A DNA stretch of 47,564 bases. It comes from Candidatus Palauibacter australiensis. Lineage in GTDB: Bacteria > Gemmatimonadota > Gemmatimonadetes > Palauibacterales > Palauibacteraceae. Numbering within the stretch: position 1 is the first letter of the stretch; the number at the start of each line of letters is the position of its first letter. Shown piece after piece: positions 1-47,564 of this stretch. Location of the stretch: contig JAPPBA010000068.1 in the NCBI GenBank assembly GCA_026705295.1, positions 1-47,564 on the forward strand. Reading direction: 5' to 3'. The notes beneath the pieces are model-generated. The model worked only from the letters and a program-made list of their open reading frames with translations, did not search any database and was not told the origin of the DNA. The translations under genes and the position numbers were made by a program.

Positions 1-23
1 CTCCTCGTATCTTGAAGGAGGGG

Positions 24-164
24 ATGAACAGGAACAAAGCCATGGCCATCATGGCAGTCGTTGTTGCGACCGCAGCCGCTCTTGGTATGAACACCGCCAC
101 GCCCGCCCTCGTCTTGGCTGTCATTGAACTCATCAGCCAGTTCATCTCAGACGATGACGAGTAG
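24..164 (+). CDS. small hydrophobic peptide, 46 aa
   Basis: A 46-codon frame opens with ATG three bases after a strong GAAGGAG ribosome-binding sequence. The peptide has a basic start (MNRNK), a hydrophobic alanine/valine-rich stretch (about residues 6-40) and a very acidic end (SDDDE). It could be a single-pass membrane peptide or a secreted small protein. No family is recognised. The first 20 bases can form a short CTCCT/AGGAG stem that would cover the ribosome-binding site, although the window edge limits that reading. The close ribosome-binding site is the main argument that it is real. Confidence 0.5.
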   Translation: MNRNKAMAIMAVVVATAAALGMNTATPALVLAVIELISQFISDDDE

Positions 165-307
165 TTGTTGGGCGGCCCGGTGGTTTGACGTGAGGAATCC
201 TCTCAGCCTGCACGACGGGCCGATCGACGTCCGGCGCTTCCTGACCGCTTGGTCGGGCCGATTTCAGAGCCAAAAGCCTATCGACCCGAGAGAATAGGAG
301 GGCAGAC

Positions 308-595
308 ATGGCATCGAGCACGAGCGCGTTGAACAAGAGCAACCTCATCGTTCCCCTGGCCCTGATCGTCACGATCATCGGGTCGGCGTGGTGGGTGACG
401 AGCAGCGTACGCGGAGCCGTCCAGACCGTCCGGTCGGAGCTGGAAGCGATTCACGTCGCGATCGACACGGAACTCGACGGCATCCGCGATGTGGCGGAGT
501 CGGTGCGCGACCGCCTGGCCGACGTGGAGGATCAGGCCGACGCCATTCTGCGCAACCCGCTGGACCTGTTCCCTCGGCCGTCCGCGTCGCGGTAA
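308..595 (+). CDS. single-pass membrane protein with coiled-coil tail, 95 aa
   Basis: An AGGAGG element at 297-302 precedes the ATG. Residues about 12-32 form one transmembrane helix (LIVPLALIVTIIGSAWWV). The rest, about residues 35-85, is a charged heptad-like helix (repeated EL, AI, DT, RD, DVED), so a short coiled coil on one side of the membrane is likely. No named family is recognised. It stands between the small peptide at 24-164 and a DUF429 gene, all on the plus strand. A structural or scaffold role can only be guessed. Confidence 0.65.
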   Translation: MASSTSALNKSNLIVPLALIVTIIGSAWWVTSSVRGAVQTVRSELEAIHVAIDTELDGIRDVAESVRDRLADVEDQADAILRNPLDLFPRPSASR

Positions 596-647
596 GATCG
601 GCAGCCGGCGGCGAACTGCAGTGGATCCCCTATCCGCGTCTGAATCA

Positions 648-1382
648 ATGGTCACGCTGGGGATCGATCTCGCCTCGCAACCGAAGCGAACGGCCACCTG
701 CCTGATCCGTTGGGATCGCGGGTCGGCGCGCATCGAGGCGCTATCGCTGGGCGCGACGGACGCCAACCTGCATGAGCTGTTCGGGCGTGCGGACAAGATC
801 GGCATCGACGCCCCCTTCGGCTGGCCCGCGCCCTTCACCCGGGCCATCGCCGCCTACTCGGCAGAGACGGTCTGGCCTTCCGCCGACGTTCCCCAGCTTC
901 GGTTTCGACGAACTGATGAGTTCGTGAGGGAGCGGCTGGGTCGATGGCCGCTGAGCGTCTCGTCGGATCTCATCGCGGTGCCCGCCATGCGAGCCGTCCG
1001 CCTGCTCGCGGAGGTGGCCGCCGCTGGTGAAACCATCGACCGGAGCGGCGGCGGCCGCTTCGTTGAAGTCTACCCCGCAGCCGCCCTCCACGTATGGGGC
1101 TTCCCCTCGCGCGGCTACAAGCGCACCAAGGGGGCGGCGGTTCGGGCCCGGCTCGTAAGCGATCTCGCCGAGCGAACCGCGGACTGGCTCAATCTCTCCG
1201 AAGAGTATTGGGCCCGGTGCAAGGCCTCCGACGACATGCTCGATGCGCTCGTCGCGGCCCTCGTGGCCAGAGCGGCCTCCAAGGGCTGCTGCGAGCCGAT
1301 TCCGCCCAGCGACCGCGAGCTGGCCAAGGAGGAGGGATGGATCGCGCTACCGCGAACCGGAAGCCTCGGGCAACTCGCGTGA
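648..1382 (+). CDS. DUF429 family protein
   Basis: The 244-residue product opens with MVTLGIDLASQPK, the first strand and acidic residue of an RNase H-like fold, and continues with KIGIDAPFGWP, the second acidic motif typical of DUF429 (PF04250). A later FVEVYPAAAL segment and a DDMLDALVAALVA helix near the C-terminus complete the family pattern. DUF429 proteins are predicted RNase H-like nucleases of unknown substrate. The ATG at 648 is chosen because the conserved first strand begins at once after it; an in-frame GTG at 621 is possible. No clear ribosome-binding site is visible. Confidence 0.8.
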   Translation: MVTLGIDLASQPKRTATCLIRWDRGSARIEALSLGATDANLHELFGRADKIGIDAPFGWPAPFTRAIAAYSAETVWPSADVPQLRFRRTDEFVRERLGRWPLSVSSDLIAVPAMRAVRLLAEVAAAGETIDRSGGGRFVEVYPAAALHVWGFPSRGYKRTKGAAVRARLVSDLAERTADWLNLSEEYWARCKASDDMLDALVAALVARAASKGCCEPIPPSDRELAKEEGWIALPRTGSLGQLA

Positions 1383-1452
1383 CTGCGCCGAGCCCTTGCC
1401 TAGCGGAGAACCGGTGACGAAGCGCGGCTGCTCGCTCCCTCAACATCTTACG

Positions 1453-2133
1453 TCAGCGGACCTCCATCACCGCGCCAGCCTCGGGGTCTCCTAGTCGCTG
1501 GCGCACATGCCGCAGCGTCTCGGCGTAGAACCGCCCAAGCTCGTCTTCCCGTGCCCGAACGTCGCTTAACATGACGCCGAGGTAGATGACCGCGCCGGGC
1601 TGGTCCGTGGCCGCGAAGAACTGAGGTTGGATGATCCCGGCCGAAACGATCCGGTCGTACTCGTGGAGCGATTCCTGAATGGCGTACGTGAGGGAGAGCG
1701 TGGAGAGAATCGGCAAATCGAAGTGCCGCACGGCTTCGGTCACGCTGGCCAACTCCCACGCCGTACTCCTCAGCGGCGTGAGGCCGAGCCCTTCCGGCAG
1801 TGCTCCGCTGATCGAGATCCTCTGGCGCTCGCCCCCTTCGGCAGCCCGCTGATTCTCGACAAGCCCCGGCAGGATCCGGTCGTGATAGGCCATGCGACGC
1901 TCGAGCGCCACGGTGTTCTCGGCGATTTCCGCGGCCAGGGCGTAAAGCGTCTCGTTGACGAGTCGGCGGTGGTCGACGTTCGTCATCCATTGATCGAAAC
2001 CGAGGGCAACGAGAACGCCGACCACGATCACCACGAACTCAAGCGCAAGACGACCGAAGGGGATGCGTTGGGTCAGACGACCTCCATCCCCTGCCTGCGC
2101 TCCCTTGGAACTTTCTTCCGACATCACCTGCAA
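1453..2133 (-). CDS. DUF6090-like inner-membrane protein
   Basis: A 226-residue protein with a polar N-terminus, one transmembrane helix at about residues 32-49 (LEFVVIVVGVLVALGFDQW) and a largely helical soluble part with repeated alanine/glutamate stretches (TLYALAAEIAENTVALERR). The FVVIVVGVLVAL-F-QW signature resembles the DUF6090 type of single-pass proteins found as multiple paralogues in many genomes; the assignment is from memory of the pattern. A shortened copy lies 1 kb away at 3043-3207. Function is unknown. The gene follows the DUF5615 gene on the same strand with a 39-base gap. Confidence 0.7.
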   Translation of the reverse strand: MQVMSEESSKGAQAGDGGRLTQRIPFGRLALEFVVIVVGVLVALGFDQWMTNVDHRRLVNETLYALAAEIAENTVALERRMAYHDRILPGLVENQRAAEGGERQRISISGALPEGLGLTPLRSTAWELASVTEAVRHFDLPILSTLSLTYAIQESLHEYDRIVSAGIIQPQFFAATDQPGAVIYLGVMLSDVRAREDELGRFYAETLRHVRQRLGDPEAGAVMEVR

Positions 2134-2172
2134 GCCTTTCGGGCTGGCGACGCATCCCCCCGAGGGACGCGT

Positions 2173-2490
2173 CTACACAGAGATTTCCCTGAACTGGCCT
2201 CGCTGCATCTCGCTGACTGCCGAGCGGATTTCGTCAATCCGCTCTCGAATGCGCGGCCAAGCCGTAGACTGCAGGACGAGCACCGCCACCGCGCGGGCCG
2301 AGAGATCCTGTTGGTGCCGGAGGCTCTGGTCGGTCGTGATCAGGAGGTCGTAGCCGTGCTCTTCGGCTCTGTCCAGCAGGGCGCTGTTTCGAAGTCCGGA
2401 CCACCCGCGCTCGTAGGCGGTATCCACGCGGTGGCCCTCAAGGTGCCGCCTCAGCGGCACTGGAGTGCCCTGGTCGAACAGGATCTTCAC
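2173..2490 (-). CDS. DUF5615 PIN-like toxin
   Basis: A 105-residue protein beginning MKILFDQG, with the first acidic residue of a PIN-like fold at D6. A central GYDLLITTDQSLRHQQ carries the second acidic cluster, followed by AVLVLQS and a C-terminal helix. This is the DUF5615 (PF18480) pattern, a PIN-like nuclease regularly paired with DUF433. The GTG start overlaps the stop of the DUF433 gene as GTGA, so the two are translationally coupled. RNase toxicity is inferred from the family pairing. The acidic residues look intact. Confidence 0.85.
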   Translation of the reverse strand: MKILFDQGTPVPLRRHLEGHRVDTAYERGWSGLRNSALLDRAEEHGYDLLITTDQSLRHQQDLSARAVAVLVLQSTAWPRIRERIDEIRSAVSEMQRGQFREISV

Positions 2491-2714
2491 TGACCACCGG
2501 CGCCCGCCAGCGCTTTCACTTCGTGGTCGAGGACGGACTCGACATGCCAGCGCTCCACGCCCTGGAACCAGTCAAGAAACTGCTCAATCGAAGCCCCCGC
2601 CCGCAGGTTCTCGAACAGGGCACTGACCGGGACTCGGGTCCCCGCGAAGACCCAGGCGCCGCTGACCTTCCGCGGATCACGCTCAACCGCGTCACATTCT
2701 TTCCAGCTCGACAT
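2487..2714 (-). CDS. DUF433 antitoxin-like protein
   Basis: A 75-residue protein (MSSWKECDAVERDPRK, AWVFAGTRVPVSALFENL, GASIEQFLDWF) that matches DUF433 (PF04255), a small winged-helix-like protein usually encoded just upstream of a DUF5615 PIN-like protein. The GTRVPV...L pattern is the family signature. A GAGGTG ribosome-binding site lies just upstream of the ATG. Its stop overlaps the toxin start by GTGA. The expected role is to bind the toxin and its own promoter. The frame stays open upstream, but that part overlaps hicB remnants and is not part of the gene. A 91 percent identical copy is at 13987-14214. Confidence 0.85.
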   Translation of the reverse strand: MSSWKECDAVERDPRKVSGAWVFAGTRVPVSALFENLRAGASIEQFLDWFQGVERWHVESVLDHEVKALAGAGGQ

Positions 2715-2722
2715 GTGGGCAC

Positions 2723-2779
2723 CTCGTTTCTTGACTCCCGCACCGCTCGGAGGTGGTTGACACCGGGAATCCTCGGCAC
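2723..2779 (-). pseudogene. hicA 5' stub
   Basis: Three bases after the hicB stop, a GTG opens a frame reading VPRIPGVNHLRAVRES. This matches the N-terminal strand and helix of HicA (YcfA-like mRNA interferase toxins, PF07927) in a hicB-hicA order. After about 14 codons the similarity ends; the catalytic histidine region (normally about residue 25-30) and the rest are missing, and the sequence runs into the DUF433 ribosome-binding site. I read it as a truncated hicA whose 3' part was lost when the DUF433/DUF5615 unit became joined to it. The identification rests on a short stretch. Confidence 0.6.
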
Positions 2780-2782
2780 GGC

Positions 2783-2980
2783 CTATACGGCGACCTCGAT
2801 CTCGCGGATCACCATGCCAGCGGCGTTCTCGACCGCCACGTCCAGGTACTCGCGGACTGCCTCCGCGATGTTCGCCAAGGCTTCCTCCTCGGTCGTCCCC
2901 TGGGACGCACAACCCGGTAGGCCAGGAACCCAGACGGAGAATCCCTCTTCGGACTCTTGAAGCGCTACCCGGTATTTCAT
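2783..2980 (-). CDS. hicB: HicB family antitoxin
   Basis: A 65-residue protein starting MKYRVALQESEEGFSVWVPGLPGCASQG, followed by TEEEALANIAEAVREYL. That is the beta-strand/GCxSQGxTxEEALxNIxEA pattern of HicB-like antitoxins with a degenerate RNase H fold (PF15919). A GGAGGTGG ribosome-binding site lies before the ATG. There is no C-terminal DNA-binding extension, so it is the short HicB form. It should neutralise HicA by direct binding, but the downstream hicA is only a stub here, leaving an orphan antitoxin. Confidence 0.85.
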   Translation of the reverse strand: MKYRVALQESEEGFSVWVPGLPGCASQGTTEEEALANIAEAVREYLDVAVENAAGMVIREIEVAV

Positions 2981-3042
2981 CTTCCACCTCCAGGGCCGTC
3001 AGCGAACGATTCAATCTAGCCTCGGTCAGGTTTTTCGCCATC

Positions 3043-3207
3043 GTCAGCGGACCTCCATCACCGCCCCAGCCTCGGGGTCTCCGAGTCGCTGGCGAGGCGA
3101 CGCTCGAGCGTTACGGTGTTCTCGGCGATTTCCGCGGCCAGGGCGTAAACTCAAGCGCAAGACGGCCGAAGGGGATGCGATGGGACAGGCGACCTCCACC
3201 CCCTGCC
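3043..3207 (-). pseudogene. doubly deleted copy of the DUF6090-like gene
   Basis: Three blocks match the intact gene at 1453-2133 in order. Bases 3043-3094 match the 3' end (about 1453-1503), 3093-3149 match about 1890-1947, and 3150-3207 match about 2039-2096. The copy has therefore lost about 390 and 90 bases internally and keeps only fragments. Block identity is about 90 percent by eye. No continuous frame remains. It lies just upstream of hicB, so the duplication brackets the toxin-antitoxin material between an intact and a degraded copy. Confidence 0.85.
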
Positions 3208-3233
3208 ACTCTGCCGCCCCGCCCGATAGCGAA

Positions 3234-3277
3234 AATCGCCTTGCAACCGCGACGTGGGATCGGGTTGCAAGGCGATT
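3234..3277 (-). terminator. 15-bp perfect hairpin, likely terminator
   Basis: AATCGCCTTGCAACC at 3234-3248 and its exact reverse complement at 3263-3277 form a 15-bp stem with a 14-base loop. It starts 4 bases beyond the stop of the minus-strand gene at 3281-3862. Read on the minus strand, the second arm ends in ATTTT, a short T-tract. This suits an intrinsic terminator for that gene. Confidence 0.6.
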
Positions 3278-3280
3278 CGC

Positions 3281-3862
3281 TTATCCACCCAACTGGGCGT
3301 CGACCGCGACCGCGGACAGCAGTGCAAGGCCCGCCCCCACCGCGAACCCGAGCACGAGCCATGCCAGGTTGACCAGCTGCTTACGCGTCGTATCGCCGAT
3401 CGCCGCCAATGGCGACATGAAGTCGGGCCGGGACTGAGGGTCTTCACCTTCCTCCGCGGACTCCGAATCCGTGCTCAGCCCGCTCGTCAGGGCCTGGCGA
3501 AGGCTCCTGCTGATGCGTCCGGCCATCAGGAGGGCGAGCACGAAAAGCAGCAATGCGAGCCCACCGACCGCGTCCGACACGACGATCACGGTCATTCCCG
3601 CGATCCCGAAGAGAACGCCCATCACGAACACGAGTCGGAAACGCCCCGGGAGGCGGTCCGACTCCTCGCTTTGAGCGTCCAGGTAGCTCTTCACTTCCAG
3701 CTGAGAGATCTGGCTGGCGAGGGCGCCCATCAGGAGGCCGAAGAGAATGATCCAGAGCGCCGCGGCTCCGGCGGTCGCCATGGCCATTGTGAAGAATGTG
3801 GTAAGCCCGAGGCCGGCAACCGGCAGGACCAGCGACGGGATGCGCTTCGAACGTTCGGTCAT
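3281..3862 (-). CDS. hypothetical membrane protein, four helices
   Basis: A 193-residue protein from an ATG at 3862 (MTERSKRIPSLVLPVAG), preceded by a GGGGGG purine run; the frame could start 19 codons earlier. Hydrophobic segments lie at about residues 10-30, 34-50, 78-115 (one or two helices) and 165-185. A soluble acidic loop (SESAEEGEDPQSRPDF) precedes the last helix. No family is recognised. It is transcribed away from the M81 lipoprotein gene and ends at a strong hairpin. Confidence 0.65.
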   Translation of the reverse strand: MTERSKRIPSLVLPVAGLGLTTFFTMAMATAGAAALWIILFGLLMGALASQISQLEVKSYLDAQSEESDRLPGRFRLVFVMGVLFGIAGMTVIVVSDAVGGLALLLFVLALLMAGRISRSLRQALTSGLSTDSESAEEGEDPQSRPDFMSPLAAIGDTTRKQLVNLAWLVLGFAVGAGLALLSAVAVDAQLGG

Positions 3863-4078
3863 GGATCCCCCCGGAGTACTCGCAGGATCGAACGCGATCC
3901 CCCGCCACGTCAACCTCATCGGCGGGCCGGCGCAGCGACGTGTGCGACCCGAAGAAACATCTGGAAGCAGCAGCTAGAGAGGGTGGATCGAGTGGCCGCT
4001 GGACCGCTTCTTCCCCATACTCCGCCACGGCTTCACCGGTGGCGACAACGAGGGTGGCTACAGACGAGGGACGGGAGA

Positions 4079-5674
4079 ATGACAACGGAACGTGAAGGAT
4101 CGAAACGGACCCCCGGATCGCCGCGTGGAGGGGCGCTGTCGGCCACCGCGGCACTTGCCGCAACCCTCCTCGGCTGCGGTTCTCCCTCGGGGGGCGACGT
4201 GGCCCCGCTCCGTTTCGCCGTCGCCAGCTACCAGCACGAGACCTGCACCTTCTGCCCCGGCGGCGACACCGAAGTCGATGACTGGCTTCGCTTCAGCGAG
4301 CCGGTTTCCGGGGACGCGCTGCTCGGCGCCGGCGACTACATCGGCGGCTTCGTCCAACGGGCCGGCGAGCTCGGGGACATCGACCTCGTGCCGCTCACCT
4401 CGCCGCTCGGCGTCTTCGGGGGCTCGTCGCGCAGCTGGAACACGCGGGAGACCTTCGAGCATTTCCTCGACGCCATGCTGGCCGAACTGGAGGCGCAGCT
4501 GCCGGTCGACGGGGTCTTTCTCGCGCTGCACGGGGCGATGGCCGTGCGGGACGTCCCCCGCCCCGAAGCCGAGATCGCCCGCCGGTTCCGGGAGCTCGTC
4601 GGCCCGGACGTCCCGATCGCCGCGACCTTCGACCTCCACGGCAACGAGGACGGCGAGTTCCTCGAGCACGCCGACTTCTCCTTCGTAACCAAGCGCTTCC
4701 CCCACTACGACTCGTACATCCAGGGAGAACGCGCGGCCCGCGCCCTGCGGCTCGCCGCGCGGGGCGAATACGAGCCCACGACCGCCACCCGCAAACCCGG
4801 CGTCATCACCGCCACCGTGCTGCAGTGGACCGGCCAGTCTCCCGCGATGGACATCATGGAGCGCGCGCGGCGCTGGGAGGCGCGCGAGCACGACGCCTAC
4901 GTGAGCGTCTTCTTCGGCTATCCCTGGTCGGACGTGCCCGACGTGGGCGCCACCATCCAGGTCATGACCAACGGGGACCAGGCGCTCGCGGACCGGATCG
5001 CCGACGACATGGACGACTTCATGTGGCGCGTCCGCGAGGACTTCGCGCTCGGCAGCTTCCCCGGCCCCACCGAGGCCGCCCGGACCGTCGCGGGCGCCAT
5101 CTCACGCGGCGAGACCCCCGTCGCGGTCGGCGACTACAGCGACCGCCCCGGCGATGCCACACACATCCTGAGCGCCTTCGAGGCGGCCGGCATCGGCAGG
5201 GTGCTCTACGGCACGATCACCTCCCCCGCCACCCTCGACGCCCTCGCGGCGGCCGACGCCCGGCCCGGCGACCCGTTCGATCAGGAGATCGGCGGCTTCA
5301 CCCCCTCCGGCGGCTCCCCCCATCGCGTCACCGGCACGCTGGAGTACTTCGGGGAAGGCTTCGGCTACGACCGCATCGCCGCCATCTCCTTCGGCGACGG
5401 CAATGTCGTCTTCCTCACCCCCGCCTACGAACAGGTCCTCTACCCGGACGAATTCCGCTTCGGGACCATCGACCCGGCCGACTACGATGTCTTCGTCGTC
5501 AAGTCACGGATCCACTTCCGCCGCGGCTTCGACGAAACCGGCTACGCGCCCACCGTTCTGGTTGTGGAGGCGCCCGGGCCTTTCGTGGGCACCGTCTTCC
5601 TCGACGCGCTGCCCTACGAGCATGTGGACCTCAGCGGCCTCTACCCGTTCGGAGTGCCCGAGAACCGGCGGTGA
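4079..5674 (+). CDS. M81 family metallopeptidase, MlrC-like lipoprotein
   Basis: A 531-residue protein. The N-terminal DUF1485/MlrC domain (about 45-330) shows VASYQHETCTFCP, FLALHGAMAV and TFDLHGNED, whose histidines and aspartates form the expected zinc site. The MlrC C-terminal domain (about 340-520) shows VAVGDYSDRPGDATHIL. The family includes microcystinase MlrC, which cleaves short linear peptides; the substrate here is unknown. The start at 4079 gives a signal sequence with lipobox LLGC, modified cysteine C33, so the enzyme is probably anchored outside the cytoplasm, which is unusual for MlrC. A GGGACGGGAGA ribosome-binding region precedes the ATG. Confidence 0.9.
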   Translation: MTTEREGSKRTPGSPRGGALSATAALAATLLGCGSPSGGDVAPLRFAVASYQHETCTFCPGGDTEVDDWLRFSEPVSGDALLGAGDYIGGFVQRAGELGDIDLVPLTSPLGVFGGSSRSWNTRETFEHFLDAMLAELEAQLPVDGVFLALHGAMAVRDVPRPEAEIARRFRELVGPDVPIAATFDLHGNEDGEFLEHADFSFVTKRFPHYDSYIQGERAARALRLAARGEYEPTTATRKPGVITATVLQWTGQSPAMDIMERARRWEAREHDAYVSVFFGYPWSDVPDVGATIQVMTNGDQALADRIADDMDDFMWRVREDFALGSFPGPTEAARTVAGAISRGETPVAVGDYSDRPGDATHILSAFEAAGIGRVLYGTITSPATLDALAAADARPGDPFDQEIGGFTPSGGSPHRVTGTLEYFGEGFGYDRIAAISFGDGNVVFLTPAYEQVLYPDEFRFGTIDPADYDVFVVKSRIHFRRGFDETGYAPTVLVVEAPGPFVGTVFLDALPYEHVDLSGLYPFGVPENRR

Positions 5675-5678
5675 GGAA

Positions 5679-6248
5679 CTATGCCGGCTCGTTCCCCGGC
5701 TTCCACTTGATGTTGCACCCGATGCTCGCGGTCTGCGCGGCCAGCGGCGCTCGCCCCTCCAGCAGGGCGTCCGCCGCCGCGCGCAGATCCTCGCCGGTCA
5801 CCCGGACCCCGCTGTTCGGGCGGGAGCCATCGAACTGGCCCCTGTACACCAGCCTGCCGTCGCCATCGTACAGAAAGAAGTCGGGCGTGCAGGCCGCGCC
5901 GTACGCCTTCGCCACCTCCTGCGACTCGTTGAAGAGGTACGGGAAGGTGTACCCCACCTGCTCGACCTCCTCCGCCATGCGCTCCGGCGAGTCCGCCGGA
6001 TGGGTGGCCACGTCGTTGGCATTGATCCCGACCACGCCCAGCCCGCGAGCCTGGTAGTCGCGCGCGAACTCGGCCAGCCCGTGGCGCAGGTGTATCACGT
6101 ACGGGCAGTGGTTGCAGATGAAGGCGACGAGCAGCCCGCCCTCCCCGACCACATCGGACAGCGCCCATTCCCGACCGGACGGATCGGGCAGGCGAAAGTC
6201 CGGCGCCGGCGTTCCCAGCTCCACCATGGTCGAAGGCGTGAGCACCAT
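5679..6248 (-). CDS. thioredoxin-like (PRX_like1) family protein
   Basis: A 189-residue AhpC/TSA-type thioredoxin-fold protein. It begins MVELGTPAPDFRLPDPSG after a short leader, has LLVAFICNHCPYV (a CxxC active-site pair), then GVVGINAND, YTFPYLFNESQEVAKAYGA and TPDFFLYDGDGRLVYRGQFD. This is the peroxiredoxin-like PRX_like1 group. The second cysteine of the motif suggests thiol-disulfide exchange as well as peroxide reduction. There is no signal peptide. The ATG at 6248 follows a GGGGATG stretch; a second in-frame ATG at 6227 is also plausible. It converges with the M81 gene, leaving only 4 bases between them. Confidence 0.88.
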   Translation of the reverse strand: MVLTPSTMVELGTPAPDFRLPDPSGREWALSDVVGEGGLLVAFICNHCPYVIHLRHGLAEFARDYQARGLGVVGINANDVATHPADSPERMAEEVEQVGYTFPYLFNESQEVAKAYGAACTPDFFLYDGDGRLVYRGQFDGSRPNSGVRVTGEDLRAAADALLEGRAPLAAQTASIGCNIKWKPGNEPA

Positions 6249-6368
6249 TAGGTCATCCCCATCCGCAGAGGTTGAACGTATCCAGTTCGACGATCTCGAA
6301 GAGCCGCGTCCCGCTCGGCATGCACGAAGCTATGCGAAGGGGCGGGGGCCGGCAGCCCGGCCGGCGCC

Positions 6369-6869
6369 TCACCGAACGCGCCTCTGGAAGCAGTGCCGCC
6401 CCGCGCCGTGCGCCCACACGTCCCGAAACGCGACGTGCGCGGCCACCGGATCGTCGAGGCGGGCCGCAATGGGCGAGCCCGGGCCGTGGCAGCCCTGACA
6501 GCTCCTCTGAACGATCGAAGAGCTTCCCGTTGCCCCCCCGGAATCCGTCGCGAAGGTGGCGCACACCTCGTAGCGGCCGTCGTCGAGCGCCCGGTACTCG
6601 TACAGCTCCGAGCGGGTGGGGTCGCGGGTGCTGATGTTCAGGCCGGGCTCGGCCGCCAGGTCGTCCAGCGAGGCCGGAAGCCGCCCGTGTCGCGTCCAGT
6701 AGAGATCGGCAGCCGCCGTGATTTCGTGCAGGTCGGCGAGTCGCCGGTCGTCGATCCGGCGCTCGCGCTCCTCGGCGGGAGATCCCAGAAAACCGATTCC
6801 GAGCGCCACCGCCGCGGCCACGGCGGCTCCCGAGACGCCCAGCACGATGGATCGCGTCGAGCGCTTCAT
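6369..6869 (-). CDS. GspG-like (pilin-fold) membrane-anchored protein
   Basis: A 166-residue protein with an N-terminal membrane helix (about 8-28) and a segment reading RRLADLHEITAAADLYWTRHGRLPASLDDL, then DPTRSELYEYRALDDGRYEVCATF. That is the core pattern of type II secretion major pseudopilin-like proteins, but there is no prepilin peptidase site. The C-terminal part has a CQGCH motif that looks like a haem c attachment site (CxxCH), although the surrounding fold is not obviously a cytochrome. The ATG overlaps the stop of the upstream DUF5671 gene as ATGA. Confidence 0.6.
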   Translation of the reverse strand: MKRSTRSIVLGVSGAAVAAAVALGIGFLGSPAEERERRIDDRRLADLHEITAAADLYWTRHGRLPASLDDLAAEPGLNISTRDPTRSELYEYRALDDGRYEVCATFATDSGGATGSSSIVQRSCQGCHGPGSPIAARLDDPVAAHVAFRDVWAHGAGRHCFQRRVR

Positions 6870-7510
6870 GCCGCCGCCTCCTCCCTGCGCACGTCGCGGA
6901 GGAAGTACCCGAACAGCGAGCCGGTGATCGTGCCGACCGTGAGGACCTTCAGGGCGAACCGGACCGTGAGTTCGCCGCCAAGAAGGTTGTAGACGATGCT
7001 CGTGACGACGCCGATGAGCGTGGCCGCGCCCACGAAGAGGGACAGGTACGTCAGCGATTGCCGAACGCGCGACAGCCGCCGGCCCGGGTCCTTCCGGACC
7101 GCGCGATCGTTCGTCCAGAAGACGAAGGCGAAGACGGGAAACGTCGCGACGAGGAAGGAGATCGACCACCGGATCTCTTCCCGCGCCATCTCGAGTGCGG
7201 CCGCGGGGGCCAGGGAAGGATCGGGAAACGCCTGGTGGATGAACGCGAACAGGAGGCTCCCGAAGCTGATCGCGCTCCCGTACAGCGTGCCGAAGAGAAC
7301 GAGGTAGACGAAGGCCTCGCGAGCGGACAGGTACGGGGCGGGACGCGGGACGGGAATCGGAAACGCGACATCGGCGAAACCGTCCAGGGCGCGTCGGACC
7401 TGGTCCCGCGGCCAGCCCGCCTCGAGAAGCACCCCCTTGAGTTGCTCACGGGGCAGGCTTCGCTCCAGGCCCGCCTTCAGGAATCCGGTAATCTCCTCGT
7501 TGCCGGCCAT
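6866..7510 (-). CDS. DUF5671 membrane protein
   Basis: A 214-residue protein. Residues 1-50 form a small helical domain (FLKAGLERSLPREQLKGVLLEAGWPRDQVRRAL, resembling UBA/helical hairpins). Then comes the DUF5671 signature YLSAREAFVYLVLFGTLYGS and four transmembrane helices (about 62-88, 110-130, 150-172, 183-202). The family is of unknown function and is often encoded with the pilin-like protein that follows here by a 4-base overlap. It is divergent from the TetR gene, and two matching palindromes in the gap suggest TetR controls this pair. Confidence 0.8.
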   Translation of the reverse strand: MAGNEEITGFLKAGLERSLPREQLKGVLLEAGWPRDQVRRALDGFADVAFPIPVPRPAPYLSAREAFVYLVLFGTLYGSAISFGSLLFAFIHQAFPDPSLAPAAALEMAREEIRWSISFLVATFPVFAFVFWTNDRAVRKDPGRRLSRVRQSLTYLSLFVGAATLIGVVTSIVYNLLGGELTVRFALKVLTVGTITGSLFGYFLRDVRREEAAA

Positions 7511-7546
7511 CTTCCCTTCCCTCCTTCGAGTGGTCGATCCGAGCTT

Positions 7547-7561
7547 GTTGACGCCGTCAAC
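7547..7561. promoter_or_regulatory. TetR operator candidate 1
   Basis: GTTGACGCCGTCAAC is a perfect inverted repeat GTTGAC-N3-GTCAAC in the 113-base gap between the DUF5671 gene and the TetR gene. An identical-arm copy sits 27 bp away centre to centre. Confidence 0.75.
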
Positions 7562-7573
7562 TTAGTGGGCCAC

Positions 7574-7588
7574 GTTGACGATGTCAAC
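7574..7588. promoter_or_regulatory. TetR operator candidate 2
   Basis: GTTGACGATGTCAAC has the same arms as the first palindrome with a different 3-base spacer. It lies 35 bases before the TetR ATG. Twin sites of this kind between divergent genes usually mark autoregulation and control of the neighbour by the TetR protein; binding here is inferred. Confidence 0.75.
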
Positions 7589-7623
7589 ATTGCTGATCAA
7601 CCCGAGACGGATACCTTGGCCGC

Positions 7624-8232
7624 ATGACCCGGGAAAGCACCGCGTATCATCACGGAGACCTGCGGGCGGCACTGCTCGCCGAAGCCGCCGCGATGATCGA
7701 CGAGGGAGGGACCTCAAGCGTGACGATGCGCGAGATCGGCCGGCGCCTCGGCGTATCGCGGTCCGCCGCCTATCGCCACTTCGAGGACAAGTCCGCGCTC
7801 CTGGTCGCGGTCGCCGCCGCCGGTTTCGACCGTCTCCGAGACCGCCTGGAGGCGGTGGGCGCGGGAGCCCCGGACGCGGGGATCGAGCACCTTCCGGAGG
7901 TCGGCCGGGTGTACGTGCGGTTCGCGCTCGAAAACCCGGGGCACTACCGCCTGATGTACGGAAAGGAAGCGATCACCCGCGAGGACCACCCCGAACTCCG
8001 CGAGACCGCGAACGCCCTGTTCGACGAGCTCGTCCGCATCGTCCAGTCATACCAGGAGAGCGGCACGATCAGGCGAGAGGACCCGCACCTCCAGGCCTAC
8101 GTCGCATGGGGCGCCGTACACGGCCTCGCGTCACTCCTGATCGAGGGCCAGATCCTCACCGCCGTGGACGTCGACGCCCTGATCCGCCAAACCACCTCCA
8201 CCCTCCTCGACGGAATGCGCGCCAACCGCTAG
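7624..8232 (+). CDS. TetR/AcrR family transcriptional regulator
   Basis: A 202-residue protein. The N-terminal TetR helix-turn-helix reads SSVTMREIGRRLGVSRSAAYRHFEDKSALLVAVA (about residues 32-66). A C-terminal ligand domain (about 80-195) has HYRLMYGKEAI and FDELVRIVQSYQESG, like the WHG/TetR_C_33 type. The ligand is unknown. It is transcribed divergently from the DUF5671 pair, with two GTTGAC-N3-GTCAAC palindromes between them, so it probably represses itself and that pair. Confidence 0.9.
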   Translation: MTRESTAYHHGDLRAALLAEAAAMIDEGGTSSVTMREIGRRLGVSRSAAYRHFEDKSALLVAVAAAGFDRLRDRLEAVGAGAPDAGIEHLPEVGRVYVRFALENPGHYRLMYGKEAITREDHPELRETANALFDELVRIVQSYQESGTIRREDPHLQAYVAWGAVHGLASLLIEGQILTAVDVDALIRQTTSTLLDGMRANR

Positions 8233-8560
8233 AGGCCGTACGCGTAGGCGTCCCACCGTGGACCTCCTTCCAGTCGGCCATGGTTGGTGCGCTACGGCTA
8301 CGCGCTGCACTCGGAGCGGTCGCTGGATGATCTGCTCATGTACCGGGGGTTGGCTGGGGGGGCGGGCCGCGGTGCCTCACGATGGATCGACGAGGACGAA
8401 ATCTATCGGACCCGAGCTTTCATGTGCCATCGGCCGGCACCCGTCGCAATCGGCGGTCGGGATGCGTTGTACAGGAGTCCCCGGCGCGCCGCGTGCCGCG
8501 GGGTCGACGGACGCGATTCCGTGTTCCGGCCGGTTCAGGCAACCAAGGAGGCGTGTAGCG
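8233..8560. other. 328-base stretch without a recognised gene
   Basis: Between the TetR gene and the lipoprotein gene no supported gene was seen. Open frames run through on the plus strand, but one is an upstream extension of the lipoprotein frame and the other has no family match and no ribosome-binding site. The last 20 bases hold the AAGGAGG site of the next gene. Confidence 0.6.
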
Positions 8561-9202
8561 ATGAGGACCCGTTCTGCCCTGCTGGGCCTCTTGACGTTGG
8601 TCGTGTGCGGGTGCGCGAGCATTCCGAGCGAGGCGCCGGAGCTGTCGCAGACCCTCGGTCAACGGATCAAGGCGCTGGAGAACGCCAACATCACGCTCCT
8701 GGAGCGGTACTTCGACCTCAAGCGTCGGGATATCGACCGCTTTCTCGCCGAGAAATGGGTGCCGCGGTTCGCCCGGAACATCTTCGGCAACCCGCAGGTG
8801 GCCGCCGAGTGGCGTCGCATCGTCGAGGACGGGAGCGAGGCGGACCGCGTCCAGTTTCTGGTCGATGCCGGCCCCGCCCTTCAGGTGCAGATCAACGAGA
8901 AGCGTCTCGAACTCGTGGCGCCGCTCGACGCGCTGGAGCGTCAGGTCGGCCGGAGCATCAAGCGGGCCTATGACGAGGCGGCGGCGATCAACAACACCCT
9001 CACCAGCTTTCTCTGGTCCGCGGCCGAGGTCGCCGAGAACCGCGATCGCTTTCTCGAGGCGACGGGTGTGACGGAGGACCGGGTGTCCGGCGTGATCGAT
9101 GGCGTCGACACCGCCGTGTCGCGCCTGGTATCGGGCGCCGGCGAGGCCACCGAGTACCTGGAAAAGCTCGAAGAGATCAAGACCACGATTGCGGGCAGCT
9201 GA
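8561..9202 (+). CDS. helical lipoprotein, 213 aa
   Basis: The ATG at 8561 has AAGGAGG nine bases before it. It opens a lipoprotein signal (LLGLLTLVVCGCAS) with the modified cysteine most likely C18. The mature part is almost all charged helix (LGQRIKALENANITLLERYF, VQINEKRLELVAPLDALERQV, AEVAENRDRFLEATGVTEDRV), suggesting long coiled coils in the periplasm. No family is recognised. It is followed after 31 bases by an 87-residue soluble protein on the same strand, so the two probably form one transcript. Confidence 0.75.
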   Translation: MRTRSALLGLLTLVVCGCASIPSEAPELSQTLGQRIKALENANITLLERYFDLKRRDIDRFLAEKWVPRFARNIFGNPQVAAEWRRIVEDGSEADRVQFLVDAGPALQVQINEKRLELVAPLDALERQVGRSIKRAYDEAAAINNTLTSFLWSAAEVAENRDRFLEATGVTEDRVSGVIDGVDTAVSRLVSGAGEATEYLEKLEEIKTTIAGS

Positions 9203-9233
9203 CCCGCTGACCCACGGCACGGGAGAACGCCCC

Positions 9234-9497
9234 ATGGGCCTGGACTGGAGCAAGATCGCCGCGGAGGCGGCCGAGGAGACCGACCGTCAACTGGCCGGCG
9301 ATATCTCGTCACTCACCACGATGACCGACCGCGAGATCGAGGAGCTGTTCCCGACCCACGACGACAAGCAGCGGCTGGCGGAGCTGATGGAGATCGTGAA
9401 CGGAGCAGGCTCGCGGAACGAGAAGGTCACCCGCATCGTCGACAATATCGAGGACCTGGCCGGCACGGTCCTCACGATCGCCGGAAAGCTGGGCTAG
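9234..9497 (+). CDS. hypothetical soluble protein, 87 aa
   Basis: An ATG at 9234 follows GGGAGAACGCC. The small acidic, helical protein (WSKIAAEAAEETDRQLAGDI, REIEELFPTHDDKQRLAELMEIV, VTRIVDNIEDLAGTVLTIAGKL) has no signal peptide or membrane helix. It may be a partner of the lipoprotein encoded just upstream, which is also mostly helix, but it lacks an export signal, so direct contact would need a cytoplasmic stage. No family is recognised. Confidence 0.65.
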   Translation: MGLDWSKIAAEAAEETDRQLAGDISSLTTMTDREIEELFPTHDDKQRLAELMEIVNGAGSRNEKVTRIVDNIEDLAGTVLTIAGKLG

Positions 9498-9932
9498 CTA
9501 GAAGCCGGACCGGGTGAGCGTGATCTCGAGCCTCTGCAGCCCGCCGCTCCCGTCCCCCGGTTGGTACTCGATCGTTCCGGCCAGCCTCGACCGCCCCGTT
9601 GCGGCGCCGGTGAAGGTTCCGACGAGGGTCCCCGCCAATGTGAGCGAGACATCCTGTGTCAGGGCCTGGTTGGGCCGCTGCGTCGCCGATCCCGCGAGCG
9701 TCCCGGAGTTCTCGAACTCTCCGGTGGTACTCGTGCGGATGGCGTAGGAGCCGGACAGCGCCCCGTCGTCGTCGGTCAGCCGGATTCTGAACCCCCAGGC
9801 CCCCAACTGGCCCTCGTAGGTGCCGGTGATGTTGTCCCGCGGGGGGAGCGGCTCGGGCGGAGGCGGCTCGGGCGGCGCGGACGACTCGCCGCACCCCACG
9901 AGCAAGAGCACCACGGCTGCGTATCTGAACAT
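9498..9932 (-). CDS. small beta-rich lipoprotein, 144 aa
   Basis: An ATG at 9932 has AAGGAG six bases upstream and a lipoprotein signal (MFRYAAVVLLLVGC, C14). A proline-rich linker (PPEPPPPEPLPPR) follows, then a beta-sandwich-like domain of alternating strands (ITGTYEGQLGAWGFRIRLTDDDGALSGSYAI, LAGSATQ, LAGTLVGTFTGAATG, LAGTIEYQPG). Such lipocalin- or barrel-like GTYEG proteins are common in this kind of genome and have unknown ligands. It converges with the 87-residue gene with no gap. Confidence 0.75.
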   Translation of the reverse strand: MFRYAAVVLLLVGCGESSAPPEPPPPEPLPPRDNITGTYEGQLGAWGFRIRLTDDDGALSGSYAIRTSTTGEFENSGTLAGSATQRPNQALTQDVSLTLAGTLVGTFTGAATGRSRLAGTIEYQPGDGSGGLQRLEITLTRSGF

Positions 9933-10126
9933 CGATCTCCTTGATCCGGCGCCCCTCGCCGAAGCGCACAGAGGGTTCGTTTCATGACCAGCCTCTACCC
10001 GCTCACGTGATAGAGGCTCGTCAGCCGCAGCGTCCGTGGGGGACGCACTGCTGACTTCCACCATAGACCCCTGCAGAGGCGCGATCCACCCCTCGGGCTT
10101 GACGGAACGTGGTGAGCGTTTTATTC

Positions 10127-10142
10127 GTAACCATATGGTTAC
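10127..10142. promoter_or_regulatory. palindrome spanning the arsR start codon
   Basis: GTAACCATATGGTTAC is a 16-bp perfect palindrome whose centre contains the ATG (10135-10137) of the ArsR-type gene. No ribosome-binding site is visible upstream, so the message may be leaderless. Binding of ArsR to its own start region would block transcription directly; this role is inferred. Confidence 0.65.
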
Positions 10143-10467
10143 CTTTTCTCGACAGCTGGACGCGACCTTCCGGGCGCTGTCCGATCCGACCCGGCGGGCG
10201 ATCCTGGCGCGCCTCTCCGAGGGAGAAGCGACGGTCGGCGAACTGGCGGCGCCGTTCGACGTGTCGCGGCCGGCGATCTCGAAACACCTGCGGGTGCTGG
10301 AGCGGGCGGGGCTTGTCGACCGGACGCGCGACGGACGCACGAGCCGCTGTGCGCTCGACGCCCGACCGATGCGGGAAGCCGCGGACTGGGTCGCGACATA
10401 CCGGGAGTTCTGGGAGGCCGAGCTCGACGCGCTGGCCTCCTATTTCGAGTCAGGAGAATCCGCATGA
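10135..10467 (+). CDS. ArsR family transcriptional regulator
   Basis: A 110-residue winged-helix protein: FRALSDPTRRAILARLSEGEATVGELAAPFDVSRPAISKHLRVLERAGLV, the standard ArsR/SmtB fold. It has no cysteine or histidine metal site in the recognition helices, so it is not a metal sensor. This is the subgroup (SdpR-like) coupled to SRPBCC proteins, and the SRPBCC gene follows at once with an ATGA overlap. The start codon lies inside a perfect palindrome that probably is its operator. Confidence 0.92.
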   Translation: MVTFSRQLDATFRALSDPTRRAILARLSEGEATVGELAAPFDVSRPAISKHLRVLERAGLVDRTRDGRTSRCALDARPMREAADWVATYREFWEAELDALASYFESGESA

Positions 10468-10904
10468 CGATCGATCCTGCACGGACGGTCCGCCTCTCGA
10501 GAGTGATCGCGGCCGCCCCCGAGACGGTGTTCCGGGCCTGGACCGACCCGAAGCTGGTGGTGCGCTGGCACGGCCCGCGCGGCGGCAGGATCCTCGGCTA
10601 CGAGCGCGATCTTGTCGAAGGCGGGGCGTTCACGCTTCGCATGGAGGTGGAGGGAGGGAAGATCTACCAAGTGTTCGGCACGTACCGGGAGGTCGATTTC
10701 CCTCGGCGGCTCGTCTACACGTGGGACCTGGAAGAGGCGGAGGACTGGGTCGGGGAAACCCTGGTGACGGTCGAGTTTCTACCCGAGGGGGAGGCGACGC
10801 GAATCGTCCTCACTCACGAGGGCTTCCCGACGGCGGAGGACACGGAAGGCCCCCGCGGCGGCTGGGCCGGATGCCTGGAGGCCCTGGAACTCCTGTTCGC
10901 TTGA
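10464..10904 (+). CDS. SRPBCC (AHSA1-type) domain protein
   Basis: A 146-residue single-domain protein: VRLSRVIAAAPETVFRAWTDPKLVVRWHGPRG, then GGAFTLRM, VFGTYREVDFPRRLVYTW, and a C-terminal helix GGWAGCLEALELLF. This is the AHSA1 (PF08327) hydrophobic-pocket fold. Its ligand is unknown. The 4-base overlap with arsR indicates one transcript; such pairs are often an autoregulated ligand-response module. Confidence 0.92.
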   Translation: MTIDPARTVRLSRVIAAAPETVFRAWTDPKLVVRWHGPRGGRILGYERDLVEGGAFTLRMEVEGGKIYQVFGTYREVDFPRRLVYTWDLEEAEDWVGETLVTVEFLPEGEATRIVLTHEGFPTAEDTEGPRGGWAGCLEALELLFA

Positions 10905-10956
10905 TCCCCCGGCCCGGACCCAACCGGTAGTCGGACCTGCCGCCTGTTCAGGGCTA

Positions 10957-12066
10957 TCAGCGCTGGGCGGTTACCTGAGTCACGTCGTACCAGTTCACGC
11001 GGCGCTCCGGGATCACGCCGCCGACGTCGCGCTGCACCAGGACCGCGAGCGTGTTCCCCAGGACATCCATCGCCACGACCTTGTCCGCTACCTGCAAAGT
11101 CAGGGCATACTGGGGGCCCTGCTCGGTGAGTCGGAACATGTCGATGTAGCTGAGGGCGGGGATCACATCGTCCACCGAATTCCAGTGCGACACGGCCCAG
11201 AATCGACGTGCATCATCCACCACCCGGGCGCCGTACCAGACTTTGGGTCGCTCCCGGATTTCCTCCTCGCTGGAGAACGGACGGAACCCGCCCGCCGGCT
11301 GTGAATTCAGCCACCCCATTAGCGCCGCCACATCCTCGTCGGACGGATACCGCTCGACGTACGTCGACCGCACGATGGTCGTGGGATCGTCCGCGTCCCG
11401 GTCGGCATACCAGACGAGGAACTCGCCGAAGCACGTGACGAAGAGAAGACCGCCGCTTCCATCGGAGTACCCTGCCCCGAGCCGAGGGCGACCCCGGCCG
11501 GGCCACGAGGTCGAGCAATCCACGACATCCGCCTCGTCCGGGAGCGTCCGTTCCCATATCACATCGCCCGTGGCGACGTCGATTTCCGCTTGTGCGGAGG
11601 AAGAGCCGGTACCCGGATCGAGCCTCATATAGCGGGCGGTCATCGTCCCCCCTACGGCGGAGGGATCGCTGTAGCTCAGGAAGGTCGGAAGCCCGGGCGT
11701 GGAGGCCATGAACTGGCCGGACGGCGAGAACAGGGACACACGGTTCAGCCGTCCGTCCACTACGCCGACCGTTCCCGCCGGTCCGCGCAGAATATCGTCC
11801 AGATCCGTGAACTCGCCCGGCCCTTCACCTTCTGTGCCGAACGTGAACGAGTCGCCAGCGGGATGGGTACAGACGACGCGGTACCAATACGTCTCGACGA
11901 CGCACGCCGTGCCACCCTCCAGCAGGACGACCTCGTCGCGCTGGCTCGGAGGGGACACGACGGAGGCATACGGATCGAGCCGCACGTAGGGCGAAGCGGA
12001 ATCGCTCGGCTCGCCGCAGGCGGCTGCGAGCACGGTAGCGATCGCGATCCCCCGCGCGGGTCGCAT
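10957..12066 (-). CDS. beta-propeller-like lipoprotein, 369 aa
   Basis: The ATG at 12066 shares its A with the stop of the upstream beta-barrel gene (TGATG), so translation is coupled. The signal ends at lipobox LAAAC (C17). The mature part shows repeated strand motifs (FTFGTEGEGPGEFTDLDDIL, GTVGVVDGRLNRVSLFSPSGQFM) that resemble the 6-bladed NHL-like propellers of many environmental bacteria. It is probably on the outer membrane with the barrel encoded upstream. The ligand is unknown. Confidence 0.75.
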   Translation of the reverse strand: MRPARGIAIATVLAAACGEPSDSASPYVRLDPYASVVSPPSQRDEVVLLEGGTACVVETYWYRVVCTHPAGDSFTFGTEGEGPGEFTDLDDILRGPAGTVGVVDGRLNRVSLFSPSGQFMASTPGLPTFLSYSDPSAVGGTMTARYMRLDPGTGSSSAQAEIDVATGDVIWERTLPDEADVVDCSTSWPGRGRPRLGAGYSDGSGGLLFVTCFGEFLVWYADRDADDPTTIVRSTYVERYPSDEDVAALMGWLNSQPAGGFRPFSSEEEIRERPKVWYGARVVDDARRFWAVSHWNSVDDVIPALSYIDMFRLTEQGPQYALTLQVADKVVAMDVLGNTLAVLVQRDVGGVIPERRVNWYDVTQVTAQR

Positions 12067-12839
12067 CACCCGATCGCGAACACGAGGCCGCCCTGGAAGG
12101 CCACGTGGCCGGTCTTCTTCCCTTCGTCGTCGATTTCGGCCAGGCCCCGGGCGTAGATGACCTCGAACGCCAAGCCGAGCGAATCGGTCATTCTCACCTG
12201 GAACCCGCCACCGATGGCGAGTCCGAAGTCGGTTGACTTGACCGCGCTCACTCCGCCCTCCCCGCACGCCACTTCCGTGTCCTGCGCGCTCGCCGTGCGC
12301 CCGGCGCCCCCGGCCCCTCGCGCGCCGACGCGGTTGGGTATCCCCGGCGGGACCTCGGGGCGGAGGGGCCCGGGATCGACGGACATCACCGCCACCTGGC
12401 ACGAGAGGTTGAAGCCGACGTAGGGCCCGGCGAGGAAGCCGAAGCTGAGAGCCCCCCCTTCGGCGTCACTGCCCGCGCGGAGGAGCGCGGAGAACTGCAG
12501 GTAGTCCATCTCGGCGATCGCCTCGGTGAGCGACCGGCTCGCCGTGATTGACGGCGGGACCTCCGCGGCGCCGCCCTTCTGGACCAGTCCCAAGCCGATG
12601 CGCACGCCCAAGCCGCCGCTCAGCGGAACCCCCGCGTCGACCCCCACCACGATCCCGCCTCTGGGCTCGTCGAACGCGGCCCCGCCTCGCGTCGGCGCCC
12701 CCTCCCGGGACAGGGTTGCGGAACCGAGGCCTCCCCTCAACCCGATGGTCGTCTGCGCCGTGAGAGGCGCGGCCGCCAGGGCGAGACCCAGAGCCAGGGC
12801 TTGGATGGCGGCTTGCGCGGAATAACGTCCTGCGGACAT
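12066..12839 (-). CDS. outer-membrane beta-barrel protein, paralogue 1
   Basis: A 257-residue protein with an ATG at 12839 after GGAGGGAGACGCC. Signal peptide about 1-29 (ending LTAQ), then TTIGLRGGLGSATLSREGA, and alternating strands ending in FAIG, as in porin-family/PorT-like barrels (PF13568 type). A cysteine pair (SCQVAV and EVACGEGG) brackets a 44-residue variable, glycine- and proline-rich loop, followed by the conserved KSTDFGLAIGGG. Two paralogues lie at 16575-17288 and 25800-26456. It is coupled to the downstream propeller lipoprotein. Confidence 0.82.
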   Translation of the reverse strand: MSAGRYSAQAAIQALALGLALAAAPLTAQTTIGLRGGLGSATLSREGAPTRGGAAFDEPRGGIVVGVDAGVPLSGGLGVRIGLGLVQKGGAAEVPPSITASRSLTEAIAEMDYLQFSALLRAGSDAEGGALSFGFLAGPYVGFNLSCQVAVMSVDPGPLRPEVPPGIPNRVGARGAGGAGRTASAQDTEVACGEGGVSAVKSTDFGLAIGGGFQVRMTDSLGLAFEVIYARGLAEIDDEGKKTGHVAFQGGLVFAIG

Positions 12840-13051
12840 GGCGTCTCCCTCCATGCGAATGGCGTACGCTGGCAGCCACCCACGGACCCGATGGGGCGGC
12901 CCTTCCCCTCCCCATTCTCCCCGGTTCACCTCCGATCATCAACCGGCGCGCTGTTGAGGCGTCTTCCCGCCTTCGTATTATGTATGAAGACGGCTTGAAG
13001 TCCCTTCGACCGCATCCTTCATCACTCCCACACATCCCAGGTCTCCGACCC

Positions 13052-13891
13052 ATGATCGACATTAACGAAATCGGTGCGACCGCCTTCGTCATCGCCTCCA
13101 TCCGGGCGCTTGAGCCCGAGAAGCCGCGGCCGCTCTTCAACGACCCCTACGCCCCGTGGTTCTCGAACGACCGGGCGCGCACGGCCGCCCGGCAAGTGGA
13201 CGCGGCGTTCCCGCCCTCGACCACCATGGTCCGCTTCCGCACCCGCTACTTCAACCGGTTCGTGGAGCAGGGGATCGTGGACGGGGCCCGGCAGGTCGTG
13301 CTGCTCGGGGGCGGCTTCGACATGCGCGCGCACCACTACCATGACATGGGCGTCGCCTTCTTCGAGGTGGATCAGAAGGCGGTCCTCGAATTCAAGCGCC
13401 ACGTCCTGGCGGACAACGGCATCGAACAGCCGCCGTCGCTCTACGTCAACTACCTGGAGGCCGATGTTCCCGGCGGCCTGGCCGATCTCGGCTTCGACCC
13501 CGCGGCGCCCACGCTGATGGTCTGGGAGGGCAACACGATGTACCTGCCCCCCGAGAGCATCCTGCCGTTCCTGAACCGGCTCGCCGACGCGATGCCGTCG
13601 TTCCGCATCGCCTTCGACTACTTCTCGGTGGACCTGCAGCGCCGCGACTTCGACTCCGACGAGGACCGCAGGCGGCTCGAGGGCGTGGAACGGGCGATGC
13701 AAGCCTCGTTCCCCACCGGCTTCCCCGACCTGACGGTGTTCGAGAAGCAGGCACCGTTCGAGGTGGCCGAGTCCGGCACGTTCGCGGAACTGGCGGAAGA
13801 ATACGGCCTGGGCGAGATGGTCGCCGAATACCCCGAAGACTGGCGCGAAACGCTGAAACTATACCGCTACTGCATCCTGGAACGGCGGTAG
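13052..13891 (+). CDS. class I SAM-dependent methyltransferase, LCM-type
   Basis: A 279-residue protein. Residues 1-60 (MIDINEIGATAFVIASIRALE, LFNDPYAPWF) and the motifs QVVLLGGGFDMRAHHYH and FFEVDQKAVLEFKRHVL match the leucine carboxyl methyltransferase-like family (PF04072, TIGR00027-type). These use S-adenosylmethionine, bound at the GGGFDMRA glycine loop; bacterial members act on diverse carboxyl groups, often in natural product or lipid contexts. The substrate here is unknown. ATG 13052 places the conserved N-terminus at once; the longer frame upstream lacks family similarity. Confidence 0.85.
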   Translation: MIDINEIGATAFVIASIRALEPEKPRPLFNDPYAPWFSNDRARTAARQVDAAFPPSTTMVRFRTRYFNRFVEQGIVDGARQVVLLGGGFDMRAHHYHDMGVAFFEVDQKAVLEFKRHVLADNGIEQPPSLYVNYLEADVPGGLADLGFDPAAPTLMVWEGNTMYLPPESILPFLNRLADAMPSFRIAFDYFSVDLQRRDFDSDEDRRRLEGVERAMQASFPTGFPDLTVFEKQAPFEVAESGTFAELAEEYGLGEMVAEYPEDWRETLKLYRYCILERR

Positions 13892-13918
13892 GCTATCTGC
13901 CTGATTCGGACCACACGA

Positions 13919-13990
13919 TCACACTTCGACTTCTCTGAACTGGCCTTGTTGCATCGTGTGCACGGCCGAGCGGATCTCGTCGATCTTCAC
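13919..13990 (-). pseudogene. DUF5615 toxin reduced in frame to 23 codons
   Basis: The GTG at 13990 overlaps the DUF433 stop as GTGA exactly as in the intact pair at 2487-2490. The product reads MKI followed directly by DEIRSAVHTMQQGQFREVEV, which are the first three and last twenty residues of the intact 105-residue toxin. Exactly 82 codons are missing and the frame and stop are kept. All acidic PIN-like residues are lost, so it cannot be a nuclease. Whether the 23-residue peptide is still made is unknown. Confidence 0.85.
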
Positions 13991-14214
13991 TGACCACCGA
14001 CGCCCGCCAGCGCTTCCACTTCGTGGTCGAGGACGGACTCGACCTGCCAGCGCTCCACCCCCTGAAACCAGTCGAGAAACTGCTCGATCGAGGCACCCGC
14101 CCGCAGGTTCTCGAACAGGGCGCTCAACGGAACCCGTGTGCCCGAAAATACCCAAGCTCCGCTGACCTTCCGCGGATCACGCTCCACGGCGTCACATTCC
14201 TTCCAATTCGGCAT
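13987..14214 (-). CDS. DUF433 antitoxin-like protein, second copy
   Basis: A 75-residue protein 68/75 identical to the DUF433 protein at 2487-2714, differing at residues 2, 3, 24, 30, 57, 67 and 72. The ribosome-binding region (GAAGCGAGGTGCC) resembles that of the first copy. Its toxin partner has been gutted to a 23-codon remnant. It is therefore an orphan antitoxin that could still bind the intact toxin 11 kb away or its promoter. Conservation of the protein while the partner is lost suggests either selection or a recent event. Confidence 0.85.
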   Translation of the reverse strand: MPNWKECDAVERDPRKVSGAWVFSGTRVPLSALFENLRAGASIEQFLDWFQGVERWQVESVLDHEVEALAGVGGQ

Positions 14215-14366
14215 CAGGGCACCTCGCTTCCAAGCCCAGGGGCCGGCTCCACAACACCCGATCCTTCAAAGGTAGCATCGACGCGACTAGCCGGAATCGT
14301 CAGCGTCGGGGTCGCACGGGTCGCAGGTCGTGTACCCCGCCGAGGACGATGGGGCTCATTGCCGCA

Positions 14367-15449
14367 TCAGTCACGGGTTCCGTGGCGGTCGAAGAACTCG
14401 TCGGTGCGCGCGGGGAGGAGGAGACGGTCGGCGATGGCCGCGATCTCTTCCGCCTCCTTCCACGCCTGTTCCAGTAACCAGAGTTCACCCTCGAGCGCGC
14501 GGCGCTCCTGCTCTTCGTGAAGGGACATTTCGAGCGCGAGGCGGGTGGGCTTGGACATGCTGCGGATCCGTCCCCTCCGGCTGAGCCTGCCAACACGAGC
14601 CCGGTTGGCCACGTCGGCGAGGAACCGGCTGGGGTGGCCGCTGGATTCGATTTCTGCCACGGCCCTTTGGACGGCGGAGCGGGAACCGCCCCATCCGTTC
14701 AGGTGGGGGACGATGGCGGCTGCCACCCGGCGGGCGTCTTCGCCTGCGAACCAGGCCTTCCGCCCCGAGCGCTTGATCTCGACGCCGAAGCCCAGGTCGG
14801 CATCGTCCGGCAATATGCGAATGGACGCAAGGTCGAGGAGTCTGAACTTCGCGACGTTCTTGGGAGTGACGACGCCGTCCTCGCCGGGCTTTCCGCCGAC
14901 CCGGACCCTGGCCATCGGGCGGAGGTAGGCCCATGCGACGATCGGCCACCAAGCGGCGACCCCCCACGCGGCCGCGACCGGCAAGGAGAGCTGCAGACCA
15001 GCCAGCAACCACCCGCCCCCCAGGCCGGCGGCGGTGCCGAGACCGGCACGGCGCATGCGCGTGCCGAACTGGTCGCCGTACCGCCAGGCGGCGAACTCAC
15101 GCCGCGGCGGCTTCCCGATCCGCACCAGGTCCAGGCCTTCCCGGTGGCGTGCAATGCCGATGTTGCCGGTCGAGGCGCGGGTGCGCGTGTCGCGGAAGAT
15201 GCGCTCGCAGGTCTCGATTGCCTCCCAGCGCTCCTCGAGCGGGGTCAGGTTCCACCGGTGGCACTTCCTGCACACCACCCAGAGCCGCCCCTTCGCCGAG
15301 TCGAAGGCGAGCCTCCGTCCGACCGGGAACTCCTCTACCACCTCGTTGGAGTCGAGGGGCTTCTTGCAGAAGATGCAGGTCTTGTACACACGCTCGTCCT
15401 TGTACACGCGCTCGGCGTCGGCCGTCAGGCGCCAGGCTGAAGTTGCCAC
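14367..15449 (-). CDS. zinc-ribbon membrane protein, 360 aa
   Basis: The N-terminal part has two CxxC pairs (TCIFCKK near residue 25 and VVCRKCHRW near 60) that should bind zinc. Two membrane helices lie at about 135-175, separated by a short turn. A soluble domain with basic and tryptophan-containing stretches follows, and the C-terminus is a long charged helix (LALEMSLHEEQERRALEGELWLLEQAWKEA). No family is recognised. The GTG start lies 2 bases after a 20-bp palindrome (15452-15471), leaving no room for a normal ribosome-binding site. A direct repeat encodes ERVYKDERVYK near the start, and an internal GTG there may be the true start. Confidence 0.65.
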   Translation of the reverse strand: MATSAWRLTADAERVYKDERVYKTCIFCKKPLDSNEVVEEFPVGRRLAFDSAKGRLWVVCRKCHRWNLTPLEERWEAIETCERIFRDTRTRASTGNIGIARHREGLDLVRIGKPPRREFAAWRYGDQFGTRMRRAGLGTAAGLGGGWLLAGLQLSLPVAAAWGVAAWWPIVAWAYLRPMARVRVGGKPGEDGVVTPKNVAKFRLLDLASIRILPDDADLGFGVEIKRSGRKAWFAGEDARRVAAAIVPHLNGWGGSRSAVQRAVAEIESSGHPSRFLADVANRARVGRLSRRGRIRSMSKPTRLALEMSLHEEQERRALEGELWLLEQAWKEAEEIAAIADRLLLPARTDEFFDRHGTRD

Positions 15450-15451
15450 GA

Positions 15452-15471
15452 GACGTTCCCGCGGGAACGTC
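15452..15471. repeat. dispersed palindrome, copy 1
   Basis: GACGTTCCCGCGGGAACGTC is a 20-bp perfect palindrome at the 5' end of the zinc-ribbon gene. It shares the 18-bp core ACGTTCCCGCGGGAACGT with copies at 29203-29220 and 42796-42815. Chance recurrence of an 18-mer three times in 47 kb is negligible. Confidence 0.9.
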
Positions 15472-15635
15472 CGTCAAGCTTCCGCGAGATTTCGCCGAGG
15501 CGCCCCAGAGGCCGGCGCCGTCCCCCGAAGGCGCCGCCGACCGGCGTTCCTCTTCTTGTCACCGTCCGGTTGGATCGCCGATCATGAGATCCGACAGGGG
15601 AAGGTCCCGCTCACCCCCGGCAAGGGAGCGAATCG

Positions 15636-16196
15636 ATGGTTTCCGTGTTCAGTCTGTGGCTGCCCATCCTGGTCTCCGGCGTGCTCGTGTTTGTCGCGAG
15701 CTGCGTCATCCACATGGTCCTCAACTACCACCGGCACGACTACCGCGCGCTCCCGGATGAGGACGGCGTCATGGACGCCCTGCGCGGCTTCGAGATTCCC
15801 GGCGGGACCTATTCCGTCCCGCACGCCGCGTCCCGCGAGGTCCTCATGAGCGAGGCGTTCCAGGAGAAGGTGAAGCGGGGCCCGGTCGCGTTCATGACGG
15901 TGCTGCCCCCCGGCCATCCGCTCATGCGGAGCAGCCAGCTCGTGCAGTGGTTCGTCTACTGCCTCGTCGTGAGTCTGCTCGCGGCGTACGTCACCGGCCT
16001 CGGGCTCGGACCGGGCGCTGAGTACATGTCGGTCTTCAAGGTCGCCTCGACCGCCGCCGTCATGGGATACGCGCTCGCCCACGCCCAGAACGCGATCTGG
16101 ATGTTCCAGGGCTGGCCCGCGACGGCCCGCAGCATGTTCGACGGCGTCGTCTACGGCCTCCTGACCGGCGGCGCCTTCGGCTGGCTGTGGCCCTGA
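15636..16196 (+). CDS. conserved hypothetical membrane protein, 186 aa
   Basis: An ATG at 15636 follows AAGGGAGCG. Hydrophobic helices lie at about 5-27, 106-126, 137-155 and 166-184. A soluble loop between the first two carries FEIPGGTYSVPHAAS and VAFMTVLPPGHP, a pattern I have the impression of having seen in other hypothetical proteins but cannot name. Late residues read AHAQNAIWMFQGWPATARSMFDGVVYG. No enzyme motif is visible. Confidence 0.7.
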   Translation: MVSVFSLWLPILVSGVLVFVASCVIHMVLNYHRHDYRALPDEDGVMDALRGFEIPGGTYSVPHAASREVLMSEAFQEKVKRGPVAFMTVLPPGHPLMRSSQLVQWFVYCLVVSLLAAYVTGLGLGPGAEYMSVFKVASTAAVMGYALAHAQNAIWMFQGWPATARSMFDGVVYGLLTGGAFGWLWP

Positions 16197-16585
16197 CCCG
16201 GCCCTGAGACGGCGCGGAGGTGGTCGCGGATCGCCTGCTCGCTGAGCACGGTGCGGCGGCGGCACTCGCTGCTCCACTTGAGGCCGTGGACCGCGGAGAC
16301 GGCGAACGCGCCCGCAATGATGGCGGAGCCGATGCGGTTCCGGTCGTAGGCCTCGTCCGTGTCGAACGAGGCGCGCGATTCTCCCCAGATTCCCGCGGCC
16401 TGGCCGAGGTGGCCCAAGCCGACGACGCCGTCGATGATCGGCGCGGCGATGCTGCGGGTGCAGTCGCCCTGTGCCACCGGTCCGGGGGCCCGGGGCGGTC
16501 TCGTCATGAAGAGCATCGAGCACCCGCTCGAGAGCAGGGCGATGGCGAGAACCGCCGGGAGCGCGAAACGACGTTCACCCGACAA
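16151..16585 (-). CDS. small lipoprotein, 144 aa
   Basis: A lipoprotein signal (RRFALPAVLAIALLSSGC, C22) is best reached from a TTG at 16585, which overlaps the end of the beta-barrel gene by 11 bases; there is no ATG nearby, and the alternative ATG at 16663 lies deep inside the barrel gene. The mature part (GDCTRSIAAPIIDGVVG, GSAIIAGAFAVSAVHGLKWSSECRRR) has two cysteines beyond the lipid site and a central hydrophobic patch. No family is recognised. The last 46 bases overlap the plus-strand gene ending at 16196, one of few convergent overlaps here. Confidence 0.6.
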   Translation of the reverse strand: MSGERRFALPAVLAIALLSSGCSMLFMTRPPRAPGPVAQGDCTRSIAAPIIDGVVGLGHLGQAAGIWGESRASFDTDEAYDRNRIGSAIIAGAFAVSAVHGLKWSSECRRRTVLSEQAIRDHLRAVSGPGQGHSQPKAPPVRRP

Positions 16586-17288
16586 CGAACACGATCCCGC
16601 TCTGCAGGGCCAAGTGACGGTTTCTGGTTCCGTCGTCGTCGATACGGGAGAGGCCCATCGCATAGATCACGTCCAGTGCTAGGCCGAGTGACTCGCCCAG
16701 TCTTACTTCGGCCCCCGCCCCGAAGGCCAATCCGAGATCGGTGGACGTGAAGTCGGTGCCCCCTTCCTTGAGGCAGGACGCTTCCCTTCTCCAAGCCGGA
16801 GACTGACTGGAGGGCTGCTGCTGCCCCGATCCGGGCGGAGAGTAGCGTGTCGTCACCGCGATTTTGCACGAATGGTTCAGGGCCACGTAGGGCCCGGCGA
16901 GGACGCCGACGTTGAGAAGCCCGCGCTCGGCGTCGGCACTCGCGCGGAAGAGTGCGGAAAACTGCACGTAGTCCAACTCGGCGGTCGCCACGACGAACGC
17001 TCTGCTCGCGGTGACCGACGTCGGTGTGTCCGCGCCGCCGCCCTTCTGGGCCAGCCCCATGCCGACCCGGAGATCCACGGTACCGCTCAGGGGGATCCCG
17101 ACGTCGATCCCCGATACGGCCCCGAATCGGGATCTGTTTACTTCCCCCCGTTCCACCGGCGGCGCATCCCGGGACAGGGTTGCGGTGCTGATGCCTCCCC
17201 TGAGGCCGATGGTCGTCTGCGCGGCGAGCGGCGCGGCCGCCAGCGAAGTGAGAAGGGTGACGGCGAGCGACGTTGTCAGAACGGACAC
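16575..17288 (-). CDS. outer-membrane beta-barrel protein, paralogue 2
   Basis: A 237-residue protein with a signal peptide (about 1-23, ending PLAAQ), then TTIGLRGGISTATLSRDA. The strand and turn pattern matches paralogue 1 at 12066-12839 throughout, including VGMGLAQKGGGADTP, LDYVQFSALFRA, VLAGPYVALNHSC and STDLGLAFGAG. The two loop cysteines enclose 30 variable, glutamine- and serine-rich residues. The C-terminus ends IVFVVG, a typical barrel last strand. It is transcribed with the downstream lipoprotein. Confidence 0.82.
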   Translation of the reverse strand: MSVLTTSLAVTLLTSLAAAPLAAQTTIGLRGGISTATLSRDAPPVERGEVNRSRFGAVSGIDVGIPLSGTVDLRVGMGLAQKGGGADTPTSVTASRAFVVATAELDYVQFSALFRASADAERGLLNVGVLAGPYVALNHSCKIAVTTRYSPPGSGQQQPSSQSPAWRREASCLKEGGTDFTSTDLGLAFGAGAEVRLGESLGLALDVIYAMGLSRIDDDGTRNRHLALQSGIVFVVG

Positions 17289-17376
17289 GAAGACTCCTTC
17301 TCTGCGGACGTGATCCGGTCGAGCGGGTCCACCCTGGTTGACGACTGCTCCGTGCGCCGGGTCACCGCAGGAGGCG

Positions 17377-19002
17377 CTATGGGCGCAGGCGGAAGCGCTG
17401 GATCTTCCCCGTGGCGGTCTTCGGCAACTCCGCCGCGAAGCGGATCCACCGGGGGTACATGTAGCGCGGGAGGGCCTCCTGGCAATGCGCGACGAGTTCG
17501 GCCCGCAGCGCGTCGGCGGCCGATGGCGCGCCCGCCGTCTCCCGGAGCGGCTCCGACAGCACGACGTGCGCCTCCGGCTTCACCAGGCCGTGGTCGTCCT
17601 CGCGGCCCACGACCGCCGCCTCCAGCACCGAGGGATGTTCCACGAGGCGGGCCTCGATGTCGAACGGAGAGCACCAGATCCCGCCCACCTTGATCATGTC
17701 GTCGGCGCGGCCCTGGTAGTGGAACCAGCCGTCGGCGTCGCGCACGTACTGGTCTCCCGTACGGAGCCAGCCGTCGACGATCGTTCGTCCCTCGAGTTCG
17801 GGACGGTTCCAGTAACCGGGGGTCGTCGAGTCGCCGCGGATCTCGAGTTGCCCCGCCTCGCCGGGCCCCGCCTCGGCGCCGTCTTCGTCCACGATCCGCG
17901 CCTCGTAGCCGGGGACGACGCGGCCCGTGCTTCCGGGCTTCACGTCGCCCGGGGCGTTGGAGATGAAGATGTGGAGCGCCTCGGTGGAGCCGATCCCGTC
18001 CAGGATCTCGAGCCCCGTCGCCGCCTTCCAGCGGCGGAAGAGGTCGGGGGGCAGCGCCTCGCCGGCCGAGACGCAGAGCCGGAGCGAACTCAGATGGGGA
18101 CCGCCCTGCCCCGCCGCGCCGCCGCGAGCTGGGCCGCCGCCCCCCGCGCCGGCCTGGTCCAGCGTCTGCAGCTGGGCCGCGTACAGCGTCGGCACGCCGA
18201 AATACGCCGTCGGGCGAAGCGTTTCGATCGTCTCGAACGTCGTCGCGGGCGTCGGCCGCCGCTCGTCGAGGATGGCGGTACCTCCCACCCACAGCGGAAA
18301 GGTCATCGCGTTCCCGAGCCCGTAGGCGAAGAAGAGCTTCGCCGCGGAGTAGCAACGGTCGTCCTCTCCCAGCCCCAGGATCCCCACGGCGTAGTGCTCG
18401 CAGGTCGCCGGCATGTCGCGGTGGCGGTGCGGCACCCCCTTGGGACGGCCCGTGGTGCCCGAGGAGTAGAGCCAGAACGCCACGTCGTCGGGCCTCGTGG
18501 TCGCCGCCTCCAGCTCCGGAGGGGCCGCAGCGACGTCGTCGAGCACCCCGCCCTCCGCTTCGAGCGCGAGCCCGCGGGCGCCCGTGCGCGCCGCCGCCAG
18601 CCCCGGCACGACCTCGGCCGCGAACTCCGGCGAGTAGACGACGGCCCGGCACTCCGAGTCGGCGATGATGAACGCGAGATCCCGCGCCCGCATGAGGTAG
18701 CTCACGGGCACGGGCACGATCCCCGCCTTGATCGCCCCCCAGAAGAAAAAGAAGAACTCGGGACCGTCCTTCACGACCATGAGCACCCGGTCGCCCGGCG
18801 CGAGCCCGAGCCCGAGGAGCGCGTTCCCCGCCTGCGCCACCCGCCCCGCCAGTTCCGCGTACGTGACCGACACCCCGGCCTGCGCGACGGCGACCTTCTC
18901 GCCCCGCCCCTCGGCCACATGCCGGTCGATGTACCAAGAGGCCGCGTTGAACGTCTCCCCATACCGGAGACGCGCGGGGACCACCGAACGGTCGATTCGC
19001 AT
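17377..19002 (-). CDS. benzoate-CoA ligase family protein
   Basis: A 541-residue acyl-adenylate-forming enzyme. Motif A3 is YSSGTTGRPKGVPH; DGIGSTEALHIFISN and YSAAKLFFAYGLGN are characteristic of the benzoate-CoA ligase group (TIGR02262 type). The hinge region shows RTGDQYVRDADGWFHYQGRADDMIKVGG, and the catalytic lysine lies in TATGKIQRFRLRP at the C-terminus. It should activate an aromatic carboxylate with ATP and CoA; the ring substituents cannot be read. An FFFFFW run in the N-terminal domain is odd but in frame. A FadR/GntR-like palindrome lies 70 bases upstream. Confidence 0.9.
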   Translation of the reverse strand: MRIDRSVVPARLRYGETFNAASWYIDRHVAEGRGEKVAVAQAGVSVTYAELAGRVAQAGNALLGLGLAPGDRVLMVVKDGPEFFFFFWGAIKAGIVPVPVSYLMRARDLAFIIADSECRAVVYSPEFAAEVVPGLAAARTGARGLALEAEGGVLDDVAAAPPELEAATTRPDDVAFWLYSSGTTGRPKGVPHRHRDMPATCEHYAVGILGLGEDDRCYSAAKLFFAYGLGNAMTFPLWVGGTAILDERRPTPATTFETIETLRPTAYFGVPTLYAAQLQTLDQAGAGGGGPARGGAAGQGGPHLSSLRLCVSAGEALPPDLFRRWKAATGLEILDGIGSTEALHIFISNAPGDVKPGSTGRVVPGYEARIVDEDGAEAGPGEAGQLEIRGDSTTPGYWNRPELEGRTIVDGWLRTGDQYVRDADGWFHYQGRADDMIKVGGIWCSPFDIEARLVEHPSVLEAAVVGREDDHGLVKPEAHVVLSEPLRETAGAPSAADALRAELVAHCQEALPRYMYPRWIRFAAELPKTATGKIQRFRLRP

Positions 19003-19066
19003 CGGCGGCTAACCGCTACAGTGGAGCAGGGACCAACCGGATGGGACGCCAAACCATAATCGTATT

Positions 19067-19678
19067 TTACATTTGGTCAGACCAAACGGAAAATACGGCT
19101 GCGGCGAAGGCCTCGACTTCGCGGGGTGACGCGAGGCGCACGAACCGGATTTGCGCCCAGCGCGGGTCCGACATGCACGCGAGCATGTTTCGCCGCTTGC
19201 GCCTGTGCTGCGTGATGATCCAGGCGAGGAGCGAGTCGTGCCGCCAGACCAGGAGGTGGCGCCAGAACCACTCCCGGTTCGTACCCCAAACCAGTTCCCC
19301 GGATCGCGAGCGTCGCCACGAGCGGCGGAGGAAGCGCCCCACGAGGAGCGGCAGCGGCAGGTCGAGCCAAACGACGGTATCGAGGCGCGGCCACAGCACC
19401 CGCCGGGAGAACTTCTCGTAGGAACCCGCGACGACCCAGCGTTCCCCCCGGGTCGCGTCTCGGATTCGGCGCTCGAACCTGTCGGGGTCCGTCTGGTTCA
19501 GCCCGACCCAGCCCGGCAGCCAGTTGAGCGCGTCCAGTTCCACGAACGGCGCACCCATCGCCTCCGCCAGCCGCGCCCCGAGCGTGCTCTTCCCCGACCC
19601 GCTGTTGCCCACCACCTGCACGCGGTCGCCGATCTCGGCGTCCGGCGCGATTCGACTACCATGAACTCGGCGGATCAT
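19067..19678 (-). CDS. P-loop (adenylate kinase/topology-modulation-like) protein
   Basis: A 203-residue protein with Walker A VVGNSGSGKSTLGARLAEAMG, then FVELDALNWLPGW, a GERWVVAGSYEKF strand, and basic stretches (RFLRRSWRRSRSG) typical of the FlaR/topology-modulation group of small nucleotide kinases. The nucleoside substrate is unknown. The ATG at 19678 places the Walker A at residue 23; a longer upstream frame begins far into the ggt promoter region. Its last codons contain a FadR-like palindrome that may serve the next gene. Confidence 0.8.
   Translation of the reverse strand: MIRRVHGSRIAPDAEIGDRVQVVGNSGSGKSTLGARLAEAMGAPFVELDALNWLPGWVGLNQTDPDRFERRIRDATRGERWVVAGSYEKFSRRVLWPRLDTVVWLDLPLPLLVGRFLRRSWRRSRSGELVWGTNREWFWRHLLVWRHDSLLAWIITQHRRKRRNMLACMSDPRWAQIRFVRLASPREVEAFAAAVFSVWSDQM
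19072..19086. promoter_or_regulatory. FadR/GntR-like operator
   Basis: TTTGGTCAGACCAAA is a perfect 15-bp palindrome around a central A. The core TGGTCNGACCA form matches operators of FadR-subfamily GntR regulators. It lies 70 bases upstream of the CoA ligase start, within the last codons of the preceding minus-strand gene. No GntR gene is in the window. Confidence 0.6.
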
Positions 19679-19816
19679 GGTCGGCAGTCTACGGTGGAGC
19701 GCGCCGGGATGCTTGCCGGTCGGTCGGGGCGAGGGGCACAATGGCGGCCGGATGCCCGAGCCGAGGGCCGGCGCCCGATGTCCAACTCCGAACTCCAATC
19801 CCGGGAGTCATTTCAG

Positions 19817-21694
19817 ATGCGCGACGCAGACCGAATCGATACCTCGCGGCCACGGTGGCCGACGTTCCGCCGCGGCCGGGCGCCGCTCTCGCTGGGTGCG
19901 TTCCTTGCGGTCCTGTTGCTCGTCGGCGGGTGTCAGGCGGGCGACGCCGGGGATGGCGCCGAAGCCGGTGCCGCGAGCGGTGCGGCGAGCGCGTTCATCG
20001 AAGCGGGGGGCGCCTTCCCCGACGGGTGGCCGTTCGCGGCCGAAGACGCGCCGGTGGCCGCCACCGAAGGCATGGTCGCTTCGACGGATGAATTCGCCTC
20101 GCGCGTCGGCATCGAGATCCTCGCGGCCGGGGGGAACGCGGTCGACGCGGCGGTCGCCACGGGACTGGCGCTCGCCGTCGTGAACCCGGAGGCCGGCAAC
20201 TTGGGCGGGGGCGGGTTCATGATGATCCGCCTCGCCGACGGCACCGTCTTCGCGCAGGACCACCGCGAGAAGGCGCCGCTGGCCGCCACCCGCGACATGT
20301 ACCTCGACGAGGCCGGCAACGTGACCGACCTCTCCGTCCTGGGACACCTGGCGGCGGGCGTGCCCGGGACGGTGTCCGGGCTGTGGGAGGCGCACCGGCG
20401 CTTCGGCGCGCTCGAGTGGACCGACGTGGTGCAGCCGTCCATCGACCTCGCGCACGGGTTCGAGGTCACGACGCGGCTGGTGTCCACGCTCGACGCGGCC
20501 CAGGAGGGGATCCGCGCCTTCCCGCACAGCGCGCGTATCTTCCTCCCCGGCGACGCCGTCCCCGGCATCGGCGCCACCTTCGCGCAGCCGGATCTCGCCG
20601 CCGTCCTCACGCGCCTCCGCGACCAGGGGCCCGACGACTTCTATCGCGGGGAGACCGCCGCCCTGATCGTGGCGGAGATGGAGCGCGGCGGCGGCATCAT
20701 CACGCTGGAGGACCTCGACCGCTACGAGACGGTGTGGCGCGAGCCGGTCGCCTTCGACTACCGCGGCTACACGGTACATTCGATGCCGCCGCCCTCCTCG
20801 GGCGGTCTCACGATGGCGGCCATCGCCAACATCCTCGAGCGCTGGGACCTGGGCGCCATGGGGTGGAACAGCCCCGAGACGATCCACGTCATGGCCGAGT
20901 CCTTCCGGCGCGCCTACGCCGACCGCAACGAGTACCTCGCGGACCCGGACTTCGTCGAGCTTCCCGCCGGCGAGTTCCTGTCGGAGGCCTACGCGGACAG
21001 CCGCGCGGCGACGATCTCCACGGAGCGGGCGACCCCCTCCGCCGAGGTCAATCCCGGGATCGACGCCTTCCTCGACGAGAGCCACACGACCCACTACGCC
21101 GTCGTCGACGCGGAGGGGAACGCGGTCGCGGTCACGACCAGCATCAACTCGTGGTACGGCGGCAAGGTCGTCGTGGACGGGGCGGGGTTCTTCCTCAACA
21201 ACACGATGGACGACTTCGCGTCCAAGCCGGGCACCCCGAACCAGTTCGGCCTCGTGCAGGGCGAGCGCAACGCGATCGGCCCCGGCAAGCGCATGCTGTC
21301 GGCCATGAGCCCCACGATCGTCGAGGACGCGGACGGCGACCTCTTCCTCATCACGGGCACTCCCGGCGGCGCCACGATCATCACCACGGTGCTGCAGTCC
21401 ATCTTCAACGTCGTCGACCACGGGATGAACGTTGTGCAGGCGGTCCACGCCCCGCGGGTGCACCACCAGCACCTCCCGGACCTCGTCTTCCACGAATACG
21501 GGGGACTGGGGGGCGCGGCGGCGAGCGCGCTGGAGGCGCTGGGACACACGGTCCTCGAGCGCGACCCGGGCCCGCCGGACGCCTACTTCACCGGCGGCAT
21601 GTCGGGCGACCTGCAACTGATCATGGCGATGCCGGACGGATCCTGGACGGGCTGGTCCGACCCCCGCCGCGGCGGGACGGCGCTCGGCCGCTAG
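19817..21694 (+). CDS. ggt: gamma-glutamyltransferase, lipoprotein form
   Basis: A 625-residue protein of the Ntn-hydrolase gamma-glutamyltranspeptidase family. It shows MVASTDEFASRVGIEILAAGGNAVDAAVA, GGGGFMMIRL, PPPSSGGLTMA, and DESHTTHYAVVDAEGNAVAVTTS, where the first threonine of TTHY is the self-cleavage nucleophile, then GKRMLSAMSPTIV. It transfers or hydrolyses gamma-glutamyl groups such as in glutathione. The signal ends in lipobox LLLVGGC (C39), so the enzyme is probably lipid-anchored in the periplasm or outer membrane. ATG 19817 follows GGGAGTCATTTCAG; a start 13 codons earlier is possible. Confidence 0.93.
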   Translation: MRDADRIDTSRPRWPTFRRGRAPLSLGAFLAVLLLVGGCQAGDAGDGAEAGAASGAASAFIEAGGAFPDGWPFAAEDAPVAATEGMVASTDEFASRVGIEILAAGGNAVDAAVATGLALAVVNPEAGNLGGGGFMMIRLADGTVFAQDHREKAPLAATRDMYLDEAGNVTDLSVLGHLAAGVPGTVSGLWEAHRRFGALEWTDVVQPSIDLAHGFEVTTRLVSTLDAAQEGIRAFPHSARIFLPGDAVPGIGATFAQPDLAAVLTRLRDQGPDDFYRGETAALIVAEMERGGGIITLEDLDRYETVWREPVAFDYRGYTVHSMPPPSSGGLTMAAIANILERWDLGAMGWNSPETIHVMAESFRRAYADRNEYLADPDFVELPAGEFLSEAYADSRAATISTERATPSAEVNPGIDAFLDESHTTHYAVVDAEGNAVAVTTSINSWYGGKVVVDGAGFFLNNTMDDFASKPGTPNQFGLVQGERNAIGPGKRMLSAMSPTIVEDADGDLFLITGTPGGATIITTVLQSIFNVVDHGMNVVQAVHAPRVHHQHLPDLVFHEYGGLGGAAASALEALGHTVLERDPGPPDAYFTGGMSGDLQLIMAMPDGSWTGWSDPRRGGTALGR

Positions 21695-21701
21695 GGTCCC
21701 G

Positions 21702-21713
21702 GCCCCCGGGGGC
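21702..21713. terminator. GC hairpin after ggt
   Basis: GCCCCCGGGGGC is a 12-bp perfect palindrome seven bases after the ggt stop. It has no T-tract, and the folded stem would have no real loop. It is a weak candidate for transcription termination. Confidence 0.25.
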
Positions 21714-21813
21714 GCGCGGCCCCCCCCCGACCCGTCAAGAGCGGCTGTGCGGTCGACGGCAGGGCGGTTACGTTGCCTTTCCCATCGCTCACACCCACTC
21801 CAGGAGACGAGGC

Positions 21814-22167
21814 TTGACGGCGGGGCGCATCATCTCGGAGCCCATCCACCGTGCGGACCTCCTTCAGATTGCCGAGGCCCAGTTCGGCGACTGGATCAAG
21901 GCCGTGGTCGACGTCTCTCGGGAGATCATGGCTGTCGGAGGCGATTTACACGCGGATGATGAGGCGCTGCTCCTCCAGCACCACTCCCGCCAGCAGGACC
22001 TCTGGGGCATCAACCTGTATCTGGAAGACGAAGGCCCGGAGTGGATCGACTTCGACTCCCTGATAAACATTCGGCCCGGACAGGGGAACCGCTCGCGCGG
22101 TGTGGACGACGAGCAGACGCGTGAGCGCATCCGCGCGCTGGTCGAGTCGCTCGTTCTCGCCAACTAA
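21814..22167 (+). CDS. DUF5674 family protein
   Basis: A 117-residue protein starting with TTG seven bases after AGGAG. The sequence FGDWIKAVVDVSREIMAVGGDLHADDEALLLQHHSRQQDLWGINLYLEDEG, WIDFDSLINIRPGQGNRSRGVDDE fits DUF5674 (PF18924), a small protein of unknown function. No membrane or export signal. It is followed after 12 bases by a helical protein on the same strand that I have seen paired with it in other genomes; the pairing may reflect a small two-protein module. Confidence 0.85.
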   Translation: MTAGRIISEPIHRADLLQIAEAQFGDWIKAVVDVSREIMAVGGDLHADDEALLLQHHSRQQDLWGINLYLEDEGPEWIDFDSLINIRPGQGNRSRGVDDEQTRERIRALVESLVLAN

Positions 22168-22179
22168 ACGCGCGGACAA

Positions 22180-22530
22180 ATGGCACGCCCCCTTCACAGA
22201 CAGGCCGCTGCGGGCGGATGGGCCAAGCTCGATCTGGTCGAGCAGCTCGGGAACATCGGAAGCGAGGTGGAGCGCGCAATCCGTGCCCATGAGAGCGGGA
22301 AGGCGAGCCGGTTCGACGGCGCCCTCGCGCGGGCGCTGGAACTCTTTGACCTCACCGCAGCGGACCCCCGCTGGCACGGCCACCGCTGCCAGGAAGTGCT
22401 GCGGGCCCGCGAAGAGTTCTGCCGTCTCTTCTTCGACCCCGAAGTGCCGCCCGGATCGGCGGAGGGCCTGCGCAGGTACTTCTTCGGCTTCGCCTACGCC
22501 GCGCGGCTGCGCCACTACCGCCGCACCTGA
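22180..22530 (+). CDS. DUF5674-associated helical protein, 116 aa
   Basis: The sequence IGSEVERAIRAHESGKASRFDGALARALELFDLTAADPRW, REEFCRLFFDP is all-helical and has the GSEV...RAxxLFDLT..DPRW pattern found in small proteins encoded next to DUF5674. I am confident of the pattern, not of a Pfam name. It has no export signal. The gene has no evident Shine-Dalgarno and probably relies on coupling to the upstream gene. Confidence 0.7.
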   Translation: MARPLHRQAAAGGWAKLDLVEQLGNIGSEVERAIRAHESGKASRFDGALARALELFDLTAADPRWHGHRCQEVLRAREEFCRLFFDPEVPPGSAEGLRRYFFGFAYAARLRHYRRT

Positions 22531-22604
22531 CGGGGTCTTGCCGGGGGGTGACGCGCGCACCGTATCATCTTCCAGCCCATCGCCACGAGAACGGAGCTGA
22601 CTCC

Positions 22605-25600
22605 ATGTCCCAGGTATCGGTGCCCCGCAGCCGTCTTTCGTTCCGCGCGCTCACCCCCCTGGCGGCGCGGCTTCTCCTGCCCGGAGCGCTGTTTCTGCCG
22701 CCGGTAGCGCTGCTTCTCCTGCCCACGGTGGCGCATGCCCAGGATCGGGAGGTGCGGGTCACGGTCTCCGAGGGGACGAACATGGCGGCGGCGGTCTCGC
22801 CGGACGGGAGCCGGATGGTGCTCGACCTGCAGGGGACGCTGTGGGTGATGGACGCCGGGGGCGGCGAGGCGCGCGCGATCACGGACATGTACTACGACGC
22901 GCGCCAGCCGCAGTGGGCGCCGGACGGGAGCCGGATCGCCTTCCAGTCGTTTCGGGACGGGCGCTGGCACATCTGGTCGATCGCGCCCGACGGGACCGGT
23001 CCGGTGCAGCACACCTTCGGTCCCTACGATGAGCGGGAGCCGGCCTACTCCCCCGATGGCGGCACGATCGTCTTCGCGTCGGATCGTTCCGGCAACTACG
23101 ACATCTGGACGCTCGACGTCTCGGGCGGGCCCGGCGACGGCCGCCTCCAGCGGGTGACGGACGCGCCCACGCACGAGTTCACGCCGCAGTGGTCGCCGGA
23201 TGGCGAGTCCCTGGCCTACGCCTCGGACCGCGGCCTCGGGGCGATCATCGTCCGCGAGAGCGGCGGCTCGACCCGAGTCGTGGCGCGGAACGCGGGCGCA
23301 ATCTCACCGGCGTGGAGCCCGGACGGAAGCCGGATCGCGTACTCGGCCGTCGTCCAGGGCCAGACCGGGCTCTGGGTGGCCGACGCCGGCGCGGCCGGAG
23401 GCGGAGGCGCGACCACGCCGACGCGCCTCACCGAAGCGGGGGCGGACGTCTTCCCCTTCCGTCCCATGTGGATGGGAGACCGGATGGGGGATCGGATGGG
23501 GGACGGGACGGACGCCGCGGAGATCGCCTACACCGGCGACGGCCGCATCCGGCGCGTGTCGGCGGACGGCGCGCCGGGGGCGGACATCCCCTTCGAGGCC
23601 ACGTTCGCGTTTACGCGGCGCGACTACGAGCGCGCGCCGCGTTCGTTCGAGGCGGGAGAACCGGAGCCCGTGCAGGGGATCGTCGCCCCGGCGGTCTCCC
23701 CGGACGGTCGCCACATCGCCTTCACCGCCCTCGGCGACCTGTGGCTACTCGACATCGCGGCGGACGGGGCGGGCGGCGCGGACGGCGCAACGCCCCGGCG
23801 GCTCACGGACGACCCCTTCGTCGACCTGATGCCGGCGTGGTCGCGCGACGGCTCGCGGCTTGCCTATGCCTCGGACCGGGCGGGCTCCCTCGACATCTGG
23901 GTGCGCGACATGGCCACCGGCACCGAGACGCGCGCCACCGCCGCGCCGGGCGGCGAGGTGGGCCCCGTGTTCTCCCCCGCCGGGGACCGGATCGTTTTCA
24001 CCTCGGTCATGGGACTGCAGGCCGCCGTGCAGGTCGTGGACCTCGCGACGGGCGAACTCACCACGATCCGCAACGATCTCTTCGCCCCCAGCCGGCCGTC
24101 GTTCTCCCCCGATGGGCGGACGATCGCGATGTCCGTCCTCTCCCAGTACTCGTCGCGCTTCCGGGAGGGGCGGAACGAGATCCTCCTGCAGCCGCTGGAC
24201 GGGGGCGAGACGCGCCGGGTCACGGCGGCCGATCACGAGAACATGGGCGTGCGGGCGCTCGACGGGCCGGTGTGGTCGCCGGACGGGCGGCGCATGGCGT
24301 ACGCCAGCGAGGGCGTGCTGTGGATGGTCGAGGTCGACGCGGAGGGCGCGCCCAGCGCGCCGCCGACACGTCTCTCCAACCACCACGCGGACGCGATCTC
24401 GTGGACGGGCGACTCACGGTCCATCGTCTATCAGTCGACGCGCGGCCTTCGCCGCTACCACCTCGACGACGGCCGCTCCGAGGAGATTCCGCTGCGGATG
24501 GAGTGGCAACGCCCCGCGCGCGAGGGTGCGGTGGTCGTACGCGCGGCGCGCGTGTGGGACGGCGTCTCGGACGAGATCTCCCGCGACATGGACCTCATCA
24601 TCGAGGGCAACCGGATCGTCTCCGTCGTCCCGCACAGCGACGCGCACATCGCCGCGGTCATCGACGCGGGGGGCGAGGTCGTGGACGCGAGCGACCACAC
24701 CGTCCTTCCCGGCCTCGTCGACATGCACTCGCACATGGGCTACGGGATGGGCGAGGCGCTGGGCCGCGCCTTTCTCGCCTACGGGGTGACGACGATCCGC
24801 GATCCCACCTCCGACCCCTACGAGGTCGCCGAGCGCCGGGAGTCCATCGACTCGGGCCGCCGCATCGGACCGCGCGAGTTCGCCACCGGCCGCACGATGG
24901 ACGGCAACCGGATCTACTACTCGGGCGCCGGCTCCCTCGGCCCCAACGGGAACCTCGAGCTGGAGTTGGACCGCGCCGAGCACGTGGGCTATTCCCTCAT
25001 CAAGACCTACGTCCGCATGCCGGACCTCATCCAGCGCCGCATCATCGAGTTCGCGCACGGGATCGGGATTCCGGTGGCGAGTCACGAGATCTATCCCGCC
25101 GTCGCGCACGGCCAGGACCACGTCGAACACATCTCGGGCACGAGCCGCCGCGGCTATTCGCCGAAGGTGACGGCGATGTACCGGACGTACGACGACGTGA
25201 TCCAGCTCCTTACCGCCTCCGGCATGACGATCACGCCGACGATGGCACTCATGGGCGGCTGGTGGAAGTCCGTCGGCGACGACCCGTCGTGGACGACCGA
25301 CGCCCGTTTCGAGGCCGTGTTCCCCGAGGGGATGGCCGAGGCCATGACCGAACGCGCCCTCACGAGGGGCCGGGCCGGCGGCATCGACGAGCTGCTCGCC
25401 GACGCCGGCCGCACCGTGACCCGCGTCGTCCGCGGCGGAGGCAAGGTGGTGGCGGGGACGGACTCCCCCATCATCCCCTACGGCGCCGCCCTCATCGCCG
25501 AGGTCGAGAACTACGTCTGGGGCGGCCTCACGGAGGTCGAAGCCCTGCGCACGGCGACGTCCGTGGCCGCCGAGGCGCTCGCCATGGAAGGAGAGATGGG

Positions 25601-25757
25601 AACCCTGGCGGCCGGAGCCCTGGCCGACATCCTCATCGTCGAGGGCAACCCGCTCGAGAACATCGAGGACCTCCGCCGCGCCCGCATCGTGCTCAAGGAC
25701 GGCGAGATCTTCCGCCTCGAGGACCTGCTGGAGCCTCCCCGCGCGCTCGTGCCCTGA
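22605..25757 (+). CDS. propeller-amidohydrolase fusion, exported, 1050 aa
   Basis: A signal peptide (about 1-46, ending TVAHAQ) leads into two TolB-like WD40/PD40 propeller regions (about 50-650), seen as many SPDG and WSPDG repeats (AAVSPDGSRMVLDLQ, QWAPDGSRIAFQS, AYSPDGGTIVFASDRSGNYDIW). An amidohydrolase domain (about 650-1040) follows with HTVLPGLVDMHSHMG (metal-binding HSH), PVASHEIYP, HGQDHVEHISG and VAGTDSPIIPYG, which supply the remaining metal ligands and aspartate. Such exported fusions are common in Gemmatimonadota and Bacteroidota and are thought to hydrolyse peptide- or amide-like substrates, here unknown. ACGGAG precedes the ATG. Confidence 0.9.
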   Translation: MSQVSVPRSRLSFRALTPLAARLLLPGALFLPPVALLLLPTVAHAQDREVRVTVSEGTNMAAAVSPDGSRMVLDLQGTLWVMDAGGGEARAITDMYYDARQPQWAPDGSRIAFQSFRDGRWHIWSIAPDGTGPVQHTFGPYDEREPAYSPDGGTIVFASDRSGNYDIWTLDVSGGPGDGRLQRVTDAPTHEFTPQWSPDGESLAYASDRGLGAIIVRESGGSTRVVARNAGAISPAWSPDGSRIAYSAVVQGQTGLWVADAGAAGGGGATTPTRLTEAGADVFPFRPMWMGDRMGDRMGDGTDAAEIAYTGDGRIRRVSADGAPGADIPFEATFAFTRRDYERAPRSFEAGEPEPVQGIVAPAVSPDGRHIAFTALGDLWLLDIAADGAGGADGATPRRLTDDPFVDLMPAWSRDGSRLAYASDRAGSLDIWVRDMATGTETRATAAPGGEVGPVFSPAGDRIVFTSVMGLQAAVQVVDLATGELTTIRNDLFAPSRPSFSPDGRTIAMSVLSQYSSRFREGRNEILLQPLDGGETRRVTAADHENMGVRALDGPVWSPDGRRMAYASEGVLWMVEVDAEGAPSAPPTRLSNHHADAISWTGDSRSIVYQSTRGLRRYHLDDGRSEEIPLRMEWQRPAREGAVVVRAARVWDGVSDEISRDMDLIIEGNRIVSVVPHSDAHIAAVIDAGGEVVDASDHTVLPGLVDMHSHMGYGMGEALGRAFLAYGVTTIRDPTSDPYEVAERRESIDSGRRIGPREFATGRTMDGNRIYYSGAGSLGPNGNLELELDRAEHVGYSLIKTYVRMPDLIQRRIIEFAHGIGIPVASHEIYPAVAHGQDHVEHISGTSRRGYSPKVTAMYRTYDDVIQLLTASGMTITPTMALMGGWWKSVGDDPSWTTDARFEAVFPEGMAEAMTERALTRGRAGGIDELLADAGRTVTRVVRGGGKVVAGTDSPIIPYGAALIAEVENYVWGGLTEVEALRTATSVAAEALAMEGEMGTLAAGALADILIVEGNPLENIEDLRRARIVLKDGEIFRLEDLLEPPRALVP

Positions 25758-25799
25758 ACGCGCGGGGGACGCTCCGGCGGGTTATGGGGGAGAGTCCCT

Positions 25800-26456
25800 T
25801 CAGCGTCCGAACGGGATCACGATCCCGGCCTGAAGCGCCAGGTGCCGCGTGTTGATGGTATCCATCGACGCGTCGTCGATGTTCGCGAGTCCCAGCGAGT
25901 AGATCAGATCCACACCCAGCCGCAAGCCGTCGGAAATCGCCATTTCCAACCCGGCGCCGGCCGCGACGCCGAAGTCGGTCGACTTCGTCACATCGTCGCA
26001 CGATGTCGATTGATTCACCGATCCGAGTGCGCCGGCGTCGAAACTGACCGTCGCGTCGCAGGAAAGCAGGGAAGCGGCCCACGGGCCCAGCAGCAGACCG
26101 AAGGACATTCCGCCGTCTCGCGGCGTTCCGATGCGCGCGAGCGCCGACAGCTGCACCCAGTCCGCCTCGATCCTGACCGAGCCGCTGACGTCGATGCCTT
26201 CCGAGGCGAGGTCCGCGGGCCGATCCGTACCCTTCTGGGAATAGGCGCCCCCGACCCGAAGCTCGATCGCGCTTGCGAGGGGGAACGCGATGTCGACCCC
26301 TGCGATCACACCCTTGCGAGCGTCCTGGAGCGATACGTCCTCCACATCCGCGGAGACCGTGGCCCGGCTCAGGCCCCCTCGAAGTCCGACCGTCGTTTGC
26401 CCCATCAGCGGGGCGGCGATCAGGAGCGGAAGGAGCGACGTGACGACTCTGCGCAT
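25800..26456 (-). CDS. outer-membrane beta-barrel protein, paralogue 3
   Basis: A 218-residue protein with a signal peptide (about 1-20, ending LMGQ), then TTVGLRGGLSRATVSADV. The strand pattern, VGGAYSQKGTD, IEADWVQLSALARIG, LLLGPWAASLLSC and STDFGVAAGAGLEM match paralogues 1 and 2. Its loop between cysteines is the shortest of the three (19 residues). It ends in VIPFGR. It lies 15 bases after the TM2 gene on the same strand, unlike the other two, which lead into lipoproteins. Confidence 0.82.
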   Translation of the reverse strand: MRRVVTSLLPLLIAAPLMGQTTVGLRGGLSRATVSADVEDVSLQDARKGVIAGVDIAFPLASAIELRVGGAYSQKGTDRPADLASEGIDVSGSVRIEADWVQLSALARIGTPRDGGMSFGLLLGPWAASLLSCDATVSFDAGALGSVNQSTSCDDVTKSTDFGVAAGAGLEMAISDGLRLGVDLIYSLGLANIDDASMDTINTRHLALQAGIVIPFGR

Positions 26457-26471
26457 GTGGAAACCGACCTT

Positions 26472-27383
26472 TCAGAAGAGACTCGTTGCGATGAACAGTA
26501 CGGCGACGCCGCTGAGCACCCAAATCACGCGGTCGCTGCGCTGGAGGAGGACGTGCTTGTTGAGGATCGCCCCGATCGGGGCGGCGAAGGCGTAGGTGGC
26601 GAACAGCGTCATGTAGAAGTCCTGCACCAGGGAAAACGTGAAGCCCCCCGTGCCGCTGCTCGCCTCGATGATGTCGAAGACGGTGAAGATGATCGTGAAC
26701 CAGACGCCGAACTGCAGGTAAAGCTTGGCCTCGGCGCGCCGGCGCCTGCGGAGGATGGCGAACGCGGCCAGCACCTGGCGGAAGGCGAGGGACACGGCCC
26801 CGCCGGGATCGTTCGTGTAGTAGAACAGGCGCAGCCGGTGCGCCCAGCGGTCGAACCCCCGCAGGATGGGCAGGTTGGAGATGGCGGCCCAGCGGGTGCC
26901 CAGCAGGGTGATCGCGATGAGCGCGAGCACCGCGACGATCGGCTCGTAGATCCCGAATCCGCGCGCGAAGGCGCCCATCGACCCGCCCGCCAGCATCATC
27001 ACGACGGAGTCGGCGACCAGGCGGACGCGCGTCCCCCGCTTGGCGGCCCAGTGCGGCTCCGGCGGGAGCGTCTCCCCCTTGGCCGGCATGAAGGCGAGCT
27101 GGCGCGGCGGCAGGCCGAGGAAGCGCCGCCGCGCCTGGTCTTCGTTGAACTTCCGCACCATGCGCGGAATCAGGAGCACATCCAGCAGCCACCACAGCCC
27201 CGCGCCTCCGAGCGTGAGGAGCATGAGGAGGCCGGTGCCGGGACGGTCGAGATAGAAGCGGTGGCCGCCTAAAATCCCCGTCAGGAGCCACAGCGGATAG
27301 GCGATGCCCTCGCGCTTCGGTCGGTAGCTGTAGAGCTGGTCGAGCACCGCGCGGGAGAAGTCGAGGTCGCCCCTTCCGGGCAC
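26472..27383 (-). CDS. TM2 domain membrane protein, 303 aa
   Basis: The segment YPLWLLTGILGGHRFYLDRPGTGLLMLLTLGGAGLWWLLDVLLIPRMV (about residues 28-76) is the TM2 domain (PF05154) with its conserved G-HRFY-G pattern. The rest (about 115-303) has four or five more hydrophobic segments and a basic cytoplasmic stretch (ILRRRRRAEAKLY). The role of TM2 proteins is largely unknown. The GTG start has no clear ribosome-binding site. Confidence 0.75.
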   Translation of the reverse strand: MPGRGDLDFSRAVLDQLYSYRPKREGIAYPLWLLTGILGGHRFYLDRPGTGLLMLLTLGGAGLWWLLDVLLIPRMVRKFNEDQARRRFLGLPPRQLAFMPAKGETLPPEPHWAAKRGTRVRLVADSVVMMLAGGSMGAFARGFGIYEPIVAVLALIAITLLGTRWAAISNLPILRGFDRWAHRLRLFYYTNDPGGAVSLAFRQVLAAFAILRRRRRAEAKLYLQFGVWFTIIFTVFDIIEASSGTGGFTFSLVQDFYMTLFATYAFAAPIGAILNKHVLLQRSDRVIWVLSGVAVLFIATSLF

Positions 27384-27460
27384 CTGGGGAGGGCCCTGAT
27401 GGAGGGCGGAGAGCCCGAAGAAGGTCTCGTCGGAAGTTCCGGCGGCGGGGTCTCGTCGCT

Positions 27461-29128
27461 TCAGAAGGCCACGGGCTCCTTGAAGCGGCCGTACACCTTC
27501 TCCAGCACGATCCGGATCTCGCCCAGCGTCGCGTAGGCCCGCACGGCGTCGAGCAGGGGCGGCAGCAGGTTCTCGTCCTCGCGCGCGGCCCGCCCCAGCG
27601 CCTCGAGCGCCCGCTCCACCGCGCCGGAGTCGCGGCGCGCGCGGAGATCCGCCAGCCGCGCCTCCTGAATGGCCGCGGCCTCCTCCCCGATCTTCAGAAT
27701 CTCGATCGGGGGCTCCTCCGCATCCTCGAACCGGTTCACGCCCACGATGGTCTGCGTCCCCTTCTCCACCTCATCCTGGAACCGGCGCGCGGAAGCCGCG
27801 ATCTGCGCCTGGAAGTAGCCGGACTCGATCCCGTACACGACCCCGCCGATGTCGTCGATCTCGCGGAAGATGTCCTCCGCCTCCGCCTCGAGTTCGTCCG
27901 TCAGCGACTCGACGTAGTAGGAACCCGCGAGGGGATCGATCGTGTTCGGGACGCCGGTCTCGTAGGCGAGGATCTGCTGCGTGCGCAGGGCGATCTTCGC
28001 CGCCTCCTCGGTGGGGAGCGCGAGCGTCTCGTCCATCGCGTTCGTGTGCAGCGACTGCGTGCCGCCGAGCGCGGCCGCCATCGCCTGGTACGCGACCCGC
28101 ACGATGTTGTTGTGCGGCTGCTGGGCGGTGAGCGAGACGCCGGCCGTCTGGGCATGCGTCCGCAGCCTCAGGCTCCGGGGATCCCGCGCCCCGTAGGCGT
28201 CGCGCATGTGCCGGGCCCAGATGCGGCGGCCCGCCCGGAACTTCGCGATCTCCTCGAAGAAGTCGTTATGCACGTCCCAGAAGAAGGAGAGCCGCGGCGC
28301 GAAGCTGTCCACGTCGAGCCCGCGTTCGATGCCCCGCTCCACGTAGGTGAAGCCGTTCTTGAGCGTGTAGGCGAGTTCCTGCGCGGCGGTCGCCCCCGCC
28401 TCGCGGATGTGATAGCCGGAGATGGAGATCGTGTTGAAGCGCGGCGCGGCGTCCGCCGACCACTCGAAGATGTCGGCGATGATCTTGAGCGCGGGCTCGG
28501 GCGGGAAGATCCACGCGTGCTGGGCCTGGTATTCCTTGAGGATGTCGTTCTGGATCGTGCCCCGGACCCGGTCGAGCGGCACCCCCTGGTTCTCCGCCGT
28601 CACCAGGAGGAAGGCGTACAGCATGAGCGCGGGCCCGTTGATCGTCATCGACACGGAGACCTTGTCGAGCGGGATCCCGTCGAAGAGCGTCTCCATGTCG
28701 GCGAGGCTCGAGATGGCGACGCCGCACTTCCCCACCTCTCCCTCGGAGCGGCGGTCGTCGGAGTCGTACCCCATGAGGGTGGGGAAGTCGAAGGCGACGG
28801 AAAGCCCCGTCTGTCCGCGCCTGAGGAGGTACTTGTAGCGCTCGTTCGTCTCGTGCGCGGTGGCGAAGCCGGAGAAGAGCCGCATCGTCCACAGCTTCGT
28901 GCGGTACATCGAATGATACGGGCCGCGCGTGAACGGGAACTCGCCGGGCGTGCCGAGCCGGTCCAGGTATCCCGCGGGGCCGGTGTCGCCGGCGTCGAGG
29001 GGGGTGTAGAGCGGCTTGATCTCGCGCCCGGAGATGCTCCGGAAGCTGGTGTCGTCGCGCTGCGGCGCCTGGCGGAAGACCGCCTCCCACAACTCGAGTT
29101 GATCGCTCAGCGCGCCGTGCTTGCTCAT
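27461..29128 (-). CDS. acyl-CoA mutase large subunit, isobutyryl-CoA-mutase-type
   Basis: A 555-residue catalytic TIM-barrel subunit of the adenosylcobalamin-dependent acyl-CoA mutases: [60 protein letters not shown] and [14 protein letters not shown]. The cobalamin domain (DxHxxG) is absent, so a separate small subunit is needed; none is in the window. Aligning ungapped to Propionibacterium MutB, Tyr89 is Phe85 and Arg207 is Gln203, the swaps that distinguish isobutyryl-CoA mutase from methylmalonyl-CoA mutase. Length also suits the split IcmA. His240 (MutB His244) is kept. MeaB is encoded 1 kb away. Confidence 0.88.
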
Positions 29129-29202
29129 GCCCCTTCCTGTATCGTCCGGCTCACGCCGCGGCCTCCCTGCCGCGCGCTACCGGCTCCCAAAGTAGGGAAC
29201 GG

Positions 29203-29220
29203 ACGTTCCCGCGGGAACGT
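29203..29220. repeat. dispersed palindrome, copy 2
   Basis: ACGTTCCCGCGGGAACGT is the 18-bp core of the palindrome, located in the 125-base gap between the divergent mutase (start 29128) and the plus-strand barrel gene (start 29254). It is 75 bases from the first ATG and 34 from the second, a normal operator position. Confidence 0.9.
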
Positions 29221-29253
29221 GCGCGGCCGCGAACACCTGAGAGAGGCAGGATA

Positions 29254-30096
29254 ATGCGCAGACGATGGATGGATGGGGCCCTCGCGATCGGGTCGCTCTT
29301 CGCGATGACCGCGGGGTCCGCCCACGGGCAGCGGGGACCGCTCGTGGCGGACCGGCCGGACTTTACCGAGGCGGCGGCGACCGTGGGGCGCGGCGTGGTC
29401 CAGCTCGAGTTCGGCTACGCGTACGAGTACGACCGGCCGGGAGGCAGCGACGGCGGCCGCGGCGGCGTGTGGACGCACTCGCTGGGCGAACCTCTCCTGC
29501 GGATCGGGGTGCTCGCCGAGAGTCTGGAACTTCGGCTGGGCCTGAGCCCCGTGTCCGTGGGCGCCGGGGCGGACGGGCGGAACATCACCGAGACGGGGAT
29601 GGAAGACCTCTACCTGGGAGTCAAGTTGGCCCTGACCGAACAGGAGGGGCTACGGCCGGCGATCGCGATCCTTCCGCAGGTGACGGTCCCCTCGGGAAGC
29701 GACGCGTTCACGAGCGACCGCGCGCTGCCGGGAGTGAACTTCACCTACGGCTGGGACGTCACGGAGGACGTCTCGCTGGCGGGCAGCACGCAGATGAACC
29801 GGGCACTGAGCGATGCCGGCGGCGGAGGCCCCCAAGGCGGAGGAACGGAGTACGCCGAGTGGGCGCAGTCGGCCGTGGCCGGGTTCGCCGTGGGCGCGCG
29901 GGCCGGGGTCTACGCGGAGTGGTTCGCCTTCTTCCACGCGGAACCGGATGGGACCCGGGCGGAACACTACGCCAACGGCGGGTTCACCTGGAGCTTCAGC
30001 GACGATCTGCAGTGGGACATCCGCGTCGGCGTGGGGCTGAACGAGTCCGCCACGGGCTTCTTCACGGGAACGGGACTCGTCGTCAGGTTCCCTTGA
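29254..30096 (+). CDS. MetA-pathway-type outer-membrane protein
   Basis: A 280-residue protein with a signal peptide (about 1-25, ending AHGQ) and the pattern RGPLVADRPDFTEAAATVGRGVVQLEFGYAYEYDR, followed by ETGMEDLYLGVKLALTEQEG and AIAILPQVTVPSGSDAFTS, as in the PF13557 (phenol MetA pathway-type) beta-barrels. Many family members have no link to phenol. AGGCAGGAT precedes the ATG. Its last 14 bases overlap the 3' end of meaB on the other strand. Confidence 0.82.
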   Translation: MRRRWMDGALAIGSLFAMTAGSAHGQRGPLVADRPDFTEAAATVGRGVVQLEFGYAYEYDRPGGSDGGRGGVWTHSLGEPLLRIGVLAESLELRLGLSPVSVGAGADGRNITETGMEDLYLGVKLALTEQEGLRPAIAILPQVTVPSGSDAFTSDRALPGVNFTYGWDVTEDVSLAGSTQMNRALSDAGGGGPQGGGTEYAEWAQSAVAGFAVGARAGVYAEWFAFFHAEPDGTRAEHYANGGFTWSFSDDLQWDIRVGVGLNESATGFFTGTGLVVRFP

Positions 30097-31069
30097 GGCT
30101 TCCCCTTAGACTCTCCCTGAAGTCTTCGTACAGCCGGCGCGCGATCGCGTAGGGGGAAGCGCCGGAATCCAGCGTCTCCGGAGAGGCCGCGCGCCAGATC
30201 CGCTGCGCATCGCGCTGGGAGCGGCGGAGGAGCGCGTCGTGCGCGCGGCGGAGGCGGGCGGCGCGGCGGTTCGCCTCGAGCCTTCCGGTCGACCGGAGCC
30301 AGTCGAAGTGCCGGTCGAGGTGCGCGGCGAACTCCTCGATCCCGCGGGCTTCGGACGCGACCGTCTGCGTGATCGGCATGCGCCAGACTTCGTCGGCGCC
30401 CGGCTCCCTGTTCGCGAAGCGGATCGACATGATGATCGCGATCTCCTTCTCCAGCCGGTCGGCGCCCGGCCGGTCCGACTTGTTGATGACGAAGAGATCC
30501 GCCACCTCCATGAGCCCGGCCTTCATCGCCTGCACCCCATCTCCCGACTCCGGGACGAGGACGACGGCGGTCGTGTCGGCGGAGACGGCGATGTCGAGTT
30601 CGGCCTGCCCCACGCCGAGCGTCTCGAGGATCACGCGGTCGTAACCGGCGGCGTCCATGAGGTCGGCGGCTTCCCGCGTCGCGGTCGCGAGGCCGCCGAG
30701 CGACCCGCGGCTCGCCATCGAACGGATGAAGACGCCGGGCTCTGTGGCGAGTTCGCCCATGCGGATGCGGTCGCCGAGCAGAGCCCCGCCCGTGAACGGA
30801 CTCGTCGGGTCCACGGCGACGATCCCGACCTTGAGAGACTGGTCGAGGTAATGCCGCGTAAGTGCCGCCGTCAGCGTCGACTTACCGGCGCCGGGCGGCC
30901 CCGTAATGCCGATGCGCCGCGCGCGTCCGGTGCGCCCGTCCAGCCGCTCCAGAAGCGCCTCGAATCCGTCGCTCTCGTTCTCGACGTGCGAGATCCCCCG
31001 GGCCAGCGCCAGGGGCTCGCCGCCCGCGATGCGGCCGGCGAGCCCCCCCGCATCGAACGCCGGACTCAC
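30083..31069 (-). CDS. meaB: MeaB GTPase, acyl-CoA mutase chaperone
   Basis: A 328-residue G3E-family GTPase with Walker A ITGPPGAGKSTLTAALTRHY, AVDPTSPFTGGALLGDRIRM, ILETLGVGQAELDIA (G3) and VINKSDRPGAD (NKxD). MeaB/ArgK loads and protects the adenosylcobalamin cofactor of methylmalonyl- and isobutyryl-CoA mutases. It starts at GTG, 16 bases after the mgtE stop, and is the last gene of the minus-strand series from aspS. The mutase it probably serves lies further on in the same direction, separated by a plus-strand barrel gene. Confidence 0.93.
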   Translation of the reverse strand: MSPAFDAGGLAGRIAGGEPLALARGISHVENESDGFEALLERLDGRTGRARRIGITGPPGAGKSTLTAALTRHYLDQSLKVGIVAVDPTSPFTGGALLGDRIRMGELATEPGVFIRSMASRGSLGGLATATREAADLMDAAGYDRVILETLGVGQAELDIAVSADTTAVVLVPESGDGVQAMKAGLMEVADLFVINKSDRPGADRLEKEIAIIMSIRFANREPGADEVWRMPITQTVASEARGIEEFAAHLDRHFDWLRSTGRLEANRRAARLRRAHDALLRRSQRDAQRIWRAASPETLDSGASPYAIARRLYEDFRESLRGSLKGT

Positions 31070-31085
31070 CCCGCGGCTCCCGCCC

Positions 31086-32447
31086 TCACAGGAGAAACCG
31101 GGTCGCGAGGCCCAGCAGCAGCACGAACCCGATCAGGTCCGTGAACGTCGTGACGAAGACCGAAGAGGCGACCGCGGGGTCCGCGCCGAACCGCTCCAGC
31201 AGGATCGGGAAGAAGGCGCCCAGCGCGGAGGCCACGGCGAGGTTCGCCCACGTGGCGATCATCACGACGAGCCCGAAGATGGCCTCGGTGTTCGGGAGCA
31301 GCAGCGAGACGAGCGCCACGAGCAGCCCGATCACGACCCCGTTCACCAGGCCCACGACGAGTTCCTTGACCACGGCGGACCAGCGCTCTCCCGGCAGTTC
31401 GTCGGCGAGCGCGATGCGGCGGATCGTGACCGCCAGCGCCTGCGTGCCCGCGTTCCCGCCCAGCCCCGCGATCACCGGCATCACGGCCGCGAGGATCGCC
31501 AGCTGTTCGATCGTCCCGCGGTACATCCACACCGCGACCGCGGCGACCGCCAGCGTGAGCGCGTTCACCGCGAGCCACGGCAGCCGGCTCCGGATCGCGC
31601 CGAGCGTCGTCCCGCGCAACTGCTCCTCGTCCGACACGGCGGCGAAGCGCAGGATGTCCTCCGTGACCTCCGCTTCGACGACGTCGATCACGTCGTCGAA
31701 GGTGATCTGTCCCACCAGCCGGCCCTCGTCGTCGATGACCCCGATCGCGGCGAGGTTGTAGCGGGACAGGATCCTCCCCACCTCCTCCTGGTCGAGATCC
31801 ACCGACACCACGGCCGGGGGCTCCTCGAGCAGGTCGGAGATCCGCGTCTCCGGCGCCGCGAGCACGAGGTCCCGCAGCGTGACGACGCCGCGCAACCGCC
31901 CCCGCTGCCCGACGACGAACACGGTGTAGAGGTCCTCGGTCTCCTCCGCCTGCGCCCGCAGCTCCTCGATCGCCGCGGCCGCCGTCGCCTCCGAGTCCAC
32001 CGCGCACAGCTCGCGGGTCATGATCCCGCCCGCGGACTCCTCCGGATACTCGAGCAGTTCGCGGATTTCCCGCTCTTCCTCGTCGGGCATCGACTCGAAG
32101 ACGCGGGCCCGCTCCTCCGGGTCGAGTTCGCCGATGAGGTCGGCCGCGTCGTCGTCCGCGAGTTCCTCGACGATCTCGGCGATCCGCTCCGGCTCCATGC
32201 TCGCGAGCAGCTCGCCCGGCTTCTCCTCCTCCTCCATCTCGGCGAGGGCGTCCGACGCGAGGGCGGCCGGGATGAGCTGGAGGAGGGCCATGCGCTCGGC
32301 CTCCTCCACGTGCTCGAGCACGTCCGCCATGTCGCTCGGATGCAGCGGTTCCACGAACGCGAGGAGCGCGTCCACGTCGCCCGCCTCGAGGCGGACGCGA
32401 ACCTCCTCGATCAGGAGGTGGCGCTGCTCTTCCGGGTGCTCGTGCAT
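31086..32447 (-). CDS. mgtE: magnesium transporter MgtE
   Basis: A 453-residue protein with the full MgtE layout: acidic N-domain (about 1-135; ADDDAADLIGELDPEERARVF), two CBS domains (about 140-265; PEESAGGIMTRELCAVD, GRLRGVVTLRDLV, GQITFDDVIDVVEAE) and five transmembrane helices with MPVIAGLGGNAGTQALAVTIR. It is a gated magnesium channel. It follows ybeY after about 80 bases, a position often held by a CorC-type magnesium protein in other bacteria. Confidence 0.93.
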   Translation of the reverse strand: MHEHPEEQRHLLIEEVRVRLEAGDVDALLAFVEPLHPSDMADVLEHVEEAERMALLQLIPAALASDALAEMEEEEKPGELLASMEPERIAEIVEELADDDAADLIGELDPEERARVFESMPDEEEREIRELLEYPEESAGGIMTRELCAVDSEATAAAAIEELRAQAEETEDLYTVFVVGQRGRLRGVVTLRDLVLAAPETRISDLLEEPPAVVSVDLDQEEVGRILSRYNLAAIGVIDDEGRLVGQITFDDVIDVVEAEVTEDILRFAAVSDEEQLRGTTLGAIRSRLPWLAVNALTLAVAAVAVWMYRGTIEQLAILAAVMPVIAGLGGNAGTQALAVTIRRIALADELPGERWSAVVKELVVGLVNGVVIGLLVALVSLLLPNTEAIFGLVVMIATWANLAVASALGAFFPILLERFGADPAVASSVFVTTFTDLIGFVLLLGLATRFLL

Positions 32448-32526
32448 GCTCGCTCGGGCGCCGGCCCGCGGAGGCGGGCGGTTCGCGGATCAGGGCCTTC
32501 GGGAAGGCCGCGGAGGACGGGGAATG

Positions 32527-33048
32527 CTACGCGCGGCCACGAAACTCGGCCAGCAGGCACGAGAGCAGCCGCTCCTGGAGTTCGAACATCGGCGAGGCAT
32601 AGCGCGCCTCGCCTTCCGGATGGTCGTGCCCGAGCAGGTGGAGGACGCCGTGGATGAGAAGGCGCAGGATTTCCTCGCGCGGATCGATCCCCAGCTCGCC
32701 CGCGGAAGCCTCGGCGGCGTCCGGAGAGATGTAGATGTCGCCGACGAGCGGGTCTTCGCCGAGCCCGAACGCGAGCACGTCCGTGAGGTCGTCCGTGAGA
32801 TCGGCGACCCCGTGGTAGTCCCGGTTCAGGGCGCGCATGGCTTCCGCCGGGAGAAAGGTGACGGAGATCTCCGCGCCCTCGCCCGCGTCGTGGCCCGCGC
32901 CCGACCCGGGAGCCCGACCCGCGCCGCCGCCCGCACGGAGGGCCGCCCGCGCGGCCGCCTTCAACTCGGCCTCGGAGGGGCCGCGCCAACCTTCGTTCCG
33001 GCCGGAGGGGAAGTCGATGCGGATCTCGGGCGGCACGGCTTCGGTCAA
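32527..33048 (-). CDS. ybeY: endoribonuclease YbeY
   Basis: A 173-residue protein with the zinc-binding HxxxHxxxxxH motif in LLIHGVLHLLGHDHPEGE, preceded by LTDDLTDVLAFGLGEDPLVGDIYIS, the full YbeY signature. It processes 16S rRNA ends and quality-controls ribosomes. The TTG start overlaps the upstream gene's stop as TTGA. An unusual glycine- and alanine-rich insertion (GGGAGRAPGSGAGHDAG) lies near residue 50. It is in the expected place after phoH/pgpH. Confidence 0.92.
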   Translation of the reverse strand: MTEAVPPEIRIDFPSGRNEGWRGPSEAELKAAARAALRAGGGAGRAPGSGAGHDAGEGAEISVTFLPAEAMRALNRDYHGVADLTDDLTDVLAFGLGEDPLVGDIYISPDAAEASAGELGIDPREEILRLLIHGVLHLLGHDHPEGEARYASPMFELQERLLSCLLAEFRGRA

Positions 33049-35497
33049 TCCGTCCGCCCGCTGGCGACTCCTTCCGAGTCGAGGGCGGGGATGGGGCCGG
33101 TGTCGCCCTGCGCCGCCTGCTCGAGGTCGATCGGCGCCGACGCACCTCCCTCCCCCGCGGTCGCCGCCGCCTCCACGACGCTCTTCTCCGTCCCCCCGCC
33201 GCCAGCCGCCTCGCCCGGGCCGCCGGGCGTCTCGCCGGGCGCCGTCGGTTTCGGGTAGTCGATGCGGTGGTGATAGAGCCCCGTGAGGACGTGCGCGAAC
33301 TCCCGCTTGACGATGCGAACGTCGCGGTAGGTGAGCGGGCAGTCGTCGAGTTCGCCGGCGTCGATCCGGTCCTGCACGAGGCGGTCGATCAGCGCCCGGA
33401 TGCGCTCGGGACTCGGGTTCGAGAGCACGCGCGACGCCGCTTCCACCGCGTCCGCCAGCATCGCCACGCCCGTCTCCCTGCTCTGCGGCTTGGGGCCGGG
33501 GTAGGCGAAGTCGCTCGGGTCCACTTCCGCGACGCTGTCCAGGGCGCGCGCCTTCTCCAGGAAGTAGCGGATGAACTGCGTCCCGTGGTGCTCGCGAATG
33601 AAGTCCTTCACGACCTCGGGCAGCCGCGCCTCCTCGGCCATGACGAGCCCGTGGCGCACGTGGTCGCGCAGGATCTCGGCGCTCTGCCACGGCGTGAGGT
33701 GGTCGTGCGGGTTCAGCCCCCGGGGCTGGTTCTCGATGAAGTACTGCGGACGCTCGAGCTTCCCGATGTCGTGGTAGTAGACCCCCACCCGGCCCTGGAC
33801 GGCGTCGGCTCCGATCGCCTCGCACGCCGCCTCGACGAGGTTCGCCACGTTGATCGAGTGGGCGTACGTGCCGGGCGCCTCGCGGGCCAGCCGCCTCAGG
33901 AGCGGCCGGTTCATGTCGGAGAGTTCGAGCAGCGACGCCTCCGTCGTGCGCCCGGTGAAGGTCTCGAGCAGCGGGAGGCCGATGCCGACGCCGAGTCCGA
34001 CGCACACGGTGGCGTTGAGGAACCCGAGCGCCGCGGTCGACCCCATCTCGCCCAGCGCGTAGTGGCCCGTGAGGACGAGCAGGAGGCCGGCCCCCACGTA
34101 GGCCGCGGTGATCAGCATGACGAGGACCCAGCTCTGCGAACGCGTGCGGATCGTGTGGACCGCGAACGCCGCCGTGACCCCGCCCGCCACGGTCACCATG
34201 GGGGCCGCGAGTCCCGAAAAATGCGGCTGGCCCATGAGGATCCCCGTGATCGTCGAGACGACGACGAGGCCGAGCAGGCTGTCGAACAGCGCCGCCGCGA
34301 GGAGGCCGGCCAGCGCGACCGGCACGAGCGCGGGCGACCCCTGCGTGGCGGCCACGGCGCCGGCCGCCGCCATCACGATGACGACGAGCCCGAGCAGGAC
34401 GGTGAAGCTTGGGAGGTTCTCGTAGATGTCGCGGCGAAAGCGGAACGTCGCGAAGACGAGAATCCCGAGCATGCTCACGACGAGGAGGACCATGCCCGCG
34501 TTGCGCAGGAAGTCCGATGTCGTGCGCGTCCCGCCGCGCTCCAGGATCTGGGACTGGTAGGCGAGGAGGCGGCGGTACTCCTCCTCCGTCACCACCGTGT
34601 TCTCGGTGATGATGCGCTCTCCCTCGAGCACGAAGCCCTCGACCTGGGGGATCGCGGCGCGGGCCTGCTCGCGCGCCTGCCGGGTCGCGTCCTGGTCGAT
34701 GCGCAGCGTCGGCTGCCCCATGAGGAGGAGTTGCTGGAAGAGCGCCGCGCCCCCGGGCGGCAGCCGGTCTCCCACCCCCTCCCGAGCCGCCCGCGTGAAG
34801 TCGCCGAGCCGGAGGAGATCCCCGACGGCGCGCACGCGGTCGTCGCCGGAAGATCCCTCGCGTACGACGACGTTCGCGGCGCTGATGTCCGCAAGTTCGC
34901 TCTCGCGGATCACCCCCTCGCGCAGTCCCTCGAAGACCGTCTCAAGTTCGTCGCGGAGCTGGCCGCGCGACTCCCCGTCGAGGAGGTAGTCGACCTGGAG
35001 CGAGTCGATCACCCCTTCGGCCGTGAGGTCGATCCCGATCCCGCCCGCGACCCGCCGGACTTCGTCCCGGACGAGCGCGGCGCCGGCCGCGGCCGGGAGT
35101 CCCTCCTCCTCGACCCGCGCCTCCGCCGCGGGGACGACCGAGTCGAGCTGTGCGACGAAGGCGTTCACGCGCTCGGCGCTGCTGTCCGCGCGCGCGGGTT
35201 CGAAGCGCAGCCTCGGTGTCACCCCGGCCTCCGCGTCGTCCTGCTGCTCCTGGAGTCGGTCCGGGTCCTTGGGTACGTCGAAGTCGAAGTCCGCGTTGAT
35301 CGTCTGGCGGGCGACGCTGCCGGGGTCGATGCCGTCGAACCCGCTCGGCGTGCTCTGCGGGAACATCAGGGGGACGGCGAGGGCGATGACGGCGACCATC
35401 CCGGCCCGGAATCCGTGGTGGACCCACGCGTCCCGTCGGCCGCCGGCCGGCGGCCGGTTCACGGGGCGCAGGTAGTCTCGGACGCGACCGAAGAAAC

Positions 35498-35501
<4 letters not shown>
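33045..35501 (-). CDS. 7TM-HD phosphodiesterase, PgpH-like
   Basis: An 818-residue membrane protein: an N-terminal helix (about 35-52), an extracytoplasmic 7TMR-HDED domain (about 55-310), seven transmembrane helices (about 320-520) and a cytoplasmic HD domain (about 545-730) with YAHSINVANLVEAACEAIG, GVYYHDIGKLERPQYF and HVRHGLVMAEEA. PgpH proteins hydrolyse cyclic di-AMP; cyclic di-GMP or other substrates are possible. A disordered glycine-rich C-terminus follows. TTG starts overlap neighbours as TTGA at both ends. Confidence 0.9.
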
Positions 35502-36465
<964 letters not shown>

Positions 36466-36469
<4 letters not shown>

Positions 36470-38247
36470 TTCCCGCTCCTTCCGGTCCCTCCCGTCACGG
36501 AGATTCCCAGTTCCTCGAGTTCGGCCGGAGTCACGGACGATGGTGACCGCTCGAGCAGGCCTCTGGCCGCCGCGGTCTTCGGGAACGCGACGACATCCCG
36601 GATCGACGCGCAGCTGGCCATCTCGGCCACCACGCGGTCCATGCCGACCGCGAACCCTCCGTGCGGCGGGACGCCGTAGCGGAACGCCTCGAGCAGGAAA
36701 CCGAAGCGCGCCTCGACCTCCTCCGGCGTGAGCCCCGTCGCCTCAAGGATGACGCGCTGAACCTCGGGAAGGTGGCAACGGATGCTCCCGCTGCCGAATT
36801 CTATCCCGTTGTAGACGATGTCGTACGCGACCGCGTTCACGGAGAACGGATCCTCGCGCAACCGCTCCGGGTCGGGGTCCGCCGGCATCGTGAAGGCGTG
36901 CTGGGCCGGAACGGGGAGGCCGGTGTCGGGATCCCGCTGGTAGAGGGGGAACTCGGTGATCCAGAGCCACTCCTCGCCGCTCTCGTCCACGGCGCCGAGT
37001 TCCCGGGCCGCCGCGCGCCGCAGCCGGTCGAGGGCGGGCGAACTCTCCGCGTCGCGGCCGGCGACGAAGAAGGCGAGATCGCCCTCCGCCACCCCGAACT
37101 CCGCCTCGAGCGTACCCGCGACCTCCTCGCCGACGAGCTTCGCGGGCGGACCGGACCAGCCGTCCGCGGTGTGCTTGAGCCACAGGGCGCCCTTCGCGCC
37201 GGCCTCCTGCGCGAGCTTGTCGTAGTGGGCGATGCGCGAGCGCGAGAGCGCCGCGCCGCCCGGCACGACGAGCCCGCGGACGCGTCCGCCGGCCTGCGCG
37301 GCGCCGTCGAAGATGCCGAAACCGATGCCGGTGAGCGCGTCCGTGAAGTCCCGTATCTCCCAGGGGATGCGGAGGTCCGGCTTGTCCGTGCCGTAGCGCT
37401 CCATCGCCTCGGCGTGGGGCAGGCGCCGGAAGGGCACGGGGAGGTCCCGCTCGAGCCCGTCCCGCCAGATGCGCGCGAACATCTTCTCCGCGGCCCGGAA
37501 CACGTCGTCCTGCTCGACGAACGCCATCTCCACGTCGATCTGGGTGAACTCCGGCTGGCGGTCCGCGCGCAGGTCCTCGTCGCGGAGACACTTCGCGATC
37601 TGGAAGTAGCGGTCGAAGCCGGCGCACATGAGAAGCTGCTTGTAGAGCTGCGGCGACTGCGGAAGGGCGAAGAACCGGCCCTGGTGGACCCGGCTCGGGA
37701 CGAGATAGTCCCGCGCCCCCTCCGGCGTCTGCCGCGTGAGGAGCGGGGTCTCGATTTCGACGAATCCCTGCTCGGTCAGCGAGGCGCGCACCGCGTTCGT
37801 CGCCACGTGCCGGAGCCTCAGGTTGCGCTGCATCTCGGGACGGCGCAGGTCCAGAATCCGGTGCCTGAGTCGCAGTTCCTCGGAGGGCAGCTCTTCGTCC
37901 GGGGGCTGATAGACGAGGATCGGGAGCGGGTCGGAGACGGACACCCGCCCAAGACTCGACACCCGGATCTCGATCTCGCCCGTGAGCATGTCCGGGTTGG
38001 GCTCGGGGCGCGGCGTGACGACGCCGGTCGCCTGCACGACATCCTCGGGGTTCAGCTCCGCCGCAAGCTCGAGGCCGGCGGCATCCGACCATTCGGGTCC
38101 GAAGGAGAGCTGAAGCAGGCCGGTCCGGTCGCGCAGGTCGACGAAGAAGAGTCCTCCGAGGTCGCGACGACGGTGTACCCACCCGATGACCCGGACTTCG
38201 CGTCCGGACCACGAGGCCTCGACCTGCCCGCAGCCGGCGTCGCGCAA
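36466..38247 (-). CDS. aspS: aspartyl-tRNA synthetase
   Basis: A class II synthetase: EVRVIGWVHRRRDLGGLFFVDLRDRTGLLQL (OB-fold), RHRILDLRRPEMQRNLRLRH, FVEIETPLLTRQTPEGARDYLVPSR (motif 1), FDRYFQIAKCLRDEDLRADRQPEFTQIDVE (motif 2) and GFAVGMDRVV (motif 3), with the bacterial insertion domain. The start is uncertain: no ATG lies near the N-terminus. TTG at 38247 gives 593 residues, close to the usual length, and is used here. Confidence 0.93.
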
Positions 38248-38419
38248 GGCGGTCTCGAGGGAGGCCGGCTCACGCCGTTCGGTCGGTAGCGATAGTTTGG
38301 TCAGGAGAACTCGCGGCGTAAGGGAATCGGCTCGGAATCGGGTCTGAGAAGTGCGGAACGCCGCGAAAGATAGCCGATTTTCGGCGGCGCCAGCAAGCGG
38401 CGGCGGCAAGAAGCGGGAG

Positions 38420-39490
38420 ATGACGGAAAGCACACGAACGGAACTGCTCGCGGAGTCGGGAGACGGCGGGCGGGAGCGGCTGGCGGCGTTCTTCGCCGCG
38501 CGCGGAGAGCCGGCGTACCGGGCGCGGCAGGTCGAGCAGTGGGTCTGGGAGCGGGGCGCGCGTTCGTTCGACGAGATGACGAACCTCCCGGCCGGCCTCC
38601 GGGAGGCGCTGGGCACGGCCTTTTCCCTCACCCCGATCGACCCGGACTACGTCGCCCGCTCGAAGGACGGGACGGTGAAGCACCTGTGGCGGCTCGACGA
38701 CGGCGAGCGGGTCGAGTCCGTGCTCATCCCGACGCGCGACCGCCTCACGCTCTGTCTCTCGTCGCAGGCCGGCTGCGCGCTCGCGTGCCGCTTCTGCGCC
38801 ACCGGCGACTTCGGGTTCCGGCGCCAGTTGAGGGCGGCCGAGATCGTGGCGCAGTACCGCGACTCCCTGCGCGTGGCTCGCGAGGAGATGGGCCGGCCGG
38901 CGTCCAGCCCGATCTCCAACGTCGTGTACATGGGGATGGGAGAACCGCTGGCGAACCTCGACGGGGTCATCGGATCGCTCGCGTCCCTGCACGGAGGGTT
39001 CGGTCTCGGGGCGCGGCGGATCACCGTGTCGACGGTGGGACTCATCCCCGGGATTCTGGAACTCGCGCGGCGGCCGGAGCCGTTCGAACTCGCCGTCTCG
39101 CTGCACGCGCCGTCCCACGAACTGCGGCTTGAGCTGATGCCGATCGAGAAGCGCTACCCGCTGCCGGAGCTGTTCGACGCCCTGCGCACGTACCAGAGCT
39201 ACAAGAACCGGCGCATCAGCTTCGAGTATACGCTCATCCGGGGGGTGAACGACGACCCGGCGCTGGCGGCGCCGCTGGCGAAGCTGGCGCGGGGGCTCAT
39301 CTGCTTCGTGAACCTCATCCCCTTCAACCCCATCCCGTCGCGTCCGGAGTGGGGTCCGAGTTCCGCCGAGGGGATCGCGCGTTTTTCGGAGGCGCTCGCC
39401 GAGCGAGGGGTGGGCAATGCGGTGAGAAGACCGCGGGGACGGGATATCGCCGCCGCGTGCGGGCAGCTGCGCCTGTCGCGCGACAGCTAG
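38420..39490 (+). CDS. rlmN: dual-specificity RNA methyltransferase RlmN
   Basis: A 356-residue radical SAM enzyme that methylates adenine 2503 of 23S rRNA and adenine 37 of some tRNAs. The CxxxCxxC cluster is QAGCALACRFCATGDFGF (C119, C123, C126). GMGEPLANLDGV and the C-terminal RRPRGRDIAAACGQL, with the methyl-accepting cysteine, are present. ATG 38420 follows AAGCGGGAG; a start 23 codons earlier would lengthen it beyond the family. The last codons run into a 20-bp tandem repeat. Confidence 0.95.
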   Translation: MTESTRTELLAESGDGGRERLAAFFAARGEPAYRARQVEQWVWERGARSFDEMTNLPAGLREALGTAFSLTPIDPDYVARSKDGTVKHLWRLDDGERVESVLIPTRDRLTLCLSSQAGCALACRFCATGDFGFRRQLRAAEIVAQYRDSLRVAREEMGRPASSPISNVVYMGMGEPLANLDGVIGSLASLHGGFGLGARRITVSTVGLIPGILELARRPEPFELAVSLHAPSHELRLELMPIEKRYPLPELFDALRTYQSYKNRRISFEYTLIRGVNDDPALAAPLAKLARGLICFVNLIPFNPIPSRPEWGPSSAEGIARFSEALAERGVGNAVRRPRGRDIAAACGQLRLSRDS

Positions 39491-39559
39491 CGCCTGCCGC
39501 CGGGAAGCTGGCGCCGTCGGCGGGAAGCTGGCGCCGTCGGCGGAAAGTTGTTGCCGCTC
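39460..39559. repeat. 20-bp tandem repeat, about five units
   Basis: Units begin at 39460, 39480, 39500, 39520 and 39540 with the consensus GCGGGAAGCTGGCGCCGTCG. The two middle units (39501-39540) are identical; the first, second and fifth are diverged. The first unit overlaps the conserved CGQL codons of rlmN, and the last runs into the 3' end of the LytR_C gene. Confidence 0.75.
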
Positions 39560-40235
39560 AGTCTTTTCCGAGGTTCACGAGCAGGCCCGCCCAATCGCTC
39601 CCCACCACCACGCTCGCGTCGAGGAAGAGCTCGGGATCGAGGGCGATGGCCATCGAATCCGTACTCAGCTCGCGGGCAACGGCGAGCGCGGCGCCGAGGC
39701 GGCCCGATCGATCCAGGACGTGCGTAACCTCGTGGTCGAAGTGCTCGGCGTTACCGGTCGCGACGACATCGAAGCCGAGGAGCCGGAGTCGGTCGGCGAA
39801 CTGACGCGCGAGCCCTCGCTCTCCGGCCCCGTTGAGCACCTCGACCTTGATGCGATTCGTAAGGTCCCCCCGGCCGGGAATCTCTCCCGTCGCGGAACCC
39901 GTCGCCGCGGAACCACCGTTGAAGGTGCCCGCCGCCACGCCTTCCGTGGTCGCGGCCGGTGCGGGACCGGCCCCGGCCAGGACCGCGAGCCGCACGACCT
40001 TCCATTCCTCCCAGAAGAGACCGATGAAGGCGCCGGCGCCGATGAGGATCGCCGTCGTGATCAGTCCCCGGAATGCAGAAGCTACTCGTTTGAAGGAACC
40101 CTGCCGTCTGCGATAGCGAGTGCGACCGTTTGGATCTCGCCGGGTTTCCCGCCTGGACCGTCGTCTGGACCTCGAAAGCACTTTGTCGCCTCCCGTCGTC
40201 CTCCCATCCGCCCGTCGACCGTGCTCGGCCGCCAC
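39558..40235 (-). CDS. LytR C-terminal domain membrane protein
   Basis: A 225-residue protein with a basic N-terminus (SRSRRRSRRETRR), one transmembrane helix (about 58-78) and a C-terminal LytR_C domain (about 120-225: IKVEVLNGAGERGLARQFADRLRLLGFDVVATGNAE, DRSGRLGAALAVARELS). It lacks the LytR-CpsA-Psr catalytic part. The role is unknown; it may bind peptidoglycan or act with the YqeK protein encoded upstream, a pairing seen in other genomes. The GTG start closely follows AGGCAGG. Confidence 0.8.
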   Translation of the reverse strand: MAAEHGRRADGRTTGGDKVLSRSRRRSRRETRRDPNGRTRYRRRQGSFKRVASAFRGLITTAILIGAGAFIGLFWEEWKVVRLAVLAGAGPAPAATTEGVAAGTFNGGSAATGSATGEIPGRGDLTNRIKVEVLNGAGERGLARQFADRLRLLGFDVVATGNAEHFDHEVTHVLDRSGRLGAALAVARELSTDSMAIALDPELFLDASVVVGSDWAGLLVNLGKD

Positions 40236-40310
40236 CCTGCCTCACACTGTCCTGCAGTCTGCCACTCCCATCAATCTAATCAACCGTTTCGGGATTTGCG
40301 AAGATCGGGG

Positions 40311-40892
40311 TCAGCGCGGGGCGGTGATCGCTTCCCAGAACCCGGCTGTCACGGCGGAAACGGGGATCTGGGCGTCGATGAGAACGCCGATTTTCGCGGT
40401 CGCGACGTCGACGAGCACGGCGTGCCAGTCGTCCGGCATGCGGCGGCGCAGGCCGGTCCGCTCCCGACCCGAGGCGAGGCGGCCGGGCTCCAGGAAATCG
40501 GCCATGTAGAGGGCCTGCCCGAGCGCGCGGAGGTCCCGGTGTCCGGTGGTGTGAAAGGCGATGGCTCGCAGGAGCGGCTCGTCATCGACGCCGGCCGCGC
40601 GGAGCCGGTTCGCGCAGGCGGGACCGTGGAGGAGCGGGTCGGGCCACTCTTCCGTCCCGTCAACGAGGGGACGCAGCGCTTCCACGCCTGCTTCCTTGAG
40701 CGCGTCGTGCAGCAGGCCCGCCGCGCGCCAGCGGATCCGCGTCGCCGCGTCACGTCCGAGGGCTTCCGCCCAGTCGCCCATCAACTTGCCGACGCGCCCG
40801 GCGTGGCGGATGCGCGCGGGGCTCATGACGGCCCAGTCGGGGGGGCGTCCTTCGGCGCCGGCCGCGTGGATGATCGGGTGCAGGTTGTCCAC
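40311..40892 (-). CDS. yqeK: YqeK-like HD phosphohydrolase
   Basis: A 193-residue HD-domain protein: RIRHAGRVGKLMGDWAEALG, RAAGLLHDALKEA (HD metal pair), PLLHGPACA, AIAFHTTGH and QALYMADFLEPGR. This order is the YqeK pattern; YqeK hydrolyses diadenosine tetraphosphate. The GTG at 40892 opens close to the first conserved residues and divergently from the NFACT gene 62 bases away. The next gene is LytR_C; rsfS, often next to yqeK, is not in the window. Confidence 0.8.
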   Translation of the reverse strand: MDNLHPIIHAAGAEGRPPDWAVMSPARIRHAGRVGKLMGDWAEALGRDAATRIRWRAAGLLHDALKEAGVEALRPLVDGTEEWPDPLLHGPACANRLRAAGVDDEPLLRAIAFHTTGHRDLRALGQALYMADFLEPGRLASGRERTGLRRRMPDDWHAVLVDVATAKIGVLIDAQIPVSAVTAGFWEAITAPR

Positions 40893-40954
40893 GTGAGGTT
40901 TCGTTTCGATCGCGGAGTTTGTCGGGATCGCGCGGGGTCCCGAATATACCTGCA

Positions 40955-42781
40955 ATGGCCATCCGATACGACTCTCTCCTCGCCCGGGCCCTCGCCCGCG
41001 AGATCCTCGACCGCTGGCGGGGCGTCCGTATCGCCGGCCTCCGCATGGCATCCGGACGGCGCGCCGTGGAACTCGCCTTCGAGGACGGGTCGCGGCTCGT
41101 CGCGATGCTGCACCCGCTGCACGGGTACGTCCTTGAACTGGGCGCCGATGCGCCGGCCTCGGGCGTGGAGGGAAAGGCGCTGCGGGTCGGACGCCTGTCG
41201 CTCGTGGACGCGCGGGCGCCGGCGGATGAACGCGCCCTGCTCCTGACGTTCGGCGACCGGGCGGGGCGACCGTGGGAGCAGCTCGCGATCGAACTCCCGA
41301 CCCGCGGCCGGAACGCCCTGCACTGCCGGCGAGAGGAGGAGTCCGGCGCGGAGCCCGGTCCGGCGGAGTCAGGTACCGGGGGGCCCGGCACCGAGGGGCC
41401 CGGGGGCGACCCCCGATCGGCGTGGCGCATCGAAGCGGCCCTCCTGGCGCGGGATGCGGGCGACCGCTCGCTGCGTCGCGGGGCGCCGTACGTGCCGCCT
41501 TCGTCCGCGCGGCGAGCGGTGGCCGCTCCGCCATCGGAGGCGGAATGGGCCGCCGTGCTGGCGGGAGACGAGGCCGACCGCCGGCGGGCCGTGCTGCGGA
41601 CGTGGGCGTGGACGAGCGCGCTCAACGTCGACTGGATCCTGGCCGGGTCCGATACGGCGGAGACGTACGCGCGATACCGGGCGCTCCACGCGCTCGCGGC
41701 GGCGCTTGAGCGCGGCCCGGCCGGGTCCGATGCGCCGGGCGCGCCGCCCCGACCGGCCTTCGTGCTCGACCGCCCGTGGGGCCCCCAGCCCTATCCGCAC
41801 CCCGCCCAGGCCGGCAGCGGGTCCGCCGCCGGACTGCTGACCGCGGCCGCGCAACTGCTCGCCCCCGGCGGCGGCCCCGCCCCCGCCCTCCAGACCCTCC
41901 CGGCGGCGGCCGACGACGACGACGGGGACGAAGCCGCGCAGATCCGGAAGCGCCTCCGGGCGCGCCGGAAGCGGCACCTGCGCCGGGCCGCCGCGCTCGA
42001 GCGGCAACTGGCCGCGGCCGGTCCGCCGGACGAGCCCCGCCTCCTCGGCCAGATCCTCCTCGCCCGCAAGGACGAGGTGCCGAAGGGCGCCTCCGCCGTG
42101 ACGCTGCCGGGCTTCGACGGCGCGCCGCGCGAGATCGCGCTCAACCCCGCGCGCGATGCGGTCGCCAACGCGGAGGCCTTCTTCGACGAGGCCGGGCGCC
42201 GGGAGCGCGCGCGGGAGCGCCTGCCCGAGGCGATCGCGGCGGCCCGGGAGCGCGCGGCCAAGTTCGACGCTCACCTCGAGCGGCTCGCCGAGTCGGGTCC
42301 GTCGGACGCCCTGTGGACCGCGGCCGGCGGGAGACCGATCCGCACCGGCGCGGGCGGGAGACGGGCGGAAGGCCCGGATCTCCGGGTGCCCTACACGCGG
42401 CTCCGGTCCTCGGGCGGGCTGGAGATCCGGGTCGGGCGCGGCGCCCGCGACAACGACGACCTCACCTTCCGCCACTCCGCGCCGGACGACATCTGGCTGC
42501 ACGCCTCCCAGGCCGCGGGCGCGCACGTGATTCTGCGCTGGGGGCGAAGGGACGAGAATCCACCGCGGCGCGACCTGCTCGAAGCCGCGACCGTGGCGGC
42601 GGTCCACAGCGGGGCGCGCCACAACCGCACGGCCCCGGTCGTCTGGACCCGCCGTAAGTACGTGCGCAAGCCGCGGAAGTCTCCTCCCGGCACGGTGACC
42701 CCGGACCGCGTCCAAACGATCTTCGTCGAACCCGATTCGGACCTCGTGAAGGCAATGGTCCGGCGCATGGAGGAAGCATGA
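40955..42781 (+). CDS. NFACT family protein (RqcH-like)
   Basis: A 608-residue protein with a diverged NFACT-N domain (about 1-200: YDSLLARALAREILDRWRGVRIAG, AMLHPLHGYVL), a coiled-coil segment (about 330-460, KRLRARRKRHLRRAAALERQLAA) and a clear NFACT-R domain (RDNDDLTFRHSAPDDIWLHASQAAGAHVIL, GARHNRTAPVVWTRRKYVRKPRKSPPGTV). NFACT/RqcH proteins bind stalled 50S subunits and add C-terminal tails for degradation. The alanine- and proline-rich spacer (about 260-310) is poorly conserved. It overlaps the next gene as ATGA. Confidence 0.85.
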   Translation: MAIRYDSLLARALAREILDRWRGVRIAGLRMASGRRAVELAFEDGSRLVAMLHPLHGYVLELGADAPASGVEGKALRVGRLSLVDARAPADERALLLTFGDRAGRPWEQLAIELPTRGRNALHCRREEESGAEPGPAESGTGGPGTEGPGGDPRSAWRIEAALLARDAGDRSLRRGAPYVPPSSARRAVAAPPSEAEWAAVLAGDEADRRRAVLRTWAWTSALNVDWILAGSDTAETYARYRALHALAAALERGPAGSDAPGAPPRPAFVLDRPWGPQPYPHPAQAGSGSAAGLLTAAAQLLAPGGGPAPALQTLPAAADDDDGDEAAQIRKRLRARRKRHLRRAAALERQLAAAGPPDEPRLLGQILLARKDEVPKGASAVTLPGFDGAPREIALNPARDAVANAEAFFDEAGRRERARERLPEAIAAARERAAKFDAHLERLAESGPSDALWTAAGGRPIRTGAGGRRAEGPDLRVPYTRLRSSGGLEIRVGRGARDNDDLTFRHSAPDDIWLHASQAAGAHVILRWGRRDENPPRRDLLEAATVAAVHSGARHNRTAPVVWTRRKYVRKPRKSPPGTVTPDRVQTIFVEPDSDLVKAMVRRMEEA

Positions 42782-43773
42782 ACGCGCCGCCCGCCGACGT
42801 TCCCGCGGGAACGTCCCGCGGCGAGGACGCGAAGCTCGACCGCGCCCGCGGCTGCCTCATCGGCCTGATCGCCGGCGATTCGCTCGGCAGCCTCGTCGAG
42901 TTCCAGTCGCCCGAGGACATCCGCCTCCGCTATCCCGACGGGGTCCGCGACCTCGAGGATGGGGGCACGTTCGACACGCTCGCGGGACAGCCGACGGACG
43001 ACTCCGAGATGGCGCTGGCGCTGGCCCGCACATTGATCGCGCGCGGCGCGTACGACCCGGAGGCGGCGAACGGCGCCTACCGGGAGTGGCTCGACTCGGA
43101 CCCGTTCGACTGCGGCCTAACGATCCGCGCCGGCCTGCTCGGAAACCCGCGCCGCGAGAGCCAGGCCAACGGGGCGCTAATGCGCATCGGTCCGCTGGGC
43201 ATCTTCGGCTGCCGCCATCCACTCGACGCGGTCGCGCGCTGGGCGCGGGAAGACGCCCGCCTCACGCACCCGCACCGCGTCTGTCTCGACGCGAACGCGC
43301 TGTTCGCGATGGCGCTCGCGCACGCCATCGACCGCGGCCCGACGCCACGCGCGTTGTACGATCGGATCGCCGCGTGGGCGAACGAGGAGGGGATCTGCCC
43401 GGACGTGCGGGCGTGTGTCGAGGCAGCCGCCGCCGGGCCGCCTGACGACTACATGACGCACATGGGCTGGGTCCTGATCGCGCTCCGCAACGCGCTGTGG
43501 CAGCTGCGGCACGCGCCGTCGCTCGAGGAGGGCGTGATCGACAGCGTGATGAGGGGCGGCGACACCGACACGAACGCCGCGATCTGCGGGGCGCTCCTGG
43601 GCGCGGTCCACGGGCTGGAGGCCGTGCCCGCGCGCTGGACCGGGCCGATCCTCCGCTGCCGCCCCGAAGCGGACCGACCCGGCGTCCGGCGCCCTCGCCC
43701 GAAGCCCTACTGGCCGACCGACGCCCTCAACCTCGCCGCTCAGCTCCTGCGTCCGGAACCCCCCGCGAGCTGA
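42778..43773 (+). CDS. ADP-ribosylglycohydrolase family protein
   Basis: A 331-residue DraG-like protein. DRARGCLIGLIAGDSLGSLVEF begins the domain at about residue 21, followed by GQPTDDSEMALALARTL and VMRGGDTDTNAAICGALLGAVHG, the two acidic magnesium-binding motifs. It should remove ADP-ribose from proteins or small molecules. It is coupled to the NFACT gene by ATGA. Residues 7-13 are encoded by the dispersed palindrome (DVPAGTS), so the leader before the domain looks like an insertion. Confidence 0.88.
   Translation: MNAPPADVPAGTSRGEDAKLDRARGCLIGLIAGDSLGSLVEFQSPEDIRLRYPDGVRDLEDGGTFDTLAGQPTDDSEMALALARTLIARGAYDPEAANGAYREWLDSDPFDCGLTIRAGLLGNPRRESQANGALMRIGPLGIFGCRHPLDAVARWAREDARLTHPHRVCLDANALFAMALAHAIDRGPTPRALYDRIAAWANEEGICPDVRACVEAAAAGPPDDYMTHMGWVLIALRNALWQLRHAPSLEEGVIDSVMRGGDTDTNAAICGALLGAVHGLEAVPARWTGPILRCRPEADRPGVRRPRPKPYWPTDALNLAAQLLRPEPPAS
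42796..42815. repeat. dispersed palindrome, copy 3
   Basis: GACGTTCCCGCGGGAACGTC, 20-bp perfect, encodes residues 7-13 of the ADP-ribosylglycohydrolase, 18 bases after its ATG. It is the only copy inside a coding frame and is identical to copy 1 over 20 bp. Confidence 0.9.
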
Positions 43774-43802
43774 ACGAGCCGCCGCGCGGGCCGGTCGTCG
43801 CG

Positions 43803-46109
43803 TCAGAGGCCGATGGAGCCTTCGAGACTGGATCGGGGGACTTCGAAGGCGTTGACGAGGGGGAGAGCCTGGGGACGGATTTCGGCGCAGAGCGCGGTCA
43901 CGGTGCGGCGGATGGCCTTGCTCTTGGGCGGATCCAGATAGCCCTGCTCCAGGAACCACGCCGCCTCGCGCTCGATCGTGGCGAGCGCGTAGAGGCAGCG
44001 CAGGCGCTCGAGCCACTCGGCGACGCCGGAACTCGGCGTCCGCCCCTCGGCCGCGGTCATCGAGCGCAGGACCTCGCACTCGACGTGGGCCCGTGCGGCC
44101 GTGAGCGCGTGATGCTGGCAGTCCGTGAGGGCATCGAACGAGGTCATCCTGCGCGCGACCCGGTGCCGGACCCTCCGGGCCAGGGAAAGAACGAGATCCG
44201 AGCGGCGGGCATCGAGAACCGCGTCGTGGAACCCGGGGTCACGCAGGTGGGCTTCGCTCGTCTTCCGTGAGATGATCCAGTTGCGCTCGGCGATCGCGCG
44301 CCGCGCGCGGCCGGCGGCGAAGCGCGCGATGCCGAGCGCGCCGAGATCGCCGAACTGCTGGCGGAAGCCCGTGAGGAGATCCTTCGCCACGAGCTGCATG
44401 AGGACGGTGTTGTCACCCTCGAAGGTCGTGAACACGTCGCTGTCCGCCTTGAGCGCCGCGAAGCGGTTGTGCGCGAGGTAGCCGCGCCCCCCGCACGACT
44501 CCCGGCAGGTCTGGATGGTGTCCGTCGCGTGCCACGAGGCGCAGGCCTTGAGGCCGGCCGCGGTAGCCTCGAGGCGTCGCCGGCGCGCCGGATCCCCGAC
44601 CTCCGATTCGCCGGAGTCCCCCGGTTCCCCTTCCGCAGTCACCGCGGCCACGTACTCCGCCTGCAGATCGTGGAGGGCGAAATTGAGCGCGTACGTCGTG
44701 GCGAGGCGCGGGAGCAGTCGCCGCTGGTGGGCGGGATAGTCGAGCAGAATGCGCTCGGCCTCGCCCGGCGGACCGAACTGCCGGCGCCGCGCCCCATACC
44801 GGACCGCGATCGTGAGGGCGACCTTCGTCGCGCTGAGCGCCGCGCTCGCGACGGCCACGCGGCCGCTCACGAGCGTGCCGAGCATGGTGAAGAAACGCCG
44901 GGCCGGGCTCGCGATCGGACTCCGATAGGCCCCCTGATCGTCGATGGAGGCGAAGCGGTCGAGGAGGTTTCCCCGCGGCACGCGCACGCGATCGAAGTGG
45001 AGGCGTCCGTTGTCCACGCCGTTCAGGCCGAGCTTCTCGCCGCAGTCCTCGATCGTCACGCCGGGCAGCGGCCCTCCGTCCTCGCCGCGGATGGGGACGA
45101 GGATCGCGTGCACGCCGCGCCCTTCCCCTTCGACCTCGAGTTGCGCGAACACGGTGGCGAGGCGGCCGTCCCGCGCGGCGTTCCCGATGTAGTCCTTGCG
45201 CGCTCCCGGAACGGGAGTGTGGACCACGATCTCCCGCGTCCCGTCGTCGTACACAGCCGTCGTCTGAATGTCCTGGACGTTGGACCCGTGCAGCGTCTCG
45301 CTCATCGCGAAACACCCCGGGAGCGCCAGCGTGCCCGCGTCCCTCAGGTACTTCTCGTGGTGTCGCCGCGACCCGAGCTGGTGGATGCTGCCGCCGAAGA
45401 GCCCGAACTGGACGCCGAACTTCGTGAGCAGGCTGAGGTCGAAGAAGGCGAGCGTCTCGAAGGTGGCGATGAAGGCCGCGGGGTCTTCCCCACCCCCGAA
45501 CTCCGCGGGGTAGCTGAGGGCCCCGAGTCCCTCGTCGGCAAGCGCGCGGCACCACTCCGAGACCCGCGCGCGGTAGTCGGCCGTCGAGAGGCCGGTCGTT
45601 GGCTTGAACCGGCCGTCCGACAGCACCGCACACACGCGTTTCCGGGTCTCCGGCGCGGGGCCGGCGAGGAAGCGCGCCATCGCGCCGGCGTCGAAGCGGG
45701 GCCGGACGTCGGGAAGCGGCGCGATCGGTCGCGCCGGGTCGAAGAGCGTCGCCACGGCGTCTGGACCGCCCAGGCACAGCGCCTCCTCGATGCGGAGGAT
45801 GGCCGCGCGTTCCTCCCGCGTGGGGTGCTCGCCGTCGGCCTCGGCGATCGCGATGCCGAGTTCGGTGAGGGATCGCCTGCGCTCGGGCGAGACCTCCGCC
45901 GCCCGCCGCCGCACTTCATCGAGGAGGTGGAGGAGCCGCTCCGCCGAGGGGGGCGCGCCGGGGTCGAGCCACGCGGCGAGGGCTCCCTCGGGAAGCCCCG
46001 CCTCGCGCAGGTGCCCGCGCAGCATGGCGAGCTCTTCGGCCGCGAGTTCCCCGTCGGCCCACGCGACGTACAGGAGAGGATGGAAGGCGAGCGACTCCGG
46101 CCCGGCCAT
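43803..46109 (-). CDS. TerB-like/acyl-CoA oxidase fusion, 768 aa
   Basis: Residues about 8-115 are helical with FHPLLYVAWADGELAAEELAMLRGHL and ELGIAIAEADGEHPTREERAAILRIEEAL, like TerB-type helical domains with paired acidic ADGE motifs. The rest (about 140-760) is an acyl-CoA oxidase/dehydrogenase: ALSYPAEFGGGED, LPGCFAMSETLHGSN, IEDCGEKLGLNGVDNG, RRRQFG, HATDTIQTCRESCGGRGYLAHNRF and TFEGDNTVLMQLVAKDLL. The FAD-dependent core should oxidise acyl-CoA at alpha-beta; oxygen use is inferred from the oxidase-like C-terminal half. It starts 6 bases after the CDGSH gene. Confidence 0.88.
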   Translation of the reverse strand: MAGPESLAFHPLLYVAWADGELAAEELAMLRGHLREAGLPEGALAAWLDPGAPPSAERLLHLLDEVRRRAAEVSPERRRSLTELGIAIAEADGEHPTREERAAILRIEEALCLGGPDAVATLFDPARPIAPLPDVRPRFDAGAMARFLAGPAPETRKRVCAVLSDGRFKPTTGLSTADYRARVSEWCRALADEGLGALSYPAEFGGGEDPAAFIATFETLAFFDLSLLTKFGVQFGLFGGSIHQLGSRRHHEKYLRDAGTLALPGCFAMSETLHGSNVQDIQTTAVYDDGTREIVVHTPVPGARKDYIGNAARDGRLATVFAQLEVEGEGRGVHAILVPIRGEDGGPLPGVTIEDCGEKLGLNGVDNGRLHFDRVRVPRGNLLDRFASIDDQGAYRSPIASPARRFFTMLGTLVSGRVAVASAALSATKVALTIAVRYGARRRQFGPPGEAERILLDYPAHQRRLLPRLATTYALNFALHDLQAEYVAAVTAEGEPGDSGESEVGDPARRRRLEATAAGLKACASWHATDTIQTCRESCGGRGYLAHNRFAALKADSDVFTTFEGDNTVLMQLVAKDLLTGFRQQFGDLGALGIARFAAGRARRAIAERNWIISRKTSEAHLRDPGFHDAVLDARRSDLVLSLARRVRHRVARRMTSFDALTDCQHHALTAARAHVECEVLRSMTAAEGRTPSSGVAEWLERLRCLYALATIEREAAWFLEQGYLDPPKSKAIRRTVTALCAEIRPQALPLVNAFEVPRSSLEGSIGL

Positions 46110-46115
46110 GGGGTG

Positions 46116-46583
46116 CTACAGCCCCTCAGCCTCGAACGCGATCTCCTTGTGGGCCCCGTCGCAGAACGGCTTGTTGTTCGACGCGCCGCAGCGGCAGAGC
46201 CACGGCTGCAGGAAGCGGGCGGACCCCTCGTGCCCTTCTCCGCTGATCTCCACGACACCGTCGAAGTGCAACGGACCGTTCGCGTGCGCCGTGACGACCG
46301 CTTCCCCGACCTCCTCCCCGGACGCTGCCTCCGACCCCGATTCCGACTCCGGCCCCGGCTCCGACGTCGCGCGGCTCGTGTCGATCGTCCCGGAGGCCCG
46401 GAACTCGATGTCGCGGTGCGCCCCGTCGCAGAACGGCTTGTTCGCCGACTCCCCGCAGCGGCACAGGGCGGCCTTCGGCTTGGCGATACCGTCTTCCGCC
46501 CCCGCCGTGCGTACGCGGAGGGGACTCCGAACGAGCAGCGGGCCGTCGCCGCCGCAGTGAACGATGCATCCGTTTTCCGTCAT
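46116..46583 (-). CDS. twin CDGSH iron-sulfur protein, 155 aa
   Basis: Two CDGSH motifs are present: CRCGESANKPFCDGAH (C41, C43, C52, H56) and CRCGASNNKPFCDGAH (C130, C132, C141, H145). Each binds a 2Fe-2S cluster with three cysteines and one histidine. An acidic, serine-rich linker separates them. The protein is probably electron-transferring or redox-sensing and lies directly before the acyl-CoA oxidase. GGAG precedes the ATG. Confidence 0.92.
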   Translation of the reverse strand: MTENGCIVHCGGDGPLLVRSPLRVRTAGAEDGIAKPKAALCRCGESANKPFCDGAHRDIEFRASGTIDTSRATSEPGPESESGSEAASGEEVGEAVVTAHANGPLHFDGVVEISGEGHEGSARFLQPWLCRCGASNNKPFCDGAHKEIAFEAEGL

Positions 46584-46611
46584 CCGATCTCCGTTGCAGT
46601 TGGGTCCGCCG

Positions 46612-47564
46612 TCAGGGGACGAGTTCGGTTCGCCTCGGTTTGAGGAGGAAGACGCCTTCGAGCATGCTCGTCACGAGCACGGTCCCGCTCTCGAAGTAGG
46701 GGAAGGCGGTCCACGCCCCGTTGAAACCGGGAGGATCGGCTCCGTACGGCGTGGTGTCGAAGTGCCCGACCTCCCGCAGGTTCTCGGGGTCGCTGATGTC
46801 GATGACGCGGAACCCGGCCTGGTAGTTGGCCTGGTACATCCGGTCACCCTTCACGTAGAGATTGTGGTCCGTCGCGTTGTTGGGTCCGTAGTAGTCCGCG
46901 ATCACGACGGGATCATCGAGATCGGTCACGTCCCACACGATCGTCTTCGTCCGGTCCGTCGTGCCGACGAGTTCGTCGAGTTCGTCGTCCAGGAAGAAGT
47001 AGCGCCGGTCGTCGCTCAGCCACCCCTGGTGAATGTACGCGACGCCGGGGTACGCGGCGGCCGAGATCGGGCGCGGGTTCGACTTGTCCGTGACGTCGAC
47101 GATCCGGAGCGCCGTCTCGTTCGACGCGAAGCACAGTTCCCGGCCCCGGTAGTCCGTGTCGGGCCCGTCGTACACGAGGCACTGCGCGTCGTGCGTCCGC
47201 CCCTGGAAGATGAGCCCCTCGGTGTCCGTGTAGCAGCCGGCGAACTCGGGCGCGAGCGGCTGGCGGATATCGATCATCACGAGGCCGCCGCCGCAGGTGT
47301 GCCCGTCTCCGCTCGTGGAGACGGTAAAGGCGGTGCCCGCGCCGGTGTCGATGATGAGGTTGTGGGCGCTCCCGATCCCGTCCCAGCGGAGGTCGGGCGC
47401 GAACTCAACCGGGGGACTCGGCACGTCGCGCAGGCGGGTGAGGTCGAAGACGACGAGACCGTGCGCGCCGGCCCCGTCCCCGGTGAAGAAGAGGTGGTCG
47501 GCGTAGACCTTGAGGTCGCGGGCACCGCTGCGGTTCGCGGGGATCACGCCGAGATACACCGGGT
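46612..47564 (-). CDS. choice-of-anchor B family protein, 5' end outside window
   Basis: The frame runs past the window edge, so the start and any signal are missing. Over 317 residues it shows LVIVD-type repeats: VFDLTRLRDVPSP, NLIIDTGAGTAFT, VSTSGDGHTCGGGLVMIDIRQP, IVDVTDKSNP, DVTDLDDPVVIADYYG, RVIDISDPENLREVGHFD. This is the choice-of-anchor B (TIGR04312-type) family, exported propeller-like proteins of unknown function. It is upstream of the CDGSH and oxidase genes on the same strand. Confidence 0.85.
   Translation of the reverse strand, partial: PVYLGVIPANRSGARDLKVYADHLFFTGDGAGAHGLVVFDLTRLRDVPSPPVEFAPDLRWDGIGSAHNLIIDTGAGTAFTVSTSGDGHTCGGGLVMIDIRQPLAPEFAGCYTDTEGLIFQGRTHDAQCLVYDGPDTDYRGRELCFASNETALRIVDVTDKSNPRPISAAAYPGVAYIHQGWLSDDRRYFFLDDELDELVGTTDRTKTIVWDVTDLDDPVVIADYYGPNNATDHNLYVKGDRMYQANYQAGFRVIDISDPENLREVGHFDTTPYGADPPGFNGAWTAFPYFESGTVLVTSMLEGVFLLKPRRTELVP

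Follow-up and report, generated by a model that had tools for sequence, protein, structure and literature searches.

Introduction

The usual explanation of REPs is spread driven by RAYTs, together with neutral decay. Noc, SlmA and matS sites are short dyads too, present chromosome-wide in tens of copies and with no tie to a regulon; the Noc site of B. subtilis is ATTTCCCGGGAAAT. Noc-type nucleoid occlusion goes with a second ParB-family protein besides the chromosomal ParB, and macrodomain sites of the matS type are recognized by their confinement to the region of the terminus. HIP1 and DNA-uptake sequences are further examples of over-represented short sequences. REPs are located after stop codons, some lie in frame within genes, and they form doublets with structured spacers (PMC3733652). 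REP singlets are remnants of such doublets, and published singlets decay faster than doublets do (PMC3116915). Among the REPs tagged with CGTC is counted the Neisseria dRS3 element, ATTCCC(N8)GGGAAT (PMC3898611).

Here we describe a perfect palindrome from Candidatus Palauibacter (Gemmatimonadota), an uncultured, sponge- and sediment-dwelling bacterium, that looks like an undescribed member of the REP class that does without a transposase. The sequence TTCCCGCGGGAA was not found in the literature we searched, where 35 texts hold shorter substrings and the 25 of them listed look unrelated by title, and palindromes go unmentioned in a published account of this order.

Results

The window, by which we mean the whole 47,564-nucleotide stretch of DNA analyzed, contains three matches to the 18-mer ACGTTCCCGCGGGAACGT when up to three mismatches are allowed, and all three are perfect (15453-15470, 29203-29220 and 42797-42814), as the original prediction had it; dinucleotide shuffles of the window average 0.09 such matches and never reach three. 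Copies 1 and 3 do extend to the same 20-mer, GACGTTCCCGCGGGAACGTC, and copy 2 is without the extension. The gene contexts described earlier are also correct. Copy 1, a 20-bp perfect palindrome at 15452-15471, sits in a divergent spacer directly 5' of a minus-strand gene (14367-15449) with no assigned family, whose 360-aa product carries N-terminal CxxC pairs. This protein matched no Pfam or NCBIfam family, and most of the Palauibacter genomes searched encode several paralogues of it. Copy 2, an 18-bp palindrome at 29203-29220, occupies the divergent spacer between the gene for a methylmalonyl-CoA mutase large subunit on its left (27461-29128, minus strand; Pfam PF01642, E 4e-222) and an outer-membrane-type gene on its right (29254-30096, plus strand; Phenol_MetA_deg, PF13557, E 7e-25). 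Copy 3, again 20 bp (42796-42815), lies within codons 7-13 (DVPAGTS) of an ADP-ribosylglycohydrolase gene (42778-43773, plus strand; PF03747, E 4e-62), in an N-terminal extension; the PF03747 domain begins at residue 25, downstream of the residues that the palindrome encodes. None of the three palindromes is assigned a strand.

The palindrome is clearly not peculiar to the window. The host genome (3.58 Mb in 188 contigs) has 33 exact copies of the 18-mer and 82 with three or fewer mismatches, compared with 0 for a reversed-pattern control, and its 16-bp core, CGTTCCCGCGGGAACG, is present in at least 60 exact copies and in 79 within two mismatches (controls 0-1). Assemblies are fragmented; exact totals come from the whole-genome search and context from 284 kb of the same genome that holds 54 sites. 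In these 284 kb every TTCCCGCGGGAA (54/54) lies inside a full 16-mer CGTTCCCGCGGGAACG, the core shows no degeneracy among the 54 sites, and no second palindrome family stands out. The 20-bp consensus, g-R-CGTTCCCGCGGGAACG-Y-c, adds to the core one purine/pyrimidine step and a preferred G/C. The slightly larger element suspected from the window thus amounts to this 20-bp form, and the flanks farther out are unrelated. Outside full sites, half-sites show no enrichment, on which ground we rejected a DNA-uptake-like sequence.

Gene context, determined with a simple codon-usage gene caller made for this analysis, is strongly biased. Intergenic DNA holds 41 of the 54 sites (76%) and makes up 12% of the sequence (p 2e-27). 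Between codirectional genes, 21 of 22 sites are nearer the upstream stop codon than the following start (p 5e-6), at a median of 17 nt from that stop in gaps with a median length of 186 nt, and convergent spacers house 10 of the 38 oriented intergenic sites. Copies inside genes most commonly read VPAGT. The idea that each copy marks a gene 5' end therefore does not carry over to the genome: since most copies follow stop codons, the three in the window are untypical, and their 5'-end placement is an artefact of a small sample. This bears on the suggestion that the palindrome is a classical operator for one transcription factor. Such an operator would account for the perfect dyad and for the three window copies near 5' ends, but not for the predominance of copies after stops or for 54 sites with no degeneracy in the core, and we found no functional theme or linked gene set among the neighbors. 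Because these are unrelated housekeeping genes (TIM, CPSase, DapB, amidase) and the sites follow stops, we regard an operator as very unlikely.

Three unlinked loci carry the palindrome as doublets, in which two copies 52-63 bp apart surround an inner inverted repeat, GGCCAGTnnCnCAACTGGCC, and each doublet folds into a single extended hairpin (z -6.5 to -8). At locus C144 a doublet is present in genome G001, and G016, a nearly identical sister genome, has a singlet and lacks exactly 52 bp. The missing segment corresponds to one palindrome plus the interior, and the difference is a collapse from doublet to singlet. G010 is likewise a singlet at C144, bringing to two the relatives in which the collapse is seen; doublets, at three loci, are a minority of copies. 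In a different arrangement, at locus C138 (L026:985-1110 and orthologues), a longer GC-rich inverted repeat encloses the palindrome, and the arms of this repeat differ between species in a pattern that may be compensatory.

Folding raises the possibility that the palindrome acts in RNA, as a hairpin that terminates or protects transcripts at their 3' ends and that, because the palindrome is perfect, could be used on both strands. The short distance to the preceding stop and the share of sites in convergent spacers fit this model, as do the 8-bp stem that the 20-mer forms alone (-12.2 kcal/mol) and the copies, such as that at C138, found at the tip of longer stems. Yet no U-tract follows the hairpin (T makes up 18% downstream compared with 17% in the background, and none of 33 cases has four consecutive T), which led us to reject an intrinsic terminator, and a known RNA family was rejected in the absence of any Rfam match. 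Copies within thiS, within the glycohydrolase gene and in divergent promoters are also conserved, the sequence is invariant beyond what pairing requires, and the base pairs just outside the core show no covariation between arms within the genus. An RNA-level role therefore seems improbable to us.

Among 59 relatives searched, the 18-mer is restricted to the genus: 13 of 16 genus members carry it, and none of the 43 relatives from the family, order and class outside the genus does. Its distribution is that of a genus-level repeat. Counted as 16-mers with up to two mismatches, copies number about 41-80 in the core carriers and only 1-6 in three members of the genus. We located seven site loci, which stand for 60-80 sites, in 16 relatives by concatenated query; followed in up to 12 relatives, they reveal palindrome positions common to about 12 species. 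Copy 1 is intact in G002, G003, G009 and G010, and its region is replaced in G005 and G014. The position of copy 2 is occupied in at least eight species, with an intact palindrome in G001, G002, G003, G005, G007, G010 and G011 and a damaged one in G008 and G015. In the glycohydrolase gene, 11 of 12 relatives retain the palindrome of copy 3, intact in seven and with one or two changes in four, and G008 has a 42-nt in-frame deletion there. A further copy spans codons 10-17 of thiS (G000 C132, L025:2986-3050; orthologues L231-L242), encodes the peptide DVPAGTS, and is found in 12 of 12 species, eight intact and four with one change. It aligns without gaps to the palindrome-free thiS of G004, and therefore at least this copy formed by substitution rather than insertion. 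The comparison of loci turned up neither a target-site duplication nor a clean footprint of insertion. Mapped on a tree built from concatenated flanking sequences, the site patterns are consistent with presence in the clade ancestor followed by repeated loss.

Where a palindrome has been retained, it has changed little: 3.1% of core cells deviate from the species consensus compared with 9.0% of flank cells, about one third, in a test confined to related species and to sites picked as perfect in one genome, and with a p value (7e-9) that ignores the relatedness of the species. Over 669 bp, one contig filed under an Acidobacteria MAG (L147) matches a contig of Palauibacter type (L081) at 100% identity, and this identity makes mis-binning of L147 probable.

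A comparison of orthologues had been expected to tell a mobile element from an operator. Presence/absence differences between species do occur at the seven loci, and they are consistent with losses; about 0.92 Mb of relatives' DNA holds no non-orthologous site (up to one mismatch), where roughly 8-12 would be expected, so the palindrome is not moving now. Of the proposal of a REP-like mobile palindrome, the multiple copies, the extragenic and post-stop placement, the in-frame copies and the hairpin doublets stand, and current mobility and a 5'-end bias do not. An actively mobile, RAYT-driven REPIN would explain the doublets and the presence/absence differences, but the Y1 transposase (PF01797), the only transposase family we searched for, is absent from G000 and from all core-clade genomes and occurs only in G004, G006 and G012, and besides the lack of new sites there is no GTAG tag in the consensus. 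Such an element is, of all the readings considered, the one we find hardest to credit, and we rejected present-day RAYT mobility, as core carriers have no Y1 transposase and no new sites appear. Carriage by phage was rejected as well, with the motif in only three viral contigs.

The core also occurs outside the genus. In many of 25 genomes chosen for holding the 18-mer, the exact 16-mer is present in 3-30 copies per genome (reversed control 0); only the higher counts are informative, since the genomes were picked for this sequence. Carriers from other lineages are Blastococcus, Geodermatophilus, Brachybacterium, Pengzhenrongella, Microlunatus, Propioniferax, a deltaproteobacterial MAG and an actinomycetotal MAG, and in these lineages the palindrome forms pairs about 40 bp apart with different inner hairpins as well as tandem arrays. 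Microlunatus parietis, assembled as a single 7.24-Mb contig, has 30 copies at 16 loci between 2.0 and 5.2 Mb, in contig coordinates that are not distances from the origin. Its stretch from 1.997 to 2.279 Mb (L383-L397) contains tandem palindrome arrays with periods of ~158 bp and 120 bp. Part of the Brachybacterium copies were inherited within paralogous or orthologous genes; the palindrome occupies comparable positions in paralogues that, by eye, resemble DUF222/HNH (13E12-type; L318, L330 and L331). Some actinobacterial copies stand 1.09 kb apart; the two such pairs share no element, and we rejected an autonomous element in the intervening DNA. Single copies in gammaproteobacterial and Rokubacteria MAGs (L142:1668 and L078:2901) are accompanied by A-runs and/or T-runs and look terminator-like. 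We tentatively raise the possibility, to which we give rather little weight, that GTTCCCGCGGGAAC is the site of an uncharacterized sequence-specific chromosome protein, or the end sequence of an uncharacterized mobile hairpin system. One 16-bp specificity would then be common to Gemmatimonadota, several Actinobacteria and some Deltaproteobacteria, each lineage having its own inner hairpins, perhaps with a bias toward the terminus half.

Discussion

The explanation that we favor, with moderate confidence, is a REP-like family of the Palauibacter clade that spread once, is now immobile, and has been kept under constraint. Copy number, gene context, ancestral shared positions, a core that diverges less than its flanks, the doublets, two differences between doublet and singlet, and the absence of RAYTs from the core clade are direct observations. 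With a 16-bp core, CGTTCCCGCGGGAACG, that is perfect and has no loop, and that in most cases continues to GACGTTCCCGCGGGAACGTC, the palindrome would constitute an untagged family of the REP/REPIN kind, and a single genome-wide spread would have preceded the radiation of the clade, most likely in the form of hairpin doublets (palindrome, inner hairpin, palindrome). Many of the present singlets may be collapsed doublets, if what happened at C144 is general. Copies would then have survived where they are least harmful, just 3' of stop codons, and the survivors would have been kept nearly letter-perfect. What keeps them may be a putative dimeric host protein that recognizes double-stranded DNA symmetrically: because the arms do not covary and conserved copies sit in divergent promoters and coding starts, we infer that recognition in double-stranded form is favored, and that the palindrome is probably kept as a dyad-symmetric, protein-bound site. 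As a second choice, the constraint could lie in a hairpin that protects transcript 3' ends. Several findings count against this explanation: the origin of the thiS copy by substitution, the very good preservation of singlets, the survival of only three doublets, and the lack of target-site duplications and clean footprints of insertion.

It is also possible, though we think it unlikely, that the palindrome was never a repeat in this sense and is instead a chromosome-organization site like matS or the sites of SlmA and Noc, with a dedicated dimeric protein acting on 50-80 dispersed copies that evolve in place wherever genes are left undisturbed. The gapless origin of the thiS copy would agree with this model. 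So would a strict, non-degenerate dyad whose outer positions tolerate R/Y without covariation between arms, the occurrence of full sites only, conserved in place and without enrichment of half-sites, the lack of a regulon among the neighbors, and a copy number that holds steady near 50 or near 80 in each genome. Distribution along the chromosome may point the same way: the Microlunatus parietis copies all fall in one part of the contig, and Palauibacter G007 has no copy within 100 kb of dnaA and only three on its 604-kb dnaA contig. But the sparseness near the G007 origin is statistically weak, with contigs unordered, GC skew flat and a dif search uninformative. Doublets that share an inner hairpin at unlinked loci look like repeats, as do the Microlunatus tandem arrays, and copy numbers differ widely from one carrier lineage to another. 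Nor are there extra ParB/Noc paralogues: each genome has at most one PF02195 match, no second ParB-family protein was found, and a Noc paralogue was rejected because ParB is single-copy.

A family with no RAYT in its core carriers and no fast decay of singlets runs contrary to the usual account of REPs, and it is well suited to asking whether palindromes of this kind persist because of a function. Of most interest is the recurrence of the same 16-mer in unrelated Actinobacteria and other phyla, because the reuse of this exact sequence in unrelated phyla would, if it reflects one system, point to a widespread and undescribed protein.

How, then, does the proposed once-spread, constrained REP-like family compare with the systems already described? 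HIP1 and DNA-uptake sequences differ from the palindrome, which has far fewer copies, is extragenic and shows no enrichment of half-sites. The B. subtilis Noc site ATTTCCCGGGAAAT resembles the arms of the palindrome, but its center is different, and Palauibacter genomes have no second ParB-family protein. The likeness to the GTAG-tagged, RAYT-associated REPs and REPINs is closer, and comprises a short palindrome with a copy number in the tens to hundreds, post-stop placement, in-frame copies, doublets with structured spacers that fold into one hairpin, and singlets that may be remnants of doublets. Unlike them, the Palauibacter palindrome is a perfect dyad without a separate loop, with no GTAG in the flanking consensus of the 54 sites and no RAYT in core carriers; most of its copies are singlets, and these are strongly conserved where species share a position. 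With CGTC REPs it shares TTCCC...GGGAA arms and stems of 8-9 bp, and possibly also the lack of a dedicated transposase (here for Y1, the family searched); the arms of Neisseria dRS3 resemble half of the palindrome. It lacks, however, the unpaired CGTC tag, the CCA-type tail and the 4-5 nt spacer of that group: CGTC occurs only as the paired end of the 20-mer. The Palauibacter DNA examined yielded neither CGTC-tagged elements nor spaced TTCCCGC...GCGGGAA ones, and for this reason we rejected CGTC-REP ancestry in the genus. The palindrome nonetheless has the features by which REPs are broadly recognized, with at least 60 exact 16-mers, 76% of sites intergenic and near the 3' ends of genes, and a minority of hairpin-folding doublets. 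It fits best as neither a GTAG REP nor a CGTC REP, but as a new variety within REPs in the broad sense.

Follow-up and report, generated by a model that had tools for sequence, protein, structure and literature searches.

A TerB-like domain fused to an acyl-CoA oxidase-type flavoenzyme in Candidatus Palauibacter australiensis and other bacteria, and its twin-CDGSH neighbor within the genus

What does a TerB-like domain do in front of an acyl-CoA oxidase (ACOX), and does the twin-CDGSH gene beside it belong to the same machinery? These questions are raised by a locus of Candidatus Palauibacter australiensis, a member of Gemmatimonadota, which we investigated within a window of 47,564 nucleotides (contig JAPPBA010000068.1; the whole stretch of DNA analyzed). 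The original prediction, made from the sequence alone, suggested an unusual acyl-CoA oxidation unit with a built-in sensor or electron partner.

Gene layout and the ACOX core

The ORF, Pfam matches, AlphaFold2 model and VIA-align comparisons delineated a TerB-like/ACOX fusion protein of 768 amino acids at positions 43803 to 46109 on the reverse strand, as are all genes described for the window. It consists of a TerB-like N-terminal domain (residues 1–125, positions 45735 to 46109; Pfam PF05099, hhalign, conservation and a separate model) and a complete ACOX core (residues 131–768, positions 43806 to 45719; alignment with solved ACOX structures). The twin-CDGSH protein of 155 amino acids (CRCGESANKPFCDGAH and CRCGASNNKPFCDGAH; positions 46116 to 46583; ORF, Pfam and motif scan) is encoded directly upstream, with a gap of 6 nt between its stop and the ACOX start in the window. 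A gene for a choice-of-anchor B family protein with an LVIVD repeat (positions 46612 to 47562; TIGR04312 at 326.9 bits, LVIVD match and synteny) lies a further 28 nt upstream and is open at the window end. The predicted joining of a TerB-like domain to an otherwise normal ACOX was therefore confirmed, both reading frames being in place and Pfam identifying TerB and the full ACOX set in one protein, as was the twin-CDGSH gene in front of it, for which Pfam identified two zf-CDGSH stretches.

In the window protein, Pfam placed ACOX_C_alpha1 at residues 411–579 (155.2 bits, cut-off 27) and the ACOX domain at residues 633–767 (80.5 bits, cut-off 22.1), in addition to acyl-CoA dehydrogenase N and M domains. 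The AlphaFold2 model of the 768 residues, calculated with 47 family members as input, had a mean pLDDT of 87.6 and a pTM of 0.91, and VIA-align superposed its core on Yarrowia ACOX1 (5y9d) with a Z of 43.2 over 600 residues at an rmsd of 2.6, followed by human (Z 41.9) and rat ACOX (Z 41.1). Glu564 sits in a TFEGDN motif, which aligns with TWEGDN of yeast ACOX1 and brings E564 opposite the yeast glutamate; E564, G565 and N567 are present in 124 of 124 rows. The glutamate of the EG[DE]N motif is the catalytic base in the ACOX literature, a role that Glu564 would fill. By its C-terminal domains, full-length fold and motif glutamate, the window protein is a member of the ACOX family; it shares 96% identity with the ACOX of Candidatus Palauibacter rhopaloidicola.

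Electron-transfer flavoprotein (ETF) genes are present in the host genome, so the electron acceptor could be either O2 or ETF. An absence of ETF was considered as an argument for an oxidase and proved uninformative, since ETF genes turned up in every one of the 23 genomes tested. The host genome encodes eight acyl-CoA dehydrogenase middle domains, including that of the fusion gene. PADLOC, which would point to an anti-phage role, gave no match for either the fusion or the CDGSH protein.

Homology and conserved residues of the front domain

Pfam detected TerB (PF05099) at residues 12–114 of the window protein with 28.2 bits (curated cut-off 24.4), and the same model matched just 10 of 47 relatives at E up to 0.01. 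We then compared a profile of the front domain, built from residues 1–165 of 42 relatives with the window genus left out, with free TerB-type proteins of the class, for which 26 of 31 matches were used; the remaining five were ACOX fusions (four) or had no locus (one). The hhalign comparison revealed a similarity at P 9.3e-7, with a score of 43.0 over 112 columns; one reversed and 19 column-shuffled controls scored 6–16 (P 0.074 to 0.98). Six segments from elsewhere in ACOX scored 10–22 (P 0.0039 to 0.25). Nine Bacteroidota front domains alone reached only P 0.0021 against TerB.

The separate model of residues 1–165 had a pLDDT of 87.2. Foldseek returned 58 matches to the isolated domain at E up to 10, the best at E 1.3 and none at 0.001, and VIA-align gave Z values of 2.5 or less with no clear TerB match; a weak fold match was obtained to 2h5n (PG1108), which we take to be TerB-like, at Z 2.3 with 86 aligned residues and an rmsd of 4.5. 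Against PDB sequences, the front-domain profile produced seven matches, mostly to designed proteins (best E 0.053). The front domain may still adopt a TerB fold. Taking the hhalign result together with the Pfam, Bacteroidota and fold results, homology of the front domain to TerB is supported by sequence, at a distance; the TerB similarity expected of a profile search was thus found.

The window protein carries two ADGE sites, D19..E26 and D92..E99, and both D..E sites occur in 25 of the 26 free TerB-type proteins. Among 99 ACOX fusions, the first pair is kept in 96 (D19 in 98, E26 in 97), whereas the second pair is kept in 15, and among the 87 fusions from other genera both of its residues survive in just 5. 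These counts and the 124-row tree below omit one fragment (L106), repeats or near-repeats (L083, L084, L126, L127, L131 and L170), and L001–L016, which repeat named loci or are fragments. The near-invariance of D19/E26 would also fit a metal-sensing site. P11 and W17 are present in 99 of 99 fusions, and P53-P54 is near-invariant. The paired ADGE motifs of the original prediction are therefore real in the window protein, but are mostly a feature of the genus; judged by its residue pattern, the front domain is probably a half-site TerB derivative.

This pattern bears on the possibility that the front domain senses metal or stress and thereby gates the oxidase. One almost invariant acidic site speaks for such a role, as does the DjlA literature, which describes the role of the DjlA TerB-like domain as poorly defined, with speculation on membrane or lipid interaction and stress sensing. 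The loss of the second site in most of the family weakens a sensor built on paired ADGE motifs.

A second possibility is that the front domain anchors its enzyme at the inner membrane, close to where acyl-CoA is made or to the quinone pool. An extra domain serves for membrane attachment in VLCAD-type enzymes, and TerB has reportedly been studied for its attachment to membranes. The front domain is acidic, with a median net charge of −8 (range −15 to +3; 103 rows, four repeats included), which argues against a tether.

Distribution and genomic neighborhoods

A scan of a contig collection for ACOX relatives picked up 148 stretches, of which 82 were confirmed, and returned 80 loci; it favors TerB-bearing genes, because one of its six patterns was derived from the TerB part. 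By HMM, the TerB-like domain was present in 58 of 79 ACOX reading frames (L032–L110), and the 21 frames without it all came from Actinomycetota-titled records, one starting at a contig edge. Record titles assigned the domain-bearing loci to Gemmatimonadota, Acidobacteriota, Bacteroidota, Myxococcota, Planctomycetota, Calditrichota and Pseudomonadota, and also to Lujinxingiaceae. Planctomycetota, Calditrichota and Pseudomonadota are represented by one domain-bearing record each and could be binning errors, since many of the records are MAGs. Hosts of the fusion include Myxococcus species.

Of 298 Gemmatimonadota genomes, 65 have a match to ACOX (threshold E up to 1e-60) and 57 have the TerB subtype (threshold E up to 1e-5), once in each; scoring covered up to 14 first-look candidates in every genome. 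For 56 of these 57 genomes the subtype is located where the ACOX match begins; in the other (G246) it lies on another contig, and the ACOX match lacks its front. One fragment (L111) near a contig end carries a truncated domain without ACOX. Four loci (L104, L107, L163 and L165) have an upstream open frame without TerB similarity by HMM, of which L163 may be a broken start. Plasmid-borne copies numbered 26 records, all below 60% identity; among the 15 of the 26 that were listed, none matches before query residue 133 and none shows the TerB part. The TerB–ACOX fusion is real, widespread and not peculiar to the window genome.

In a quickly built tree of 124 cores, with branch support by SH-aLRT only, the presence of TerB required five label changes, compared with a mean of 23.1 for shuffled labels. 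Cores without the domain comprise an Actinomycetota clade (18 tree rows) and several Gemmatimonadota. One reading of this tree would be that the fusion arose early, with the Actinomycetota clade devoid of the domain and some Gemmatimonadota losing it later. That these enzymes do without the domain is a further point against its acting as a sensor.

We clustered the neighboring genes of 83 loci (408 ORFs) with a crude longest-ORF caller, which sometimes picked antisense ORFs in GC-rich genomes, and named the families of a minority of the clusters, from one to three representatives each. The neighbors vary from lineage to lineage, and the largest cluster covers 7 of 83 loci, which argues against a neighbor gene shared across phyla. 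Clusters spanning phyla are small: SDR and FG-GAP with five loci each, GSDH with three and patatin-like phospholipase with two. None of these four has a name connected with metals or stress, and we regard the sensor reading as possible but disfavored and, on balance, unlikely. The patatin-like phospholipase gene lies directly upstream of the fusion in L108, with the same cluster represented in L049; this would suit a membrane tether, which, weighed against the acidity of the domain, we nevertheless hold to be improbable, rather more so than a sensor.

The twin-CDGSH protein scored 100.1 bits over its two zf-CDGSH stretches, in agreement with the motif scan, and its nearest solved relative is 3tbm (E 5e-14). 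It contains the 3Cys-1His CDGSH motif twice and is predicted to bind a [2Fe-2S] cluster at each. The fusion occurs in 15 of 17 genomes of the genus. In all 15 ACOX-bearing genomes, with ACOX identities of 63–100%, a CDGSH frame lies immediately upstream of ACOX on the same strand and is the sole CDGSH gene detected; in one of them (G008) the two halves are placed at the margins of separate contigs. Ten of the 15 genomes have a gap of 3 or 6 nt between the two genes, and in the remaining five the frames overlap, or the start was unclear or not found. The pair is therefore not unique to the window genome, and its constancy within the genus is an argument for the idea that the twin-CDGSH protein is a dedicated electron partner of the flavoenzyme. 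In G037 and G040, two genomes of the same taxonomic order, CDGSH lies on the same strand as ACOX at a distance of about 5 kb and 13 kb, respectively, a loose linkage that also fits this idea.

Outside the genus, the adjacency was not seen. None of 69 named loci has the CDGSH motif in its flanks, which span up to 3 kb and less where a contig ends (under 300 nt upstream in four loci). The motif was likewise missing from the flanks of 46 of 47 Gemmatimonadota loci (up to 3 kb; three repeat named contigs), and was adjacent to ACOX in 0 of 47. The exception, L133, has CDGSH about 2.8 kb downstream of ACOX; the upstream side of ACOX is cut off by a contig edge in L133, L147 and L152.

Gene order within the genus points in the same direction. 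In G002 and G005 the order is RlmN, LytR_C, HD, NFACT, ADPRH, ACOX, CDGSH and LVIVD, with trpA 1.5–2.2 kb further on; G013 has RlmN, LytR_C, HD, CDGSH and trpA, and G012 has RlmN, LytR_C, NFACT, HD, CDGSH and trpA, both without ACOX (NFACT, HD and trpA are Pfam matches, whereas the RlmN and LytR_C labels are our assumption). ACOX, ADPRH and LVIVD were unmatched in a 19.5 kb stretch of G012 and G013, G012 being 85% complete. CDGSH thus persists beside trpA in the two genomes that lack ACOX, irrespective of whether these lost it or the others gained it. Since other genes of the block, such as LVIVD and NFACT, are equally syntenic, adjacency of CDGSH and ACOX carries little functional weight by itself.

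The outside-genus scans, with flanks of up to 3 kb, and the ACOX-less congeners led us to reject CDGSH–ACOX as a general unit; as a conserved redox arrangement, the adjacency was seen in the genus (15 of 15) and not across lineages. The CDGSH protein is probably not the dedicated electron partner of ACOX, ETF also being present, and we consider a partnership of this kind very unlikely, the least credible of the readings weighed here. The electron-partner unit as first proposed is unlikely, and this part of the original prediction found no support.

Proposed function and comparison with known systems

Considering the observed domain composition, homology, conservation, distribution and synteny, we favor, with somewhat better than even confidence, an ACOX-type flavoenzyme of beta-oxidation with a TerB-derived, non-catalytic front module, next to an independent iron-sulfur protein of the CDGSH type with which it is probably co-transcribed. 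The core would bind FAD and acyl-CoA; Glu564 would take the alpha proton and the flavin the hydride, and the reduced flavin would be reoxidized by O2 or ETF. The TerB-like domain, with its retained D19/E26, P11, W17 and P53-P54, would be non-catalytic and would most likely assist folding, dimer formation or the docking of a partner; any metal bound would be a single ion that staples the structure. The CDGSH gene would be a positional neighbor of ACOX in the genus, possibly co-transcribed. A bolder version, to which we give about the same low credence as the sensor, would make the captured TerB an ACOX-dedicated half-site switch in at least seven phyla, acting through a single metal or partner docking and controlling assembly or electron passage.

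Among the open-access titles listed, none describes a TerB–ACOX fusion. The main text of PMC10469786 has no occurrence of fatty acid, acyl-CoA, beta-oxidation or catalase. In one paper in which TERB stands beside acyl-CoA oxidase, it denotes a meiotic protein. The roles of TerB-like domains are poorly defined, and the fusion attaches one form to an assayable enzyme in hosts that include Myxococcus species, which makes the function of the domain directly testable. It also indicates that some bacterial genes called 'acyl-CoA dehydrogenase' are an ACOX-type subfamily with a front domain of its own.

The closest solved systems are the peroxisomal ACOX enzymes (Yarrowia ACOX1 5y9d, rat ACOX-II 1is2 and Arabidopsis ACX1 1w07), with which the core shares 27–29% identity at Z 40–43, as well as the TxEGDN motif and the ACOX C-terminal domains; the window protein differs in being bacterial and in bearing a 125-residue TerB-like domain in front, and its oxidase activity is predicted. 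Relatives in Actinomycetota (Nocardioides, Solirubrobacter and others) are about 48–56% identical in the core, with no TerB-like domain detected by HMM. The twin-CDGSH protein shares two C-x-C-x2-S-x3-P-x-C-D-G-A-H motifs with its relatives (PF09360; 3tbm and CISD3 6avj), whereas in several neighboring lineages, unlike the window, the twin CDGSH forms part of a larger protein that is extended at its N terminus. Finally, the free TerB-type proteins of Gemmatimonadota (PF05099) align with the front domain over 112 columns and share the D-x6-E spacing of its first site; in contrast to them, most fusions keep the first acidic site only, add P11, W17 and P53-P54, and have the domain together with ACOX in 56 of 57 Gemmatimonadota genomes, the other being split over contigs.

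Genes adjoining the ACOX and CDGSH genes

We examined the genes on either side of the acyl-CoA oxidase-type gene (ACOX) and its upstream twin-CDGSH gene. Upstream of the CDGSH gene, separated from it by 28 nt, is a gene for a choice-of-anchor B (LVIVD-repeat) protein (46612-47562) whose reading frame is still open where the window ends; its product is 88-99% identical in 9 of the 11 genus loci, the remaining two stopping at contig edges, and is better conserved within the genus loci than the CDGSH protein itself. Convergent with ACOX lies an ADP-ribosylglycohydrolase gene (42778-43773), assigned through TIGR02662 with a score of 129.5 bits, below the family cut-off of 337; no match to it was found in the interval between NFACT, a syntenic gene of the same block, and ACOX in L041 and L042, which are the more distant of the genus loci. 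At two other loci, the TerB-ACOX gene is directly preceded on the same strand by a patatin-like phospholipase gene, identified by cluster in L049 (1763-2920) and by Pfam match in L108 (1659-2888).

TerB-like domains and ACOX frames in other genomes

Two Gemmatimonadota ACOX genes (G107:C116:20549-22783 and G099:C39:28551-30797) contain an in-frame TAG. An ACOX-type TerB-like domain was also observed in a 120-codon frame (L111, 2971-3330); the contig ends 211 bases further on, and this remaining stretch contains no ACOX. L069 and L110 are titled as Acidimicrobiaceae (Actinomycetota); since both carry the TerB-like domain and their isolate names indicate Acidobacteriota, these record titles may be wrong.

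Variants of the CDGSH gene

In genus member G005 (L013 and L034), the CDGSH frame has no stop ahead of ACOX and continues within an open frame of 444 codons that overlaps ACOX in a different reading frame, reflecting either a sequencing error or a genuine change. The ACOX-less genus member G012 yielded only one PF09360 match, at the same syntenic site (L204, 10656-11024), and its CDGSH gene may therefore be shortened or frame-shifted. Seven loci of neighbouring lineages (L114, L115 and L118-L122) encode the twin CDGSH inside a longer protein of 218-281 codons, adjoined in some of them by a putative DinB-like gene. These longer proteins carry an N-terminal extension of the 'RCIHAEECVKGLP' type, which we take to resemble a YjdI-type domain.
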